Part shown: positions 1 to 64,000 of the stretch, piece by piece | Numbering within the stretch: the stretch's first letter is position 1 | Layout of the letters: each line of letters starts with the position of its first letter | DNA from: Candidatus Saccharimonadota bacterium | Lineage (GTDB): Bacteria > Patescibacteriota > Saccharimonadia > Saccharimonadales > Saccharimonadaceae | Direction: 5' to 3' | DNA length: 64,000 bases | Assembly: GCA_028289065.1 (NCBI GenBank) | Contig: JAQGHA010000006.1 | Location: forward strand, 26,850 to 90,849 | The notes under the pieces: generated by a model | Database searches by the model: none | What the model was told of the DNA's origin: nothing | Seen by the model: the letters and a program-made list of their open reading frames with translations, nothing else | Program-made: the position numbers and the translations under genes

Positions 1-1
1 A

Positions 2-373
2 CTGTCAACAGTTAACAGAACCAGTACAGGACCATTGCCTGACCTTATTTTTAAAACTAGCGGTAACTTACCCATAGATAACAACAATCTACGTAGAGCA
101 TTTAAGTCGATATCCAAGAAAGTTGGATTACCTATAATCACACTCCACTATCTGAGACATACCGCAGCTACAAACCTTAAAGATATAGGAATCTCTGCAA
201 AAGACACGCAGTCAATTCTTGGTCACGCACATATCACTACGACTCTCCAGATTTATCAACATACGGATATTATAGGTAAAGCAATAGCACTTGAAAAATA
301 TGAGCAGGAATTGGTAGATATGAGTGCCTACTGCCGTCAAATCCTGCCGTCAAATGAAAAAGTCATTGCATAG
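2..373 (+). CDS. Tyrosine recombinase/integrase, C-terminal part (frame open to the window edge)
   Basis: Frame is open upstream of the listed TTG start; catalytic-type motifs LHYLRHTAAT, LGHAHITTT and IYQH. Confidence 0.85.
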   Translation: MSTVNRTSTGPLPDLIFKTSGNLPIDNNNLRRAFKSISKKVGLPIITLHYLRHTAATNLKDIGISAKDTQSILGHAHITTTLQIYQHTDIIGKAIALEKYEQELVDMSAYCRQILPSNEKVIA

Positions 374-390
374 AACAATGACTCTTACAG

Positions 391-467
391 TGGTACCCCG
401 GACAGGATTTGAACCTGTGACCTTAGGCTTAGAAGTCCTCTGCTCTATCCAACTGAGCTACCGGGGC
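391..467 (-). tRNA. tRNA-Arg(TCT), CCA encoded
   Basis: Reverse complement GCCCCGGTAGCTC...CTTCTAA...GGTTCAAATCC...CCGGGGTACCA folds as a cloverleaf. Confidence 0.95.
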
Positions 468-544
468 GAACGGCGCGGATGCGCGTATCTGTTATTATAC
501 CAGCCCTTGGGGGTATAATAGATATGAAATAAGGAGGTATATAT

Positions 545-952
545 ATGCAAGATAATGGACCCGATCCTTACGTAGTAAACATTGAAAAGCTTACTCTCGA
601 TAATGAAAATTTCCGGACCGCTGCTTGGACTGGTACAAATTTACAAATGACCTTAATGACAATCCAGCCTGGTGATGATATTGGGCTTGAAGTTCACTCT
701 GACCACGACCAGTTCTTACGCATCGAACAGGGTAAAGCCACCGTCAAAATGGGGCCAACCCGCCTTAGTTTGGAAACCTGGGATGCAGAAGACGACTTCG
801 CAATATTCGTGCCAGCCGGTATTTGGCATAACGTTATTAATAGCGGCACCGATTCATTGAAACTTTATTCTATCTATTCACCACCAGAGCACAAGCCCGG
901 AACAATCCATGAAACTAAGGAAGATGCCGATTCGGCCGAGCTAAACGAATAG
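545..952 (+). CDS. Cupin domain protein
   Basis: Cupin-like EVHSDHDQFLRIEQGKA ... FVPAGIWHNVINSG; RBS AAGGAGG. Confidence 0.85.
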   Translation: MQDNGPDPYVVNIEKLTLDNENFRTAAWTGTNLQMTLMTIQPGDDIGLEVHSDHDQFLRIEQGKATVKMGPTRLSLETWDAEDDFAIFVPAGIWHNVINSGTDSLKLYSIYSPPEHKPGTIHETKEDADSAELNE

Positions 953-1004
953 CGCAGTCTACGCAGTAAAATATACTGCTCTCATCTAAATCTACACAAT
1001 ATAC

Positions 1005-1033
1005 TTGACATTTTATCATACTTATGGTAATAT
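1005..1033 (+). promoter_or_regulatory. Sigma70-type promoter TTGACA-N17-TAATAT
   Basis: Consensus -35 and near-consensus -10 upstream of the LPXTG protein gene. Confidence 0.7.
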
Positions 1034-1065
1034 GTTTGTTGAGAGATTAATTTGGGAGTTTTTAT

Positions 1066-1746
1066 ATGTTTAAACTATTAAAAGGTATTATTGTTTTATC
1101 TACTGTAATAGGTATGGCACTTGTCGCCAGCCCAGCAGCCAACGCTACGAGCAATCAACCAAGCTGTGTTGATGGAAATGTGCGAAGTAATTTAGCAGTA
1201 ACATGGAAAACTAATGGCAGCGTTACCGTTGGTACGGTCAATAATAAGCCGTTATGTAGCGATACAACGCTTCATTTCTCATCTTATACAATGCCTAATA
1301 ATTATAATGGCCAACCTTTTAACAATAACCCAACCGCTTCACCGCAATCAATTTTTGACACAACCTCTGTTGTACTGAAAAAAGATGCAACTACACCAGT
1401 TGCAATGAAAATAACCCTACCAGAAGCATGTAAAAACATCCAAGTAGATGTATACTACGGTCCAAAAATTACTACGGTGACCGAAAAAGGTCATGGCAGT
1501 CAATACATTACTGGTAAAATTTTAGTAAAAACTGAAAAAGTATGTGCACCCGTTGTTCCTGAGACACCCGTAACTCCTGTAGAAGCCCAAACGCCACCTA
1601 CTCCAGCACCTCAAGTTATCGTAACTCCTGTCGCTGCTGTTGAGCTTCCTCGTACCGGTTTAGACCTTCTTAATACTTTAGCTATTGGTTCAGTTGTATC
1701 AGCTGCTACCTATGCTGCGGTATACACCGGCATGAAACGACGTTAA
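1066..1746 (+). CDS. LPXTG-type sortase-anchored secreted protein
   Basis: N-terminal signal peptide; C-terminal LPRTG + hydrophobic segment + KRR. Confidence 0.8.
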   Translation: MFKLLKGIIVLSTVIGMALVASPAANATSNQPSCVDGNVRSNLAVTWKTNGSVTVGTVNNKPLCSDTTLHFSSYTMPNNYNGQPFNNNPTASPQSIFDTTSVVLKKDATTPVAMKITLPEACKNIQVDVYYGPKITTVTEKGHGSQYITGKILVKTEKVCAPVVPETPVTPVEAQTPPTPAPQVIVTPVAAVELPRTGLDLLNTLAIGSVVSAATYAAVYTGMKRR

Positions 1747-1764
1747 GTCCCCACTTCCTATAAA

Positions 1765-1790
1765 AAGAGACGTCATTTCTGACGTCTCTT
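1765..1790. terminator. Hairpin terminator (AAGAGACGTCA-TTTC-TGACGTCTCTT)
   Basis: Perfect inverted repeat after the LPXTG gene. Confidence 0.75.
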
Positions 1791-1799
1791 ATAATTTCA

Positions 1800-1874
1800 T
1801 GGTGCGGGCGGAGAGAATCGAACTCTCATCGTTTGCTTGGAAGGCAGACATATTAGCCATTATACGACGCCCGC
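1800..1874 (-). tRNA. tRNA-Gly(TCC)
   Basis: Reverse complement GCGGGCG...CTTCCAA...CGCCCGCACCA. Confidence 0.95.
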
Positions 1875-1961
1875 ATAAGTAGGTATTGTAGCATATTTCC
1901 ATCTGTGGCTCAATCTGTTACAATAGCTACTGTTTGGCAGGTTGCCGACAGCCAATTATTT

Positions 1962-2039
1962 GGCGAATGTAGCTCATTTGGTTAGAGCGCTGGTTTGTGG
2001 AACCGGAGGTAGAGGGTTCAATCCCCTTCATTCGCCCCA
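1962..2039 (+). tRNA. tRNA-His(GTG), with G-1
   Basis: GGCGAATG...TTGTGGA...CATTCGCCCCA. Confidence 0.94.
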
Positions 2040-2048
2040 AGAATTTAT

Positions 2049-4523
2049 TTAACGAGCCGCGATATCGTCGGCTTGTTGTTTTTTATCAAGGATTGAGGCA
2101 ACATGTTCTTTGGTTAACTGGATAGTTTGGCCTGGTTGCACTTGCCCACTTAAAATCAATTTAGCGACATTACTTTCTACAGCTCGTTGCACCACTCGAC
2201 GCATCGGCCTGGCGCCCAAACGAGGGTCATAGCCAGCATCAACTAAATATTCCTTTGCATCAGGGGTTAACGTCACGCTAATTTTTTGAGATTCGAGGTT
2301 TTTATTTACACTTTCCAAAATCAAATCAACAATCCGTAGTAGTTGTGGCTTATCTAATGGGCCAAATACTACTATTTCATCGAAACGGTTTAGGAATTCG
2401 GGCAAGAATGTATGGCTGCCTATAAGCTCGCTTACAAAGGTCTCTTCGAACTGTTCTAACGAATACCCACGATGTAAGTATTCTTGAATTCTATCAGCCC
2501 CAGCATTGCTGGTAGCAATAACCACAGTGTCTCTAAAACTCACTTCCCGGTTTCGAACATCGCGTAATATACCTTCGTCTAATAGCTGCAGTAAAGTTGC
2601 AATAACACTTGGGTGGGCTTTTTCAATCTCATCTAAAAGCACGACACTAAACGGCTGTTTCATTACCTGGGCTGTCAGGCTGCCCGAGTTGTCGGTGCCA
2701 TCGGCGATTAATCGGGCGACGTCACTACTTGAAACGAATTCATTCATATCTAGGCGAATAATGTTTTGTTCACCACCAAAGAAAACTGCCGCCAGTGATT
2801 TAGCCAATTCAGTTTTACCGACACCAGTTGGGCCTAAGAACATGAAGGTACCGACTGGTCGGTTTTGGTTACGCACACCCGCCCGAGCCCTTCGCAGCGC
2901 GTCCGACACCACTCCAACTGCTCGTTCTTGGCCAATCATTCGCTCGTGAATGAGTGACTCTAAATTAAGTAGTTTCGTTCGCTCGTCCTCGTTGTTTGCG
3001 TTGCTCGTTTTAACTCCAGTGGATTGTTCAATCGCCGCGGCAACCGAACGCGATGTGACTAACCCATTTTCGGCATAATCGGCAGCTGATTCGAGTAAGC
3101 TAATTGCCTGTCCGGGCATAGAAATATCGTATACGTATCGTTGGCTTAACCTAAAAGCGTCTTTTAGCGCTTGGTACATATACGTAACTTTACGTTTATA
3201 TTCAATTGCCGGTAAATGGTCTTCGAGTACTTTTAAAGTATCTGATTCACTGGTTGGGTGAATTGTAATACGGTTTACGGCTGAAGCTATCGCCGGTGTT
3301 CGCTTTGATATTTGTAGGAACTTTTGCTCGTCAATTGTCAAAATCATTGGCAATCGACCGGCTTCGAGTATTGGTAGTAGTAGTGCTGTTAAGTCCACCG
3401 AGCCTACACCATCCTCGAAGAATAGTTCGGCATTATCTAAACAAACAATTATATTTTTAGCAGCGTAGGCCTCGCCTAATAAGGTACTAAGCAATTGCTC
3501 TAACCCGCCACGCTCATTAGCAACTGAAACCAACCGTGATGCATCCAGCATAAATATTTGTTGGTAGTGGAGGTGTTTTGGAACCGACTCATTTGGATAC
3601 ATTAATTTTTCGGCCAGCTCGTACACTAACTCGGTTTTACCAACACCGTCCTTACCTACCAAAGCCACCACACCAGAATTATTGGCAATCGAATTCATCA
3701 GTTGCGTTAGGACTTCTGTTCTAATTTCACCACGCGCTAACGAACCGCTTTGGGATATGTTGTAGCCATAACGAGATAAATTAGGAATCCAGCCAAACGA
3801 CCAGTCACGGCCAATACCACCAGTTTGCTTTGGCCGCTGAGCATTCTTTTTAATAAGCTCATCGAGGTGGTGATACCATTGAATTCCTCGAATTAAGTCA
3901 TCTTCTTCAAGTTGTAGGTGCCCAAGTAAGGTTTGGCGAGCCGGTATTTGGCGAATCATGGCTAAAATAATCACCCCTGGGCTCATTCGCCCACCGACTT
4001 GCTGAGTAATAGCTAAGGCCTCTTCAAAAATAGCAGCCGTATCAGCCCGGTTATCTGATGCAACTTCCTTCAAGAAACCGCCTCCGACGCCAAAGCGAAC
4101 TTCATAAAAGAGTCCACCATTTACCTGCATTAAGGCCAACGCAATGTCTTTTGGAGATGGCTGTTCTGGTAATATGGCTAATAATTCACCATCCAGCAGC
4201 GCATCAACTGTTTTGCCAGAAGTATCAATAACTATTTCTTTTAATTCGTACCTATACCACTGCACAACCATTACAGGGATCGCCGACAAGCCAATCAATG
4301 CCCAGCCAAGTGCCATACCAAAAGCGACAGCTAATACGCCGAAAACTATTAACAGGGCAAGCGTTAATTCGAACACCACTATCCATGGAGCGAAAGCTTT
4401 ACCGAGTCGAGCGTATTGAGCCCGTTGGCTATGCCAGTTAAATAGCTTTACATCCATGTTGGTACCCATCCAATGGCGAATAAAATGAAGCCTATAATTG
4501 GCAATAACGGCAGAAAAGCCCAT
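2049..4523 (-). CDS. Membrane-anchored ClpC-like double AAA+ ATPase
   Basis: N-terminal TM segments, Clp_N-like region, two Walker A motifs (GKDGVGKTE, GPTGVGKTE), D2 Walker B VVLLDEIEKAH. Confidence 0.85.
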   Translation of the reverse strand: MGFSAVIANYRLHFIRHWMGTNMDVKLFNWHSQRAQYARLGKAFAPWIVVFELTLALLIVFGVLAVAFGMALGWALIGLSAIPVMVVQWYRYELKEIVIDTSGKTVDALLDGELLAILPEQPSPKDIALALMQVNGGLFYEVRFGVGGGFLKEVASDNRADTAAIFEEALAITQQVGGRMSPGVIILAMIRQIPARQTLLGHLQLEEDDLIRGIQWYHHLDELIKKNAQRPKQTGGIGRDWSFGWIPNLSRYGYNISQSGSLARGEIRTEVLTQLMNSIANNSGVVALVGKDGVGKTELVYELAEKLMYPNESVPKHLHYQQIFMLDASRLVSVANERGGLEQLLSTLLGEAYAAKNIIVCLDNAELFFEDGVGSVDLTALLLPILEAGRLPMILTIDEQKFLQISKRTPAIASAVNRITIHPTSESDTLKVLEDHLPAIEYKRKVTYMYQALKDAFRLSQRYVYDISMPGQAISLLESAADYAENGLVTSRSVAAAIEQSTGVKTSNANNEDERTKLLNLESLIHERMIGQERAVGVVSDALRRARAGVRNQNRPVGTFMFLGPTGVGKTELAKSLAAVFFGGEQNIIRLDMNEFVSSSDVARLIADGTDNSGSLTAQVMKQPFSVVLLDEIEKAHPSVIATLLQLLDEGILRDVRNREVSFRDTVVIATSNAGADRIQEYLHRGYSLEQFEETFVSELIGSHTFLPEFLNRFDEIVVFGPLDKPQLLRIVDLILESVNKNLESQKISVTLTPDAKEYLVDAGYDPRLGARPMRRVVQRAVESNVAKLILSGQVQPGQTIQLTKEHVASILDKKQQADDIAAR

Positions 4524-4834
4524 AAAACCAATAAAAGGGATTCGTATACTACCTGAATAGCAATCACGACGCTGCCCGCCAAGATTGTGAAACTGCGGAC
4601 AAACGCCCCAACTACCCTCGATACCAGCTGGTCAAAAACGGCCCGTAAAGCCACCATAGGGTTGGCGTTATTGCCTGTATTAGCTGAAATTTGACGAAAT
4701 GGTGAGAATAAAGTGGCTAACAGTTGGCCAATAGAAAAGAATTGAACGGTTGCCCGCCATCGGTCACTCATACGACGCCACTGCCCTAACCAGCCACGAC
4801 CATACCACCAGGAAAGTATTCCCACCAAGAACAT
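4448..4834 (-). CDS. Small membrane protein upstream of the ClpC-like ATPase
   Basis: Two hydrophobic segments; start reset to ATG 4834, 6 nt downstream of TATAAT (4841-4846). Confidence 0.6.
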   Translation of the reverse strand: MFLVGILSWWYGRGWLGQWRRMSDRWRATVQFFSIGQLLATLFSPFRQISANTGNNANPMVALRAVFDQLVSRVVGAFVRSFTILAGSVVIAIQVVYESLLLVLWAFLPLLPIIGFILFAIGWVPTWM

Positions 4835-4894
4835 ACCCATATTATAACAGGCGGGCGGACTTTTCACTCGCTTCCTAATGGTATAATGAATGAT

Positions 4895-6172
4895 ATGCCT
4901 CAACCCTTTGTAATTATTTTGGGCAAAGCTGTCCGATACGCTGCGCGATTGCGTGGCGGTGGCTCAGCCCTCCCTGGCTTATTTGTCGAGAAGATAAGCC
5001 CAGACTTTATTCCCAGTACCCTTAAACAACTACCAAAAGGCGTGGTAGTTATTAGTGGTACCAACGGAAAAACTACTACCACCAAAATGGTGGTCGCCTT
5101 ACTGGAAAGCCAAGGCCTTAAGGTGTTTACTAACCGCACCGGCAGTAACTTTGTCCGCGGCGTGGCGGCTGCACTACTTGGCGATATTGATATTAAAGGC
5201 AAACTTGATGCCGATATAGCCGTATTAGAATTAGATGAAGCCCACGCAGTTAAATTTGTTGAGCTCATTCCACCCCGCTACAGCCTGCTGCTAAACGTCA
5301 TGCGCGACCAACTTGACCGCTTTGGTGAGATTGATGCGACCGCTCGAATGCTAGAAAAAATTGCATTAGCAACAACCGACACAGTGGTGATAAACCGCGA
5401 AGATGCTCGGATTTTAAAAATTGCCGACGCTATATCGACTGATGTACGCTACTTCGGCTTGAGTGATTCGCTTCTCTCACACTTCCCAAGTGACGATGAT
5501 TTACATGGCATCGCTAGCAAGAAATCTTTAAAAGAATCCGCTCCTCGACCGAACGCTGATGTCACTTTAAAAGACTTTAACGACAAAGGCGCCGCCTTTT
5601 CTATTGCCGGTAAAGATTTCGTCACCCCGCTGAGGCTTCGAGGTGTATACAATATCTTTAACAGTGCCGCTGCCCTTGCCCTGGTACGAACAATCGTGCC
5701 AGAAGCATCAATTAACAGCCTGCTTGGTTCACTTTCAACAGTTACCCCAGCATTTGGTCGTGGTGAAGTATTAACTGTTGACGGACAGCCGTTGGAACTT
5801 GTACTTGTAAAAAACCCGTCTGGTTTTAGGCTCGGTTTACAATCATACGACCCTGAGGGCTATGCTACGATGGTTGCGATCAACGATAACTACGCCGACG
5901 GTCGAGATATGTCTTGGCTATGGGACGTGGACTTTACAAGCTTAGAAAACGAGTCAGTCTATATTAGCGGTATACGCGCCTACGACATGGCCTTACGCAT
6001 GCAATACGATGACGTGCCAATTGAAAAAGTTGAAACTGATTTAACAACCGCCCTTCGTGACTTCATCAACCTGCATCCAGAAACCCCAAAACGTATTTAC
6101 TGTACATACACCGCAATGCTAGCCCTTCGTAAAGAACTCTCAAAAATAACTCGCGTGGAGGTAGTTTCATAA
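4895..6172 (+). CDS. murT: Lipid II isoglutaminyl synthase, Mur-ligase subunit MurT
   Basis: VVISGTNGKTTTTKM P-loop, Mur ligase middle domain, DUF1727-like C-terminus; followed by GatD; start reset to ATG 7 nt after TATAAT. Confidence 0.88.
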   Translation: MPQPFVIILGKAVRYAARLRGGGSALPGLFVEKISPDFIPSTLKQLPKGVVVISGTNGKTTTTKMVVALLESQGLKVFTNRTGSNFVRGVAAALLGDIDIKGKLDADIAVLELDEAHAVKFVELIPPRYSLLLNVMRDQLDRFGEIDATARMLEKIALATTDTVVINREDARILKIADAISTDVRYFGLSDSLLSHFPSDDDLHGIASKKSLKESAPRPNADVTLKDFNDKGAAFSIAGKDFVTPLRLRGVYNIFNSAAALALVRTIVPEASINSLLGSLSTVTPAFGRGEVLTVDGQPLELVLVKNPSGFRLGLQSYDPEGYATMVAINDNYADGRDMSWLWDVDFTSLENESVYISGIRAYDMALRMQYDDVPIEKVETDLTTALRDFINLHPETPKRIYCTYTAMLALRKELSKITRVEVVS

Positions 6173-6894
6173 TGGAAAAACAAGCAATTACAATTTTGCA
6201 GTTGTATCCGAAGGATATGAATATTTATGGCGATAACGGTAACCTTCAAGTTATTACCAAGCGCCTTAAATGGTATGGCTATACACCAGTTGTTATTGAA
6301 TATAACGTCGGCGACACACTACCTAAAAAAGTAGATATTGTGATTGGTGGTGGTGGCCAAGACAGCGGGCAAGAAAAAATTCATGCTGACCTTCTTAAAA
6401 TTGGGCCACAACTTCAAAAGTGGGCTGACCAAGGCGTACCTATGCTAATGGTGTGCGGCTTATACCAGTTATTTGGACATTTCTTTAAAACGCTCGCCGG
6501 TAAAAAGTTACAAGGTGTTGGTATTTTAGACATCGAAACATTCGGTACAAACGAACGCCTCATTGGAAATATTATCACCCAGTCTGCAGAATTCGGTGAC
6601 ATTATTGGGTACGAGAACCATAGCGGCCAAACCCACCTCGGTGCAAACACTCTTCCTTTAGCAACTGTCGTAAAAGGTGCTGGCAATAACTCAGCTGATG
6701 GCAACGAAGGCGCCCGATATAAAAATGTTATTGGCACCTATTTACATGGTTCAATTTTACCGAAGAACCCGCAACTTGCCGATTTCTTAATTCGTACCGC
6801 GGTTGAAAAGAAGCATGGCGAGTTCAGCCCAGACCTCATTGATGACTTGTTCGCCGACATGGCCCGTGAAATTGCTCGCAACCGACCACGATAG
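6172..6894 (+). CDS. gatD: Lipid II isoglutaminyl synthase, glutamine amidotransferase subunit GatD
   Basis: GATase-I nucleophile MVCGLYQLFG and His GTYLHGSILPKNP; overlaps murT. Confidence 0.9.
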   Translation: MEKQAITILQLYPKDMNIYGDNGNLQVITKRLKWYGYTPVVIEYNVGDTLPKKVDIVIGGGGQDSGQEKIHADLLKIGPQLQKWADQGVPMLMVCGLYQLFGHFFKTLAGKKLQGVGILDIETFGTNERLIGNIITQSAEFGDIIGYENHSGQTHLGANTLPLATVVKGAGNNSADGNEGARYKNVIGTYLHGSILPKNPQLADFLIRTAVEKKHGEFSPDLIDDLFADMAREIARNRPR

Positions 6895-8334
6895 TTAAAT
6901 TACTGAATTAGCATCACGTAAATCGTATTTCGTGGCCCGCGTCATCCAAATACACGATGCGGCTACAACCAATACGTACCCTGCCCATATCCAAGCGTCA
7001 AGCGCTAATTCACTTTGCGCCCAATATAACTCTGCTACAAACGTTGCGACATTCGTCATGTAAGTTAATAGCCAAGTCGTAGGAGTTGCAATCAACCATA
7101 GTAACGGCAAACCAAAAATGGACCATAGCCCACATACAAAGGTGAGCAACATAGCCAAAGGCACCAGCGGAACCACTAACACATTCGCTATAATCGCGAC
7201 GTTAGAAATTACCCCAAAGCCGATGGCAATAATTGGAACGGTAACAATATGAGCGGCAATAGTTTCACCTAAAATTTGCCTAATCACCCCCGGCTCTTTT
7301 TCACCGAAAAAGTAGCGCTGTAATAACGGTGCCACGATCATTACACCCGCGAAAGCTGCAAAGCTTAGCTGCCAACCTAAATCGCCCCATACGTAGCTAG
7401 GTTGGAGTGCAACAGTAATTGCTGCTGCAAAAGGGAGTAATATTAACGGATGAAAACGATGGCCATAGTACCAAGCTAACAGGCTCAATCCTGATACCAA
7501 CCCGGCCCGTGTCATACTGGGGCTCAAACCTGTAATGGCAATAAACATCATAATCATCACTCCTGAAGATACAGCTGCTAAGTATTTAGAAGCTCGCACA
7601 AACAACCGTCGGGCCATTCGTACTAATATAGTCAGGTTATAACCACTTGCTACGACAATATGGGTTAAACCGGCTATCTTCAAAGCATTAGACAGGTCAT
7701 CTGGTAAGGCGCTTTTTTGACCGGTTAGAAACCCAATACCTAAACTTGCTTGCGGCTCAGGAATTGAAGCTCGCACTTTATCGGCAAACCAATCCCTTAC
7801 TACCCTGCCAATATCTCCAGGAACCGGCCGAGCTACCGAAATAACCTTCGCTCGGCTCATACTAGCTGGAAAACTACCAAAACCAGGCTTTAACATACTT
7901 TGAACTGTCACTATATCACCGCGTTTTACATCTATTTTTAAGATACTCACCAATACACTACCTGGCAAGGCTGTGTTACTGATACTGATAGAATCAAGTT
8001 GTAAGGATAACTGTCCAGAACTGCTGCGACTGGGGTCTTCTTTCACTTTTCCTAACAGCGTAACAGGCCGACCGATATATAAAATATATGCATCACGCTC
8101 ACCAAGTGCCGCCGAACCATAACCAAGCCCTACGCACAAACCAGCACACGCAATAATAGGCAGCATGTACACGCGCACATGCCAAAAAGAAACCGCTACC
8201 AATGGGAGTACTGCCACGCCAAGCCAGATTGGCACTCGCAGAAGCAGCGCCAACCATACACCAATTACGAACGTGGCACATAGCACGGCAATGCCCCAGG
8301 ACGAATGCACTAATTGCCGAAACCACCAACCCAC
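6895..8334 (-). CDS. comEC: ComEC/Rec2-family DNA-uptake channel protein (Competence domain, no metallo-beta-lactamase domain)
   Basis: GIGFLTGQKSALPDDLSNALKIAGLTHIVVASGYNLTI and polytopic membrane region. Confidence 0.88.
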   Translation of the reverse strand: MGWWFRQLVHSSWGIAVLCATFVIGVWLALLLRVPIWLGVAVLPLVAVSFWHVRVYMLPIIACAGLCVGLGYGSAALGERDAYILYIGRPVTLLGKVKEDPSRSSSGQLSLQLDSISISNTALPGSVLVSILKIDVKRGDIVTVQSMLKPGFGSFPASMSRAKVISVARPVPGDIGRVVRDWFADKVRASIPEPQASLGIGFLTGQKSALPDDLSNALKIAGLTHIVVASGYNLTILVRMARRLFVRASKYLAAVSSGVMIMMFIAITGLSPSMTRAGLVSGLSLLAWYYGHRFHPLILLPFAAAITVALQPSYVWGDLGWQLSFAAFAGVMIVAPLLQRYFFGEKEPGVIRQILGETIAAHIVTVPIIAIGFGVISNVAIIANVLVVPLVPLAMLLTFVCGLWSIFGLPLLWLIATPTTWLLTYMTNVATFVAELYWAQSELALDAWIWAGYVLVVAASCIWMTRATKYDLRDANSVI

Positions 8335-8423
8335 ATACTAATTCTAGGCTTCAAAAATGAACTAGTTATTGAATGTTTTAGCCTTTTTTAATACCATCAA
8401 GGCAAGATATTTGCCAAATAAAA

Positions 8424-8543
8424 AACATCCCCGGTAGCGAAAATGGGATGTTCTTTATGTGAAGCTCAAACTTATGAGGGTTTGAGCTTCTTTCGCAAAT
8501 GAATGCTTGGTTTGTCGCGGATATGAGGGCTTGAGCCCCATAT
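8424..8543. other. Cluster of three hairpins between tRNA-Lys and comEC (terminator and/or structured RNA)
   Basis: AACATCCC/GGGATGTT (8424-8452), GAAGCTCAAAC/GTTTGAGCTTC (8461-8490), ATATGaGGGC/GCCCCATAT (8521-8543). Confidence 0.55.
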
Positions 8544-8560
8544 TCATTGAAATAATATCT

Positions 8561-8637
8561 TGGAGGGTCCGATGGGGCTTGAACCCATGACACCCTGCTT
8601 AAAAGGCAGGTGCTCTAACCAGCTGAGCTACGGACCC
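8561..8637 (-). tRNA. tRNA-Lys(TTT)
   Basis: Reverse complement GGGTCCG...CTTTTAA...CGGACCCTCCA. Confidence 0.94.
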
Positions 8638-8684
8638 GCGACCTTATGCACTATACAGCAACAGGGGTGCTGTGTCAATGTCAG

Positions 8685-9197
8685 CTATTTTTTCTTATTA
8701 TTCTTCTCAGCTACATGAGCTGGTTTAGTGAAGAATAAATCAATAATAGCCAAAATAACACCTATACTTATTACTACATCCTTGTAGTATATCGCCTGTT
8801 CATACAAATAAGCCGAAGTACCTTCAAGTGGTAATGCAAACCCAATTGGCTCTATCAAAAAGGCTAAAGCCAAAATGGTAAATAAAAGTGATCCAATGAT
8901 TCTTGAAAAAGCCGCTTTATATTTATACCCATGGAACAGTAAGACAATTGCAGGTAGTAAAACAACCAGTGACAACGATACGGCGTTGGTAATTGGGCCA
9001 ACCGGAACCAGGCCGGTACTGGCAATAACCAAACCAGCATCATAGCTCCACAGCGTACTTAAAGTTGCCCCGGCAGTTAATGCTAACCCGAGTAAGCCAA
9101 AGCGTCGTCGTGAGAAAAACGCCCCTGCGAATAGGGCGAGTGCTAAACCAATGAGTACTGCGGCGACTATCATAGTGCTATTGTACATCCATTTCAA
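8685..9197 (-). CDS. Integral membrane protein, unknown function
   Basis: Multiple hydrophobic helices; overlaps the DUF192 gene. Confidence 0.65.
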   Translation of the reverse strand: MKWMYNSTMIVAAVLIGLALALFAGAFFSRRRFGLLGLALTAGATLSTLWSYDAGLVIASTGLVPVGPITNAVSLSLVVLLPAIVLLFHGYKYKAAFSRIIGSLLFTILALAFLIEPIGFALPLEGTSAYLYEQAIYYKDVVISIGVILAIIDLFFTKPAHVAEKNNKKK

Positions 9198-9663
9198 AAT
9201 CGGCGATATCGCCTGTTTTTATACCAGCTTCATTAACACTTCCAGCCGGTAACTCTAGTACGTAACGAGCGGTGTCTTTTGGTGTATAGATAGTCTGCAC
9301 CGGGTCTTCAACGGGTGCATTTTTCACAATATAGACTACTTTTTTATTACTATCTAACCAAATAATATCGAGCGGGAATTTCATGTCTTTCATCCAAATG
9401 CCATGGGTACTATTGTGGTCGAAAGCCATGAGTAACCCGCCATTTGGTCGAAGCTTTTCAACACCAGATAAACCCTGAATGCGAGTTGGGTCAGTATCGG
9501 CCAGCCACAAAGAATACGCACCGCTGCCAAGGCGAACCTCAGTTGTTGGCTTAAAGGTGGATATCGTAAACGAAACAACAAGCCCAACCAGGATTAATAC
9601 CAAGCCAACTATTAAGATGATTGTTGTATGTGGTCGCCATACAAATAAGCGAAGCTTGTCCAT
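9178..9663 (-). CDS. DUF192 family protein with N-terminal TM
   Basis: RIQGLSGVEKLRPNGGLLMAFDHNSTHGIWMKDMKFPLDIIWLDSNKKVV. Confidence 0.85.
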   Translation of the reverse strand: MDKLRLFVWRPHTTIILIVGLVLILVGLVVSFTISTFKPTTEVRLGSGAYSLWLADTDPTRIQGLSGVEKLRPNGGLLMAFDHNSTHGIWMKDMKFPLDIIWLDSNKKVVYIVKNAPVEDPVQTIYTPKDTARYVLELPAGSVNEAGIKTGDIADFEMDVQ

Positions 9664-9742
9664 GCTGACTAGTATAGCAGAAGCGGGTTATACACCGACT
9701 TTGTCTTGGCTAAAATATACTCCATTTATATGAACCGAAAGT

Positions 9743-11017
9743 TTATATAAGGAAAATGCTATCTAGATGACGTACGAGTAACTTAAGCTCATCGTTCAGG
9801 CTATTGGAATCAAGCGGATCATTAAAACCAATAATACTATACGTCCTTTGCCCGGGTTTTTTCTCTATTCCTATTGCAGTCTCGGGGATAACAACAATTT
9901 CATTCGGCGAATTTAAAGCATCGATGCCCCAACCCAGTCGTAAATATGTACCATTTTTATCATAAACACCTAACTGACATTTGTCAGATAATTGCATAGG
10001 GGTCGTTTCTAAATTCTGCAATTTTAGGTAATAATACGTTGCTGGTAGCATTCGGTTTTCATTAAAAACTGTGGTATCGACTGTTTCTTGTGTTAAGCCT
10101 TCAACGTGCGCTGTTAAAAAATCATTTTTATATCCTACTGCCCGCATTGCCGTGGCGTATAAATGACTTACAGCAGTAAACCGAGGATTTAATTCAATGA
10201 GATAGACAACATTGTTAGTTTCATCGGTTACAATGTCTAATCCAAATACCCCATAATAATCTTCAGCAGCTAGTGACTCATTTACTTCATCAATTATGTT
10301 TTCAATTTTTGATATCCATTTACTAGGAATATTTTCCAGAATAGCTCCACAATACTTTGTTGCCGTATCGACAGCCGAATTATAAACGCCTTCAACGCTC
10401 GTCAAGTCCTTATGCCACCATGGAGCAAAATATGTTTGGCCATTATATCGAATACACTGCAAGGCTCGACTCGTGCCCTTAATATATTCACTTGCAACAA
10501 CTGTTTGATTTGACTCTTGCAAGGATGGCAAAACGATTTTTAAATCATTTTCGTCTTTGATGAAAAAAGTTCCTTTTCCACCTGTTGAATGATCGATTTG
10601 TAAAACAAAAGAAGACGAACCGAGGCTATTTACAAGCTGGCCATAGTCTATTTTCGAAACTTCATTCGCTTCTATCAAAACAAATTTGGGAAATAAGCTA
10701 GCATCAACAACGTGGCGAATATTTACTTTACTTTCTAAACGTTGCGCCGTGTCGTAGGCATTACCAAGGACACGTTTTGTGGTGTCCACGGCTTTCCATG
10801 CTATATAGTCACTTTCAATATCGTCATTATCAATTAATGCCTGTGGAGCACTCTCGACATCAAAATAGGTAACATCATCAAAACCTAAAATATCAGCACT
10901 ATCGCTCGCCGGTCCATTCTTAGCCGCAATTGCTCGCGTCGGGAAGAGTTGATTGTAGTAGACGTAATGAAGCGGATTAGTTACCGCAAGACTAACCTTA
11001 TTTAGCGGAGTGAGCAT
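9743..11017 (-). CDS. ATP-grasp superfamily ligase (cluster member A)
   Basis: ATP-grasp region FVLQIDHSTGGKGTFFIKD ... VVASEYIKG ... VVYLIELNPRFTAVSHLY; overlaps upstream gene by 20 nt. Confidence 0.8.
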   Translation of the reverse strand: MLTPLNKVSLAVTNPLHYVYYNQLFPTRAIAAKNGPASDSADILGFDDVTYFDVESAPQALIDNDDIESDYIAWKAVDTTKRVLGNAYDTAQRLESKVNIRHVVDASLFPKFVLIEANEVSKIDYGQLVNSLGSSSFVLQIDHSTGGKGTFFIKDENDLKIVLPSLQESNQTVVASEYIKGTSRALQCIRYNGQTYFAPWWHKDLTSVEGVYNSAVDTATKYCGAILENIPSKWISKIENIIDEVNESLAAEDYYGVFGLDIVTDETNNVVYLIELNPRFTAVSHLYATAMRAVGYKNDFLTAHVEGLTQETVDTTVFNENRMLPATYYYLKLQNLETTPMQLSDKCQLGVYDKNGTYLRLGWGIDALNSPNEIVVIPETAIGIEKKPGQRTYSIIGFNDPLDSNSLNDELKLLVRHLDSIFLI

Positions 11018-12323
11018 TCGCTTTAACCACTTTTATAGTAACGCCTTTTTCGATCCTGCGAATATCTGCAAGAATTTGCGATCGCTCTTTATGAGCCAGC
11101 GTCACGTCAAAGACACTACTTCCGCCATTCTTAGCAAATTTCAGCGAATCACCCTTAACATGCTTAACTTGGATATCTTCAAAAGAATCTAATTTAGAAA
11201 TTCTCTTGAATCCTTCAATAACATCAAGAATACCTTCTTCTTTTGCGAAGAACTGCAATACAGCTACGGTCTTGCGTGGTCGCTTTTTGATAATTGGTTT
11301 TTGTGGAATTCGAATTAATACGTCATTTAGTAAATGATCAATACCAAAGCTTAATTGGTACATTTTTGGACGATACCCACCCATACGCGGACCAACCTCA
11401 ATTATTTTCCAGCCTTCTTCAGTTCGCATAAGCTCAACGTGACATGTAATGTTACGTAAGCCAAGTGCGTGAATAGCTTCTGTCACAGCATGGTTAGCGT
11501 CATCAATACGATGATCTTTTAATTGTACGGGCATGATACGAAGGTAACCGAAAAAATCATCAAATCCAACATTAGCGCCGGTTTTTACAAATACTGGCGG
11601 GCAATGGTAGACATAGCCTCTTGCGTTAACGTATGCATCGATTGAGTACATCGTACCTTCCATAAATTCTTCAACAAGAACCTTAGGCTTGTCGTCACGT
11701 TCGCGTTCTTTATATAGTTTGTTGAGGGAATTCATTACTTGACGTAAGCTTTTTTCAAATTCTTCACGATAATAGCAAATTGTAACGTGCTTACTGGCCG
11801 CAAGTCCGGCTGGCTTAATAACCAGTGGGAATTGAATATATTTTTCAACTCGATTTAATGTCGATTCTCTCATATTTTCAACAACCATGAACTTAGGGCT
11901 AATTTCAGGGGCTCGTTCTTGAATTCGTTGTCGCATCTCTACCTTATCGGTAGCCCAGTTAAGCGATTCTTGTGTCGGTGCAAATAAGTAAGGAATATGT
12001 GGAATAATCTTCTTATAAGTGCGGATGTTATATTCACGCGAACATGTCGCGGCTAAAAGGCGGTCGCTATATGGTTGGAGGGCTTGTGAAATAATTTCAT
12101 CGTTAAGTTTTTTGAATACTAAAGGTAATTCAATGATTTTTTTACGGTATGCAGCAGAGGCTTTCTTTGAAAAATCTTTTGAACTCTCATTACCCATATA
12201 TAAGGCCTGTACATTTTTTTTATATTTTTTTTCGTAAGCAGTAACAACAGCACCCGCTTCATCGCGAGTTCCACCAACAAATAAAATCAAATCGCGCTGT
12301 TGCGCCTCATGGAACTCTGGCAT
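10998..12323 (-). CDS. ATP-grasp superfamily ligase, carbamoyl-P synthetase L/amino-acid ligase-like (member B)
   Basis: FPLVIKPAGLAASKHVTICY ... VLVEEFMEGTMYSIDAYV ... GWKIIEVGPRMGGYRPKM. Confidence 0.85.
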   Translation of the reverse strand: MPEFHEAQQRDLILFVGGTRDEAGAVVTAYEKKYKKNVQALYMGNESSKDFSKKASAAYRKKIIELPLVFKKLNDEIISQALQPYSDRLLAATCSREYNIRTYKKIIPHIPYLFAPTQESLNWATDKVEMRQRIQERAPEISPKFMVVENMRESTLNRVEKYIQFPLVIKPAGLAASKHVTICYYREEFEKSLRQVMNSLNKLYKERERDDKPKVLVEEFMEGTMYSIDAYVNARGYVYHCPPVFVKTGANVGFDDFFGYLRIMPVQLKDHRIDDANHAVTEAIHALGLRNITCHVELMRTEEGWKIIEVGPRMGGYRPKMYQLSFGIDHLLNDVLIRIPQKPIIKKRPRKTVAVLQFFAKEEGILDVIEGFKRISKLDSFEDIQVKHVKGDSLKFAKNGGSSVFDVTLAHKERSQILADIRRIEKGVTIKVVKANAHSAK

Positions 12324-12438
12324 GCTGTATCTTTCTTATGTTAGTTGTTACTACTAGTTTTACCGCACAACTACGGTTATGTCTATCGTTTAATTCTGTC
12401 TTATTATAACATTTGTGAGCGCTTTTTGCAATACTCTG

Positions 12439-13371
12439 TTATGAAGTTACCCAATCAAGATAGGTATCTGCTACATGCCTAGAATCACCATAGTGAGGAT
12501 ACTCGTGGAGGCCGAAGCTTGGCGCGGTATTTATTTCAATTAAATAGCCTGTTCCTGATTCATCAATAATATAATCGACACCGGCAACATCAAGTCGTAA
12601 ATATTCAACCAACCGCTTTGCTTCTTGGGCAATATTTGGACTAACAGTATCTGTCACATCAATAGACACACCACCTTGACCAATATTAGCCGTTCCGACA
12701 ACTTGAACTTTTTCGCCCATACCAGGTACTATCGCTACTGATTCTTTTAGATAAGCGTACGCCACATCGGTATTGATAAGTGTTTTGGTTAACTCGTACC
12801 CTTGACCTCGGTCGCCTTTCGTATTTTCTATACCAATCAATTCGGTAAGTGTATGTTCCCCATCACCTACAACGAACGCTGGTTCCCGGATAGCAGCTGC
12901 AGCTAATTCACCACCTATAAATAAAAGCCTATAATCGTCACCTTCAACGTGTTTTTGCAATATGGTCGTTGATCCGAACGTTTGCGCTAATTCAACTGCA
13001 TCATGCAACCCTTGTTCGGTAGTTACGTTTACAGTTATTCCGTTGCCATGACTTTGGTCATGGGGTTTAACAACAACTTTTTTATTTGTCTTCAAAAATT
13101 CATTTGCTTGATTATAATCTGTGAAAATTTCTGTTGGCGCAAGCGATGCTAAATTGTTCTTTTTTACTAAATCGTATAAAAGGTTTTTGTACTTAGTTAT
13201 AAAGCCATTAACACCTGATCCACGGTATGAGGTTAAGTTGTGAAAGTAATACGTTTCGTTTTTATCTGTAATAACTTCAAAAAAATCGAGCGATTCATCT
13301 ATTAAATTTGCCGTCCACCCTCGTTTAACAGCTGCTTCAATAATTGCTCTGGTGGTAATACTTACTTGCAT
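12439..13371 (-). CDS. ATP-grasp ligase of the cyanophycin synthetase/GshF type (member C)
   Basis: KVVVKPHDQSHGNGITVNV ... DYRLLFIGGELAAAAIREPAFVVGDGEHTL ... GTGYLIEINTAPSFGLHEYP. Confidence 0.85.
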   Translation of the reverse strand: MQVSITTRAIIEAAVKRGWTANLIDESLDFFEVITDKNETYYFHNLTSYRGSGVNGFITKYKNLLYDLVKKNNLASLAPTEIFTDYNQANEFLKTNKKVVVKPHDQSHGNGITVNVTTEQGLHDAVELAQTFGSTTILQKHVEGDDYRLLFIGGELAAAAIREPAFVVGDGEHTLTELIGIENTKGDRGQGYELTKTLINTDVAYAYLKESVAIVPGMGEKVQVVGTANIGQGGVSIDVTDTVSPNIAQEAKRLVEYLRLDVAGVDYIIDESGTGYLIEINTAPSFGLHEYPHYGDSRHVADTYLDWVTS

Positions 13372-13429
13372 TCATTCAGTATACCACATGCTATTTTACA
13401 AAGTAAAGGTTTTATGCTATAATTAACAT

Positions 13430-14356
13430 ATGGAATCGACTGAATTTTCTTCTCAAAGAAAAAATCTTAATATTAACGGTTTGTTTATTGGTGGCGGTTT
13501 ACCCCTTAAAGGAAATACTGATCCAACCGAAAGCATACCTTTACTAGACGCGAGCTTAGAATTAGCTAAGGTAAGTAAACCTAACTTATTAATAGTCTCC
13601 TCTGCCCGTTGGTCCAATAAGGCATCTACCGAAGAAACATTGGTAAATTTTCAAAACTATTTTGAATATCGTGGACTATCTACAAAATCACTTCACCCTT
13701 TTCTTGGGTTTGATAAATCAGAGCGTGAAAGCGCTACGGAACCTTTGCCTATTATTGACGAGACCCAAGTACCTGAGACTGAAGAATTATCTGAAAGAAT
13801 TTCAGAAGCTGATTTAATTTATGTTTTAGGTGGCGATGCGAATCGAATGCTGAATACCGCCTGGCGGCCATTAGGTATCGACACTATGCTTAAAAATGCC
13901 GCTGAACGTGGAACTGTTTTTACAGGCAATAGTGCCGGGTGTTTAGCCTGGTTTGAATATGGCTTAAGTGCAAGTACAAGCTTGAGCGCCGAGTATGAAC
14001 AGAAAGATTATAACAAGTTCAAACTAGTCAAAGGCTTGGGTTGGGTAGCGAACACAATTTGTAGCCCTCACTATGATCAACTGATTCATGGGCGATCACG
14101 TGAAGATGCGCTCATTAGCGTTATTAAAGACCGAGAGCGCGTTAATGAAATTGGTATGGGAATCGATAACGACGTAGCCCTGCAGATTATTAACGGCAAT
14201 GAAGGAAGCGTGGTGAGGGGCCCAGGTAGTGGACGAAGGTCGATTCATTCTTTGCGATTTACTAATCACGGTGTAGCTACTGAAGAACTAACTCCAGATT
14301 CTGGCACCTTTGCACTTTCTTCGCTCTTCAACTCAGCCGACAATTCGTCCTTGTAA
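13430..14356 (+). CDS. S51-family serine peptidase (dipeptidase E/cyanophycinase-like)
   Basis: LIYVLGGDANRML and nucleophile elbow FTGNSAGCLAWF. Confidence 0.85.
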   Translation: MESTEFSSQRKNLNINGLFIGGGLPLKGNTDPTESIPLLDASLELAKVSKPNLLIVSSARWSNKASTEETLVNFQNYFEYRGLSTKSLHPFLGFDKSERESATEPLPIIDETQVPETEELSERISEADLIYVLGGDANRMLNTAWRPLGIDTMLKNAAERGTVFTGNSAGCLAWFEYGLSASTSLSAEYEQKDYNKFKLVKGLGWVANTICSPHYDQLIHGRSREDALISVIKDRERVNEIGMGIDNDVALQIINGNEGSVVRGPGSGRRSIHSLRFTNHGVATEELTPDSGTFALSSLFNSADNSSL

Positions 14357-14366
14357 GAGTTACGGA

Positions 14367-15440
14367 CTAATCGCTAAAATCTCGTAATATTTCTTTTTGC
14401 TTCTTGGAAAGCTTGGTTGGAGTATCAACCGTAATGCTCACAATATGTGGCCCGCGCCTATCGCTATTCATATGTGGCACACCATGCCCAGATAGCTTGA
14501 AATCAGTACCTGATTGCGTTCCGGCTGGCACTTTCATACGAACTGTACCGTCAACGGTTTCAACTTCAATTTCCGTTCCCAGGGCTGCGTCTACCATGTC
14601 GACATGCTCTTCCGAAAGAACAATATCACCTTCACGGGTAAACTTTTTATGCGCTTTTACACGAATGTGAACATAGAGGTCACCTTTTTCACCATCAGTA
14701 ATTGCCTCGCCACGGCCACTAAGGCGCATAGTCGCTCCGTCATCGATACCAGCCGGAATTTTAACCTTAATTGATTGCTTTCGACGTTGTGTACCAGTAC
14801 CTCGACAAACGGTACAGACTTTTTCTGGAATCTTGCCACGACCATGACAGGTATCACATGGAACAGTTTGTTGAATAGCACCAAACATTGTATTCATGAC
14901 TCGGGTTTGCTGGCCAGCCCCATGACAGGTAGGGCAAGTCTTTAAGTCATGGCCAGGTTCAACAGTTGTGCCCTTACAGTGTTCACAGGTATCGTCGATA
15001 TCAAGGGTCATTTCGTGTTCGATGCCAAAAATAGCTTCTTCAAATGTTAATTGAAGCTGCACCTCTACATCACGACCGCGCTGAGGACCACGTTGGCGTT
15101 GGCCACCGCCACCGAAGAATTGGCTGAATATATCGCCTAAGCCATCGCCAAAGTCGAAATTGCCGGTTTGACCACCGAAACCCTCGAATGGGTTTCCGCC
15201 ACCGCCACCACCGCCGCTTGCACCACCAACACCCGCATGACCAAATTGGTCGTAGCGTTGGCGTTTTTGGGCGTCTTTAAGAATGTCGTAGGCTTCGTTA
15301 ATTTCTTTAAACTTTTCCTCATTACCACCCTCTTTGTCGGGGTGATGCAAAACAGCGGCGCGTCGGTACGCCTTTTTAATTTCATCAGCCGAAGCGGCCT
15401 TTGAAACACCTAAAACTTCATAGTAATCTCGTTTACTCAT
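14367..15440 (-). CDS. dnaJ: Chaperone DnaJ
   Basis: J domain HHPDKEGG, G/F region, four CxxCxGxG-type zinc repeats; start reset to MSKRDYYEVLG. Confidence 0.97.
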   Translation of the reverse strand: MSKRDYYEVLGVSKAASADEIKKAYRRAAVLHHPDKEGGNEEKFKEINEAYDILKDAQKRQRYDQFGHAGVGGASGGGGGGGNPFEGFGGQTGNFDFGDGLGDIFSQFFGGGGQRQRGPQRGRDVEVQLQLTFEEAIFGIEHEMTLDIDDTCEHCKGTTVEPGHDLKTCPTCHGAGQQTRVMNTMFGAIQQTVPCDTCHGRGKIPEKVCTVCRGTGTQRRKQSIKVKIPAGIDDGATMRLSGRGEAITDGEKGDLYVHIRVKAHKKFTREGDIVLSEEHVDMVDAALGTEIEVETVDGTVRMKVPAGTQSGTDFKLSGHGVPHMNSDRRGPHIVSITVDTPTKLSKKQKEILRDFSD

Positions 15441-15462
15441 ATCTGTTACTAGTATAAAACAT

Positions 15463-15489
15463 CTAGCACTCATATGTCTAGAGTGCTAG
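15463..15489. promoter_or_regulatory. CIRCE operator upstream of dnaJ
   Basis: CTAGCACTC-ATATGTCTA-GAGTGCTAG, perfect 9-9-9 inverted repeat. Confidence 0.93.
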
Positions 15490-15564
15490 ATACTTAAGAC
15501 GTTAAAAAGTCTTAAGCGCTTACGCTATTTCGTTTGCAGGAATTTCGCGCTATACTGACCAGTA

Positions 15565-16683
15565 ATGAAACCTCTTATCCGCGCCATTGGAGCCGTTGCT
15601 GGCCTCATCCATGCTGAATACCGCCAACTATACAACCGTTACTTCGGAAAAATTGAACGTTTCCCCGGTAATGCTCGAGAAATCTGCCAGCAAATTGTCG
15701 ATCGACTTTGGTATGGTGACTTTTACCGCACCAGCCTCGGACACTATAATTTCTTCTGGATGCGTGACTTCGGAACAGTCGCCCAATCATTGGTTCGCTT
15801 AAACCAAACAACACACGTCCACCACACATTAAGGTGGGCCTTGCGTCACTACATGCGGGCTGGCGCTATTAAATTATGTATTGATAAAGCCGGAAATGTA
15901 TTTAATGCCCCTGGCCGTCAGAGCATTGACGCTTTGCCTTGGCTTTTGCATTCATTGACTGTTAGTGAATATAATCTAAATGATAAAGAGCGAGAATTTT
16001 TAAATAAAGAGCTTCGCAACTATTCATCGACGTTCCTTGATGAAAGTGGCGATATCTTACCAAACATTATTTTTGCCGAAATGCGCGATGCTGTGTATTA
16101 CAATCGCAGCGCTTACGCTATTTCATTGGTTGGTAGGCTGGCTCAATGTGTTGATTCACTCAACCTGTCTGATTTTCACTTTGCACCCGAACGTTACAGC
16201 GACATCCTTATTCATAACTACTGGACAGGTGATTATTTTCGGGCTGACCGCTCCAGCCAAACCTTTAGCTCCGACAGTGCTTTAATGCCGTTCTTTTTAG
16301 GAATAGTCGATGATGCCGTCATGGTTGGAAAAACTATGGATTATATTACTACCAAAGAACTGAACAAGCCCTACCCAATGAAGTATGGTGAAGAACCAGA
16401 GAAACCCCTTCGCTACCGTTTTGGCATGGGGCCAATTTCAATGCCTAACTATACCGAGACCAGCATATGGACGTGGCACGCCACATACTATCTACACCTT
16501 TTAAAACGGTACAATCGAGCTGAATATATTGAACAATACCGAGCCTTCAGTAGCTTGATTGAACGCCACGGTAGTTATCCTGAACTCTTAGCACCAGATG
16601 GTTCATGGTATTATGCGCCTTTTTACCGGGCAGACCCAGGGATGATATGGGCTGCGTTATTCCTGGAATTACCTGAAAGTTAA
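15565..16683 (+). CDS. Six-hairpin glycosidase-like protein
   Basis: HYNFFWMRDFGTVAQSLV ... FAEMRDAVYYNRSAYAI ... (alpha/alpha)6-like repeats. Confidence 0.6.
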   Translation: MKPLIRAIGAVAGLIHAEYRQLYNRYFGKIERFPGNAREICQQIVDRLWYGDFYRTSLGHYNFFWMRDFGTVAQSLVRLNQTTHVHHTLRWALRHYMRAGAIKLCIDKAGNVFNAPGRQSIDALPWLLHSLTVSEYNLNDKEREFLNKELRNYSSTFLDESGDILPNIIFAEMRDAVYYNRSAYAISLVGRLAQCVDSLNLSDFHFAPERYSDILIHNYWTGDYFRADRSSQTFSSDSALMPFFLGIVDDAVMVGKTMDYITTKELNKPYPMKYGEEPEKPLRYRFGMGPISMPNYTETSIWTWHATYYLHLLKRYNRAEYIEQYRAFSSLIERHGSYPELLAPDGSWYYAPFYRADPGMIWAALFLELPES

Positions 16684-16703
16684 ATTAGCATCAAGTTTAT
16701 TAA

Positions 16704-16733
16704 AAAATCCCCGCTACTAATAGCGGGGATTTT
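16704..16733. terminator. Bidirectional terminator between glycosidase-like gene and dnaK
   Basis: AAAATCCCCGCTA-CTAA-TAGCGGGGATTTT. Confidence 0.88.
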
Positions 16734-16755
16734 TATTGACTAACAGTAGCGAGGG

Positions 16756-18651
<1,896 letters not shown>

Positions 18652-18701
18652 ATTATATTCTCCTATTTAACAAAAATTCTTTATATCTATCTACATATAT
18701 T

Positions 18702-18728
18702 CTAGCACTCTCGGTATGAGATTGCCAA
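18702..18728. promoter_or_regulatory. Degenerate second CIRCE-like site upstream of dnaK
   Basis: CTAGCACTC-TCGGTATGA-GATTGCCAA; right arm matches the CIRCE consensus at 7/9. Confidence 0.5.
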
Positions 18729-18748
18729 GTATTCCTATTATAAGAAAG

Positions 18749-18775
18749 TTAGCACTCTAATGTCAAGAGTGCTAA
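18749..18775. promoter_or_regulatory. CIRCE operator upstream of dnaK
   Basis: TTAGCACTC-TAATGTCAA-GAGTGCTAA, exact consensus. Confidence 0.97.
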
Positions 18776-18932
18776 TAAAAAAACTTTTGCCTTTTTCTAT
18801 TGATATTTAAGGTGCAGAAGACTATTATCAATACGTCTTACTGAAACTCATTCCAAACCAATAAAGCCAGCAAGAAGTGAATCCGCTAGAGGAAATACCT
18901 CGGTGGTTTTTTATATTACAGGGAAGGAAACC

Positions 18933-19325
18933 ATGTCAACCGCACTGATTGCTCTTCGACTGCCATTGCAAAAGAAAATAGCTGAAAAGCCCAAGCAACT
19001 CACGCCGGCGCAGAAGCTGATCGAGAGTTACAAACAAGCCATCTTGCGCGACTTCTCAGTTGCGCGAACCCACCAGATACACGGGAAGTATGAGCTGTTT
19101 GTTACGCCAGTTTCTCCCGTCATGCGTATGGATAAAAAGTCGTGTGTAAAAGCCGACATCACTGGATACGATTGCGAGACAGCGCGGTTGCTTAAGCAGT
19201 TATACCGCGAACTTTGCCCCGACGACGCCGAAGTCGTAGCCAATGTCGACGACAAAAAGCCTACGGTTCGCTACGACCAAAAAAAGCATATTTACTTGCT
19301 TCATGTGTACTTCACGTTCAACTAG
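18933..19325 (+). CDS. Hypothetical protein, higher GC than flanks
   Basis: Open frame with RBS AGGGAAGGAAACC before ATG; no recognised family. Confidence 0.55.
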   Translation: MSTALIALRLPLQKKIAEKPKQLTPAQKLIESYKQAILRDFSVARTHQIHGKYELFVTPVSPVMRMDKKSCVKADITGYDCETARLLKQLYRELCPDDAEVVANVDDKKPTVRYDQKKHIYLLHVYFTFN

Positions 19326-19450
19326 AACGCGACGGTCGCTGCACGTATATTTGCCAAGCTGGAGCATCCCGCGGTCAGACAAGGTGCCTTCCCTGTCTGA
19401 TCCTAAGGTCATTTTATATAAAACGGTCTTAGGATTAGATGTATAAACTT

Positions 19451-21370
19451 TTAAGTATCATCACGCATATCTTTAATAGGGCTTCGCCGCGCGCCCAGCA
19501 AAATCGGTATTATCGATGCGATTAAGCCAGCCGCGATAATAACTCCAGCAATGGCTAGTAGGTATGGCGAGCTCAGACTGAAGAGATGAAATTCACGAGT
19601 AGTATCGGAGGCAGCGTACGCCAGTCGCGCACCAAGCGTAGCATCATGCCAAAACATAAGTTCAACTACACCCGCTAATACTACCGCCAGTATAACTGCA
19701 AAAATAACCGCCCTTAAACATAGTAGTAATGTATACATACCGTAAATTGTTCCAATATCGCTGCGCTTAGCGCCGATGGCTCGAAATATAGCACTTTCGC
19801 GCCGTCCTTCGGCTACGGTTCGGCCTATCATGCTTCCTAATATGATAATTGCTACAGTGCCTACAATTAAGAAGACCCATACTAATACCCCTTCAAACAT
19901 TCGACGTAGTTCATCAACAACTAAAACGCCACTACCGAATGGCGAAACATACATATCACCCGTAACAGTTCCGCCTATTGTCGCACCCGTTTTTTCCATC
20001 AAGGCTCTGGCTTGTTCTTTGTCGCCAAACTCAACCAAGTAATTTTCTGGGAGATAGTAGGCTGCTGCTGTAGTTAAGTCTATTTTATTTGCAAAAATAG
20101 CATCGGGACGATACTGAACAGGAACTTCCTGTAGCATATCCGCCGGAATAGTTAAGGAGTTGTAGCCCAACCAAGAACCTAAGAAGCCTTGAATCAAGCT
20201 ACTTACCGACCCATCAGACATGGTAAGGGGGTCGTTGGAAACACCGATGCCGCGTATGATAACTTTCATTTGCATTGGCTCACCGATATACTCACCTACC
20301 TCTTTATCGTATAAAACCTGGTTAGCATCTTGCTTCTTTTCATTCGCTGTTCGGCTGTCCGCTGAGATAGTAACTGCACCACAGTCAGAGTCAGACGGGA
20401 CTGAATAGGTTAGATGCGGTTTTGTATATTCTTTGTTGCTGACATTACGGGCGATGTCAGCTTTTTGGGTGAGTGCTTGAGTTAACAGCAATTGCGAAGC
20501 CTGGTTGCGATAACAATAAGACACAGTTGCCTCGTGTATACGTAAACGCACCTCTTTGAGACGTTGTAGCTTTTCATCAGTAGCAGCACTACTAGAAAGC
20601 GGTTTATTGCCTAAAATCTTTTCTGCAGTTGAATAAGGAATAATTGCAGGTATCTCGCCTTTTGACGAGTCAAAGGTCTTCACACTAATGAATGGCTTCG
20701 TAAGAGATGCTTCTAGGATATTTAAAGTCGGCGGATCATTATTTGTACCGAAACTTTGTTGACGGCTGCCGCCATTCTGATTCAAAATCTCTTTTCCATC
20801 CTTCATATACGTCAGCATGCCATCACTCGGTTGTAGATTTTGATTAAGACCGAGTACTTTTGCGGTTGAATAAGGTTTAATATATGCGTTGATATCAAAC
20901 GGTGTGTATACCTGTGCCCGCCGAGCTGCTCCAATTTGTTGCACTGCTACACTTCCGAAACTAGAATCATTAATTGTCTTCTGTTTTGTGGATGGGTCGA
21001 TCCCTATTGGCGACGGGTCCTGAGTGGGTGCATCGTACATTACTGAATATTTTTTAGCCGCCGCCTGCTTCTTTTGCACTAATGCATTGTGGGCTTTCTC
21101 GACTTCGGCTATAAATTCGGGATCATCTCGGTGATCGTATTCATTAAATCCATTATCTTGAGGCATATGGGATACCGAGAGAACGGTACGATTATTCAAA
21201 CCTTCGTCGCTAAAGCGGTCAACACTGTCAAACACACCCTGAGCTACAATAATAACCGCCGCGATTAAACCAAACAGCAGCCCGGCAACAGCTATCGCAA
21301 TTCCCGTCCGAACACGGTGAGTGCGTAACTTTGTATAGGCTAAGACAGCCGCATCACCAAGACGGATCAT
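19451..21370 (-). CDS. ABC transporter permease, MacB/FtsX-like
   Basis: N-terminal TM, large extracytoplasmic region, C-terminal FtsX-like helices (FLIVGTVAIIILGSMIGRTVAEGRRESAIFRAIGAKRSDIG). Confidence 0.85.
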   Translation of the reverse strand: MIRLGDAAVLAYTKLRTHRVRTGIAIAVAGLLFGLIAAVIIVAQGVFDSVDRFSDEGLNNRTVLSVSHMPQDNGFNEYDHRDDPEFIAEVEKAHNALVQKKQAAAKKYSVMYDAPTQDPSPIGIDPSTKQKTINDSSFGSVAVQQIGAARRAQVYTPFDINAYIKPYSTAKVLGLNQNLQPSDGMLTYMKDGKEILNQNGGSRQQSFGTNNDPPTLNILEASLTKPFISVKTFDSSKGEIPAIIPYSTAEKILGNKPLSSSAATDEKLQRLKEVRLRIHEATVSYCYRNQASQLLLTQALTQKADIARNVSNKEYTKPHLTYSVPSDSDCGAVTISADSRTANEKKQDANQVLYDKEVGEYIGEPMQMKVIIRGIGVSNDPLTMSDGSVSSLIQGFLGSWLGYNSLTIPADMLQEVPVQYRPDAIFANKIDLTTAAAYYLPENYLVEFGDKEQARALMEKTGATIGGTVTGDMYVSPFGSGVLVVDELRRMFEGVLVWVFLIVGTVAIIILGSMIGRTVAEGRRESAIFRAIGAKRSDIGTIYGMYTLLLCLRAVIFAVILAVVLAGVVELMFWHDATLGARLAYAASDTTREFHLFSLSSPYLLAIAGVIIAAGLIASIIPILLGARRSPIKDMRDDT

Positions 21371-22194
21371 GCATCCACCTTTCCATCACGAATACGAATT
21401 TCTCTATCCGCCCGCCTTGCGATAACAGGATCATGCGTCACAATAACAATTGTTGTACCGAGTTCGCGGCGAATGGTTTCAAATAATTCTATAATCGCAG
21501 CACCGTTAGCCGTATCCAGGTTACCCGTTGGTTCATCGGCTAAAATAATCTTAGGCAGATTAAGCAATGCTCGAGCAATGGCCGCTCGTTGCATTTGACC
21601 ACCAGATAGTTCTTTTGGATAATGCTTCAACCTATCGCTCAGACCGACTTTCTCAGCTAGCTCTGCAACCTTGGTTCGGCGTGATTTACTTTCGGTGCGC
21701 GCAAACATGCCTGGAACCTCTAAGTTCCGGCTTAAGCGCAAAAAGGGTTGTAGGTAAAAAAATTGAAAAACAAAGCCAACCGTTTGTTGTCGAAAAACCG
21801 AAAGCTTACTATCGGATAGCTTTGCTAGATTTACATCCCCATACATCACTTCACCAGATGTTGGCTTATCGAGTCCGCCCATCAATTGTAGTAGGGTACT
21901 CTTACCTGAGCCGCTTGCACCAGTGATGGCTACAAACTCCCCTTCGTGGATATCAAGCGATACACCATCAAGAACCATTAAATGTTGTCGGCCTCGTTTG
22001 TAGGTTTTTATAAGGTCTCGAACTGATAATAGAACTGGACCAACTGCGATAGTTTTTAAGCTAATATCTTGGTTGGGCCGTCGGGCATAATCTTTAATCG
22101 CTTGAGCAGCGGCGGCGGGGTCATTGTCGAATATCTCAATAAGCCGGTCAATCGCCTCAGTTTTTACTGCGTCCAAGCCACCACTTTTAGTCAT
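21367..22194 (-). CDS. ABC transporter ATP-binding protein, LolD/MacB type, with N-terminal extension
   Basis: GASGSGKSTLL, LSGGQMQRAAIARAL, IILADEPTGNLD; overlaps permease start. Confidence 0.93.
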   Translation of the reverse strand: MTKSGGLDAVKTEAIDRLIEIFDNDPAAAAQAIKDYARRPNQDISLKTIAVGPVLLSVRDLIKTYKRGRQHLMVLDGVSLDIHEGEFVAITGASGSGKSTLLQLMGGLDKPTSGEVMYGDVNLAKLSDSKLSVFRQQTVGFVFQFFYLQPFLRLSRNLEVPGMFARTESKSRRTKVAELAEKVGLSDRLKHYPKELSGGQMQRAAIARALLNLPKIILADEPTGNLDTANGAAIIELFETIRRELGTTIVIVTHDPVIARRADREIRIRDGKVDA

Positions 22195-22239
22195 ATCTAA
22201 TCTGAATTATAGCATGAGCGCTATAGACTCACGAATGAA

Positions 22240-22725
22240 CTACTGGCGGGTAACTTTTACCATAGCGTGTCGTATAACCCGACCATTTAGCATATACCCG
22301 GCTTGTAATTCTTCGGCAATAACTTCTTTTTCGCCTTCGGCGTCTTCATCAAATTGAATCGCTTCATGGAATTCAGGGTTAAATTCAGCACCTGATTTTG
22401 CATCAATTCGAGCAACGTTCAAGCCTTCAAGTGATTTTTCTAAATGTTTAACCAACCCGGTCACACCTTGAACCCATGTATTGTCTTTTAGGTCTTCTGG
22501 AGTATAGGCAATTGCGCGTTCGATATTATCAATAACAGGCAGAAGTTTTAAGACAGCAGAAGAAGCGCCGGCATCACGGGCAGCCTGTTTCTCGGCATCG
22601 ACTCGTTTACGGTAGTTTTCAAAGTCGGCGCGAGTTCGCTGTAAATCTAAGGTAAGTTCAATAATTTCTTCGTCACGTTCGTCGGAAGTTGGAGTTGGGT
22701 CATTTTTTGAAGTTGATTTTGGCAT
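22240..22725 (-). CDS. grpE: Nucleotide exchange factor GrpE
   Basis: RADFENYRKRVDAEKQAARD ... LLPVIDNIERAI ... VARIDAKSGAEFNPEFHEAI. Confidence 0.94.
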   Translation of the reverse strand: MPKSTSKNDPTPTSDERDEEIIELTLDLQRTRADFENYRKRVDAEKQAARDAGASSAVLKLLPVIDNIERAIAYTPEDLKDNTWVQGVTGLVKHLEKSLEGLNVARIDAKSGAEFNPEFHEAIQFDEDAEGEKEVIAEELQAGYMLNGRVIRHAMVKVTRQ

Positions 22726-22928
22726 TATACTTTTCCTTTCTTTAATGATTTATTGCGTTGTTTTGCTAGCCGTTTCTTTTTATCTTCTGGCCATTCGTAC
22801 CTTGGGCTTTTATAGAGTGAGACGTTGGCACCATAGAGAAATACCCAGAGGAAACTAGCAATTAAAATTACTGGAAGTGCAATCCACATCGGCCAGTTAG
22901 CAATAAAATGCCCGATAAGTTCAGCCAT
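22725..22928 (-). CDS. Small single-TM protein in the hrcA-grpE operon
   Basis: 67 aa, one TM, basic C-terminus; stop overlaps grpE start. Confidence 0.65.
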   Translation of the reverse strand: MAELIGHFIANWPMWIALPVILIASFLWVFLYGANVSLYKSPRYEWPEDKKKRLAKQRNKSLKKGKV

Positions 22929-22929
22929 T

Positions 22930-23637
22930 TTACAGAATTTCCTCTAACATTGCTCCAGTGTGTCGCACCAAACGCATTACTTTATCGTAGCTCTGGCGAG
23001 TTGGGCCTAATACCCCAATGTAACTATTGTCGCTATACGGTGAACGGAAGCGGCTAATAATTAGGGTAGCGCCACTTGCCTTGCCGATTGGGTTTTCAGA
23101 ACCAATATATACATTGAGCGGTTCGTTTGGTGCGGCTTCGCGAAGCCAAGGTTCTAGGTTGTCTAACAGTCGAGCTACAGCTTGAGCGTGTTCACCGTGT
23201 AAAAACTCTGGCTGTGAAAACAGGTTACCAATACCGCTTAGGTAAAGTTCGTCACCGATTGTTGCTAACCCAAGGTTTTGGGTTAAATCAACTAAACTGT
23301 CGACGGCACTTCGAATCGCTCGGTCTGCCCTATCGCCATGGGTACCAACACGCGCATCAATCGCTCTCGCACTGCGATCGGGAAGCTGTGGCTGCTCGGC
23401 ATGGGCTTCGTTTAAACTATTTACATAAAACCGGTAGCCAGCATCAGTTGGAATTCGCCCGGCACTAGTGTGGGGCTGAACAATAAAACCCATCTCTTCT
23501 AACTTAGCCATTTCACTACGAATGGTCGCGCTCGAAACACCAAACAGCTTGGCAAGCATAACACTACCAACTGGCGCGGCAATTTCAGCATGCTGTTCAA
23601 TAATGGCGGCTAGTATAAGTCGTTGACGTTCGGTCAT
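22930..23637 (-). CDS. hrcA: Heat-inducible transcription repressor HrcA
   Basis: N-terminal wHTH MTERQRLILAAIIEQHAEIAAPVGSVMLAKLFGVSSATIRSEMAKLEEMGFI, HTSAGRIPTDAGYRFYV; the listed start lies inside CIRCE, so start reset to 23637. Confidence 0.95.
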   Translation of the reverse strand: MTERQRLILAAIIEQHAEIAAPVGSVMLAKLFGVSSATIRSEMAKLEEMGFIVQPHTSAGRIPTDAGYRFYVNSLNEAHAEQPQLPDRSARAIDARVGTHGDRADRAIRSAVDSLVDLTQNLGLATIGDELYLSGIGNLFSQPEFLHGEHAQAVARLLDNLEPWLREAAPNEPLNVYIGSENPIGKASGATLIISRFRSPYSDNSYIGVLGPTRQSYDKVMRLVRHTGAMLEEIL

Positions 23638-23656
23638 GCTTACATTGTAGCGAATA

Positions 23657-23683
23657 TTAGCACTCGCTGTCAATGAGTGCCAA
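23657..23683. promoter_or_regulatory. CIRCE operator upstream of hrcA
   Basis: TTAGCACTC-GCTGTCAAT-GAGTGCCAA. Confidence 0.93.
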
Positions 23684-23685
23684 AA

Positions 23686-24396
23686 CTATTGATGGCTATC
23701 AAGAAAGGCTTGGGTAGCAGCTTTCAGTTCAACAGCTAAGGCTAAAGCTTTTTGACGGTAGGATTCTTCGCGGTACTCACCAGATTCAATAATCTTGGCT
23801 GTATCAATTACTTCGGTATTTATAACTGGATAGAAGTTCTGATTTTCGATCGGCTTTTGATATTCAACTAGAGCTGTTTTGAAACGGCGTATCTTTTGCT
23901 GCAAGTCCATGTCGCCACGACCATCAATTCGCTGCTCCCAAATTTCAAAGCTTGGTGGTAATAATAATACACACTCAAAACCCGGCGCCTCTTCCATGAA
24001 CGCTTCCATACCTTGAACATCAATTTCAAGAATTGGCGTCCGGCCGTTATTTATTACTCTTTCATACGAGGCAATGCTCGTTCCGTAGAGAGTATCTCCG
24101 TGTACTAATTTCGCTTCCATATAAGCATTTTCGCCTAATTTCTGTAGAGCGGTTTGGTCATCGATAAACCAATAATGAACGCCGTTAACTTCATAGCCAT
24201 TTCCAAATACACGAGGTTTGCGCGTAGTATCAGAAACAACCGGTACATAAGTACCTGTTTGAGTCAGGTGTTGGGCCATTGTCCCCTTGCCTGCACCAGT
24301 TGGACCGGTGATATTTAATGACGGATGTTGGAGCAATAATGCTCGCGCCGTTTCGGGCATCTTGTAACTATTAATAGCTTCTTCGAGTGGATTCAT
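23686..24396 (-). CDS. gmk: Guanylate kinase-like protein
   Basis: NITGPTGAGKGTMAQHL ... DTTRKPRVFGNGYEVNGVHYWFI ... ILEIDVQGMEAF. Confidence 0.8.
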   Translation of the reverse strand: MNPLEEAINSYKMPETARALLLQHPSLNITGPTGAGKGTMAQHLTQTGTYVPVVSDTTRKPRVFGNGYEVNGVHYWFIDDQTALQKLGENAYMEAKLVHGDTLYGTSIASYERVINNGRTPILEIDVQGMEAFMEEAPGFECVLLLPPSFEIWEQRIDGRGDMDLQQKIRRFKTALVEYQKPIENQNFYPVINTEVIDTAKIIESGEYREESYRQKALALAVELKAATQAFLDSHQ

Positions 24397-24416
24397 ATCT
24401 AAGCATTGTACCAGAA

Positions 24417-26195
24417 CTAATCGCGCTTCAACATAACCATGAAGGCTTCAGACGGAATATCAACTTTACCAAAACGTTTCATGCGTTTTTTACCTTTAGC
24501 TTGCTTAGCTAAAACTTTCTTTTTACGAGATACATCACCACCGTATAAGCCAGTCGTTACATCCTTACGATAGGCGCTTAAATCTTCACGAGCAATAAAC
24601 TTTCCACCAATACCCGCTTGTAGGGCAACTTGGAAGTTTTGGCGAGGAATAACTTCTTTTAACTTTTTGGTAATTTCACGGCCTAAGCTTTGGGCTTCAG
24701 TACGATGAGCCATAATACTTAACGCATCAACCATATTTCCAGCCACATAAAAATCGATGCGGACTAAATCATCCGAGCGATATTCATCAAGTTCATAGTT
24801 GAACGAACCATAGCCACTGGTAACGGATTTTAATTGGTCATAAAAGTCAGTCAATAAATTAGCTAAAGGTGCTTCAAAACTAATTAAAGCCCGTTCATCA
24901 ATATAACTTAAGTTAGATTGCATGCCGCGTTTTGAAATAATTAATTGCAACACTGCACCAATATACTTTTGCGGTACAATAATTTCACCTTTAATCCAAG
25001 GCTCACTAATACTTTTTATTCGGCTGACATCCGGCAGGTTGCTAGCGCTTTTAATATCAAGCTCATCACCTGAACTAAGCAAAATCTGGTAGTCAGTTGA
25101 GGGGTTGGTAATAACTAAATCAAGGTCGTATTCACGTTCTAGCCGTTCACGAATAATATCAAGGTGTAACAACCCCAGGAAACCAATTCGAACACCGAAG
25201 CCAAGCACCGGTGAGTTTTCAGGCTCAAACTGCAATGCCGAATCACTTAAACTAAGTCGTTCAACTGCGTCCTTTAAATCTTGGTAATCATCATTACTAA
25301 CTGGGAAGAAGCCAGCGTACACGAATGGCTTCACTAACTTATAGCCCGGCAAGGCTTCGGTGGCGGCATGGCGACGCACAGTTACCGTATCACCAACGCG
25401 GGCATCGCGGGTGGTTCGAAGGTTGGTAACAATGTAGCCAATTTCACCGGAAGCTAGTTCATCTTTCGGGCTCATGCCTGGGCTCAGCGAGCCGACTTCA
25501 AGGGCAATGCCAGCTGCACTGGTTGCTAACATATCAATGGCATCGCTTTTTTTAATATTGCCGTCAATGACGCGAACGTACAAAATAACTCCGCGATAAT
25601 CATCGTAGTAGCTATCGAAAATAAGGGCTCGAGTTGGGTTAGTTGGTTCACCGGTTGGAGCAGCGATTTTTTCAACCACAGCATCTAATACATCAGTTAC
25701 ACCTTCACCAGTTTTCGCGCTAATTTTAATAATGTCTTCTTCCTTACAACCAAGTAGGTTCATAACTTCCGCACTTACACGTGGAACGTCAGCTGCTGGT
25801 AGGTCAATTTTATTCAAAACTGGAATAATAGTTAGATCTGAAGCCATTGCTAAATACACGTTTGCTAAAGTCTGTGCTTGGATACCTTGTGAAGCGTCAA
25901 CAACCAACACAGCCCCTTCACAGGCCTGTAGGCTGCGTGAAACTTCATAGCTAAAGTCAACATGGCCGGGAGTATCAATCAAGTTCAGTTCATGGTCTTT
26001 GTAGCTCATGCGTACCGGCGCTAACTTAATAGTAATCCCCTTTTCACGCTCTAAATCCATGCTATCAAGCAACTGCGATTTCATGTCACGCTTTAATACC
26101 GTACCGGTTACCTCAAGCATACGGTCGGCCAACGTCGACTTCCCATGGTCGATGTGGGCAATGATACAAAAATTACGAATGTTTGGTTGGTTCAT
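24417..26195 (-). CDS. lepA: Elongation factor 4
   Basis: IAHIDHGKSTLADRM, DTPGHVDFSYEVSRSL, LepA C-terminal KAKGKKRMKRFGKVDIPSEAF. Confidence 0.97.
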   Translation of the reverse strand: MNQPNIRNFCIIAHIDHGKSTLADRMLEVTGTVLKRDMKSQLLDSMDLEREKGITIKLAPVRMSYKDHELNLIDTPGHVDFSYEVSRSLQACEGAVLVVDASQGIQAQTLANVYLAMASDLTIIPVLNKIDLPAADVPRVSAEVMNLLGCKEEDIIKISAKTGEGVTDVLDAVVEKIAAPTGEPTNPTRALIFDSYYDDYRGVILYVRVIDGNIKKSDAIDMLATSAAGIALEVGSLSPGMSPKDELASGEIGYIVTNLRTTRDARVGDTVTVRRHAATEALPGYKLVKPFVYAGFFPVSNDDYQDLKDAVERLSLSDSALQFEPENSPVLGFGVRIGFLGLLHLDIIRERLEREYDLDLVITNPSTDYQILLSSGDELDIKSASNLPDVSRIKSISEPWIKGEIIVPQKYIGAVLQLIISKRGMQSNLSYIDERALISFEAPLANLLTDFYDQLKSVTSGYGSFNYELDEYRSDDLVRIDFYVAGNMVDALSIMAHRTEAQSLGREITKKLKEVIPRQNFQVALQAGIGGKFIAREDLSAYRKDVTTGLYGGDVSRKKKVLAKQAKGKKRMKRFGKVDIPSEAFMVMLKRD

Positions 26196-27822
26196 CTTTT
26201 ACTTTCGGTGCTTTATAGAAAAATTTCTGAATACGGTCAATGACAGGTTTTGCCTCTGGTAACTTAAATAACCAGCAGAACAGTAAGTATGACAGACCTG
26301 ACACTACGGTGACAAGGGCAAACTTCGGGAAGGTCGCCCAGAAGCTTTGGTCATCCGCACCTAGTGGGAATACATTCACTGTTACATACGTAATGATTGC
26401 CGTAAAGCCAGCGGCGCTCGCCATCCGAACTACCGCACCAACAAATGGCTTATCAAACAAACCCTCAATCCGTCGAGACATTACATAAAACAACAACGAT
26501 ACCTCAACTGCTGAAACAATGACGGCTGCCCAGGCCAACCCGTATACTCCCATGCCAAGCCCAAGCGTAAACCAGACTGCCAAGGTAATATTTAAACCAA
26601 TCGTAAATAACGAAATATAGAGCGGCGTCTTTGTGTCCTGATGAGCATAAAAACTTCGAGCTGAAATAAAGTATACCGAACGGAATAAAATCGATATAGC
26701 TAAAATAGCAAAAATACTCGCCATATAAGGGTCACCACCGTTGACGATAAAGTTAACAATATACCCACGAGCTAGGATAGCCACTACAGTGACGGGCAAA
26801 GCAAGCCAAATAATAACCCGTAGAACGGTTTGTAGTTCGCTTTTAAATAAATCTGGGCGGCCTTCAGCTAAACGCTCGGTCATCTTTGGGAAAGCAGCCG
26901 TGCTAATAGTGACGCCAATTAAGTTAATTGGCATGTACGCCAATGTCGTTACCTGTTGATAGGCGTTAACACTACCGGCAACCATGCGAGATGCCAAGTT
27001 AGTTTCCACGATACTATTTACATAATCAATACCTTGGTCAAGCGATCGCGGCGGCAATAAACGGAGCACCTGTCGAAAGCCTTTATTTTTCCAGTAAATT
27101 TTAAACCGGTAATCATATCCCATGCCATACAGGCCAAGTGCACTAATAATAAGTTGCAGGATTGCCCCGAGTACTACACCCAGTGCAACACCCATAATTC
27201 CGCCTTCAAACAGTTGCCAACCAAATAAATTAATTCCGTTGGTGAAGAAGAGCAGTCCGATAATTATACCGATGTTATAAACAACTGGCGCCATCGCAAA
27301 GAAAGCAAACCGGCCGACTGCTTGTTGCATACTAGTTATAACTGTAGCAATGGCAAATAAGAATGGGCTTACGGCAATAACCCGCATCATACTAACGGCC
27401 AATGAGCGGCTTGATTCATCCAAACCTGGACCAACAACATACTGCACCAATGGTTGAGCGAATATAATTATCAAAATACTGGCAACGAGTGTCGTAATAG
27501 CCATTAAGTTCATCACACTGGTTGAAAGCTCCCAGGCAGATTTCTTATTACCAGCACCAAGACGTTGGTTGAATACTGGTATAAAGCTCACACTCAAGGC
27601 ACCTGACACCAGAATAATGAACATGAAATCTGGTACAGAAAAGGCTACACGATAGGCGTCGGCACCAGTTGGATACGTCAGGTAATATGTACTGTTAAAG
27701 ATACGGTCACGAAACAGCCCAAGCAAGCTTGCAACCAATGATGAGGCTGCAAGCAAAGATGCCGCTAGTTTAAGCGGCAACTTCCTGTTAGCTCGGGATA
27801 TCGTAGTACGAAAATTAATCAT
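26173..27822 (-). CDS. murJ: Lipid II flippase MurJ/MviN
   Basis: Polytopic MviN-type sequence, e.g. LASSLVASLLGLFRDRIF ... PDFMFIILVSGALSVSFIPVFNQ. Confidence 0.9.
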   Translation of the reverse strand: MINFRTTISRANRKLPLKLAASLLAASSLVASLLGLFRDRIFNSTYYLTYPTGADAYRVAFSVPDFMFIILVSGALSVSFIPVFNQRLGAGNKKSAWELSTSVMNLMAITTLVASILIIIFAQPLVQYVVGPGLDESSRSLAVSMMRVIAVSPFLFAIATVITSMQQAVGRFAFFAMAPVVYNIGIIIGLLFFTNGINLFGWQLFEGGIMGVALGVVLGAILQLIISALGLYGMGYDYRFKIYWKNKGFRQVLRLLPPRSLDQGIDYVNSIVETNLASRMVAGSVNAYQQVTTLAYMPINLIGVTISTAAFPKMTERLAEGRPDLFKSELQTVLRVIIWLALPVTVVAILARGYIVNFIVNGGDPYMASIFAILAISILFRSVYFISARSFYAHQDTKTPLYISLFTIGLNITLAVWFTLGLGMGVYGLAWAAVIVSAVEVSLLFYVMSRRIEGLFDKPFVGAVVRMASAAGFTAIITYVTVNVFPLGADDQSFWATFPKFALVTVVSGLSYLLFCWLFKLPEAKPVIDRIQKFFYKAPKVKDEPTKHS

Positions 27823-27846
27823 TCAGCCTTACAAAGCCGCACGTAC

Positions 27847-29709
27847 TTAATACTGTGAGGCCTCCTTAGGAAGTTTGGCATCTTTCAAAAGCTCGATAAC
27901 TCGTTCTTCTTCAACGGTCTCTTCATCAAGCAACGCTTCAGCAAGTTTATCGAGGCTTTTACGGTTAGCGTTAATAACAACTTCGGCACGCTTAGCTGCT
28001 TCTTTAATAAGCTCAGCAACTTCGGCGTCAATCTCACGAGCAGTATCGTCACTATAAGGGCGTTCGTGAGTCATTTTATCAAAGACCATTCCGCCATTAT
28101 CTTCATGGAATACTTGGTCACGAAGTTTCGTACCCATTCCCTGTTCGATAATCATGTCGCGAGCAATTTCTGTTGCTTTACGAAGGTCCGAACCAGCACC
28201 AGTTGTCACCCGGCCTTGACCGTAAATGATTTTTTCAGCCACACGGCCACCAAGTGCTCGAGCCAAAATATCTTTGAACTCAATAATACTTGTGTAGCTT
28301 CGGTCTTCTGGAGGCAAGAACCATGTCACACCACCGGTACCACCACGAGGAATGATAGTCACCTTGTGAACTGGGTCGCTATCCGGAAGGATGTGTCCAA
28401 CCAAGGCGTGACCAGCTTCATGATAGGCAGTCATGCGCTTTTCTTCTTCGTTCATAACCTTAGTTTTGCGTTCTGGACCAATCGCAACTTTTTCAAACGC
28501 TTCAGTAAGGTCGGCGTTTGAGATTTTTTTGCTATTTCGACGAGCAGCAATAATCGCCGCTTCGTTCGCAATATTCGCAAGGTCTGCACCGGATGAACCA
28601 GCAGTTTTTGCTGCCAATGAATCAAGTTTAACAGTGTCGTCGACTGGCTTTGTTTTAAAGTGAACTTTCAAGATAGCTTCACGGTCGCGGCGTTCAGGCA
28701 ACATAATGTTTGTACGTCGGTCAAAACGGCCTGGACGAAGCAAGGCTGGGTCAAGAACGTCAGAACGGTTTGTAGCCGCAAGAACGATAACGTTTGTTCC
28801 AGTTTCAAAACCATCCATCTCAACAAGAATCTGGTTAAGGGTTTGTTCACGTTCGTCGTGACCACCACCCATACCGCTACCACGACGACGGCCAACCGCA
28901 TCAATTTCATCAATGAAGATGATGGCAGGAGAATTCTTCTTTGCTTTTGCAAACAAGTCGCGAACACGAGAAGCACCAACACCTACAAACATTTCAACAA
29001 ATTCAGAACCAGAAATGCTGAAGAATGGTACGTTTGCTTCACCAGCAACAGCCCGTGCGAGCATTGTCTTACCGGTACCAGGGCTACCTACAAGCAGTAC
29101 TCCCTTTGGAATTTTTGCACCTAAAGCTTCGTACTTTTTAGGGTGTTTCAAGAAATCTACTACTTCTTCAAGGTCTTGCTTAGCTGAATCGTTACCAGCA
29201 ATATCGTCAAACACGACTTTCTTTTTGTCGTCACCGTAAAGAATGGCTTTAGACTTACCGAAACCAAGGGCTTGGTTATTTTGGCCTTGAGCTTGGCGCA
29301 TCATGAATAGGAAAAATGCTGCAATTAACACCACTGGAATAATGATGATGGCTAAATTCCAAAGTACGTCACCGGTTGAAGATGGTGGCAAGATTGTTAC
29401 TTGGGTTTTGGAGTCGGTCTTAAGGCCTTGTTCGTAAATGCTACTTGAAGGGTCTTTAGTTGAACTCTGGGTTGGAACATCACTTCCTTCAGGGGTAATT
29501 TTTAAGTCACTACCTTGAATTTCAATTTTAGTTATTTCACCGGCATTAGCCCGTTGAGTAACTTCAGAAAGTGGAACTTGCTTTAAGTTATCGTGTGAGC
29601 TTGTGAGGGCATATATAATGAGAGCTCCAAAAACGACCACTGCCCAGAAGAGGGTCAGTCGTAAAATTGTACTCGGTTTTTTCTTTGGTGACGGGGCTTT
29701 TGCTGCCAT
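27847..29709 (-). CDS. ftsH: ATP-dependent zinc metalloprotease FtsH
   Basis: [47 protein letters not shown]. Confidence 0.97.
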
Positions 29710-29770
29710 AGCGAATTATTTTCCTTTCGGCATTCTAAGAAACGTAGGTGTATCTCTATAATTCTACCAG

Positions 29771-30589
29771 TTACAGGCTGAAATGGCGAGTACCGAAACG
29801 AACATTTACCCCTGAACCGGCTTCATAGGCACTCCCAGCGGCCGCTGTCTTGATTGCTAATAAACAACGTATTAACTGGGGTCGAGTAAGGCTTCCACGG
29901 GTAATAAAACGTAAACACTCCAAGGCTGCAGCCTGTGGAAGATGGGTAAAAAGATATCGACTATAGTCCGGACCATCACCCACTAACTTCGCAGCTTCAG
30001 TATCAATTTCGGTTTTTAATTGCTTCTGATGGCTATGAAGCGCTCGTAACTGTCGTTTTGTATCGTGAGTAATGTCAGTCGCTTTAGCGCGTACCCGGTT
30101 TCTTAAATAGGCATCACTGGCATTCGTACTATCTTCATGCCATTTTAAGCCGTTAGCTTGTGCATATTTAATAAGCTGCTGTTTGGGGGTATCTATTAAC
30201 GGGCGTACGACATCTGAATCAAGCGCCGCCAAACCCCGCCATCCCGTGCCGCGTTTTAAGTTAATAGCAACAGTCTCTACTAAGTCATCGAGGTGATGGG
30301 CAGTGACAATGCGGGCAGTATGTTGCTGTGCAAGTTCACGCAAAAATGCGTAGCGGCGTTCACGTGCCCAAGCCTCACTGGCTGTGCTACCGAGTTCTTC
30401 CCGTTTACCCGCGTACACAAGGCCGTGTTTGTAGGCGAGCGCTGCGACAAACCGTGCGTCTTCGGCTGAATCTTCGCGAATGCCATGATCAAAATGGGCC
30501 ACAATAATTTCATGTCCTGGAACTTTTACCATCATATCCAGCAAAACAACTGAATCGACTCCCCCACTGACGGCGACAATATATTTCAT
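29771..30589 (-). CDS. tilS: tRNA(Ile)-lysidine synthase (short form)
   Basis: VSGGVDSVVLLDMM, VAHFDHGIREDSAEDARFV, TAHHLDDLVETV. Confidence 0.9.
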   Translation of the reverse strand: MKYIVAVSGGVDSVVLLDMMVKVPGHEIIVAHFDHGIREDSAEDARFVAALAYKHGLVYAGKREELGSTASEAWARERRYAFLRELAQQHTARIVTAHHLDDLVETVAINLKRGTGWRGLAALDSDVVRPLIDTPKQQLIKYAQANGLKWHEDSTNASDAYLRNRVRAKATDITHDTKRQLRALHSHQKQLKTEIDTEAAKLVGDGPDYSRYLFTHLPQAAALECLRFITRGSLTRPQLIRCLLAIKTAAAGSAYEAGSGVNVRFGTRHFSL

Positions 30590-31044
30590 GCTTGCAGTGT
30601 CTTCAACTCCGCCACTACTTGTTCACCATGGCCAATTGGCGTTACGCGGCCATACACTTTTACAACTTCGCCAGCCGGGTTAATAATAAACGTCTTTCGT
30701 AAAATGCCTTCACGGCCAAACATTTTCTTACCCCAGGCACCATATTCATTAATAGCAATCGCCTCCGGGTCGGTTAGCAATAAAAAGTTCAGTGAGTACT
30801 TCGCTTTGAATTTTTCGTGACTATTAGGGTCATCGCGGCTAATGCCAATAATCTCGGCACCCATTTCCGCCAAAGTATCGCGTGAATCCCGCAGACTACA
30901 AGCTTCGGCTGTGCAACCGGGTGTGTCGTCGGCTGGGTAAAAATATAAGATCACCCATTTTCCCTTGAAGTCTGTCAAGGAATGGTGCTGGCCATCGAGC
31001 CCAAGTAAAGAAAAATCTGGAGCAGCATAAGGAGTTTGGTTCAT
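30586..31044 (-). CDS. bcp: Peroxiredoxin, Bcp/PrxQ type
   Basis: VILYFYPADDTPGCTAEACSLRD. Confidence 0.93.
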   Translation of the reverse strand: MNQTPYAAPDFSLLGLDGQHHSLTDFKGKWVILYFYPADDTPGCTAEACSLRDSRDTLAEMGAEIIGISRDDPNSHEKFKAKYSLNFLLLTDPEAIAINEYGAWGKKMFGREGILRKTFIINPAGEVVKVYGRVTPIGHGEQVVAELKTLQA

Positions 31045-31088
31045 TGTTCTAGTATACCTCGCAGAAACGACTTGGTATAATTATTTCT

Positions 31089-32210
31089 GTGTCTGAAGTA
31101 ACCCAAAAAACATCCAGCCGAATTTTAACTTTCGATATTATGCGCGGGTACTTTTTAAGTGTCATTCTTCTTAACCACTTGCAGTATTATCCTAGCCCTT
31201 TAGCGTTCTTTACAGGACAGGGATTATTGTACGCATCAACGGCAGAAGGATTTTTTGCTGTATCCGGTATTGTACTGGGAATTATTCGCGGGCGAAAATT
31301 AATTGAAGCCCCATTTAAAAAGGCAGCCAGCCTACTTTTAAAGAGAAGTTTTCAGTTATATATTACAAGTATCGTTTTAACCTTACTCTTTACCTTTATT
31401 GGATCATTCTTCATTGGTTCAGTAGGCTTGAAGTATGGCATTTTTACAGACTGGAATAACTTTGGTGATTTATTATGGAAAACGTTGGCTCTTCAATATA
31501 CATATGGCTGGGCAGACTTTTTACGCTATTACGCCTTATTCCTCTTTTTTGCGCCTGCCGCCTTATGGTTACTGAGGAAAGGCTACTGGTACATCGTTGT
31601 GGCTATCAGCTTATTTGTATGGTGTCTATTCCCTTTGAGCCCGCTACCACCAGAAATGTCTCAACCGCTTAGTTGGCAGCTTATCTTCTTTAGCAGCTTT
31701 ATCATTGGCTACTACTGGCCACAGCTGGTTGAGTATTGGCAAACGTTGTCAATTAAAATGCGCAAAGTTATTGGGTTCAGCCTTATTTCAACAGCGATCC
31801 TCACAATCATCGCCTCGACCTTATTGGTGTTTCACGCCGAGCTTGGTGGCGTATTTGCTAGCCAGCTTCAAAGCATTCACCATTCCATCGAGCTAGCGTT
31901 CAACAAAGACCGGCTGCCTATTACCCGTATATTCATTGGCGCTATTTGGTTCTGGGCATTTTTCTGGGTACTACGTAAATATGAAGGCGTTATCGTGAAA
32001 AAGGTTGGACGCTTCTTCCTACCTTTGGGCGAAAATTCATTGTATGTATATACAATCCAAGCATTCATTGTTTTCTTCGCTCACCTATTTATTCTTCATC
32101 CCAAAGGCTCAGAAAATATATTCATAAATATGGCGCTATCGCTGTCAGCGCTTGGTTTGGTATGGGTTGCGGTTCGAACTAAATTCTTGATGAAGATTAT
32201 TCCGCGTTAA
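31089..32210 (+). CDS. OpgC-like/acyltransferase-family membrane protein
   Basis: FDIMRGYFLSVILLNHLQYYP ... TAEGFFAVSGIVLGIIRGRK; GTG start 7 nt after TATAAT. Confidence 0.75.
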   Translation: MSEVTQKTSSRILTFDIMRGYFLSVILLNHLQYYPSPLAFFTGQGLLYASTAEGFFAVSGIVLGIIRGRKLIEAPFKKAASLLLKRSFQLYITSIVLTLLFTFIGSFFIGSVGLKYGIFTDWNNFGDLLWKTLALQYTYGWADFLRYYALFLFFAPAALWLLRKGYWYIVVAISLFVWCLFPLSPLPPEMSQPLSWQLIFFSSFIIGYYWPQLVEYWQTLSIKMRKVIGFSLISTAILTIIASTLLVFHAELGGVFASQLQSIHHSIELAFNKDRLPITRIFIGAIWFWAFFWVLRKYEGVIVKKVGRFFLPLGENSLYVYTIQAFIVFFAHLFILHPKGSENIFINMALSLSALGLVWVAVRTKFLMKIIPR

Positions 32211-33771
32211 TACGGTACTGGGTGGCGCGATATGGTTCATTATTCATGAGTGGGTCAAAATATGTGACGGTTTGAAGCTTCACCCATGAATTATCGTATG
32301 GTGCAATGTCGCCTGACAATGCGTCACCGATATACCAAATGACCGGGTGAGATTTTGCAAAGGCATTTATATCTTTGATTTTATGCATGTCATTATCTTT
32401 TAACATATCTAGTGAACCATAAATATATTCGTTATTAGCATCAATGAAATAGATAGGGTGTTCATTGGTGGCATAAGGAACAGATTCGTAAAAGTTCCAC
32501 GGTGTATTGGCTACAATTGGCTCACCCGGTTTACCTTTTACTTGAACTTCTTTAATAACTTCACGGGTCACAATATGGAAGTTAGTATTCTTGTTATAGT
32601 TACCGTATTTATAAACATTGGTAATACCAAAAATCATCATACCCGCAATAAGCAGAATTGGCAGCGCTCTATATATTGGACGCCATTTTTTACTACCAAC
32701 AACTAACACAACCGCCAAGAATATCATCAACGCAATAATGGCTGGAATTAAATAGCGTTCAACAAATGATGACCTTAGCGGTGGTAAAGAAGTAAAGAAG
32801 AGTAGCAACGGTGGCACAAAAGCAATCGCTGAAATGAGTATAAAGTTTGATTTTTCAGACCTTGTAAAAGATTTATATACTTTCGGAATCAATACAATCA
32901 CCAGAATAATGACAGTAATAATAGCGAGCGCTAGCCAACTTTGGGCTTGGCCATGGTCAAGGTAATAAAAGACATTAGACAGATAGTTTGATGGCGTATC
33001 TACCCCTACTGGGCTAATCCAAAAACCAGCTGCTTGCACAACGCCAAGTTGCTTAGCCATAAAGTACAGCCATGGAAAGAAGACGCCGATGGCTACTATA
33101 TGTGCTAATATCCATGGTTTCGTAAAGAATTTACCAGCCCACTGCCTAGAAGTCGCACCTTTTCGATACGTCACCCAAGCTCGCCAAGCCCAGTGCGATA
33201 GCCACGCCAAAGCCGTAAAGTAATGAGTCCACATACCAAGGGCTACCAGTACACCATAGAACACCCACCAGCGCCGCTGCTTGGACTCAACCGCCTTAAC
33301 AAGAACATACGTGGCCGATACAATAATAAACGCCGCCATAGTGTACATTCGAGCCTCGTCGCTGTAACGAACCAACATTGGTGAAAGAATCAAGAATAGT
33401 AATGAAACCAGCGCAACCTTGCGACCAAATAAACGCCGCGCTAGGAAGAAGCTGACGACAATTGTCGCCGCGGCAAAGAATACGCTCATCGATCGCAGCC
33501 CAAACTCACCAATACCGAACAGCTCAGTCCAAGCTTTCAACGTCCAGTAATACAGTGGCGGATGAACATCAGTAGCCGTATAGCGAACAATATCCAGATA
33601 GTTAAATTGTATTAAGTAAGAACTAAACGCCTCATCAAACCAAATACCAGCATTCGTAATGTTAAATAAAGTGATTGTCAGAAAAACCAGTAAAGCTACT
33701 GCGAGAAACGCAATATCAACTTTAGGATGTGCTTTCAAAAAGGCGAGGGGTTTTGCAAGAAATGTATTCAT
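32197..33771 (-). CDS. GT39-like (ArnT/PMT-type) membrane glycosyltransferase
   Basis: GIWFDEAFSSYLIQ ... TDVHPPLYYWTLKAWTELFGIGEFGLRSMSVFF. Confidence 0.85.
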   Translation of the reverse strand: MNTFLAKPLAFLKAHPKVDIAFLAVALLVFLTITLFNITNAGIWFDEAFSSYLIQFNYLDIVRYTATDVHPPLYYWTLKAWTELFGIGEFGLRSMSVFFAAATIVVSFFLARRLFGRKVALVSLLFLILSPMLVRYSDEARMYTMAAFIIVSATYVLVKAVESKQRRWWVFYGVLVALGMWTHYFTALAWLSHWAWRAWVTYRKGATSRQWAGKFFTKPWILAHIVAIGVFFPWLYFMAKQLGVVQAAGFWISPVGVDTPSNYLSNVFYYLDHGQAQSWLALAIITVIILVIVLIPKVYKSFTRSEKSNFILISAIAFVPPLLLFFTSLPPLRSSFVERYLIPAIIALMIFLAVVLVVGSKKWRPIYRALPILLIAGMMIFGITNVYKYGNYNKNTNFHIVTREVIKEVQVKGKPGEPIVANTPWNFYESVPYATNEHPIYFIDANNEYIYGSLDMLKDNDMHKIKDINAFAKSHPVIWYIGDALSGDIAPYDNSWVKLQTVTYFDPLMNNEPYRATQYRINAE

Positions 33772-33879
33772 ATTTACTCCCTATATCATACCGTGACAAC
33801 GGAATTGTCGCAACGACCACTCGACTACTAGAAATATATTTCCGGATATCGTATAATACCCTAGTCGAACAACACACAT

Positions 33880-33955
33880 CGGGGTGTGGCGCAGTTGATA
33901 GCGCGCTCGGTTTGGGACCGAGAGGTCGAAGGTTTGAGTCCTTTCACCCCGACCA
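33880..33955 (+). tRNA. tRNA-Pro(TGG)
   Basis: CGGGGTG...TTTGGGA...CACCCCGACCA. Confidence 0.94.
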
Positions 33956-33994
33956 AATAAAAAAGACTACTTCGGTAGTCTATTTTATTTGGTC
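33951..33994. repeat. Palindrome continuing out of the tRNA-Pro 3' end (probable terminator)
   Basis: GACCAAATAAAAAAGACTAC-TTCG-GTAGTCTATTTTATTTGGTC, 19/20 arm identity. Confidence 0.85.
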
Positions 33995-34023
33995 AAGCGT
34001 ACAGATTCGAACCTTCGACTTTT
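33990..34023 (-). pseudogene. tRNA-like 3' fragment (T-arm and CCA end only), inverted relative to tRNA-Pro
   Basis: Reverse complement AGTCGAAGGTTCGAATCTGTACGCTTGACCA; no matching 5' half upstream. Confidence 0.45.
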
Positions 34024-34125
34024 TGTGGAACACAAAATCAGTCGAAGGTTTGGTGACGGAGTGAAATAAAAATGTAGTTCTATATTTTTATGAACGAACG
34101 GAAGAGCAGCTTGCTGCGATGTCCT

Positions 34126-34602
34126 CTACCTACTCTTCCACTCCTTTAGCATCCTTAAGTACGCCTCATCATTCTTGGCAATTTCGTACCGCTCATAAAA
34201 AATCCGCGCCGACTCGGCCTTAACCGGATCTTCCTCACTTCGAGGTAACTCTTTACGCCCATGCGCGCCACTCTGTCCTTTTTTATCATCCGGTACTGGA
34301 CCGTCGTACTTCTTACCGCCTTTATGGTTTGCGTATCGCCGTGATCGGGTATACCCCATTTGCAAAAACTTCCGGGCCATATCCATCCCAACGAAATCAT
34401 TTTGCTTTTTATATTCATAAAACATTTCAAGAATAGTATCAGCTGATTCTTTTGCTTTTTTGGGTGTGGCAAATTTCCAATGTGGCAGTATTTCACTTTT
34501 ATAAGGCTCGGCCAACAGCACGCCTTGTTCACCCCGCCCCACTTTGTACTTTTCGGGAAATTTTCTAAAATCTATGTTTGAATAATTATCTACGTAAGCC
34601 AT
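34126..34602 (-). CDS. DUF4385-like protein
   Basis: FRKFPEKYKVGRGEQGVLLAEPYKSEILPHWKFATPKKAKESA ... GYTRSRRYANHKGGKKYDG. Confidence 0.7.
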   Translation of the reverse strand: MAYVDNYSNIDFRKFPEKYKVGRGEQGVLLAEPYKSEILPHWKFATPKKAKESADTILEMFYEYKKQNDFVGMDMARKFLQMGYTRSRRYANHKGGKKYDGPVPDDKKGQSGAHGRKELPRSEEDPVKAESARIFYERYEIAKNDEAYLRMLKEWKSR

Positions 34603-34611
34603 TTGAATAAA

Positions 34612-35235
34612 TTATACTTTTGATAAAATTGGTGATTGCTGAATGAAGCTGTTTTGCTCAATCGCTTCCAACATCGCCTGCGCCACCTCTTCCCTACCCA
34701 CGTAAGGCTTCGTCGGCCCATGCAACGTTAAGCTAAAGGGTTTCATTGCCACATTCTGCAACTTCAAAACCCTAATAGTTGTCCAATCCAAGTCAGAAGC
34801 CTTCAAAACTTCTTGATGGTCGCGACCGTCCTTCACTCGGTTGGGGTCAACAAAGCCAACACCCATATTCAAAAAACGGTCAATCAAAGTAATCTTATCG
34901 CCAGCAAATCGTACACCTGTTCCGGTCACATCAACATAGCGTTTAATACCGAGCTCATCCATAGCTGAACTAATAACTTCCGTCGCTCGGGTTTGTACAT
35001 CAGGCGCAGAGCCCTCAACATGCCCAATGGCGCTCACCACGACTTCCGCTGACTGCAAAAGCACCCGCAAATCATCCGCCTTCGTTGCATCACACTCAAA
35101 TATTTCTAAACTAGGGTGTGGCGCTAAACTATTAACGCCTCGTACCCCACCACGAACATTGTGTCCATCTTTTAAAGCTGCTTCAACAAACGCTTTACCT
35201 AATCGTCCGTTAGCTGCTATAACCGCTATACGCAT
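34612..35235 (-). CDS. NAD(P)-binding SDR-like reductase
   Basis: RIAVIAANGRLGKAFVEAALKDGHNVRGGVRG. Confidence 0.82.
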   Translation of the reverse strand: MRIAVIAANGRLGKAFVEAALKDGHNVRGGVRGVNSLAPHPSLEIFECDATKADDLRVLLQSAEVVVSAIGHVEGSAPDVQTRATEVISSAMDELGIKRYVDVTGTGVRFAGDKITLIDRFLNMGVGFVDPNRVKDGRDHQEVLKASDLDWTTIRVLKLQNVAMKPFSLTLHGPTKPYVGREEVAQAMLEAIEQNSFIQQSPILSKV

Positions 35236-35951
35236 TAGTCGTCATTCCAGGCTGCTTCATCATAAAGCCATCGTACTTCACCACCGTTCGTCTCAACAAC
35301 GTCCGAAGCTACCGAAATCGGTAATAATCGCTTCAAACGCGCTTCTTTCAAGGCATCTTGCTTGCTGGCACCGACCGCAAATATTACTAACTCATCTACA
35401 TATTCCAATGCTTTCAAAGATAGTGTTATGCGTTCATTTGGCAATTTTGGAGAGTCATACACAGGTATCACCCATTCATCGGTCGGTTCAGCAAAAGCTA
35501 CATTACCCGGGAACAACGAAAGCGTATGCCCGTCCTCACCCACGCCAAGCCACACCAAATCAAACTCCCCATAATTACCAGCGGCAATTTTACGGGCGAA
35601 GTCTTTAGCTGCAGCCACAATATCCAATGTCGTATCTGGTATAATCCATTTCACCTTTGAAAGTTCAGCACTAGCGTCAAACAGCCCTTTAATAGTCCCT
35701 GTATTCGAATCTTTGTCATTCATCGGCACCATCCGCTCGTCGCCCATTAAAACAGTTACCTTGCTCCAATCAACCGCGGACGCATAGTCACGAACGATTA
35801 CTTGATAAGCCTGCATCGGCGAAGTGCCGCCGGCTAAAACCCAGCTGACGTCTTCTTTTGTATTAATAGCAATTTGCAATATCTCGACAGCATTTTCAGC
35901 CGCTGCTTTAGCAACATCTTCCGCAGTTTTGTAATTACGAATCTCTGTCAT
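35235..35951 (-). CDS. pgl: 6-phosphogluconolactonase
   Basis: VLAGGTSPMQAYQ ... VLMGDERMVPMNDKDSN ... WLGVGEDGHTLSLFPG. Confidence 0.9.
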   Translation of the reverse strand: MTEIRNYKTAEDVAKAAAENAVEILQIAINTKEDVSWVLAGGTSPMQAYQVIVRDYASAVDWSKVTVLMGDERMVPMNDKDSNTGTIKGLFDASAELSKVKWIIPDTTLDIVAAAKDFARKIAAGNYGEFDLVWLGVGEDGHTLSLFPGNVAFAEPTDEWVIPVYDSPKLPNERITLSLKALEYVDELVIFAVGASKQDALKEARLKRLLPISVASDVVETNGGEVRWLYDEAAWNDD

Positions 35952-35960
35952 AGTCAGCGC

Positions 35961-38258
35961 CTACTTATCGTCTTCTTCGCCTTCAATAGAAACGTGAGGC
36001 AGTCGCTTATCCAACCACTTTGGAATCCACCAGGCACTCTTACCAAGCAATGTCATTACTGCCGGAACAATCGTCATACGCACAATGAATGCATCGACTA
36101 AAATACCAACTGCCAAGGCAAAGCCAATCGCCTGAATGGTCGCATCATGGTTAAAGATAAACCCAGCGAACACACTGATCATAATAATCGCAGCGGCCGT
36201 GACAACCTTTGCGCCTAAACGGAAACCACGAGCAACTGAACGTTTGGCATCTTTAGTCTTGGTATATTCTTCGTGCATACCTGAAACCAGGAAGAATTCG
36301 TAATCCATCGCCAGACCAAACAATACACCCGTCGCAATAATTGGAATGAAACTGACAATCGGGCCAGGTGCTTCAGCGATACCAAACCAACCCCATTGGA
36401 ATACAGCCACTAAGGCGCCGAACATCGCTAGTACTGAAAGCAAGAAACCAAGGGTTGCTTTAAGTGGAACTAAGATAGAACGGAAAGCGATAATCAATAG
36501 GATGATTGAAAGGCCAACTACAACAATCAAATAAACAGGCAGCGCATTTGAAAGCTTCTCGTTAATATCTTTCTGCAAAGCAGTAGAACCAGTTACTTCA
36601 AACGTTACGTTTTTATTGCCACTGACATTTTCAGCAGTTGCCGTATCGCGTAGTCGTTCAATTAAATCGTTTGTCTTCGCATCGATTGGCGCTGTTTTAG
36701 GAATTACCTGGATAATTCCAGCAGTCCCATCTTTTGTTGCCGTCGCTGCTAAAGCTTGCTGTACATCATTCAACTTACCAACTTCCGTAGCGACCTTCAT
36801 AAGTTGCACTTGAGGCGCATACTGTTCGGTCAAAGCGTTTAACTGGGCAAACGCAGCTTGTTGCGCTGCGGGTGTTGTTGGCACCGGCTGGCCAGCACTT
36901 TGTTGCATAATGAATTGTCGGGCCGCAACTTTGTCTGCTTCGGTAACTTTTGGTAAACCTTGAACCAAGACGGTTAACGGTGCATTAAAGCCAACACCAA
37001 AACCTTCAGTGAGTAAGTCGTAGGCTTTACGTTCTGTCGATTCAGTTGCTGCATATTGATCAGTTGGTAAACCGAGCTTCAAATCTTGGGCAGGCAATGC
37101 AATTGGAATAACAATCAAAAGCCCGACCAGCAGGAAGATAATTGGTCGCTTAATAATTTGCTCGCTCCACTTGTACCAAAGTGTATTGTGAGCGACGTGT
37201 TCAATTTTCTCAGCACCATGCTTTTGCACTTTTTCAACCAACAGACGTTGTTTACGACTGAAGATTTTTGGACCAGCAATTCGTAGCAACGCTGGTAAAG
37301 CAGAGATAGCCACCAATGCCGCAATCGCAATACTTCCGGCACCAGATAACCCCATGGTTGTCATGAATGGAATGTTTACAACCGTCAAAGCGGAGAGCGC
37401 GATGATAACTGTAATAGCCGCAAACACCACCGCATTACCAGCTGTACCAAGTGCGCGCTTAAGTGCTTCTTCGTAGCTATACCCAAGCAGTAATAATGAC
37501 CTATATTTATTGGTAATAAACAGCGCGTAATCAATACCAACCGCTAGCCCAAGCATGATGGCAAGCACTGGAGTTGTTGCCCCAATTTCAATAACTTGGC
37601 TTAATGAGAACAAAGCGGTCATGCTGACACCAATACCAATAAGCGCAGTCAGCAGCGGCATACCAGCGGCGATAAGTGAACCGAGAGTAATAAGCAGCAC
37701 TACCAAGGCAATCGCTACACCAGCAATCTCGCCGACACCAACAATTTCACCAGGTGTCTTATTAATAAGGTCACCAGCAATCTCTACTTGAAGCGTTTCA
37801 CTATTAGCAGCTTCGGCTTTATTAGTAATCGATGCGATAGAACCTTCGTCAATCGAACCAACGGTACCACTAAGCTGAACTTGAGCGTACGCAATGTCGC
37901 CTGATTCAGAAATAAAAGTTGAACTTAAGAAAGGGCTCACTACCTGGCTGACGCCATCTTCTTTGGCCACCTCAGCCAGCAAGCTTTCGATTTTTTCTCT
38001 TTGGCTAACAATCGTTTCGCCGTTTTCAGCCTTAAAGACAATTCGGCCCGTACCACCACCAGCAGCTGGAAATAAATCACCAACATGGTCGATAGCCTGT
38101 TGAGCAGGCGTGCCTGGAATTGAAATAGAACTACCGGGTGCTTTAAAAAAGAAAGCTGTTGTAGTAATAAGCGTTGCTAGAATCAATAACCAAACCGCCA
38201 ATACCCGCCATGGATGTTTATATGCCGTACGCGCTAGTAAGTGTAGAAATTGCCCCAT
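35961..38258 (-). CDS. MMPL/RND-family transporter
   Basis: About 12 TM; GLAVGIDYALFITNKYR and GLAMDYEFFLVSGMHEEY. Confidence 0.92.
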   Translation of the reverse strand: MGQFLHLLARTAYKHPWRVLAVWLLILATLITTTAFFFKAPGSSISIPGTPAQQAIDHVGDLFPAAGGGTGRIVFKAENGETIVSQREKIESLLAEVAKEDGVSQVVSPFLSSTFISESGDIAYAQVQLSGTVGSIDEGSIASITNKAEAANSETLQVEIAGDLINKTPGEIVGVGEIAGVAIALVVLLITLGSLIAAGMPLLTALIGIGVSMTALFSLSQVIEIGATTPVLAIMLGLAVGIDYALFITNKYRSLLLLGYSYEEALKRALGTAGNAVVFAAITVIIALSALTVVNIPFMTTMGLSGAGSIAIAALVAISALPALLRIAGPKIFSRKQRLLVEKVQKHGAEKIEHVAHNTLWYKWSEQIIKRPIIFLLVGLLIVIPIALPAQDLKLGLPTDQYAATESTERKAYDLLTEGFGVGFNAPLTVLVQGLPKVTEADKVAARQFIMQQSAGQPVPTTPAAQQAAFAQLNALTEQYAPQVQLMKVATEVGKLNDVQQALAATATKDGTAGIIQVIPKTAPIDAKTNDLIERLRDTATAENVSGNKNVTFEVTGSTALQKDINEKLSNALPVYLIVVVGLSIILLIIAFRSILVPLKATLGFLLSVLAMFGALVAVFQWGWFGIAEAPGPIVSFIPIIATGVLFGLAMDYEFFLVSGMHEEYTKTKDAKRSVARGFRLGAKVVTAAAIIMISVFAGFIFNHDATIQAIGFALAVGILVDAFIVRMTIVPAVMTLLGKSAWWIPKWLDKRLPHVSIEGEEDDK

Positions 38259-38273
38259 TAACTTTTTATCTCC

Positions 38274-39791
38274 TTATTTTGCAAATTCAATCGCGCGTGT
38301 TTCACGAATGACATTAACTTTGATAGTACCCGGAAACTGCATTGTGCTTTCGATTTTATTGGCAATGTCACGAGCTAATTTAATTGCACTTAAATCATCG
38401 ACATTTTCAGGGCGAACAATAACGCGCACTTCACGGCCGGCACTGATGGCAAATGACTTTTCAATACCTGGAAAACCATTAGCAATATTCTCAAGGTCAC
38501 GCATACGCTCAGCAAAGTTTTCAGCACTAATATTACGAGCGCCTGGACGAGCCGCAGACAGTGCGTCACAAACACGTACAATCAATGCTTCGACGGTAGT
38601 TGCATCAACGTCATCGTGGTGCGCTTCAATAGCATGTACAATTTCGTCGCTCATTCCATATTTACGAGCAAGCTCGGCACCAATATGGTGGTGTTTACCC
38701 TCAATTTTATGGGTCACAGCCTTACCTATGTCGTGAAGTAATGTCGCAATTTTAGTAGTCCGAACATTGGCACCAATTTCCTCAGCAATAAGCCCTGCCA
38801 TGTGTGCCATTTCAGTACTGTGCATTAAAACGTTTTGGCCATAACTAGTACGGAATTTTAATTCACCAAGTAGTTGCAACATTTCTTTTGGAATACCTAC
38901 CACACCAACTTCGCGGGCAGCATCTTCACCTGAACGAATAACTTCTTTTTCAATTTCTTTTTCAGCCTTAGCGACAACTTCCTCAATACGTCCTGGGTGA
39001 ATACGACCATCTTTCATCAGCATTTCTAAAGTTAGACGAGCAACTTGGCGACGGAGTGGATCAAAGCTGGAAAGAATAATCATACCAGGAGTGTCATCAA
39101 CCATAATGTCCACACCAGTGGCGCGTTGCAGTGCCTGAATATTGCGTCCTTCCTTCCCAATAATGCGACCTTTCATTTCGTCATCTGTCAGCTTAATAGC
39201 CGTAACAGTTCGTTCAGCAGTTACCTCGCTGCTCATGCGCTCCATAGCTGAAACCAAAATAACCTGCGCTTGTTCTTCGGCGGTTTCTTTGGCGTCATTT
39301 TGTAATTTCGAAATAAGGCCGGTAAGGTCTTGCTTGATATCGCGCTCGGTCATTTCCATCAGCTTTTCAGCCGCTTCTTTCTTTTTCAAACCAGCAATTT
39401 TTTCAAGCTTCTCTTGTTGGCGAGTACGAATGTCGCGAATTTCGGTTTTCAATGATTCAACTTCATCTTCTTGACCACGCAAACCTTCGGCTCGCCTATC
39501 AAGTTCATCAAGTTTATTATCAAGGTTAGTTTCGCGTTCGGCTAATCGAGTTTCAGTGCGTTCCCACGCTTTGCGTCGGTCGGTTTCCTCTTTTTTAGCT
39601 TCTTCAGCTAAACGAAGAGCTTCTTCTTGAGCCTTTAATACAATGCTACTGGCTTTTGTTTTAGCCTCGGCAATTGTTTGGTCGGCTTTGTGCTTTCCAC
39701 CGGCCCGTTTTTGCTTTTCGTACACGGCGGTTCCGCCCACACCAGCAAGCACCCCAATAATTGCGGCAATTAATCCCTCTATCATATGCAT
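38274..39791 (-). CDS. rny: Ribonuclease Y
   Basis: N-terminal TM, coiled coil, KH region GRIIGKEGRNIQALQRATGVD, HD domain LLHDIGKAV. Confidence 0.97.
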   Translation of the reverse strand: MHMIEGLIAAIIGVLAGVGGTAVYEKQKRAGGKHKADQTIAEAKTKASSIVLKAQEEALRLAEEAKKEETDRRKAWERTETRLAERETNLDNKLDELDRRAEGLRGQEDEVESLKTEIRDIRTRQQEKLEKIAGLKKKEAAEKLMEMTERDIKQDLTGLISKLQNDAKETAEEQAQVILVSAMERMSSEVTAERTVTAIKLTDDEMKGRIIGKEGRNIQALQRATGVDIMVDDTPGMIILSSFDPLRRQVARLTLEMLMKDGRIHPGRIEEVVAKAEKEIEKEVIRSGEDAAREVGVVGIPKEMLQLLGELKFRTSYGQNVLMHSTEMAHMAGLIAEEIGANVRTTKIATLLHDIGKAVTHKIEGKHHHIGAELARKYGMSDEIVHAIEAHHDDVDATTVEALIVRVCDALSAARPGARNISAENFAERMRDLENIANGFPGIEKSFAISAGREVRVIVRPENVDDLSAIKLARDIANKIESTMQFPGTIKVNVIRETRAIEFAK

Positions 39792-39954
39792 CCTTCCTCA
39801 GTCGCAGCCCGGCTAAGTGTTCGTCTTAGCAAAAAAGTATCACAAGCACGCTGAATATTTTCAAAAAGTTATTCCAAAAGTCCCAAAATAAGTAATGGTG
39901 GACTACATTTATTGTAGCTCTGAACGATAAACATGCGCAAGGCTAAAACAGAAG

Positions 39955-40341
39955 CTATTTGCGTGGTTGAGTAATATTTGCTTCACCACCGTACTCAGGC
40001 AAAACAATTGAATCTGACTCACCACTGAGCAGTCGCTGAACGGCTTTCTCTCGCCAATCTTCCCCGTCTTCACCAACTATTGGAATGCTTTGAGCATAGG
40101 CAACTGTGTTTAAAACTGTAATACCAATTCGCAAGCCGGTAAAACTTCCCGGGCCTTTAAATACACCAAGTCCCGTAATACTTGTCCAGGTTTTTCCTTG
40201 GCCTTCTAGTTCTGTTTGGATATATAACAGCAAACCTTTAGCTAATTCGCGGTTCGCCTCCCATTTTGTTTCGTAGTGCCAGTCACCGTCAATAAACGTA
40301 AGTCGGCATTCTGGGGTTGAGGTATCGAGTAATAAAATCAT
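39955..40341 (-). CDS. tsaB: TsaB-like tRNA t6A protein, short form
   Basis: MILLLDTSTPECRLTFID ... VFKGPGSFTGLRIGITVLNTVAYA; overlaps tsaE. Confidence 0.82.
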   Translation of the reverse strand: MILLLDTSTPECRLTFIDGDWHYETKWEANRELAKGLLLYIQTELEGQGKTWTSITGLGVFKGPGSFTGLRIGITVLNTVAYAQSIPIVGEDGEDWREKAVQRLLSGESDSIVLPEYGGEANITQPRK

Positions 40342-40772
40342 AGCGTTACTTTCAGGTTATTAGGCAAAGTGACTGAACGGGTCGTTTCAGTTGGTGATTC
40401 TATTTCAATTGTAAATCGGTTTTCCGGCAGCATACCTTCTACAATTGCAGCCCATTCAATAACCGTAATTGTTTTTTCGTCATGAACCATTTCAGCAACT
40501 TCATTAGCCATAATGCCAGGTTCGCTCAAACGATAAAAATCGTAATGGACCAATTGTAAATTATCGCGTGCATCATACAGCCGACTAATCGTAAAACTAG
40601 GGCTTTGAATATCATCTTCAATCGCCAAACCTTTAGCCAATCCTTTTACGAACGTCGTTTTGCCGGCACCAACATCGCCAACCAACTCGAAAACTTCACC
40701 ACCAATTAAACTATTGCCAATAGTAGTGGCTAAATCTTTCATTTGTTGTTCGCTTGTCACCTCTATAATCAT
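40338..40772 (-). CDS. tsaE: tRNA t6A ATPase TsaE
   Basis: ELVGDVGAGKTTFVKGLAKGL ... SPSFTISRLYDA. Confidence 0.92.
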   Translation of the reverse strand: MIIEVTSEQQMKDLATTIGNSLIGGEVFELVGDVGAGKTTFVKGLAKGLAIEDDIQSPSFTISRLYDARDNLQLVHYDFYRLSEPGIMANEVAEMVHDEKTITVIEWAAIVEGMLPENRFTIEIESPTETTRSVTLPNNLKVTL

Positions 40773-40840
40773 CTTATAAATTATACCATCTTATAACCTG
40801 GACTTTTGGGGTGATTCCTTTATAGTAGAGCGTAACCATT

Positions 40841-42625
40841 ATGCGCATTTCCGACACTATTATGGAAACGTTGCTTGGGCGGGCAAAACTTGTAACTCCT
40901 GAGCAGTTAACTACCTTTAAAAACGAGGCGGCTCGTTCAAAGCGTCCCTTGTCACAAATTATTATTGAGCAAAAAGTTGCTGATGAAAAAACTCTTGTTC
41001 AAGCCTTCTCTGCCTATGCAGACGTCCCCTTTGTAGAACTTAGTCCTCAATCTGTTCCAGCAGAACTCTTAAAAATGATTCCTGAAAGAGTTGCTCGTCA
41101 ATATATGGCCGTTCTGTTCAAAGTTGACGAGGAGGGTGTCTATCACCTTGCCATGGAAGACCCTGACGATGTACAGGCAGTAAACTTTATTCAAAAAGAA
41201 ATCGGTACGAACTCTCGTATATACATCGCTACTCGTGACAACATTATGTCCGTTCTAGATATGTACCGCGGCGATGTCAACAAAGAGCTCAACGAAGTTA
41301 TTGACGTGCAACGTGAAGATGGTGACGGCGCGAATGACACCGTTACAGAGCAGGACATTTCTGAAGATTCACCAATCGCCCAAACAATTAACCTATTACT
41401 CGAATTCGCTATTCGCTCACACGCCAGTGACGTTCACGTTGAACCCAGAGAAGATTACGTGCAAATCCGTTATCGAGTTGACGGTATCTTGAAAGAAGTT
41501 AACCGGCTGCCCCGTAACGTCCTTGGCTCGTTAGTTAGTCGTGTAAAAATTCTTGCGAACTTGAAGATTGACGAAAAGCGCGTACCTCAAGACGGCCGTT
41601 TCAAAATTAACGTCAGCGGCCGCCAATATGCTCTGCGTGTTAGCACCCTGCCTATTATTGATGGCGAGAAAATCGTCATGCGTATATTGGACGAATCTAA
41701 CCAAGCTGTCACCCTTCAAGAATTAGGCTACTGGGGCAAGGCCCTAGCTGATATTACCCGTGAGATTACCGAGCCAAATGGTATCGTTTTGATGACCGGA
41801 CCGACCGGTAGTGGTAAATCAACCAGTTTGTTTAGTATTCTGACTACGCTTAATAAACCAAACGTTAATATTTCAACCATTGAAGACCCGGTTGAATATA
41901 AGATATTAGGCGTCAACCAAACCCAGACCAATAGCAAAGCCGGCATGACATTCGCCAGTGGCCTGCGAGCACTCTTGCGTCAAGACCCGAATATCATCAT
42001 GGTGGGTGAGATCCGTGATGGTGAAACCGCTAACCTAGGTATTCAAGCGGCCCTGACCGGTCACATGGTATTTAGTACGCTACACACCAATAATGCCGCA
42101 ACCTCTTTGCCGCGTTTACTTGATATGGACATTGAACCGTTCTTAATCGCCAGTACCATCCGCGCCGTGGTTGGCCAGCGCCTGGTTCGTCGCCTTCACC
42201 AGCCATCTCGACAAAGTTATGTCCCAAGTGAAGAAGAAAAAGCCGAAATTATTAAGTTGTTTAACCTACCAGCAGGTGAAAATTTCCGTATTATTCATGA
42301 GTTAGAAAAACAAGCTGCCGCTGCCGGCCTTGGTGGCGACACTCCGTTAAGCACCGACGAAAACGGCTTCAAGACTTTATGGCGAGCTGACGCTAACTTC
42401 AATCAAGAATCCGTTCAAGAAGGCTACCGTGGCCGAATTGGTATATATGAAGTGTTGTATAACTCTGATGCAGTCCAAAAACTTATCTTAAACCGAGCAA
42501 CCAGTGACCAAATCCAGGACCAAGCGATACGCGAAGGTATGACAACTATGCAAATTGACGGCCTCATTAAAGCACTCCGCGGCGAAACAACCATAGAAGA
42601 GGTTCTACGGGTAAGTAGAGAGTAA
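40841..42625 (+). CDS. pilB: Type IV pilus assembly ATPase PilB
   Basis: ASDVHVEPREDYVQIRYRVDG, LMTGPTGSGKSTSLFSIL, IMVGEIRDGETA. Confidence 0.95.
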   Translation: MRISDTIMETLLGRAKLVTPEQLTTFKNEAARSKRPLSQIIIEQKVADEKTLVQAFSAYADVPFVELSPQSVPAELLKMIPERVARQYMAVLFKVDEEGVYHLAMEDPDDVQAVNFIQKEIGTNSRIYIATRDNIMSVLDMYRGDVNKELNEVIDVQREDGDGANDTVTEQDISEDSPIAQTINLLLEFAIRSHASDVHVEPREDYVQIRYRVDGILKEVNRLPRNVLGSLVSRVKILANLKIDEKRVPQDGRFKINVSGRQYALRVSTLPIIDGEKIVMRILDESNQAVTLQELGYWGKALADITREITEPNGIVLMTGPTGSGKSTSLFSILTTLNKPNVNISTIEDPVEYKILGVNQTQTNSKAGMTFASGLRALLRQDPNIIMVGEIRDGETANLGIQAALTGHMVFSTLHTNNAATSLPRLLDMDIEPFLIASTIRAVVGQRLVRRLHQPSRQSYVPSEEEKAEIIKLFNLPAGENFRIIHELEKQAAAAGLGGDTPLSTDENGFKTLWRADANFNQESVQEGYRGRIGIYEVLYNSDAVQKLILNRATSDQIQDQAIREGMTTMQIDGLIKALRGETTIEEVLRVSRE

Positions 42626-42627
42626 TC

Positions 42628-43854
42628 ATGCCACGATTTTCTTATATCGCTTCCGACGACGATAATAATGTCATCAAAGGCAAAACCGAGCTAGCCGACC
42701 GAGCGAGCGTCATTAATGCGCTTTCTAAACAAAACCTTCGCCCGATCAGTATTCGTCAACTAAAAAACAAAAAAAGCGGTATCGACTTTGACCATTTGTT
42801 CGAGCCTACCAAAGTAAAACAAGATCAATTAGTTAGCTTTACACGCCAATTAAGCGCCATGGTTGGTGCTGGTGTTCCCTTATTGCGGTCGTTGAGTTCA
42901 CTTGAAAAGCACTCCGAAGACCCCGCTTTAAAGAAAATCCTGGCTGTCGTTGTTAAAGATGTCGAAGGTGGCTTAAACCTTGGTGATTCTATGGCAAAAC
43001 ACCCGACAACATTTAACGACATCTATGTGAACATGGTACGGGCCGGAGAATCAGCTGGTATCGTTGATGATATCTTAAAGCGCCTTGCAGCACAGCTTGA
43101 GAAAAGTGCGGCTATCCGTAAGAAAATTAAGAGTGCCATGGCCTACCCAATGGTCCTGATTTTCATTACCGTTGCTGCCTTTTTCGGTTTGATGCTTTTT
43201 GTGATTCCGCAAATTGGTAAAATCCTTCTTGACCTGGGAGGCGCGGATGCCAAATTACCAGGTATCACCCTTTTTATGCTCGGTATTAGCCATGTTATTA
43301 CTACCTATTGGTATATTATTTTCCCAGTTGCGGGTGGGACAATCTTCTTGACACTTCGTTATATAAAAACCAAAAAAGGCCGACGACAATTCCATAGTTT
43401 GTTATTAAAACTTCCGGCTATTAATACGATTATCAAAAAAGTAGCGGTCGCCCGCTTCGCTCGTACGTTCTCGGCTTTAATGGGTGCCGGCGTGGCTGTA
43501 CTAGAGGCACTTGAGGTTACGTCGCGCGCGGTCGGAAATGTCATATACGAAGAAGCCATAAAAAGTGCGGCAGTTGAAGTGAAAAATGGTAAGTCGCTAT
43601 CGTCGGTTGTCGAGCAAAACCCGTTATTTCCGCCAATCGTCAGCCAAATGTTAAGTGTCGGCGAAGAAACCGGCCAAACCGATACAGTACTCATTAAAGT
43701 AGCCGACTTTTACGAAGAAGAAGTTGACCTGGCAATTGAAGGCATAAGTTCAATCATTGAGCCAGTTATGATTGTAGTCATGGGTGGTATGGTTGGGTTA
43801 ATCGCTGCTAGCGTCATGACTCCAATTTCGCAACTTTCACAAAACATTAAGTAG
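42628..43854 (+). CDS. pilC: Type IV pilus inner-membrane platform PilC
   Basis: SFTRQLSAMVGAGVPLLRSL ... ARTFSALMGAGVAVLEALE; GspF/PilC duplication. Confidence 0.95.
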   Translation: MPRFSYIASDDDNNVIKGKTELADRASVINALSKQNLRPISIRQLKNKKSGIDFDHLFEPTKVKQDQLVSFTRQLSAMVGAGVPLLRSLSSLEKHSEDPALKKILAVVVKDVEGGLNLGDSMAKHPTTFNDIYVNMVRAGESAGIVDDILKRLAAQLEKSAAIRKKIKSAMAYPMVLIFITVAAFFGLMLFVIPQIGKILLDLGGADAKLPGITLFMLGISHVITTYWYIIFPVAGGTIFLTLRYIKTKKGRRQFHSLLLKLPAINTIIKKVAVARFARTFSALMGAGVAVLEALEVTSRAVGNVIYEEAIKSAAVEVKNGKSLSSVVEQNPLFPPIVSQMLSVGEETGQTDTVLIKVADFYEEEVDLAIEGISSIIEPVMIVVMGGMVGLIAASVMTPISQLSQNIK

Positions 43855-43898
43855 TACTTCTTATGCTATAATACGGTGGTAATTACATTAGTGGGCAT

Positions 43899-44957
43899 AT
43901 GTCAAAATTCTTTTATACAGACAAACCAATCATAGGACTTGATATTAGCAGTACTGGTATTAAAATCATGTCTATCGACCCTAAGCGTTGGCTGGTTAAT
44001 GGCTATGGTTCTCTCGACCTTGACCCAATCAAACTGAAAGAATCATTTGAAAATGAAACTAATACTTATCTTACGGATAGCATCAAGGCTTTAAAGCAGG
44101 AAAAGAACATCGGCACATTAACCGGTAACCGAGTAGTAATCGCTATCCCTACTGGGCGCAGCTACACTCGTACATTCACTCTCCCTACCTCGGCCGAAAA
44201 ATCATTAGATGAAGCCGTTATTCTTGAAGCCGAGCAGTACATCCCTATTCCTGCCTCAACACTTTATATTGATTATCAAGTTATTGAACGTGGCAAAAAA
44301 AGTATTACAGTTCTAATGAGTGCAGTATCTAGGGTCATCCTTGATAACATCACTCGCAGTGTCGAGGCTGCCGGCTTACAGCCAGTACTCATTGAACCAA
44401 GCGTTACATCCGTAGGCCGCCTACTGACAGCTACTGAAGACGGATCATTGCCAACGGTTATTGTGGATATTGGACCGGCAAGTACAGATATCGCTATCCT
44501 GGATCGCGGCTCGGTACGCGTTACTGGCGGTATTGCAGTTGGAGGTAATTCATTTACCCTTGATATAGCCAAGAAATTAAACGTTGCTTTAGAAAACGCT
44601 CACCAGCTAAAAGTACTTAATGGTTTAAGTGCTGGGCCACGCCAACAAAAAATCCGTGATGCCCTTAATCCAAATCTCGAACGCATCCTTGCCGAAACTA
44701 AAAAAGTTATGCGCTATTACGATGAACGCATTAGCAATGGTCGTAAACTCGAGCAATTATTGGTTGTCGGTGGCGGTAGTAACGTGCCAGGAATTGGCGA
44801 GTACTTCACCGAGAACCTATTAATGGCTGCTCGCGTAGCCAGCCCCTGGCAGAAACTTGACTTCGGAAAACTACAAGAACCACCAAAGCAATTCCGAGCC
44901 CGTTATATTACAGTGGCAGGCGCCGCAATTTTACAGCCGGGGAATATTTGGAAATGA
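43899..44957 (+). CDS. pilM: Type IV pilus assembly protein PilM
   Basis: IIGLDISSTGIKIMSI ... VDIGPASTDIAILDRGSVRVTGGIAVGGNSFT. Confidence 0.93.
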   Translation: MSKFFYTDKPIIGLDISSTGIKIMSIDPKRWLVNGYGSLDLDPIKLKESFENETNTYLTDSIKALKQEKNIGTLTGNRVVIAIPTGRSYTRTFTLPTSAEKSLDEAVILEAEQYIPIPASTLYIDYQVIERGKKSITVLMSAVSRVILDNITRSVEAAGLQPVLIEPSVTSVGRLLTATEDGSLPTVIVDIGPASTDIAILDRGSVRVTGGIAVGGNSFTLDIAKKLNVALENAHQLKVLNGLSAGPRQQKIRDALNPNLERILAETKKVMRYYDERISNGRKLEQLLVVGGGSNVPGIGEYFTENLLMAARVASPWQKLDFGKLQEPPKQFRARYITVAGAAILQPGNIWK

Positions 44958-45514
44958 TAAATTTACTACCAATTGATAAAAAAGCCGAAATTCGAGCTGC
45001 TCGCACTAACCTTATTTTGGTACGATACATCGCCATTCTGTTAATGGCAATCACTTTCATTCTTGGCTCTATGTACGTAACTTACACCGTACTGGCGCTT
45101 ACAAAAGCTAGCTCGGAAGATGTGATTGCATCAAACGACTTAAGGGCTGGTGTTTACAGTTCAACTAAATCACAGGTTGATGCGCTGAGCGCCAGCCTGG
45201 CTCAAACTAAACTGCTACTTAATGAAGAGGTGCGTTATTCAAAAGTATTCATAAACATCGCTCAACTCATGCCAGCTGGTACGGTTTTTGGCAAAATTGC
45301 GCTTGATAACACTTCTTTCGGCGGCGTCCCTATTATTACAAAAGTATATGCTAAAACCTCAGCCGACGTCGTAGCCCTTCGACAAAATTTTGAAAAATCC
45401 CCTATGTTCACTGGTGTAAAATTTCAGACTATTATCGAAACAGGTAGCAGCGTTGAAGGTTATCCTGTTAGCGCTGATATAACCTTCACTATTAATAAGG
45501 CGGTAGCACAATAA
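44948..45514 (+). CDS. pilN: PilN-like protein
   Basis: INLLP start motif, single TM, periplasmic-type domain; between pilM and pilO. Confidence 0.82.
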   Translation: MEMINLLPIDKKAEIRAARTNLILVRYIAILLMAITFILGSMYVTYTVLALTKASSEDVIASNDLRAGVYSSTKSQVDALSASLAQTKLLLNEEVRYSKVFINIAQLMPAGTVFGKIALDNTSFGGVPIITKVYAKTSADVVALRQNFEKSPMFTGVKFQTIIETGSSVEGYPVSADITFTINKAVAQ

Positions 45515-46059
45515 TGGCTAAGCAACCCTTCAAACCACAAGCTCTTCGAGCGGTTTTAGTTGTCGTATTGATTCTTATCATTTCCGGAGGTGCTGGGTTA
45601 TTCTACTTAGGGCTTATTAAAATTCAAACGTATGCAGTTGAGGTTAACCACACCATCGCTGATGCTGAGGCGAGTGGTACTCAAATTCAACGACTGCAAG
45701 CACTTAAAGGCCAGTTAAGCCAAAGCGAAGCCTTAATTAGTAAGGCTAATCAAATGTTTGCTAACCAAGAAAATTATCAAGCCCAAGCAATAACTGATAT
45801 TCGTAACTATGCTAATGCCGCCGGGTTAACAATTACCAAAACCAATTTTGATGTGCAAGAAGTTGGGGCAAACCCAAGCATGACTGTTAGCTTAAAATCG
45901 CCGGTTTCCTATGGCAAGCTCATACAATTCCTTGATGGAATTGAAGGCAATATTCCTAAAATGCAAGTTACCGGTATAGGTATTAACCATGTCAATGGTG
46001 GCAATGCAGATACAGTGATTGTTGATGATATTAAGATAACTATAGCGACAAGGGCATAA
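45514..46059 (+). CDS. pilO: PilO-like protein
   Basis: Single TM, coiled coil, ferredoxin-like C-terminus; follows pilN. Confidence 0.8.
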   Translation: MAKQPFKPQALRAVLVVVLILIISGGAGLFYLGLIKIQTYAVEVNHTIADAEASGTQIQRLQALKGQLSQSEALISKANQMFANQENYQAQAITDIRNYANAAGLTITKTNFDVQEVGANPSMTVSLKSPVSYGKLIQFLDGIEGNIPKMQVTGIGINHVNGGNADTVIVDDIKITIATRA

Positions 46060-46061
46060 CC

Positions 46062-46355
46062 ATGGAAAAGAAAATTTCAAATTCAGTCGATATCCTCAAA
46101 CCACTTCGCAAACTTTCCAAGCGATTCCATTTAACATTATTCTTTGTGTTTATTGTGGCCTGTTTATCTGGTGCAGTTTTGCTTATTAATAACACCCTAA
46201 AAGATAATTCTTCCGACCCTGACTACACTTCGTCTATCAATGCTGGATCTATCGACCAAGAGACACTTAGCCGACTAAACGCCCTGCACACAAGCACACA
46301 ACCGTCCCCAGCGCCTGCACTGCCAGCTGGACGCATTAACCCTATAAACGAATAA
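46062..46355 (+). CDS. Small single-TM protein at the end of the pil operon
   Basis: 97 aa, one TM, Pro-rich tail; 2 nt after pilO. Confidence 0.6.
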   Translation: MEKKISNSVDILKPLRKLSKRFHLTLFFVFIVACLSGAVLLINNTLKDNSSDPDYTSSINAGSIDQETLSRLNALHTSTQPSPAPALPAGRINPINE

Positions 46356-46413
46356 TTTATTGGTCTAGCGTCACTGTAGCGCCCGTGCCTAAAAAAGCTT
46401 ATACTATACACAT

Positions 46414-46995
46414 ATGCTAATCATCGGCACGCGGTTATTGAATACTCCTGTAATGAGCCTCCAAACCGGTGGTCGATTAGGTCATACTCAGAAACCAATA
46501 ATTGACCCGTCTAACTTAAAGATTGTTGCGTTTGAAGTTGAAGGCCAGCTATTAAGTGAGCGGCCAGCTTTATTAAGGGTTGCCGACATTCGTGAAGTCG
46601 GCCGAGTAGGTATGATTGTTAATAGTAACGATGAGTTTATCGGCGTTCACGATGTTATTAAAATTGAAAAGTTATACGAACTTGGCTTTCCCCTTATTGG
46701 CATGACCGTGGTAGACGACTTAAAACAGCGTCTAGGTAAGGTTGAGGATTACACCATCGATACCGATTCGTACGTTATTCAACAATTAACCGTTAAACGG
46801 GGATTCTTTAAAGGCCTAAACGATACCGGCTTGTTAATTAGTCGCACCCAAATCATAGAAATAAATGATAATGAAATTATTGTTAAATCGGCTGCTCAAA
46901 AAAGCGTGACACCTGTTATGCAAGCCTCTCGAACTGAGTTTATAAACCCATTTAGAAATGGCGTTCGCTCACCTAACCCAGAAACTCGGTCTTAA
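46414..46995 (+). CDS. PRC-barrel domain protein
   Basis: VADIREVGRVGMIVNSNDEFI ... IGMTVVDDLKQRLGKVEDYTIDTDSYVIQQL. Confidence 0.75.
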   Translation: MLIIGTRLLNTPVMSLQTGGRLGHTQKPIIDPSNLKIVAFEVEGQLLSERPALLRVADIREVGRVGMIVNSNDEFIGVHDVIKIEKLYELGFPLIGMTVVDDLKQRLGKVEDYTIDTDSYVIQQLTVKRGFFKGLNDTGLLISRTQIIEINDNEIIVKSAAQKSVTPVMQASRTEFINPFRNGVRSPNPETRS

Positions 46996-47636
46996 TCAGC
47001 TTTCTTCATGTCATCAATGGCTTGTTTTATATCATCGTAGCTAAAACCTTGGCGAGCTAAATAGGCAATCAGTTTTTGTTCGTCGTCGTAGCGACTCGCT
47101 TTCTTCTCAATAATTTTTTGAAGCTCGTCTTCATCGCTCCGCTCGGTCTCTGACAAAAGCTTTTCTACAATCGAGCGGTCTACGCCTTTACTGGCTAATT
47201 CAGCCTGTAGTTTACGCTGGCTAATACCCTTACGCAGCTGACGGTTCTCTATCCAATACCGAGCAAAGGCTTCGTCGTTGACGTAGCCTCGCTCGATTAC
47301 ACGGTCAAATACCCGCTCAGTCAGGGCTTTACTCACCCCTTTTTTGACTGAGCCAGTCTTCGTCAACGTATCCCGTGTTTTTCGATACAGGTATTGGCTT
47401 AACTCATACTGGCTATGTGGACGCATAAGTGAATATTCGAGAGCCCTCATGTAAAGCTTTCCAAACTGACTCTCGTTTTCAAGGTCCGATAGCTCGGCTT
47501 CGGTATATTCTTTACCAACTTTTACACCAAGTTCAGCAACTTGGGTGTAATCAAGTGAAAACCTATATTTGCCATCGACAGATACATTGACACGATTCTT
47601 ATCGCGTTGCTGAAGAGATATAGAAGTTATTTTCAC
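46992..47636 (-). CDS. recX: Regulatory protein RecX
   Basis: ALEYSLMRPHSQYELSQYL ... YVNDEAFARYWIENR ... KGVDRSIVEKLL; downstream of recA. Confidence 0.87.
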   Translation of the reverse strand: MKITSISLQQRDKNRVNVSVDGKYRFSLDYTQVAELGVKVGKEYTEAELSDLENESQFGKLYMRALEYSLMRPHSQYELSQYLYRKTRDTLTKTGSVKKGVSKALTERVFDRVIERGYVNDEAFARYWIENRQLRKGISQRKLQAELASKGVDRSIVEKLLSETERSDEDELQKIIEKKASRYDDEQKLIAYLARQGFSYDDIKQAIDDMKKAD

Positions 47637-47667
47637 GAATATTCGCTAGTTCACTTGAAACAAGTGT

Positions 47668-48720
47668 TTAGGCTAGTTCTTCAGCAACCTTTACGCGTAC
47701 TTTTTTCTCAATCTCATCAAGAACTTCAGGGTTAGCCGCAAGGTATGTCTTGCTGGCTTCACGGCCTTGGCCAATTTTAGCATCAGCGTAGTCAAACCAT
47801 GCACCAGCCTTACCGACGATTCCATGAAGAACGGCTAAGTCGAGTACGTCACCGGTACGAGAAATACCTTGGTTGTACATAATGTCGAACTCGGCGATAC
47901 GGAAAGGAGGAGCAATCTTGTTCTTAACAACCTTTACCTTTGTACGGTTACCAATAATCTCTTCGCCTGACTTGATTTGACCAGTACGGCGAATATCTAA
48001 GCGCACTGAGGCGTAGAATTTCAAAGCGTTACCACCAGTAGTGGTTTCAGGGTTACCAAACATCACACCAATTTTCATACGAATTTGGTTAATGAAGATA
48101 ACGATAGTTTTGCTTTTATTAATGCTACCAGTAAGTTTTCGAAGTGCTTGGCTCATCAAACGAGCCTGGAGACCCATGTGGCTATCACCCATTTCACCAT
48201 CAATTTCGGCTTGTGGTACTAAAGCGGCAACAGAGTCCACAACAATGATGTCGACTGCGTTAGAACGCACAAGTGTTTCAACAATTTCCAAAGCTTGCTC
48301 ACCGTTGTCTGGTTGTGAAACCAACAGGTTGTCGGTATCAACACCTAAGCGACGAGCGTAGGCAGGGTCAAGGGCGTGCTCGGCGTCGATAAACGCAGCT
48401 GTGCCACCTTGTTTTTGGAATTCTGCAATTGCATGAAGTGTAAGGGTTGTCTTACCCGAAGATTCAGGTCCATATACTTCTACAACACGACCTTTTGGAT
48501 ACCCACCACCTAGTGCCAAGTCGAGGCTTAATGAGCCACTGCTGATAAGTTCGACATCAACGGTTTTTGTATCACCAAGGCGGCGGATTGCTCCATCACC
48601 AAATTGTTTAATAATTTGCTCTTGAGCTAGGCCGAGTGCCTTTAATTTGCCATCTGAAGCGACTGGTGTTGCGGTAGCTTTAGCACCAGTTTCAGACTTG
48701 TCAGCTTTTTTAGTCGCCAT
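47668..48720 (-). CDS. recA: Recombinase RecA
   Basis: [57 protein letters not shown]. Confidence 0.98.
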
Positions 48721-48791
48721 ATAGATTCCCTCTCTTTATTTCTATATTCTATTATACGCAGGCAATTCTTAATTTGCTATAATCTATAGAG

Positions 48792-49181
48792 ATGAAATAC
48801 ACACGCGGATTTACAGTTATCGAACTCCTTATAGTAATCGTAGTGCTTGCAGCGGCAAGTATGCTTTTCTTTATTCAAAAGAATAGCGTTGAAGTGGCAG
48901 CACGTGATGATAGTCGCAAGACATCAATCAATGCCATGTACTACAGTTTAGAAGAAGTATATTTTAAGCAAAATAACACCTACCCACGGGTTCTTAATAC
49001 GACAGTATTGCCATCGGTTGATCCAGAATTATTTAAAGATCCAAATGGCGTAAAAATTGGTGAAGCGGATAGTAATTTCAGTTACGAAGGCAGCAACTGT
49101 GACGCTGACGCCTGCAAAGCCTACACTCTACGTACGACACTCGAAAACGAAGACGATTATATTAAAACTAACCGCAGTTAA
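48792..49181 (+). CDS. Type IV prepilin-like protein
   Basis: RGFTVIELLIVIVVLAAAS class-III signal (G/FTxxE). Confidence 0.88.
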   Translation: MKYTRGFTVIELLIVIVVLAAASMLFFIQKNSVEVAARDDSRKTSINAMYYSLEEVYFKQNNTYPRVLNTTVLPSVDPELFKDPNGVKIGEADSNFSYEGSNCDADACKAYTLRTTLENEDDYIKTNRS

Positions 49182-49901
49182 CTAGTCGTTAACGACCGGA
49201 CGGCCATTCTTAAACGCTTCTACGGCGTCATTTAACACCCCTACATGCTCTTTGGGGTTAGCAACATAACTAAAGCGGTAGGTCGTTTCGTCACCCTCTG
49301 TACTGAGGCGTATATCACCATAATTTACAACCTGCTGTAAAATACCGACTTGCGTATAACTAGCGTCCTCGATGTTAGATAGGCTGACTGTTTGTTCTTG
49401 GCGTGAAAACAAACTGTGTTGTACTTCTTGAATGACACTTTCGTTGGTAAGAAAGAACTTGTTGCTTACATATACATACCAACTAATAAACATGCCTAGA
49501 GCAACTATTAAACAAAATAGCAGCATTGGCACAGCAACTGAAGACGTCTCTGCTAGAGGGCCCGACAAAGACAGTGACTGGGTAAAGCCATCATAATTCA
49601 AAAGAATACCAAGCGTTATTCCAATTAATAACGTACCAACGCCTAGTGGGATAACCAGGCCAATCGGGTGTCGACGGACGGCGCTAATAATAAACTCTCC
49701 TTCACTTAGGTTAAGTGTGGGATATTGTTCAACCGATTCGGCGTGTCGCTTTTGGTCTTGCGGGCTGATGATTGCTTTTTCAGGGGAAACCTGACGAGTA
49801 ACATGCACAACCGGAGGGGTTGTTGGCTGTGGAGTTGGAGGGTGGGCGTAAAGTGGTCGCCCTTCGGCATCGTACGCAACTGGTTGTTCTTCATTATTCA
49901 T
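49182..49901 (-). CDS. PH-domain (bPH2-like) membrane protein
   Basis: Two TM then FFLTNESVIQEVQHSLFSRQEQTVSLSNIEDASYTQVGILQQVVNYGDIRL; start reset to ATG 6 nt after TATAAT. Confidence 0.8.
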   Translation of the reverse strand: MNNEEQPVAYDAEGRPLYAHPPTPQPTTPPVVHVTRQVSPEKAIISPQDQKRHAESVEQYPTLNLSEGEFIISAVRRHPIGLVIPLGVGTLLIGITLGILLNYDGFTQSLSLSGPLAETSSVAVPMLLFCLIVALGMFISWYVYVSNKFFLTNESVIQEVQHSLFSRQEQTVSLSNIEDASYTQVGILQQVVNYGDIRLSTEGDETTYRFSYVANPKEHVGVLNDAVEAFKNGRPVVND

Positions 49902-49908
49902 AGATTTA

Positions 49909-50937
49909 TTATACCAAGTCCGATGCATCATCGCTGTGGGACTTTCCTAAATGTGTATAAGCCCTCATAGTTACTCGGCGACCTCGAGGAGTGCGCTCTA
50001 ATAAACCAATTTGAAGTAAGTATGGTTCGTAGAAATCCTCAATTGTACTTGATTCGTCACCGGTAAGGGCTGCGAGTGTATTCAGCCCAACAGGGTTCAT
50101 ACCGTACATTTCGATCATTCGTTCCAGTAGGTTTCGGTCGCCTGCATCGAGACCTAATTCATCTACCTCTAATAAGCCAAGTGCTTTGGTAGTAATTACC
50201 GTATCAATAATGCCATCACCATTTACATCAGCGTAGTCACGTACCCGCTTTAGCAACCGGTTAGCAATTCGAGGCGTAAGCCGGGCACGGGTTGAAAGTA
50301 TTTCGGCAGCTTCTGGGTGGATGGTTGTTCCTAAAATTGATGAAGCACGGCTAATAATGCTTCCGATTTCGTCATGAGAATAAAATTCTAAACGGTAAAT
50401 ATGTCCAAACCTATCACGAAGTGGTGCCGCTAACGCACCGGTGCGAGTTGTTGCACCGATAATTGTAAATTTTGGCAAATCAAGCCGGACACTACGAGCC
50501 CCTGGCCCTTTACCAATCATAATATCGAGTTTGTAATCTTCCATGGCTGCATACAACACTTCTTCAACCGTACGACTCAAGCGATGAATCTCGTCAATAA
50601 ACAAAATGTCGCCATCTTGAAGGCTAGTAAGAATGCTAGCTAAATCAGCGGCACGCTCGATAGCCGGCCCAGCTGTCACCCGAATAGCTGCACCCATCTC
50701 ATTGGCAATTACTGTAGCCATGGTTGTTTTGCCTAAACCAGGAGGCCCGTACAATAAAATGTGATCAAGCGGTTCATTACGCTTTTTAGCCGCATCGATT
50801 GCTAACTGTAAATTAGTTTTAAGCCGTTCTTGCCCAACGTATTCCGCAAAGGTTGCTGGCCGTAAAGAAATCTCGATAACTTTTTCGTCGTTATCATCTT
50901 CGTGGTCACTGGTGTCGACAATTCGTTGAATAGCCAT
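49909..50937 (-). CDS. ruvB: Holliday junction helicase RuvB
   Basis: [55 protein letters not shown]. Confidence 0.98.
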
Positions 50938-50943
50938 AGTACG

Positions 50944-51513
50944 CTAACTTCTCAACGCCTGGGTTACGCGCTCGGCGGTTGATAAGTCTTTTGGAATGTT
51001 CTCTAAGGCAGCACTGGCATCATTTAGGCTATAGCCGAGCGCCATAAGCGCCTCGAGGGCCTCATCACCAGCGGAAACGCTCGCCACGCCACTAGCATGC
51101 GCTACGGTTACAGCTAAGCCAACTTTATCAGATAAATCGACTACAACACGCTCAGCGATTTTCTTACCGACACCGCTGGCTTTAGAAACATAGGCACTGT
51201 CGCTATTTGCAATTGCATTCCGCACCTGCTCACTGTCACCCACTGATAAAATTGATAAAGCCGCTTTTGGCCCTACGCCTTGAACTGTTATAAGCAGCTC
51301 AAACAGTTTTTTTGCCGCTAACGAGGAGAAGCCAAATAAATCTTGGGACTGTTCGCGAATATGGTGATAGGTATAGAATTTAACCGGCTCGCCAAGAAGC
51401 GCCGCATCAAAATCACCGGCCGCAACTTGCACCTCATAGCCAACGTCGTGAACGTCAACAATAACTGAGTTTGCAAATTTTTCGGCCACAACACCATTAA
51501 CGTGAGCAATCAT
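50944..51513 (-). CDS. ruvA: Holliday junction protein RuvA
   Basis: MIAHVNGVVAEKF ... LLITVQGVGPKAALSILS. Confidence 0.95.
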   Translation of the reverse strand: MIAHVNGVVAEKFANSVIVDVHDVGYEVQVAAGDFDAALLGEPVKFYTYHHIREQSQDLFGFSSLAAKKLFELLITVQGVGPKAALSILSVGDSEQVRNAIANSDSAYVSKASGVGKKIAERVVVDLSDKVGLAVTVAHASGVASVSAGDEALEALMALGYSLNDASAALENIPKDLSTAERVTQALRS

Positions 51514-51604
51514 ATATTTGTATTATCTCACATCTGTAGTATGCCCGCCGAATTTCGTGTTAAAAATTCATATCAACGAAAGATTATTTTTCTATAGTTG
51601 GAGT

Positions 51605-52222
51605 ATGAAATACATTAGCATTAAGAAAACCAACGGCTATTACCATGTACAAGTTGGTGTATCTGGTTCGAATCGTTTTCTTAAAACTAATAATGAACGA
51701 GCTTTTATTAACGTTCAACTGCAACAATTGTTGGCGGCTCGTTCGGTCTTAGAAGACCCGTTGTACGCTAAAAGTTTAGCCCATCATATCGACTTGTTAG
51801 CCTTCTCTATTTCTCAAGACGGCATACAACTATTGGCATACTGTATTGATATTTCATCATTACAGTACCTAGTTTCAATATTACTTGAGAGATTAAGCCA
51901 ATACAGCTCAGAGTATCAACGACTTCCTCAACAGCTTCCAGTAGAGCCGTCTATCGTAATTCGTAAGTTAGCCGGTGAACATGAAGCCTTGACACTATCG
52001 GCCGACATTCACCTATTACATCAGGATTGGGAGTACGATCGGTATTCGAGTATTGGGTTTTACCTTCATGACCGTCGTGGTGATTGGATGAAATTATGGC
52101 GATTAACAAAACTTTACAATAACGACCCAGCGACCTATCGAAATTTCGTAGAACAAAAAACACTACTGAAATATCAGTCTATGCCTACTGAAATAATGAA
52201 CTTTACTCTGAGCGAGTCATAA
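51605..52222 (+). CDS. Degenerate RAYT/Y1-transposase-like protein
   Basis: RAYT-like layout (LLAFSISQDGIQLLA ... DWEYDRYSSIGFYL...YRNFVEQ) without the HUH motif. Confidence 0.45.
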   Translation: MKYISIKKTNGYYHVQVGVSGSNRFLKTNNERAFINVQLQQLLAARSVLEDPLYAKSLAHHIDLLAFSISQDGIQLLAYCIDISSLQYLVSILLERLSQYSSEYQRLPQQLPVEPSIVIRKLAGEHEALTLSADIHLLHQDWEYDRYSSIGFYLHDRRGDWMKLWRLTKLYNNDPATYRNFVEQKTLLKYQSMPTEIMNFTLSES

Positions 52223-52679
52223 AAGCGTGGGTAATTGCGGCAGCTAGAGCGTCGGCGCAATCATCTGGCTTCGGGACTTCTTTTAAGCCGAGTTGCAAAC
52301 GAACCATTTCTTGCACTTGTTTTTTATCGGCATTTCCATAACCTGAAATAGTTAGTTTTATTTGCGGTGGAGTATATTCAGCGATAGGAATTTTATGTTG
52401 CCTAGCAACCAGCAAAGCAACTCCCCTTGCCTCTGCGACGGTCATGGCGGTCGTAACATTCTTAGTGAAGAATAACTTCTCAACTGCATAAGCGTCAGGC
52501 TTAGTCGCTTCAACAATTTCGGTTAAGCTATTATAAATATCTTCCAAGCGCTCGTCATGTGGAGTATGCGGGGGCGTAGTAATCACACCAGCATCTACCA
52601 TAGTTATTTTTGTGCCAACCACATCGATGACGCCAAAACCAAGGATACCCGTACCTGGGTCGATACCTATTATTCTCAT
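52203..52679 (-). CDS. ruvC: Holliday junction endonuclease RuvC
   Basis: MRIIGIDPGTGILGFGVID ... AVEKLFFTKNVTTAMTVAEARG ... PDDCADALAAAITH. Confidence 0.97.
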   Translation of the reverse strand: MRIIGIDPGTGILGFGVIDVVGTKITMVDAGVITTPPHTPHDERLEDIYNSLTEIVEATKPDAYAVEKLFFTKNVTTAMTVAEARGVALLVARQHKIPIAEYTPPQIKLTISGYGNADKKQVQEMVRLQLGLKEVPKPDDCADALAAAITHAFMTRSE

Positions 52680-52694
52680 ACTATTAAGTATAGG

Positions 52695-54188
52695 TTAGTT
52701 AGGCTTAGCTGCAAACTTCGCTTTAACGGCCTGGAACAGTTGTTTCAATTCGACGCGCCATTCCCATACACCGTAGCCAATTATTAGCAGTACAACTCCA
52801 GCAATTGCTGCCCACATATACCAACCCATGCCGCCCTGTTGCTTAGTTGGTGCGCCTTTAACTCCATAATTTGCAGTTGATAATTGTTTTATATTCCGAC
52901 AACGGTTTGTTTCTGGATTTTTCTCTTGCCCTTCTTTACAAGCAGTCGTAGTAGCGACGGCTTTACAGCGATTCGTCTCTAGGTTGCGCTCTTGACCGGG
53001 CTTACAAGCAGCTGGCTTGGATGATGTTGTTGAACTGAGCAGCCGACAACGGTTTGTTTCTAAACTTCGGTATTGGTTGGCCGCACAGGCCTTCAGTGTT
53101 GCTGCGGTTGCAGTTTCGTCGTCGGCTTCTTCGCTTTCCTCATTGCTTGCCAAGTTATCAAACCCAGGTGTGGGTTGATTCGTGTAACGCCATGAATCAT
53201 CGATGAGCGCCCATGATTCACCGTCGGCCGGTGAGTTATATGCTGGCACGTCACTGACCAGTACACCGCCAGGCGTAAACAGAGAAGCACGACTTGAGGT
53301 ATTTAATAGGCTATAGCCTAATTCTGCGTTACTGAAGACTTTATATTCACCTGGCTGCAAAATATAGTCGGCTAGAATAATTGTCTTTTCAAGTGATGCA
53401 CCAACTTTTAACTGATAATTTTTAAGTGAAATAACCGCTTGTTCATTTGGGTTGAGGATTTCAATAAACTCATTGCCAGTATCACTCCCAACTGCATTTG
53501 GTAGTAACTCGGTAATAATTGGCGGCAAAGGAATACTTACTTCCACAGTAGGGTCGGGCTCATCAATTGGAACTTCAGGTTCTTCTGGCGGAACATCGTG
53601 CGGCGCTTCCCGGTGTTGTAGCTGTGTCATTGGAAGTTCGCTGAAAGCGACCTTTTGCCAATCAATTGAAGAATCGGTATCTATAAATAAGTCTGGTAAT
53701 GTTGATAGCTTGGTACGCGCCCATTGTTGAGCAGATGAGATACTTGAGGACCAGGTGAATTGGTCAACATAACGGCCCGTGGCATCAAGTAACGAAATCG
53801 TATCTGCGCTGGCGACTATAGTTCCACTGCTACCTGCACTAGAATCGTAAATAAGCGAAAAACTATTCTCGTTATTGTTGTGTATGGCCTTTGATGATAC
53901 AGCAATCGCATAACTATAGGCCGGAATAATGCTTGTATCGTATTGTGTACGAGGCGTAAAACAAGCAAACTGAGTTAATAATTTATTTATTAAACACCAG
54001 TTTGTAATATCAACCTCGAAGGAAGCGTTGTTATATAAAACTATGCCCTCTTCTTGGGCACTTGCCTGGCTGCCTGCCCGTACATTGGTAATAATAATTG
54101 CCGCTGAAGAAGCGTACGTAGGGGTTACGCACGCACTACCCGCTAGAACCACTAAACCCAAAAACAGTCCATAACATTTCTTCAGCAT
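52695..54188 (-). CDS. Secreted lamin-tail-domain protein with Cys repeats and C-terminal TM
   Basis: Signal peptide; IITELLPNAVGSDTGNEFIEILNPNEQ; three C-x(n)-ETNRC repeats; C-terminal TM. Confidence 0.8.
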   Translation of the reverse strand: MLKKCYGLFLGLVVLAGSACVTPTYASSAAIIITNVRAGSQASAQEEGIVLYNNASFEVDITNWCLINKLLTQFACFTPRTQYDTSIIPAYSYAIAVSSKAIHNNNENSFSLIYDSSAGSSGTIVASADTISLLDATGRYVDQFTWSSSISSAQQWARTKLSTLPDLFIDTDSSIDWQKVAFSELPMTQLQHREAPHDVPPEEPEVPIDEPDPTVEVSIPLPPIITELLPNAVGSDTGNEFIEILNPNEQAVISLKNYQLKVGASLEKTIILADYILQPGEYKVFSNAELGYSLLNTSSRASLFTPGGVLVSDVPAYNSPADGESWALIDDSWRYTNQPTPGFDNLASNEESEEADDETATAATLKACAANQYRSLETNRCRLLSSTTSSKPAACKPGQERNLETNRCKAVATTTACKEGQEKNPETNRCRNIKQLSTANYGVKGAPTKQQGGMGWYMWAAIAGVVLLIIGYGVWEWRVELKQLFQAVKAKFAAKPN

Positions 54189-54249
54189 GCTCTTAGTATA
54201 TTGATGAAAAATGAACTAGTTATAGATTAAAATACTGGAATTTGAAAGC

Positions 54250-54969
54250 TTATTCTTCGTCGCCAAGGTCGGCATTGGTATGCACATTCGTGACATCATC
54301 AAGGTCATCAAGCGCATCAAGTAATTTCAAAATTTTGTTTAAATGCTCGGCATCTTCAACCGGAATAGACGTATTTGGAACGTACTGTAATTCGGCACCT
54401 GTAACGGCCAAGCCGCTTTCCGCAATAGCAGTACGCACTTTCGCCAAATCCTTTTGATCAGTGTAGACGACTAGTTCGTCACCTTCTTCAACCGCATCTT
54501 CCGCCCCAGCGTCAAGAACAGTTAATAAGGCGTCTTCGCCACTGGCTGCAACGTTAATGACACCCTTACGAGTGAACTGGAACATAACACTACCAGCATC
54601 GGCAATTCGGCCACCGTTTTTCGTTAGGGCATTACGAACATCCGGGAAAGTACGGTTTTTATTGTCCGTCGCAGTTTCGATAATAATACCAATTCCACCT
54701 GGACCCATAGCTTCATAGGTCGCTTCTTCCAGGGCAGCTGCATTTTTATCAGCTACTCGGTCGATGGCGCGTTGGATATTAGCTACCGGCATATTAGCTT
54801 GCTTAGCTTTTTCAATTGCCATGGCTAAAGAGGCGTTCATTGTAGGGTCGATACCGCTACGAGCAGCAATAGCAATTTGATTGCCAATTCGCGTAAAAAC
54901 AGCCCCACGCTTAGCGTCTTTAGCACCTTTTTCGCGTTTAATAGTTGACCACTTGCTGTGTCCTGACAT
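54250..54969 (-). CDS. yebC: YebC/PmpR family protein
   Basis: MSGHSKWSTIKREKGAKDAKRGAVFTRI. Confidence 0.97.
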   Translation of the reverse strand: MSGHSKWSTIKREKGAKDAKRGAVFTRIGNQIAIAARSGIDPTMNASLAMAIEKAKQANMPVANIQRAIDRVADKNAAALEEATYEAMGPGGIGIIIETATDNKNRTFPDVRNALTKNGGRIADAGSVMFQFTRKGVINVAASGEDALLTVLDAGAEDAVEEGDELVVYTDQKDLAKVRTAIAESGLAVTGAELQYVPNTSIPVEDAEHLNKILKLLDALDDLDDVTNVHTNADLGDEE

Positions 54970-55028
54970 ACAAAGTCTCCGCTTAAGTTTCTTCGATTTT
55001 CTTTATTATAACAGATACGGCGTACCTT

Positions 55029-56264
55029 TTAAAGGTAGCGGGTACTGCCAAAAGGAATCTTCTGTGACACGTAAATACCCGTGCCAAGTGTATCGGCAGA
55101 GTGGAGTGTTCGCTCACCGTAACGTTTATTCACATCATCAATCGCCTCTACCACATGGCGTTCGTGAGTGATCTGATCAGCAAACAAGCTCATTTGGTCA
55201 TCCTCAATTGGCACGAGTTCATAACAATGGATACCTATTTCCTTCAAACCGGTTGGTGCTTTTTCCATTAAGTGCTGCGCCTGGGCATAAATTGATTGGT
55301 CACTAAAAAAGGGGAGGGGAGTGAGCGCACTAGAATGCCAGTACTCGCGCTCGAGGGTTTTGGCGTAGACGTATATTCCCCTAGCCGCCAAGTTTTGTGA
55401 GCGCATACGGCTACCAACCGATTCACATAAATGGTGCAACCGCTGCAATACTTCAGTATGGGATAAATCAAATCGCTCTAGTACGTATTGTCGCCCTACT
55501 CGCCCAAGCTTGGTTTCAACATCGTCAACTTCCCACCCCCGCAATCGTTTATACCACCATACCCCAACCACACTTTTAAAAACCACCTTTTGTAGTGTTG
55601 TCACGTTTGCATCCAAAAACTGCAGGGGAGTGAAGATGCCCACGCTGTTCAGCCGTTGCTGATTTCGGTGGGCAATTCCGGTTAAATCTAGTAACTTCAA
55701 CTCCCCTAGCGTTTCTTTTATATTTTGCGACGTTAACACATCAAGTCCATCCGGTTTATGCAAGCCTGCTGCCGTTTTGGCCAAAAACCTATTAGTAGAA
55801 ATTCCAATGTTACAGCGCATCCATACCCCAATTTCATCTTTTAGGCGCTGTTTTATTTCCATACCAATTTCTACTAAATCTCTACCGGCTATATCAGCGC
55901 TAGTATTATGAAAATCAATAATACCTTCATCGATACTTTTCATCGTTACATGGGCCGAATAGTCACGCATAATATCCAACAGCTTATGATATACATGCCG
56001 ATACTTTGACGGGTCACTTTCCAGCGCCAGAATATCCGGGCATAACAACCTGGCTTCTTTTAATTTCATCCCAACTTTTACACCCATAGCTTTGGCTTCA
56101 TAACTTGCAGTAATAATAGCCGTATGCTCGGTGCGTCGGTTTACAATTGCAATTGGCTTACCTCGTAACATTGGCCGAGCTTGCTGTTCAACAGTTGCAA
56201 AACAACTATTTAAATCAATGTGCATAATGAGTGGTCGCTCGTCGTTAAATTCTGGTTTATTCAT
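55029..56264 (-). CDS. dinB: Y-family DNA polymerase (Pol IV/UmuC-like)
   Basis: IMHIDLNSCFATVEQQARPMLRGKPIAI ... MKSIDEGIIDF ... GISTNRFLAKTAAGLHKPDGLDVL. Confidence 0.92.
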   Translation of the reverse strand: MNKPEFNDERPLIMHIDLNSCFATVEQQARPMLRGKPIAIVNRRTEHTAIITASYEAKAMGVKVGMKLKEARLLCPDILALESDPSKYRHVYHKLLDIMRDYSAHVTMKSIDEGIIDFHNTSADIAGRDLVEIGMEIKQRLKDEIGVWMRCNIGISTNRFLAKTAAGLHKPDGLDVLTSQNIKETLGELKLLDLTGIAHRNQQRLNSVGIFTPLQFLDANVTTLQKVVFKSVVGVWWYKRLRGWEVDDVETKLGRVGRQYVLERFDLSHTEVLQRLHHLCESVGSRMRSQNLAARGIYVYAKTLEREYWHSSALTPLPFFSDQSIYAQAQHLMEKAPTGLKEIGIHCYELVPIEDDQMSLFADQITHERHVVEAIDDVNKRYGERTLHSADTLGTGIYVSQKIPFGSTRYL

Positions 56265-56523
56265 AATGGTCTGCCTCCATCGTCAAGTGCCAATTCAAAA
56301 GTTCACTATCAAATTGCAACCGGTAATCAGCGCCGCCATCAGTGACATCAAATATATGCATTGTTTTAGAGCCCCGGGGCAGGGGATGGCGCAGGCCAAG
56401 TTCAGTCACCTTCACCTCTCGCCCATTCGCCCGCTTGAACATGACCGGGTTACATGGGTGATGCCCGCCACCAAAGGTCGCAATTACTTTTACAGGTTCG
56501 TTCAAGAAGATTTCATCATTCAT
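56257..56523 (-). CDS. Small protein coupled to dinB (DUF6504-like)
   Basis: NEPVKVIATFGGG...MFKRANGREVKVTELG...DGGADYRLQFDSELLNWHL; overlaps dinB start. Confidence 0.55.
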   Translation of the reverse strand: MNDEIFLNEPVKVIATFGGGHHPCNPVMFKRANGREVKVTELGLRHPLPRGSKTMHIFDVTDGGADYRLQFDSELLNWHLTMEADHYE

Positions 56524-56724
56524 AGTTAACAATTCTCGTTTAAATTTATTCGAGAAACGATGTAAATTGTTCGCCCGTACTTCCCTAGCCCGTTTCAAGC
56601 TGTTTGGGAGTCCGAAGACGATGAATGAATCAACCTATCGCGAGGGACGCTTAACTTTTGAGGGTCAGTGAGTATCGCGTGGATAGTTCTATTATATAAT
56701 AGATTCAGTAGGAGGTTCGAATTT

Positions 56725-57069
56725 ATGGACGACAATGTTAAATATATTGATAAGCAAATTGAAAAAAATCATATTGAAGCCCGAGCCGCTCAACAGCGAG
56801 CTATCGCTGAGCGCAACCAAGCCGACCAATATACCGAAGAAACCGAATCAGGCAAACGAGATTATCACCTCCAACAAGCTGAACGGTTCGACCAAGACGC
56901 TGACCAGCACGAGGCTGAAGCCGCTGCTTTGGAGCCTAAAAAAGCCCAAATTGAAGCGCGTATTGGCGAGCTAAAAGCAGAGCGCGAAAGGATTAACCGC
57001 GAAACTCTTGACCGAACTATCGCTATCGATAAAGAGCTTGCCCGGCTACAAGGAAGCATGACATTGTAG
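56725..57069 (+). CDS. Coiled-coil protein, unknown function
   Basis: Highly charged heptad-like sequence; RBS TAGGAGG before ATG. Confidence 0.6.
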   Translation: MDDNVKYIDKQIEKNHIEARAAQQRAIAERNQADQYTEETESGKRDYHLQQAERFDQDADQHEAEAAALEPKKAQIEARIGELKAERERINRETLDRTIAIDKELARLQGSMTL

Positions 57070-57121
57070 TCATCTCTGGTAAAACAGATGAGATTTTGAT
57101 AAAATCATCCCTGTAGCATTT

Positions 57122-57198
57122 GGCAGCGTAGCTCAGTTGGTTAGAGCGCGAGACTCATAAGCTCGAGGTCACAGGTTCAATTCCTGTCGCTGCTACCA
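57122..57198 (+). tRNA. tRNA-Met(CAT), elongator type
   Basis: GGCAGCG...CTCATAA...CGCTGCTACCA. Confidence 0.93.
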
Positions 57199-57208
57199 AG
57201 ATTTTATT

Positions 57209-57229
57209 CACCCCTCTAATAGAGGGGTG
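57209..57229. terminator. Terminator after tRNA-Met
   Basis: CACCCCTCT-AAT-AGAGGGGTG followed by TTTGTTT. Confidence 0.85.
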
Positions 57230-57313
57230 TTTGTTTGCTGATTAATAATATATATGTTATTATATTCCAGCCCTCATCCGAGTGGCAAATATTCGGATTA
57301 GAGAGGAAATTTC

Positions 57314-57847
57314 ATGCCCATTGGCATTGTTGCGCTCTCGTACGCCAAGCGTGCAGAAGAGCCCAATCCAGTTAACGTGAAGCTGGCCCAGATAACCGAC
57401 GAGCTGGATGACTTCGTACAGCAAACCGGCGAATCGACAGTACTTGTTTCTCAGTTGGAAATCGCCCGCGCACTGCCGACGCAGTCTTCGCTCATCGTTA
57501 CACAAGACGCCGCCACCAACCTGGACAGAAACGGAAAACTGTATCTGGACAGCAAGGATGTGCTCAATAAGGCGTTCGACGTGTTTCGTGCTTACGGGAT
57601 CACCGACGTGATCGTTGTCGCCAATCCGTTCCTGCACCTGCAAGCGGCTAAGTCGATCGTCAGAAAAGCCGGCTTCGACGTCATGTCATACAAAGTGCCG
57701 AGCGTCGGCTTCGACAACAGCCCGCTCAATCTGCAGTGGTGGTGCAAAGGGCCGATCCGGTTCGTGATTTATCTTGGCATCCAGGTGCTTAGCAAGCTCA
57801 CGAAGCAGAACCTTCATGGCATCGGGGAGAAACCCCACCCACACTGA
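57314..57847 (+). CDS. YdcF/SanA (DUF218)-like protein, higher GC than flanks
   Basis: ESTVLVSQLEIARAL ... VLNKAFDVFRAYGITDVIVVANPFLHLQAAKSIVRKAGFDV; RBS GAGAGGAAA. Confidence 0.5.
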   Translation: MPIGIVALSYAKRAEEPNPVNVKLAQITDELDDFVQQTGESTVLVSQLEIARALPTQSSLIVTQDAATNLDRNGKLYLDSKDVLNKAFDVFRAYGITDVIVVANPFLHLQAAKSIVRKAGFDVMSYKVPSVGFDNSPLNLQWWCKGPIRFVIYLGIQVLSKLTKQNLHGIGEKPHPH

Positions 57848-57861
57848 ACACCCCGCATCAA

Positions 57862-57899
57862 GAGTAGAGCCCCGCTCCTCATGAGCGGGGTGAAACTCT
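57862..57899. terminator. Terminator after the YdcF-like gene
   Basis: CCCCGCTC/GAGCGGGG stem followed by a T-run. Confidence 0.85.
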
Positions 57900-57902
57900 T
57901 TT

Positions 57903-59246
57903 TTATAACCGATCAGCTAACGCAAGTACCGATTCAAGATAGACCGGTCGAGTTTCTGGGCTAACGTTTTTAGCCAATATTTTTGCGGTATGGTGCATCA
58001 GCCCTGAAAGCGAAACCTCCGAATAACTTACTTCTTTTATTTTAGATTGCCTTAGAATCTCCTCAGCTCCAAACGACGAATATTCGCCATCAAGTCGCGA
58101 AGCATCTGTAATTTTTTTGCCGTTCTCAATCCGACTAAGTATTGTATCGGCATTGGCAACCAGCCTACGGGCCGAAACATCAATAATCGCCGGTGGCAAC
58201 ACGTGAAAGCCAATACCATTTTCAACATCACATGGTTGGGCAGCTGGGCGTGCATTAGTAAATATTTTCCGGGTTAACGGCAACAACCTGTCTGCATTTA
58301 ATATTGCGCTATCGGCCAAATTTGACGCTTCGTTATAATCTTCATTCACATCAACGCCACCAAACGCAACGTAATTCCCTAATGCCATACCAAGCCCACA
58401 TTCTTCAAGGTAGCCCATTTGGCTTCGAAACTGGCCATCCTCCCGCTCTCTCCGAGCTAACTCGTAGAATATAGTCGCTCGTACAGCGCTCGATAATTGC
58501 CGAGAGTTCTGGCCATCATAGCCATATTCATCAAGTGCAAAATGTAAATTAGACCGTGAAAATATATCATCAGAATTACCATTCCTCACATCACCAGCAA
58601 CAATATTCAAAGCTTCTGAATCCATAGAGCGCACATCAGCATCCAACCATATAATTGGTTGCTCGTACGGAAGTCCACGCTCTAATGCGTCCTGAATGAC
58701 AATGTTCATATAATCACTTCTTATTTGGCTAATAGTTATATGATCAGGTTTGTAAGCGACGTTTATAAACCGGGCTGGTAATCCAGGGAAGTTTTCCTTC
58801 GTCCAGTGCTGTATATCATCCATTTTTTTATCTGTGGCTTCCTTATCCGATGAATCATAGTCGGGGTAGTTTCCATAAATAAGATATTCGTTGTTAAGTG
58901 CGGAAGACTGAGAGGCGATAGCCGTAACGAGTTGTTGAAGGCCTTCTACTGGTTCGCCAAGCGAGGCTACTGGTATGCAGCAGATTGCGTCTGGCTTTTC
59001 TATCGTCATACCTGGGTTTGTTTCACGTAACTGATTTAATAGTTTATCAATATTCTCAGCCTGGTCCGATTCAATTTTAGTTACATGAATTTCACTAAGC
59101 GCCCTGAAAGCATGCTTTGGCTGTAGATTAACCGAGTCTAATAAGTTTATAGGTGCTTCGGAGAAATAAGGAACATTTGGATTTGAAGCTACACCATTAA
59201 CCTTTGAAACTTCTGGGTCAAAATAAATTGTAGGCTGAAAACTCAT
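57903..59246 (-). CDS. Putative GT-A-fold glycosyltransferase-like protein
   Basis: DAICCIPVASLGEPVEGLQQLVTAIASQ ... PIIWLDADVRSMD (DxD-like). Confidence 0.5.
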   Translation of the reverse strand: MSFQPTIYFDPEVSKVNGVASNPNVPYFSEAPINLLDSVNLQPKHAFRALSEIHVTKIESDQAENIDKLLNQLRETNPGMTIEKPDAICCIPVASLGEPVEGLQQLVTAIASQSSALNNEYLIYGNYPDYDSSDKEATDKKMDDIQHWTKENFPGLPARFINVAYKPDHITISQIRSDYMNIVIQDALERGLPYEQPIIWLDADVRSMDSEALNIVAGDVRNGNSDDIFSRSNLHFALDEYGYDGQNSRQLSSAVRATIFYELARREREDGQFRSQMGYLEECGLGMALGNYVAFGGVDVNEDYNEASNLADSAILNADRLLPLTRKIFTNARPAAQPCDVENGIGFHVLPPAIIDVSARRLVANADTILSRIENGKKITDASRLDGEYSSFGAEEILRQSKIKEVSYSEVSLSGLMHHTAKILAKNVSPETRPVYLESVLALADRL

Positions 59247-59288
59247 TATGAATCCTGATTATCTTGATATTGCATATTTAATGAAGTT

Positions 59289-59834
59289 TTATTTTGTTGC
59301 TACAATTTTTTCTGTTATCATCTTAGCTAATTCAAAAGCTTCGCTTTCGCTTACTGTTCTGATGCCCAACATATTTTCAAATTGATAAACTGGATTATCA
59401 GAACGTGCATTTTTATCTAGTTCATCGGCTAAATCGCACACACGGCACTGAAGGAGTCGGTTTTTTTCAATACGATATACCGGGTCACCATGTTCGTCTA
59501 CACCTTCATTAACAATATAGAAATTAGTAAAATTCCAAATATCATCCCTAATTGGGTTTCGCTTAGCATCAACTTCCATCGCATCATAGATGAGAATATC
59601 GCCCACTTTCTCACCAATAGGCACCTCTTCACCTTCCGCGGTAAAATATTTTGTAACAAATAACAGTCGTCTATCTTCAAGTTTGTCATCGTTTTGGAAT
59701 ATCAGTGACCGGAAGTCATTTTTTTCATGTCCACCATTAAGTGCGTATTCACTTAAGACCGATACTAAATATGCTACGGTCATTTCCGAAGCGGGTTCAG
59801 ATTCAAAATTATCGGGAATTAATTCACTCATCAT
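59289..59834 (-). CDS. Hypothetical protein
   Basis: Open frame with RBS AAGGAATCC; no recognised family. Confidence 0.55.
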   Translation of the reverse strand: MMSELIPDNFESEPASEMTVAYLVSVLSEYALNGGHEKNDFRSLIFQNDDKLEDRRLLFVTKYFTAEGEEVPIGEKVGDILIYDAMEVDAKRNPIRDDIWNFTNFYIVNEGVDEHGDPVYRIEKNRLLQCRVCDLADELDKNARSDNPVYQFENMLGIRTVSESEAFELAKMITEKIVATK

Positions 59835-59930
59835 GGATTCCTTTTTTTATAAAATACCATATTTATGCTAAATAAGCAATTCTTATATACTATTTATGTT
59901 TATTAGCAACTACTTGTTGCTTGCCAAATA

Positions 59931-59957
59931 AAAACCCGCCTATTACAGGCGGGTTTT
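59931..59957. terminator. Terminator downstream of the SPW protein
   Basis: AAAACCCGCC-tattaca-GGCGGGTTTT. Confidence 0.85.
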
Positions 59958-59979
59958 AAATTTCACAGGTGCTATTTAA

Positions 59980-60366
59980 CTAAACGCGTACGTCTTGGTC
60001 AACTGGTTGAGTCTGTGAGAAAATCACAACCAAGATAACGGCGATACCAACAACTACGTGTGGAAGCCATTGGTTTACATTGTTAGCGTCGTAGAAGCCG
60101 AAGATGAATGGCGACAGTGCCAATAGAGCTGCAGCAACGAGGTCGATAACCAAGTGGTAAGGCATGCTTAACACTTTAACGAGACCCCATTCGTATTTTG
60201 TGAAGATACTGTAGACGATAAGTCCAATACCTAATACAACTGGGATAGCAACGGCTGCGCCGCCGATTTCGCTAAACTGGAATAGCCATGGGGCTAAAAT
60301 TAATGCAATACCTACTATGTAGTCAAGTGCGCCGTGAACCTTGGTTGGAATGAATTTGTAATTCAT
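59980..60366 (-). CDS. SPW-repeat membrane protein
   Basis: HGALDYIVGIALILAPWLFQF; four TM. Confidence 0.8.
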   Translation of the reverse strand: MNYKFIPTKVHGALDYIVGIALILAPWLFQFSEIGGAAVAIPVVLGIGLIVYSIFTKYEWGLVKVLSMPYHLVIDLVAAALLALSPFIFGFYDANNVNQWLPHVVVGIAVILVVIFSQTQPVDQDVRV

Positions 60367-60464
60367 TGTGAACTCCTTTTTCTTATTGATAGGCTCAGTC
60401 TAATCCTATTCTAAGGTTCCGTATGTAATCTATCTTACAAAACTATGCTAAGCTAAAGACTAAT

Positions 60465-61097
60465 ATGGATATTGTGAATTATATACAACAATTTCCGACG
60501 AAAACCTTCCGTAGAGGTGAGCTTTTACTACAAAAAGGCGACCCCGGAGTTAACTTAATGGCCATTCGTGACGGTTTCGTTAAGGTTTCGTCGATTAACG
60601 CTAACGGTGTTGAACGTTTACTTTGGATTGCCGGCCGTTACGACCTAACCCCAACAGAGCAGTTATTTTCGAAACACAACCAAGTTCGTTTTTTCTACAC
60701 AGCCTTAACTGATGGTAGTTATTATAATGTCGATAAAAAAGAGCTTTTGACTATCGCTCAAAACGAACCGGCAGTTATGGCAGAAATCGCTAAAAATATG
60801 GCCCTTCATTACGATGATTTCTTACAAAGAGTTGATGCCGTTGATACCGCAACTGTTAAAGAGCGCCTTATGCGGACCTTATGCTACTTAGCTGAACGGT
60901 TGGATTCAAATGAAACGGTTGATCTATATTCTTATGGCCTCAAGTTGAGCCACCAAGAACTATCAGAAATGATTGGCTCAAGCCGTGAAACGACTTCATT
61001 AATGCTATCTGAACTACGAAAAGCTGATTTAGTGCGCTATAGCCGCCAAAAACTGACTGTGTGCGTTGATAAAATCAAAACTTTACTTGGCGATTAA
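60465..61097 (+). CDS. Crp/Fnr-family transcription regulator
   Basis: cNMP-binding fold, HTH LSHQELSEMIGSSRETTSLMLSELRKADLV; no FNR-type Cys cluster. Confidence 0.88.
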   Translation: MDIVNYIQQFPTKTFRRGELLLQKGDPGVNLMAIRDGFVKVSSINANGVERLLWIAGRYDLTPTEQLFSKHNQVRFFYTALTDGSYYNVDKKELLTIAQNEPAVMAEIAKNMALHYDDFLQRVDAVDTATVKERLMRTLCYLAERLDSNETVDLYSYGLKLSHQELSEMIGSSRETTSLMLSELRKADLVRYSRQKLTVCVDKIKTLLGD

Positions 61098-61100
61098 AAA

Positions 61101-61131
61101 GAGGGGAGTGGTGTATATTTGCACTTCCCTC
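61101..61131. terminator. Hairpin terminator
   Basis: GAGGGGAGTG ... CACTTCCCTC. Confidence 0.65.
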
Positions 61132-61155
61132 TTGCTATCCCCTATTATTCGGCTT

Positions 61156-61290
61156 TTAAAGGCCGGCAATTGAACTACGTTTTGAAATAAAATCGCGTAA
61201 ATCTTCAGTTGTACGTGGTTTGTCCCAGCTCGCAAGCTCTAATACTTCGCTGATTGTAACTGGTTCAATGATAGATTGTGAAAGTTCCAT
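61156..61290 (-). CDS. Possible 44-aa small protein
   Basis: MELSQSIIEPVTISEVLELASWDKPRTTEDLRDFISKRSSIAGL; isolated, below the ORF-track cutoff. Confidence 0.35.
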   Translation of the reverse strand: MELSQSIIEPVTISEVLELASWDKPRTTEDLRDFISKRSSIAGL

Positions 61291-61382
61291 TTTGGTTCGT
61301 TGCCTTTTTTTGTTTTTGTTGTCTTATGTATTTATAGTAGCATAAGCATGATGATATGTCAATAGTAACTATAGCATTCTCT

Positions 61383-61412
61383 TTGACACCCCTGTTCTGC
61401 TTATGGTATAAC
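61383..61412 (+). promoter_or_regulatory. Promoter TTGACA-N18-TATAAC
   Basis: Upstream of the three-gene flavoprotein operon. Confidence 0.65.
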
Positions 61413-61442
61413 TTAAACAGAGGTTAATAAAAAACAAAAATA

Positions 61443-62159
61443 ATGGACACCCCCTCTTCATTAGCAATCGTCGCCCTGGCAGCACTGATTCATGCTAGTT
61501 TTCAATTGAGTTTGAGTGTATTAACACTCTTAAGTGGCCATGCCATCGGAACAAAGCGTTCGCAGGCTAAGGTACTACGCTTAAGCTGGGGCTTTATCAT
61601 CGGTGTCGGTGTTATGACCCTGCTGGTACTTTCATTCATCTCCTTGCTACTGCTCCATAGCTTTGGGCCAGTAGATGCTCCTTTAGTGGTCTGGGCCACC
61701 GCTTGTGGGTTAGTATTTGGTATTGGCGTCGCGGTGTGGCTGTTTTACTTCCGTAAGGAAAAAGGTACTAAACTTTGGATACCTCGCCCACTTGCAGAAC
61801 ATTTAAGCGATCGTAGTAAGGCAACCAAACATAGTGTTGAAGCTTTTAGCCTCGGGCTTACCAGTGTTATTGGTGAACTTATCTTCATCCTTCCTTCAAT
61901 GATAATTAGCGCCTTAGTACTACTTGAACTTCCGAGTGCTTGGCAATTAGCCGGGATTGCAATCTATGTTGTTATTTCGTTATCTGGCTTGCTTACCGTA
62001 CATTCACTCATCGGCAGCGGCCACTCAATAAGCAAAATCCAAAAATGGCGCGAAGATAATAAAAGTTTTTTGCAATTCGCAGGCGGGAGCGCCTTAGTAG
62101 CACTTGGCTTCTTTGTATACATTAGCAAAGTGGTTGCGGAAGCATCGGGGGCCTTGTAA
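61443..62159 (+). CDS. Polytopic membrane protein, unknown transporter-like
   Basis: Six or so TM helices; stop overlaps the next start by 1 nt. Confidence 0.7.
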   Translation: MDTPSSLAIVALAALIHASFQLSLSVLTLLSGHAIGTKRSQAKVLRLSWGFIIGVGVMTLLVLSFISLLLLHSFGPVDAPLVVWATACGLVFGIGVAVWLFYFRKEKGTKLWIPRPLAEHLSDRSKATKHSVEAFSLGLTSVIGELIFILPSMIISALVLLELPSAWQLAGIAIYVVISLSGLLTVHSLIGSGHSISKIQKWREDNKSFLQFAGGSALVALGFFVYISKVVAEASGAL

Positions 62160-62458
62160 TGCACGAGGGTGGGCCAGTTCTTATTGTCAAAAGACACGGC
62201 CATGGCCACCATGCAGTAAGCGAGCATTTTGACCGTGAGAAAATGCGCAGCAGCATTATCGCTGCCTGCCTTAGCTGTGGCGTACCAACCGGCCATGCCG
62301 AGAGTATTAGCCGGCAAATTACCGATGAGGTAGAACAGTGGTTAGCAGACAAGTTTGAAGTAACCAGTGAAGACCTACGTCGCACCGCTACCCATTACCT
62401 CAAAACCCACCATCCCGACGCAGCATATTTATATGAACATCATCGATCGACATTATAA
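62159..62458 (+). CDS. Stand-alone ATP-cone domain protein with His-rich insertion
   Basis: LIVKRHGHGHHAVSEHFDREKMRSSIIAACLSCGV...ITDEVEQWL...VTSEDLRRTATHYL...AAYLYEHH. Confidence 0.75.
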   Translation: MHEGGPVLIVKRHGHGHHAVSEHFDREKMRSSIIAACLSCGVPTGHAESISRQITDEVEQWLADKFEVTSEDLRRTATHYLKTHHPDAAYLYEHHRSTL

Positions 62459-62472
62459 GGAGAATTAATTTA

Positions 62473-63846
62473 ATGGCTAATAAACATACATTTGACTATG
62501 ACCTGATTGTTATCGGAAGCGGTGCCGGCGGAAGCGCCGCTGCTACCATTGCTGCCCGGGCTGGAAAACGCGTCGCTATTATTGAAGAAGACACTTTTGG
62601 TGGTGATTCTCCTAACTGGAGCGACATTCCAACTAAAGCCCTGTTGCACGTTGCTGGCATTTACGATGAAGCCCGCCACGCCAGCCGTTTCGGGCTACGT
62701 ACATCAACATTAGGCTACAACTACCCTTCTATACGCGCCTGGAAAGACCTAGCCATCAAACGGACTGGTATTGCTAATAACCGCCGCTTTTACGAAAATA
62801 ACGCCGTCAGCGCCTTCAACGGCAAAGCCCATTTCTTAACTCCTCATGAAATAACTGTTAATCGCCGCCACCTTTCAGCGGCGCATTTCTTGGTTGCTAC
62901 CGGTTCAAGCTGGGTTACCCCAAATATCCAAGGTATTAATGAGGTAAAGTTTTTTACGCCACGAACAATTCTAGAAGCCATTAGACCGCCTAAAAGCTTA
63001 TTTATTGTTGGTGGTGGTAGTTATGGTGTAGAAATTGCCCAATTAATGGCAATCTTTGGTACCAAGGTATATATTGCCGAGCAAGCCAGCCGTTTACTAC
63101 CTCACCAAGACCAAGAAGTCGGTGAATTAATAGAAAAAGTATTATCTGAGCAAAAAGGTGCGACCGTTCTTACACACTCCCGGGTTTTATCAGTTGAAAA
63201 AGATGGTTTAGGTAAAAAGATCCTCATTTCAAGAGGCGGCGTTGAAAAGTTTGTTAAAGCCGATGAAATACTCGTTGCCGCCGGCCGTATGCCAAACGTC
63301 GACCTAGGCTTAGACAATGCCTCCGTAAAGTACACACCTAAGGGTATTGAAACGAACAGCTTCCTGCAAACCAGCAACAAGCATATTTATGCCGCCGGTG
63401 ATGTGCTTGGGCACAACAGCACTACCCACTCTGCCCTATTAGAAAGCAGGATTGTCGCCCATAATATATTCGAACGAACAAAAGTCGCGCCAGACTATAC
63501 CGGTACGCCAACATTACTTTTTACTACACCTGAAGTTGCCCAAGTTGGCTTAACGGAAGATGATTGCCGTCGTCGTGATTTAGCTATAAATAAAGCCGTT
63601 GCTCCCTTAAACATTATTGCTCGTAGTAACACCGCTGATTTCCGAGATGGCTTTGTAAAAATCATTGCCGATAAAAAAGGTTTGATATTAGGCGCAACTG
63701 TCGTCGCTCCGCATGCTGCCGAAATTATTCATGAGCTTGCCCTAGCAATTAAAGTAGGCCTGACCGCTGCTCAACTAGCCGATACCCCACATGCCTTCCT
63801 TTCTTGGAGTGAAGCCGTCCGTGTCGCCGCCAGCAAACTCGCATAA
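62473..63846 (+). CDS. Pyridine nucleotide-disulfide oxidoreductase family flavoprotein (Lpd/MerA-like) without the redox CxxxxC
   Basis: IGSGAGGSAAATIAARAGKRVAIIEEDTFGGDSPNWSDIPTKALLH; NAD site VGGGSYGVEIAQLMAIFG; FAD site IYAAGDV. Confidence 0.9.
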   Translation: MANKHTFDYDLIVIGSGAGGSAAATIAARAGKRVAIIEEDTFGGDSPNWSDIPTKALLHVAGIYDEARHASRFGLRTSTLGYNYPSIRAWKDLAIKRTGIANNRRFYENNAVSAFNGKAHFLTPHEITVNRRHLSAAHFLVATGSSWVTPNIQGINEVKFFTPRTILEAIRPPKSLFIVGGGSYGVEIAQLMAIFGTKVYIAEQASRLLPHQDQEVGELIEKVLSEQKGATVLTHSRVLSVEKDGLGKKILISRGGVEKFVKADEILVAAGRMPNVDLGLDNASVKYTPKGIETNSFLQTSNKHIYAAGDVLGHNSTTHSALLESRIVAHNIFERTKVAPDYTGTPTLLFTTPEVAQVGLTEDDCRRRDLAINKAVAPLNIIARSNTADFRDGFVKIIADKKGLILGATVVAPHAAEIIHELALAIKVGLTAAQLADTPHAFLSWSEAVRVAASKLA

Positions 63847-63907
63847 CCCTAAGCTGGTTTTAGAAGCTTGTAAATAGCCTTCTCATCTGTTATTATAGAC
63901 TTTGTAT

Positions 63908-63985
63908 CGCGGGGTGGAGCAGCCCGGTTAGCTCGTGTGGCTCATAACCACAAGGTCGTAGGTTCAAATCCTACCCCCGCTACCA
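63908..63985 (+). tRNA. Initiator tRNA-fMet(CAT)
   Basis: CGCGGGG...CTCATAA...CCCCGCTACCA; unpaired position 1:72 typical of initiator. Confidence 0.93.
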
Positions 63986-64000
63986 AGAAAGATTTCGAAG

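Follow-up and report, generated by a model that had tools for sequence, protein, structure and literature searches.

Between dnaJ and a gene for a presumed DUF192 protein, the 64-kb stretch of DNA analysed here (hereafter the window) carries a cassette of four genes. Three of them are adjacent minus-strand genes encoding ATP-grasp enzymes, transcribed in the order C, B, A, and the fourth is a divergently oriented gene encoding an S51 protein. Open reading frames and Pfam domains confirmed this arrangement, which had been reported in a preliminary description. The host genome comprises 0.93 Mb (97.8% complete), and the organism is a tiny, probably host-dependent Saccharibacterium. The cassette and its anchors are composed as follows:

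8685..9197, minus strand: small membrane protein, downstream locus anchor
9178..9663, minus strand: protein which we take to be of the DUF192 type, downstream locus anchor, present at this position in 16 of 17 genomes from the genus
9743..11017, minus strand: gene A, divergent ATP-grasp ligase (424 aa), end of the C-B-A run
10998..12323, minus strand: gene B, ATP-grasp_4 / L-amino-acid-ligase-like (441 aa)
12439..13371, minus strand: gene C, stand-alone CphA/GshF-type ATP-grasp (G) domain (310 aa)
13372..13429, no strand assigned: putative bidirectional promoter region of C and the S51 gene (58 bp), from the sequence and a consensus scan
13430..14356, plus strand: S51 (cyanophycinase/PepE-like) protein (308 aa)
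14367..15473, minus strand: dnaJ, upstream locus anchor

The start of gene A lies within the 3' end of gene B, and the overlap described before is exactly 20 nt long. The back-to-back promoters proposed for C and the S51 gene, with -10 hexamers about 35 bp apart, were found as well. The plus-strand promoter (TTTACA-N17-TATAAT, 13395-13423) matches the consensus in 11 of 12 positions and the minus-strand promoter (TTTACT-N18-TATACT, 13407-13378) in 9 of 12; both are consensus matches resting on their placement, the number of such sites being not above that in shuffled sequence. Both -10 boxes end 6 nt 5' of the ATG, which suggests that the transcripts of C and of the S51 gene are probably leaderless.

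The four gene products

The metal-binding acidic residues are retained in all three ATP-grasp proteins (D261/E275/N277 in A, E297/E309 in B and E279/N281 in C), and for two of the three the solved relatives are only distant. Within A (Pfam ATP-grasp_3, 3e-9) the residues K148, D261, E275, N277 and R279 are invariant among relatives. Its best PDB profile match is 7r8p, SAOUHSC_02373 from S. aureus (E 1.8e-9), and the NCBIfam model LdmS matches weakly. The AlphaFold2 model has an ATP-grasp fold of the PurK/GARS type with a mean pLDDT of 78 and a poor N-terminal part, and PurK and GAR synthetases ranked first in the fold search at 10-14% identity. With such identities and an uncertain N-terminal model the fold alone assigns no role to A, and housekeeping roles of the PurD, PurK or Ddl type were rejected for A and B. 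The nearest solved structures of B (Pfam ATP-grasp_4, 7e-21; LAL_C2 weak) are 4dim, 3vot (the L-amino acid ligase BL00235) and BacD. B differs from these ligases, as A does from the LdmS/SAOUHSC_02373-type enzymes, by low identity and distant homology, and forms a clade of its own which is widespread among CPR bacteria.

The likeness of C to CphA and GshF was borne out by matches to the NCBIfam models for cyanophycin synthetase (cya_phycin_syn, 2e-55) and GshF (6e-42), to PDB 7lgn (1e-36) and to the Pfam families ATP-grasp_3, YheCD and GSH-S_ATP (1e-8 to 2e-7). The first match covers model positions 160-468 of 862 and hence the G domain only; the N and Mur domains of CphA are absent from C, in line with the earlier statement that no complete CphA is present, and a search of the genome with C revealed no second CphA/GshF-like gene. 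The G domain of CphA1 activates the chain under synthesis, turning its C-terminal carboxylate into an acyl phosphate, and adds Asp (PMC9427784). According to a residue map, Lys62, Lys102, His108, Arg148, Arg162, Asn229, Glu279 and Asn281 of C correspond, in this order, to positions 220, 261, 267, 309, 323, 394, 450 and 452 of CphA1 and include the acyl-phosphate residues K220, K261, H267, R309 and R323. As these catalytic residues are kept, C likely uses the chemistry of the CphA1 G domain. Four other positions are exchanged, namely Glu215 to Phe57, Ser396 to Gly231, Gly456 to Ser285 and Arg458 to Gly287. E215, S396 and R458 of CphA1 make contacts to the chain and to the Asp that is to be added (PMC9427784). 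C thus lacks the residues for an arginine-bearing chain and for the incoming aspartate, which makes it unlikely that this enzyme synthesizes cyanophycin.

The S51 protein (Pfam Peptidase_S51, 2e-18) shares the CphB/PepE fold and contains the GNSAG nucleophile elbow noticed earlier. It matches the NCBIfam cyanophycinase model TIGR02069 with 2e-13 and 50 bits, below the cut-off of 126.6, and its closest solved structure, the best Foldseek match of the AlphaFold2 model, is 7uqv, a "pseudo-CphB". According to an alignment and a PDB profile search, Ser168 and His214 are retained together with the GxSAG motif, and the third triad position is occupied by Asn247. PepE has Glu and MccG has Asp at this position (PMC9239234). 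Asn is also found here in five related S51 proteins from islands of other genomes, and in the S51 protein of the second genome with the complete cassette (L107, see below) the third-residue motif is lost altogether (GLGMTA). The exchange to Asn leaves the peptidase activity of the S51 protein uncertain.

The preliminary description had pointed to the pairing of cyanophycin synthetase with cyanophycinase. The homology of C to the CphA1 G domain, with its ATP and acyl-phosphate residues, and of the S51 protein to CphB speaks for this comparison, and a split CphA, consisting of a C-type gene and a separate Mur ligase gene, occurs at the dnaJ locus in two genomes (L105 and L219). The loss of E215, S396 and R458 and the Asn in the triad nevertheless led us to reject the reading that C makes, and the S51 protein degrades, cyanophycin or a close analogue; with no Mur-ligase partner in the cassette either, we regard it as extremely improbable. 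An interpretation as a known anti-phage defence system was likewise dropped, as PADLOC models matched none of the four proteins.

Occurrence of the cassette in other Saccharibacteria

A scan of named genomes identified a second copy of the cassette, with all four genes in unchanged order, on contig JAQGGT010000006.1 of Ca. Saccharibacteria RYN_414 (L107; coordinates matching those of our genome G255), which belongs to another family of the same taxonomic order. There the order is dnaK, dnaJ, one unrelated gene, the divergent S51 gene, C, B and A; the gap between C and the S51 gene measures 55 bp, with a similar promoter layout. Amino acid identity between the two cassettes amounts to 36% for S51, 41% for C, 76% for B and 47% for A. 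Identical order of four genes in another family is more than chance would produce.

Maximum-likelihood trees place the window protein and its L107 counterpart as sisters, both for B (support 100/100) and for C (97/94). DnaK and DnaJ of L107, however, are 78 and 69% identical to those of the window genome, compared with 88 and 76% for genome G036. The relationships of the cassette therefore differ from those of the genomes, which points to ancient exchange or differential loss. Recent transfer as the cause of the 76% identity of B was rejected because synonymous sites are saturated, with 42 of 168 matching, no more than random. Purifying selection on B is strong, its constraint being about that of DnaK.

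The exact cassette with the exact A type was present in only two of 393 genomes of the class, and all 13 homologues of the A family found in the class lie within the dnaJ locus interval. Partial versions were detected in L110 (dnaJ-S51-C-B), L139 (dnaJ-S51-Gsh-C-B) and L057/G047 (C-S51-Gsh-B-RimB-RimK). The four genes are a real and conserved but rare module. L110, L139 and L057, together with the window and L107, are the five genomes in which an S51 gene adjoins a C-type gene. S51 neighbors occur only with the C subclass that has Gly at position 396 and no Arg at position 458 (5 of 9 loci, compared with 0 of 19; p=0.0013, shared ancestry and choice of loci being ignored). This restriction is suggestive of a link between the specificity of the ligase and the type of eraser. 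Most RimB-fused C-type proteins, unlike C of the window, keep Ser396, Gly456 and Arg458.

The dnaJ-adjacent island in relatives

For a comparison with relatives, the island was defined as the interval from dnaJ to the genes for the DUF192 protein, the small membrane protein and ComEC; intervals were fetched downstream of dnaJ and their genes classified with purpose-built profiles. Counts for the family refer to a dnaJ-anchored sample and only to intervals with both edges (n=39). RimK was encoded in 35 and RimB in 33 of these closed islands, a further ATP-grasp gene in 21 and a MATCAP-type metallopeptidase in 16; within the genus, RimK was found in 14 and RimB in 13 of 14 islands. Pfam searches with representatives identified RimK (PF08443 with Rimk_N), RimB (PF05618), MATCAP (PF08014), Mur ligase and glycosyltransferase. 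The D(T/S)GA motif is present in all 57 RimB-class ORFs, and nearly all MATCAP-class ORFs show an HExxxH or HExxH zinc-binding motif. Fusions of RimB, at its N- or its C-terminal side, with an ATP-grasp of the C, Gsh or g100_5 type were found in 13 island ORFs.

The window is the exception: its interval from dnaJ to the DUF192 gene encodes neither RimK nor RimB. A five-member RimK alignment matched 79 of 101 genomes of the family and gave no match in the window genome, and RimB is absent from the cassette and from the entire 64 kb. The cassette lies in the slot in which relatives keep RimK and RimB, which suggests a swapped-in module; the better frame for it would be a dnaJ-adjacent RimK/RimB locus in which RimK and RimB have been replaced. 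Within the family, an ATP-grasp ligase at the dnaJ locus is the normal case, which weakens the surprise initially expressed at finding such enzymes in a reduced genome. No account of the dnaJ locus was found in the literature searched, which was mostly without subscription journals, and RimK and ATP-grasp are unmentioned in a genetics paper and a proteomics paper on Patescibacteria.

The content of the locus differs strongly among genomes, and the GC content of the cassette is 0.39, compared with 0.44-0.47 in the flanking DNA. Both could mean that the dnaJ-comEC interval is an insertion-tolerant spot which gathers unrelated ATP-grasps, and that no common role unites the four genes. The inserts are not random, however: nearly all are ATP-grasps or peptidases, and RimB is found fused to ATP-grasps. 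Moreover, the gene order is kept in two families despite the saturated synonymous sites, and so is the divergent promoter layout of 55-58 bp. We consider a fortuitous accumulation improbable.

The known target of RimK is ribosomal protein S6. Since RimK and RimB normally occupy the dnaJ locus, and S6 of the window genome ends with ...ETNEAN and not with the ...EEE of many relatives, the cassette might modify S6 in place of RimK. Yet the single case of the window did not hold in a test of 56 genomes, in which a terminal Glu of S6 occurred in 26 of 35 RimK-positive and 13 of 21 RimK-negative genomes (p=0.38; a weak negative, as some of the latter are incomplete assemblies). The tail type of S6 is therefore not associated with RimK presence, and S6 as acceptor is not favoured and, in our view, very improbable.

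Proposed function

The base given by the sequences consists of three intact ATP-grasps of different families and a partner with S51 fold, whose order is kept in two families. Most likely, the four genes are a swapped-in module for the addition and trimming of peptides other than cyanophycin. We lean, if modestly, towards a single functional module, a "writer plus eraser" variant of the RimK-RimB type with a short tag or oligopeptide as product. We infer that A, B and C would turn carboxylates into acyl phosphates and add amino acids in succession: C, like the CphA1 G domain, would extend a peptide at its C-terminal carboxylate, B would act as an amino-acid ligase, and A would perform a third amide step. 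The product, formed without ribosomes, may be a short peptide that tags a protein or an oligopeptide in free form, and the S51 protein would trim it, or recognise and bind it, in the place of RimB. S51 activity is the weakest step of this mechanism, and given Asn247 and the motif loss in L107 the eraser role may be false. The system of peptide synthesis and turnover suggested beforehand gains from the co-inheritance of ligases and S51 protein seen in the gene order of L107 and the trees of B and C, and a peptide or a modification is what one would naturally expect it to yield.

In the RimK-RimB (RimABK) system of S6 glutamylation, which occupies the same slot in relatives, RimB removes what RimK adds, and RimBK hybrids are known (PMC11957791, PMC7343187). 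The cassette resembles it in combining ATP-grasp ligases with a small peptidase as proposed reversal partner, and the relatives' islands contain ligase-peptidase fusions. It differs in that RimK and RimB are absent from the cassette, in its three other ATP-grasp families with an S51 protein and in having no S6-tail signature. The Rlo operon of Pseudomonas, with the retropepsin RloA, RloB and the ATP-grasp RloC, also has adjoining ATP-grasp and peptidase genes which are thought to serve one process; RloA is secreted and its partner is a membrane protein of the inactive-transglutaminase type, and neither is found here (PMC12239564).

Alternatively, A, B and C could make a free peptide or peptidyl metabolite, such as a signal, an antimicrobial, an osmolyte or a tRNA-synthetase-type toxin, with the S51 protein serving self-protection or recycling. 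B comes nearest to L-amino-acid ligases and to BacD, A to dipeptide ligases of the SAOUHSC_02373/LdmS type, and an S51 enzyme, MccG, is known to make cells immune to an antibiotic of the peptidyl-nucleotide kind (PMC9239234). However, genes for an exporter, a carrier protein or a precursor peptide are missing next to the cassette, and the substrates of RimK, RimB and the RimB fusions, which relatives have at the dnaJ locus, are protein tails or poly-glutamate (PMC11957791). We hold this alternative to be unlikely, although well worth consideration.

Beyond the writer-plus-eraser module itself, the dnaJ island may possibly be a combinatorial peptide-tagging locus, a tentative and rather doubtful extension. 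It would have a near-invariant RimB-RimK core and interchangeable writers (ATP-grasps) and erasers (RimB, MATCAP metallopeptidases and S51 proteins) which set lineage-specific tags, and the window genome would have exchanged core and eraser. The novelty lies less in the four genes by themselves than in this locus-wide pattern, a fixed slot whose writers and erasers can be exchanged.

If this is true, ultrasmall episymbionts with genomes of about 0.9 Mb would reserve a fixed locus next to their main chaperone genes for the post-translational addition and removal of amino acids or for small peptides, and the ligase families at this locus would be exchanged between lineages. MATCAP-type metallopeptidases belong to the family of the eukaryotic tubulin tyrosine carboxypeptidases. 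With RimB fused to several ligase families and MATCAP-type enzymes as neighbors, a bacterial parallel to the editing of tubulin tails would become directly testable.

Further genes of the window and homologs of B

At 4886-6894 of the window a Mur-ligase-like gene is followed by a glutamine-amidotransferase-like gene, a pair which by its appearance we take to be a putative MurT/GatD lipid II amidation pair. The dnaJ-dnaK interval of the window contains a gene of glycoside-hydrolase-like appearance (15565-16683), which is conserved in this position throughout the genus. Between dnaJ and the S51 gene, L107, a genome of another family with the same four-gene cassette, and L110, with the partial version dnaJ-S51-C-B, share one short gene family (L107:7012-7737 and L110:6150-6932).

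Close homologs of the ATP-grasp_4 gene B, with 40-50% identity, occur in other CPR groups, namely Uhrbacteria, Magasanikbacteria, Kaiserbacteria and Falkowbacteria (L111-L142); about half of them adjoin another ATP-grasp gene and some are tandem duplicates. Outside its dnaJ island, genome G036 encodes a second copy of B (L071:5791-7098), which has 37% identity to B of the window.

A split CphA-like arrangement

At L105:9056-13804 a C-type (CphA-like) ATP-grasp gene, a second, putative grasp gene and a stand-alone Mur-ligase gene are located upstream of RimB-RimK, and the same set is present at the dnaJ locus of L219. The combination of C-type grasp and Mur ligase recalls CphA, but the genes are split.

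Metallopeptidases and a candidate metallopeptidase within the islands

The M590 family (L069:6141-7913 and homologs), a 590-aa protein with an HExxH motif, is present in several islands. It had no Pfam match and is possibly a metallopeptidase of an undescribed kind.

Metallopeptidases of the MATCAP family (PF08014) adjoin ATP-grasp ligases in 16 of the 39 family islands with both edges present. Loci with this neighborhood include:

L060, L064, L070, L094, L103, L218, L228 and others: MATCAP gene beside an ATP-grasp ligase gene

These neighbors represent a bacterial counterpart of the eukaryotic pairing of tubulin tyrosine ligase and carboxypeptidase.
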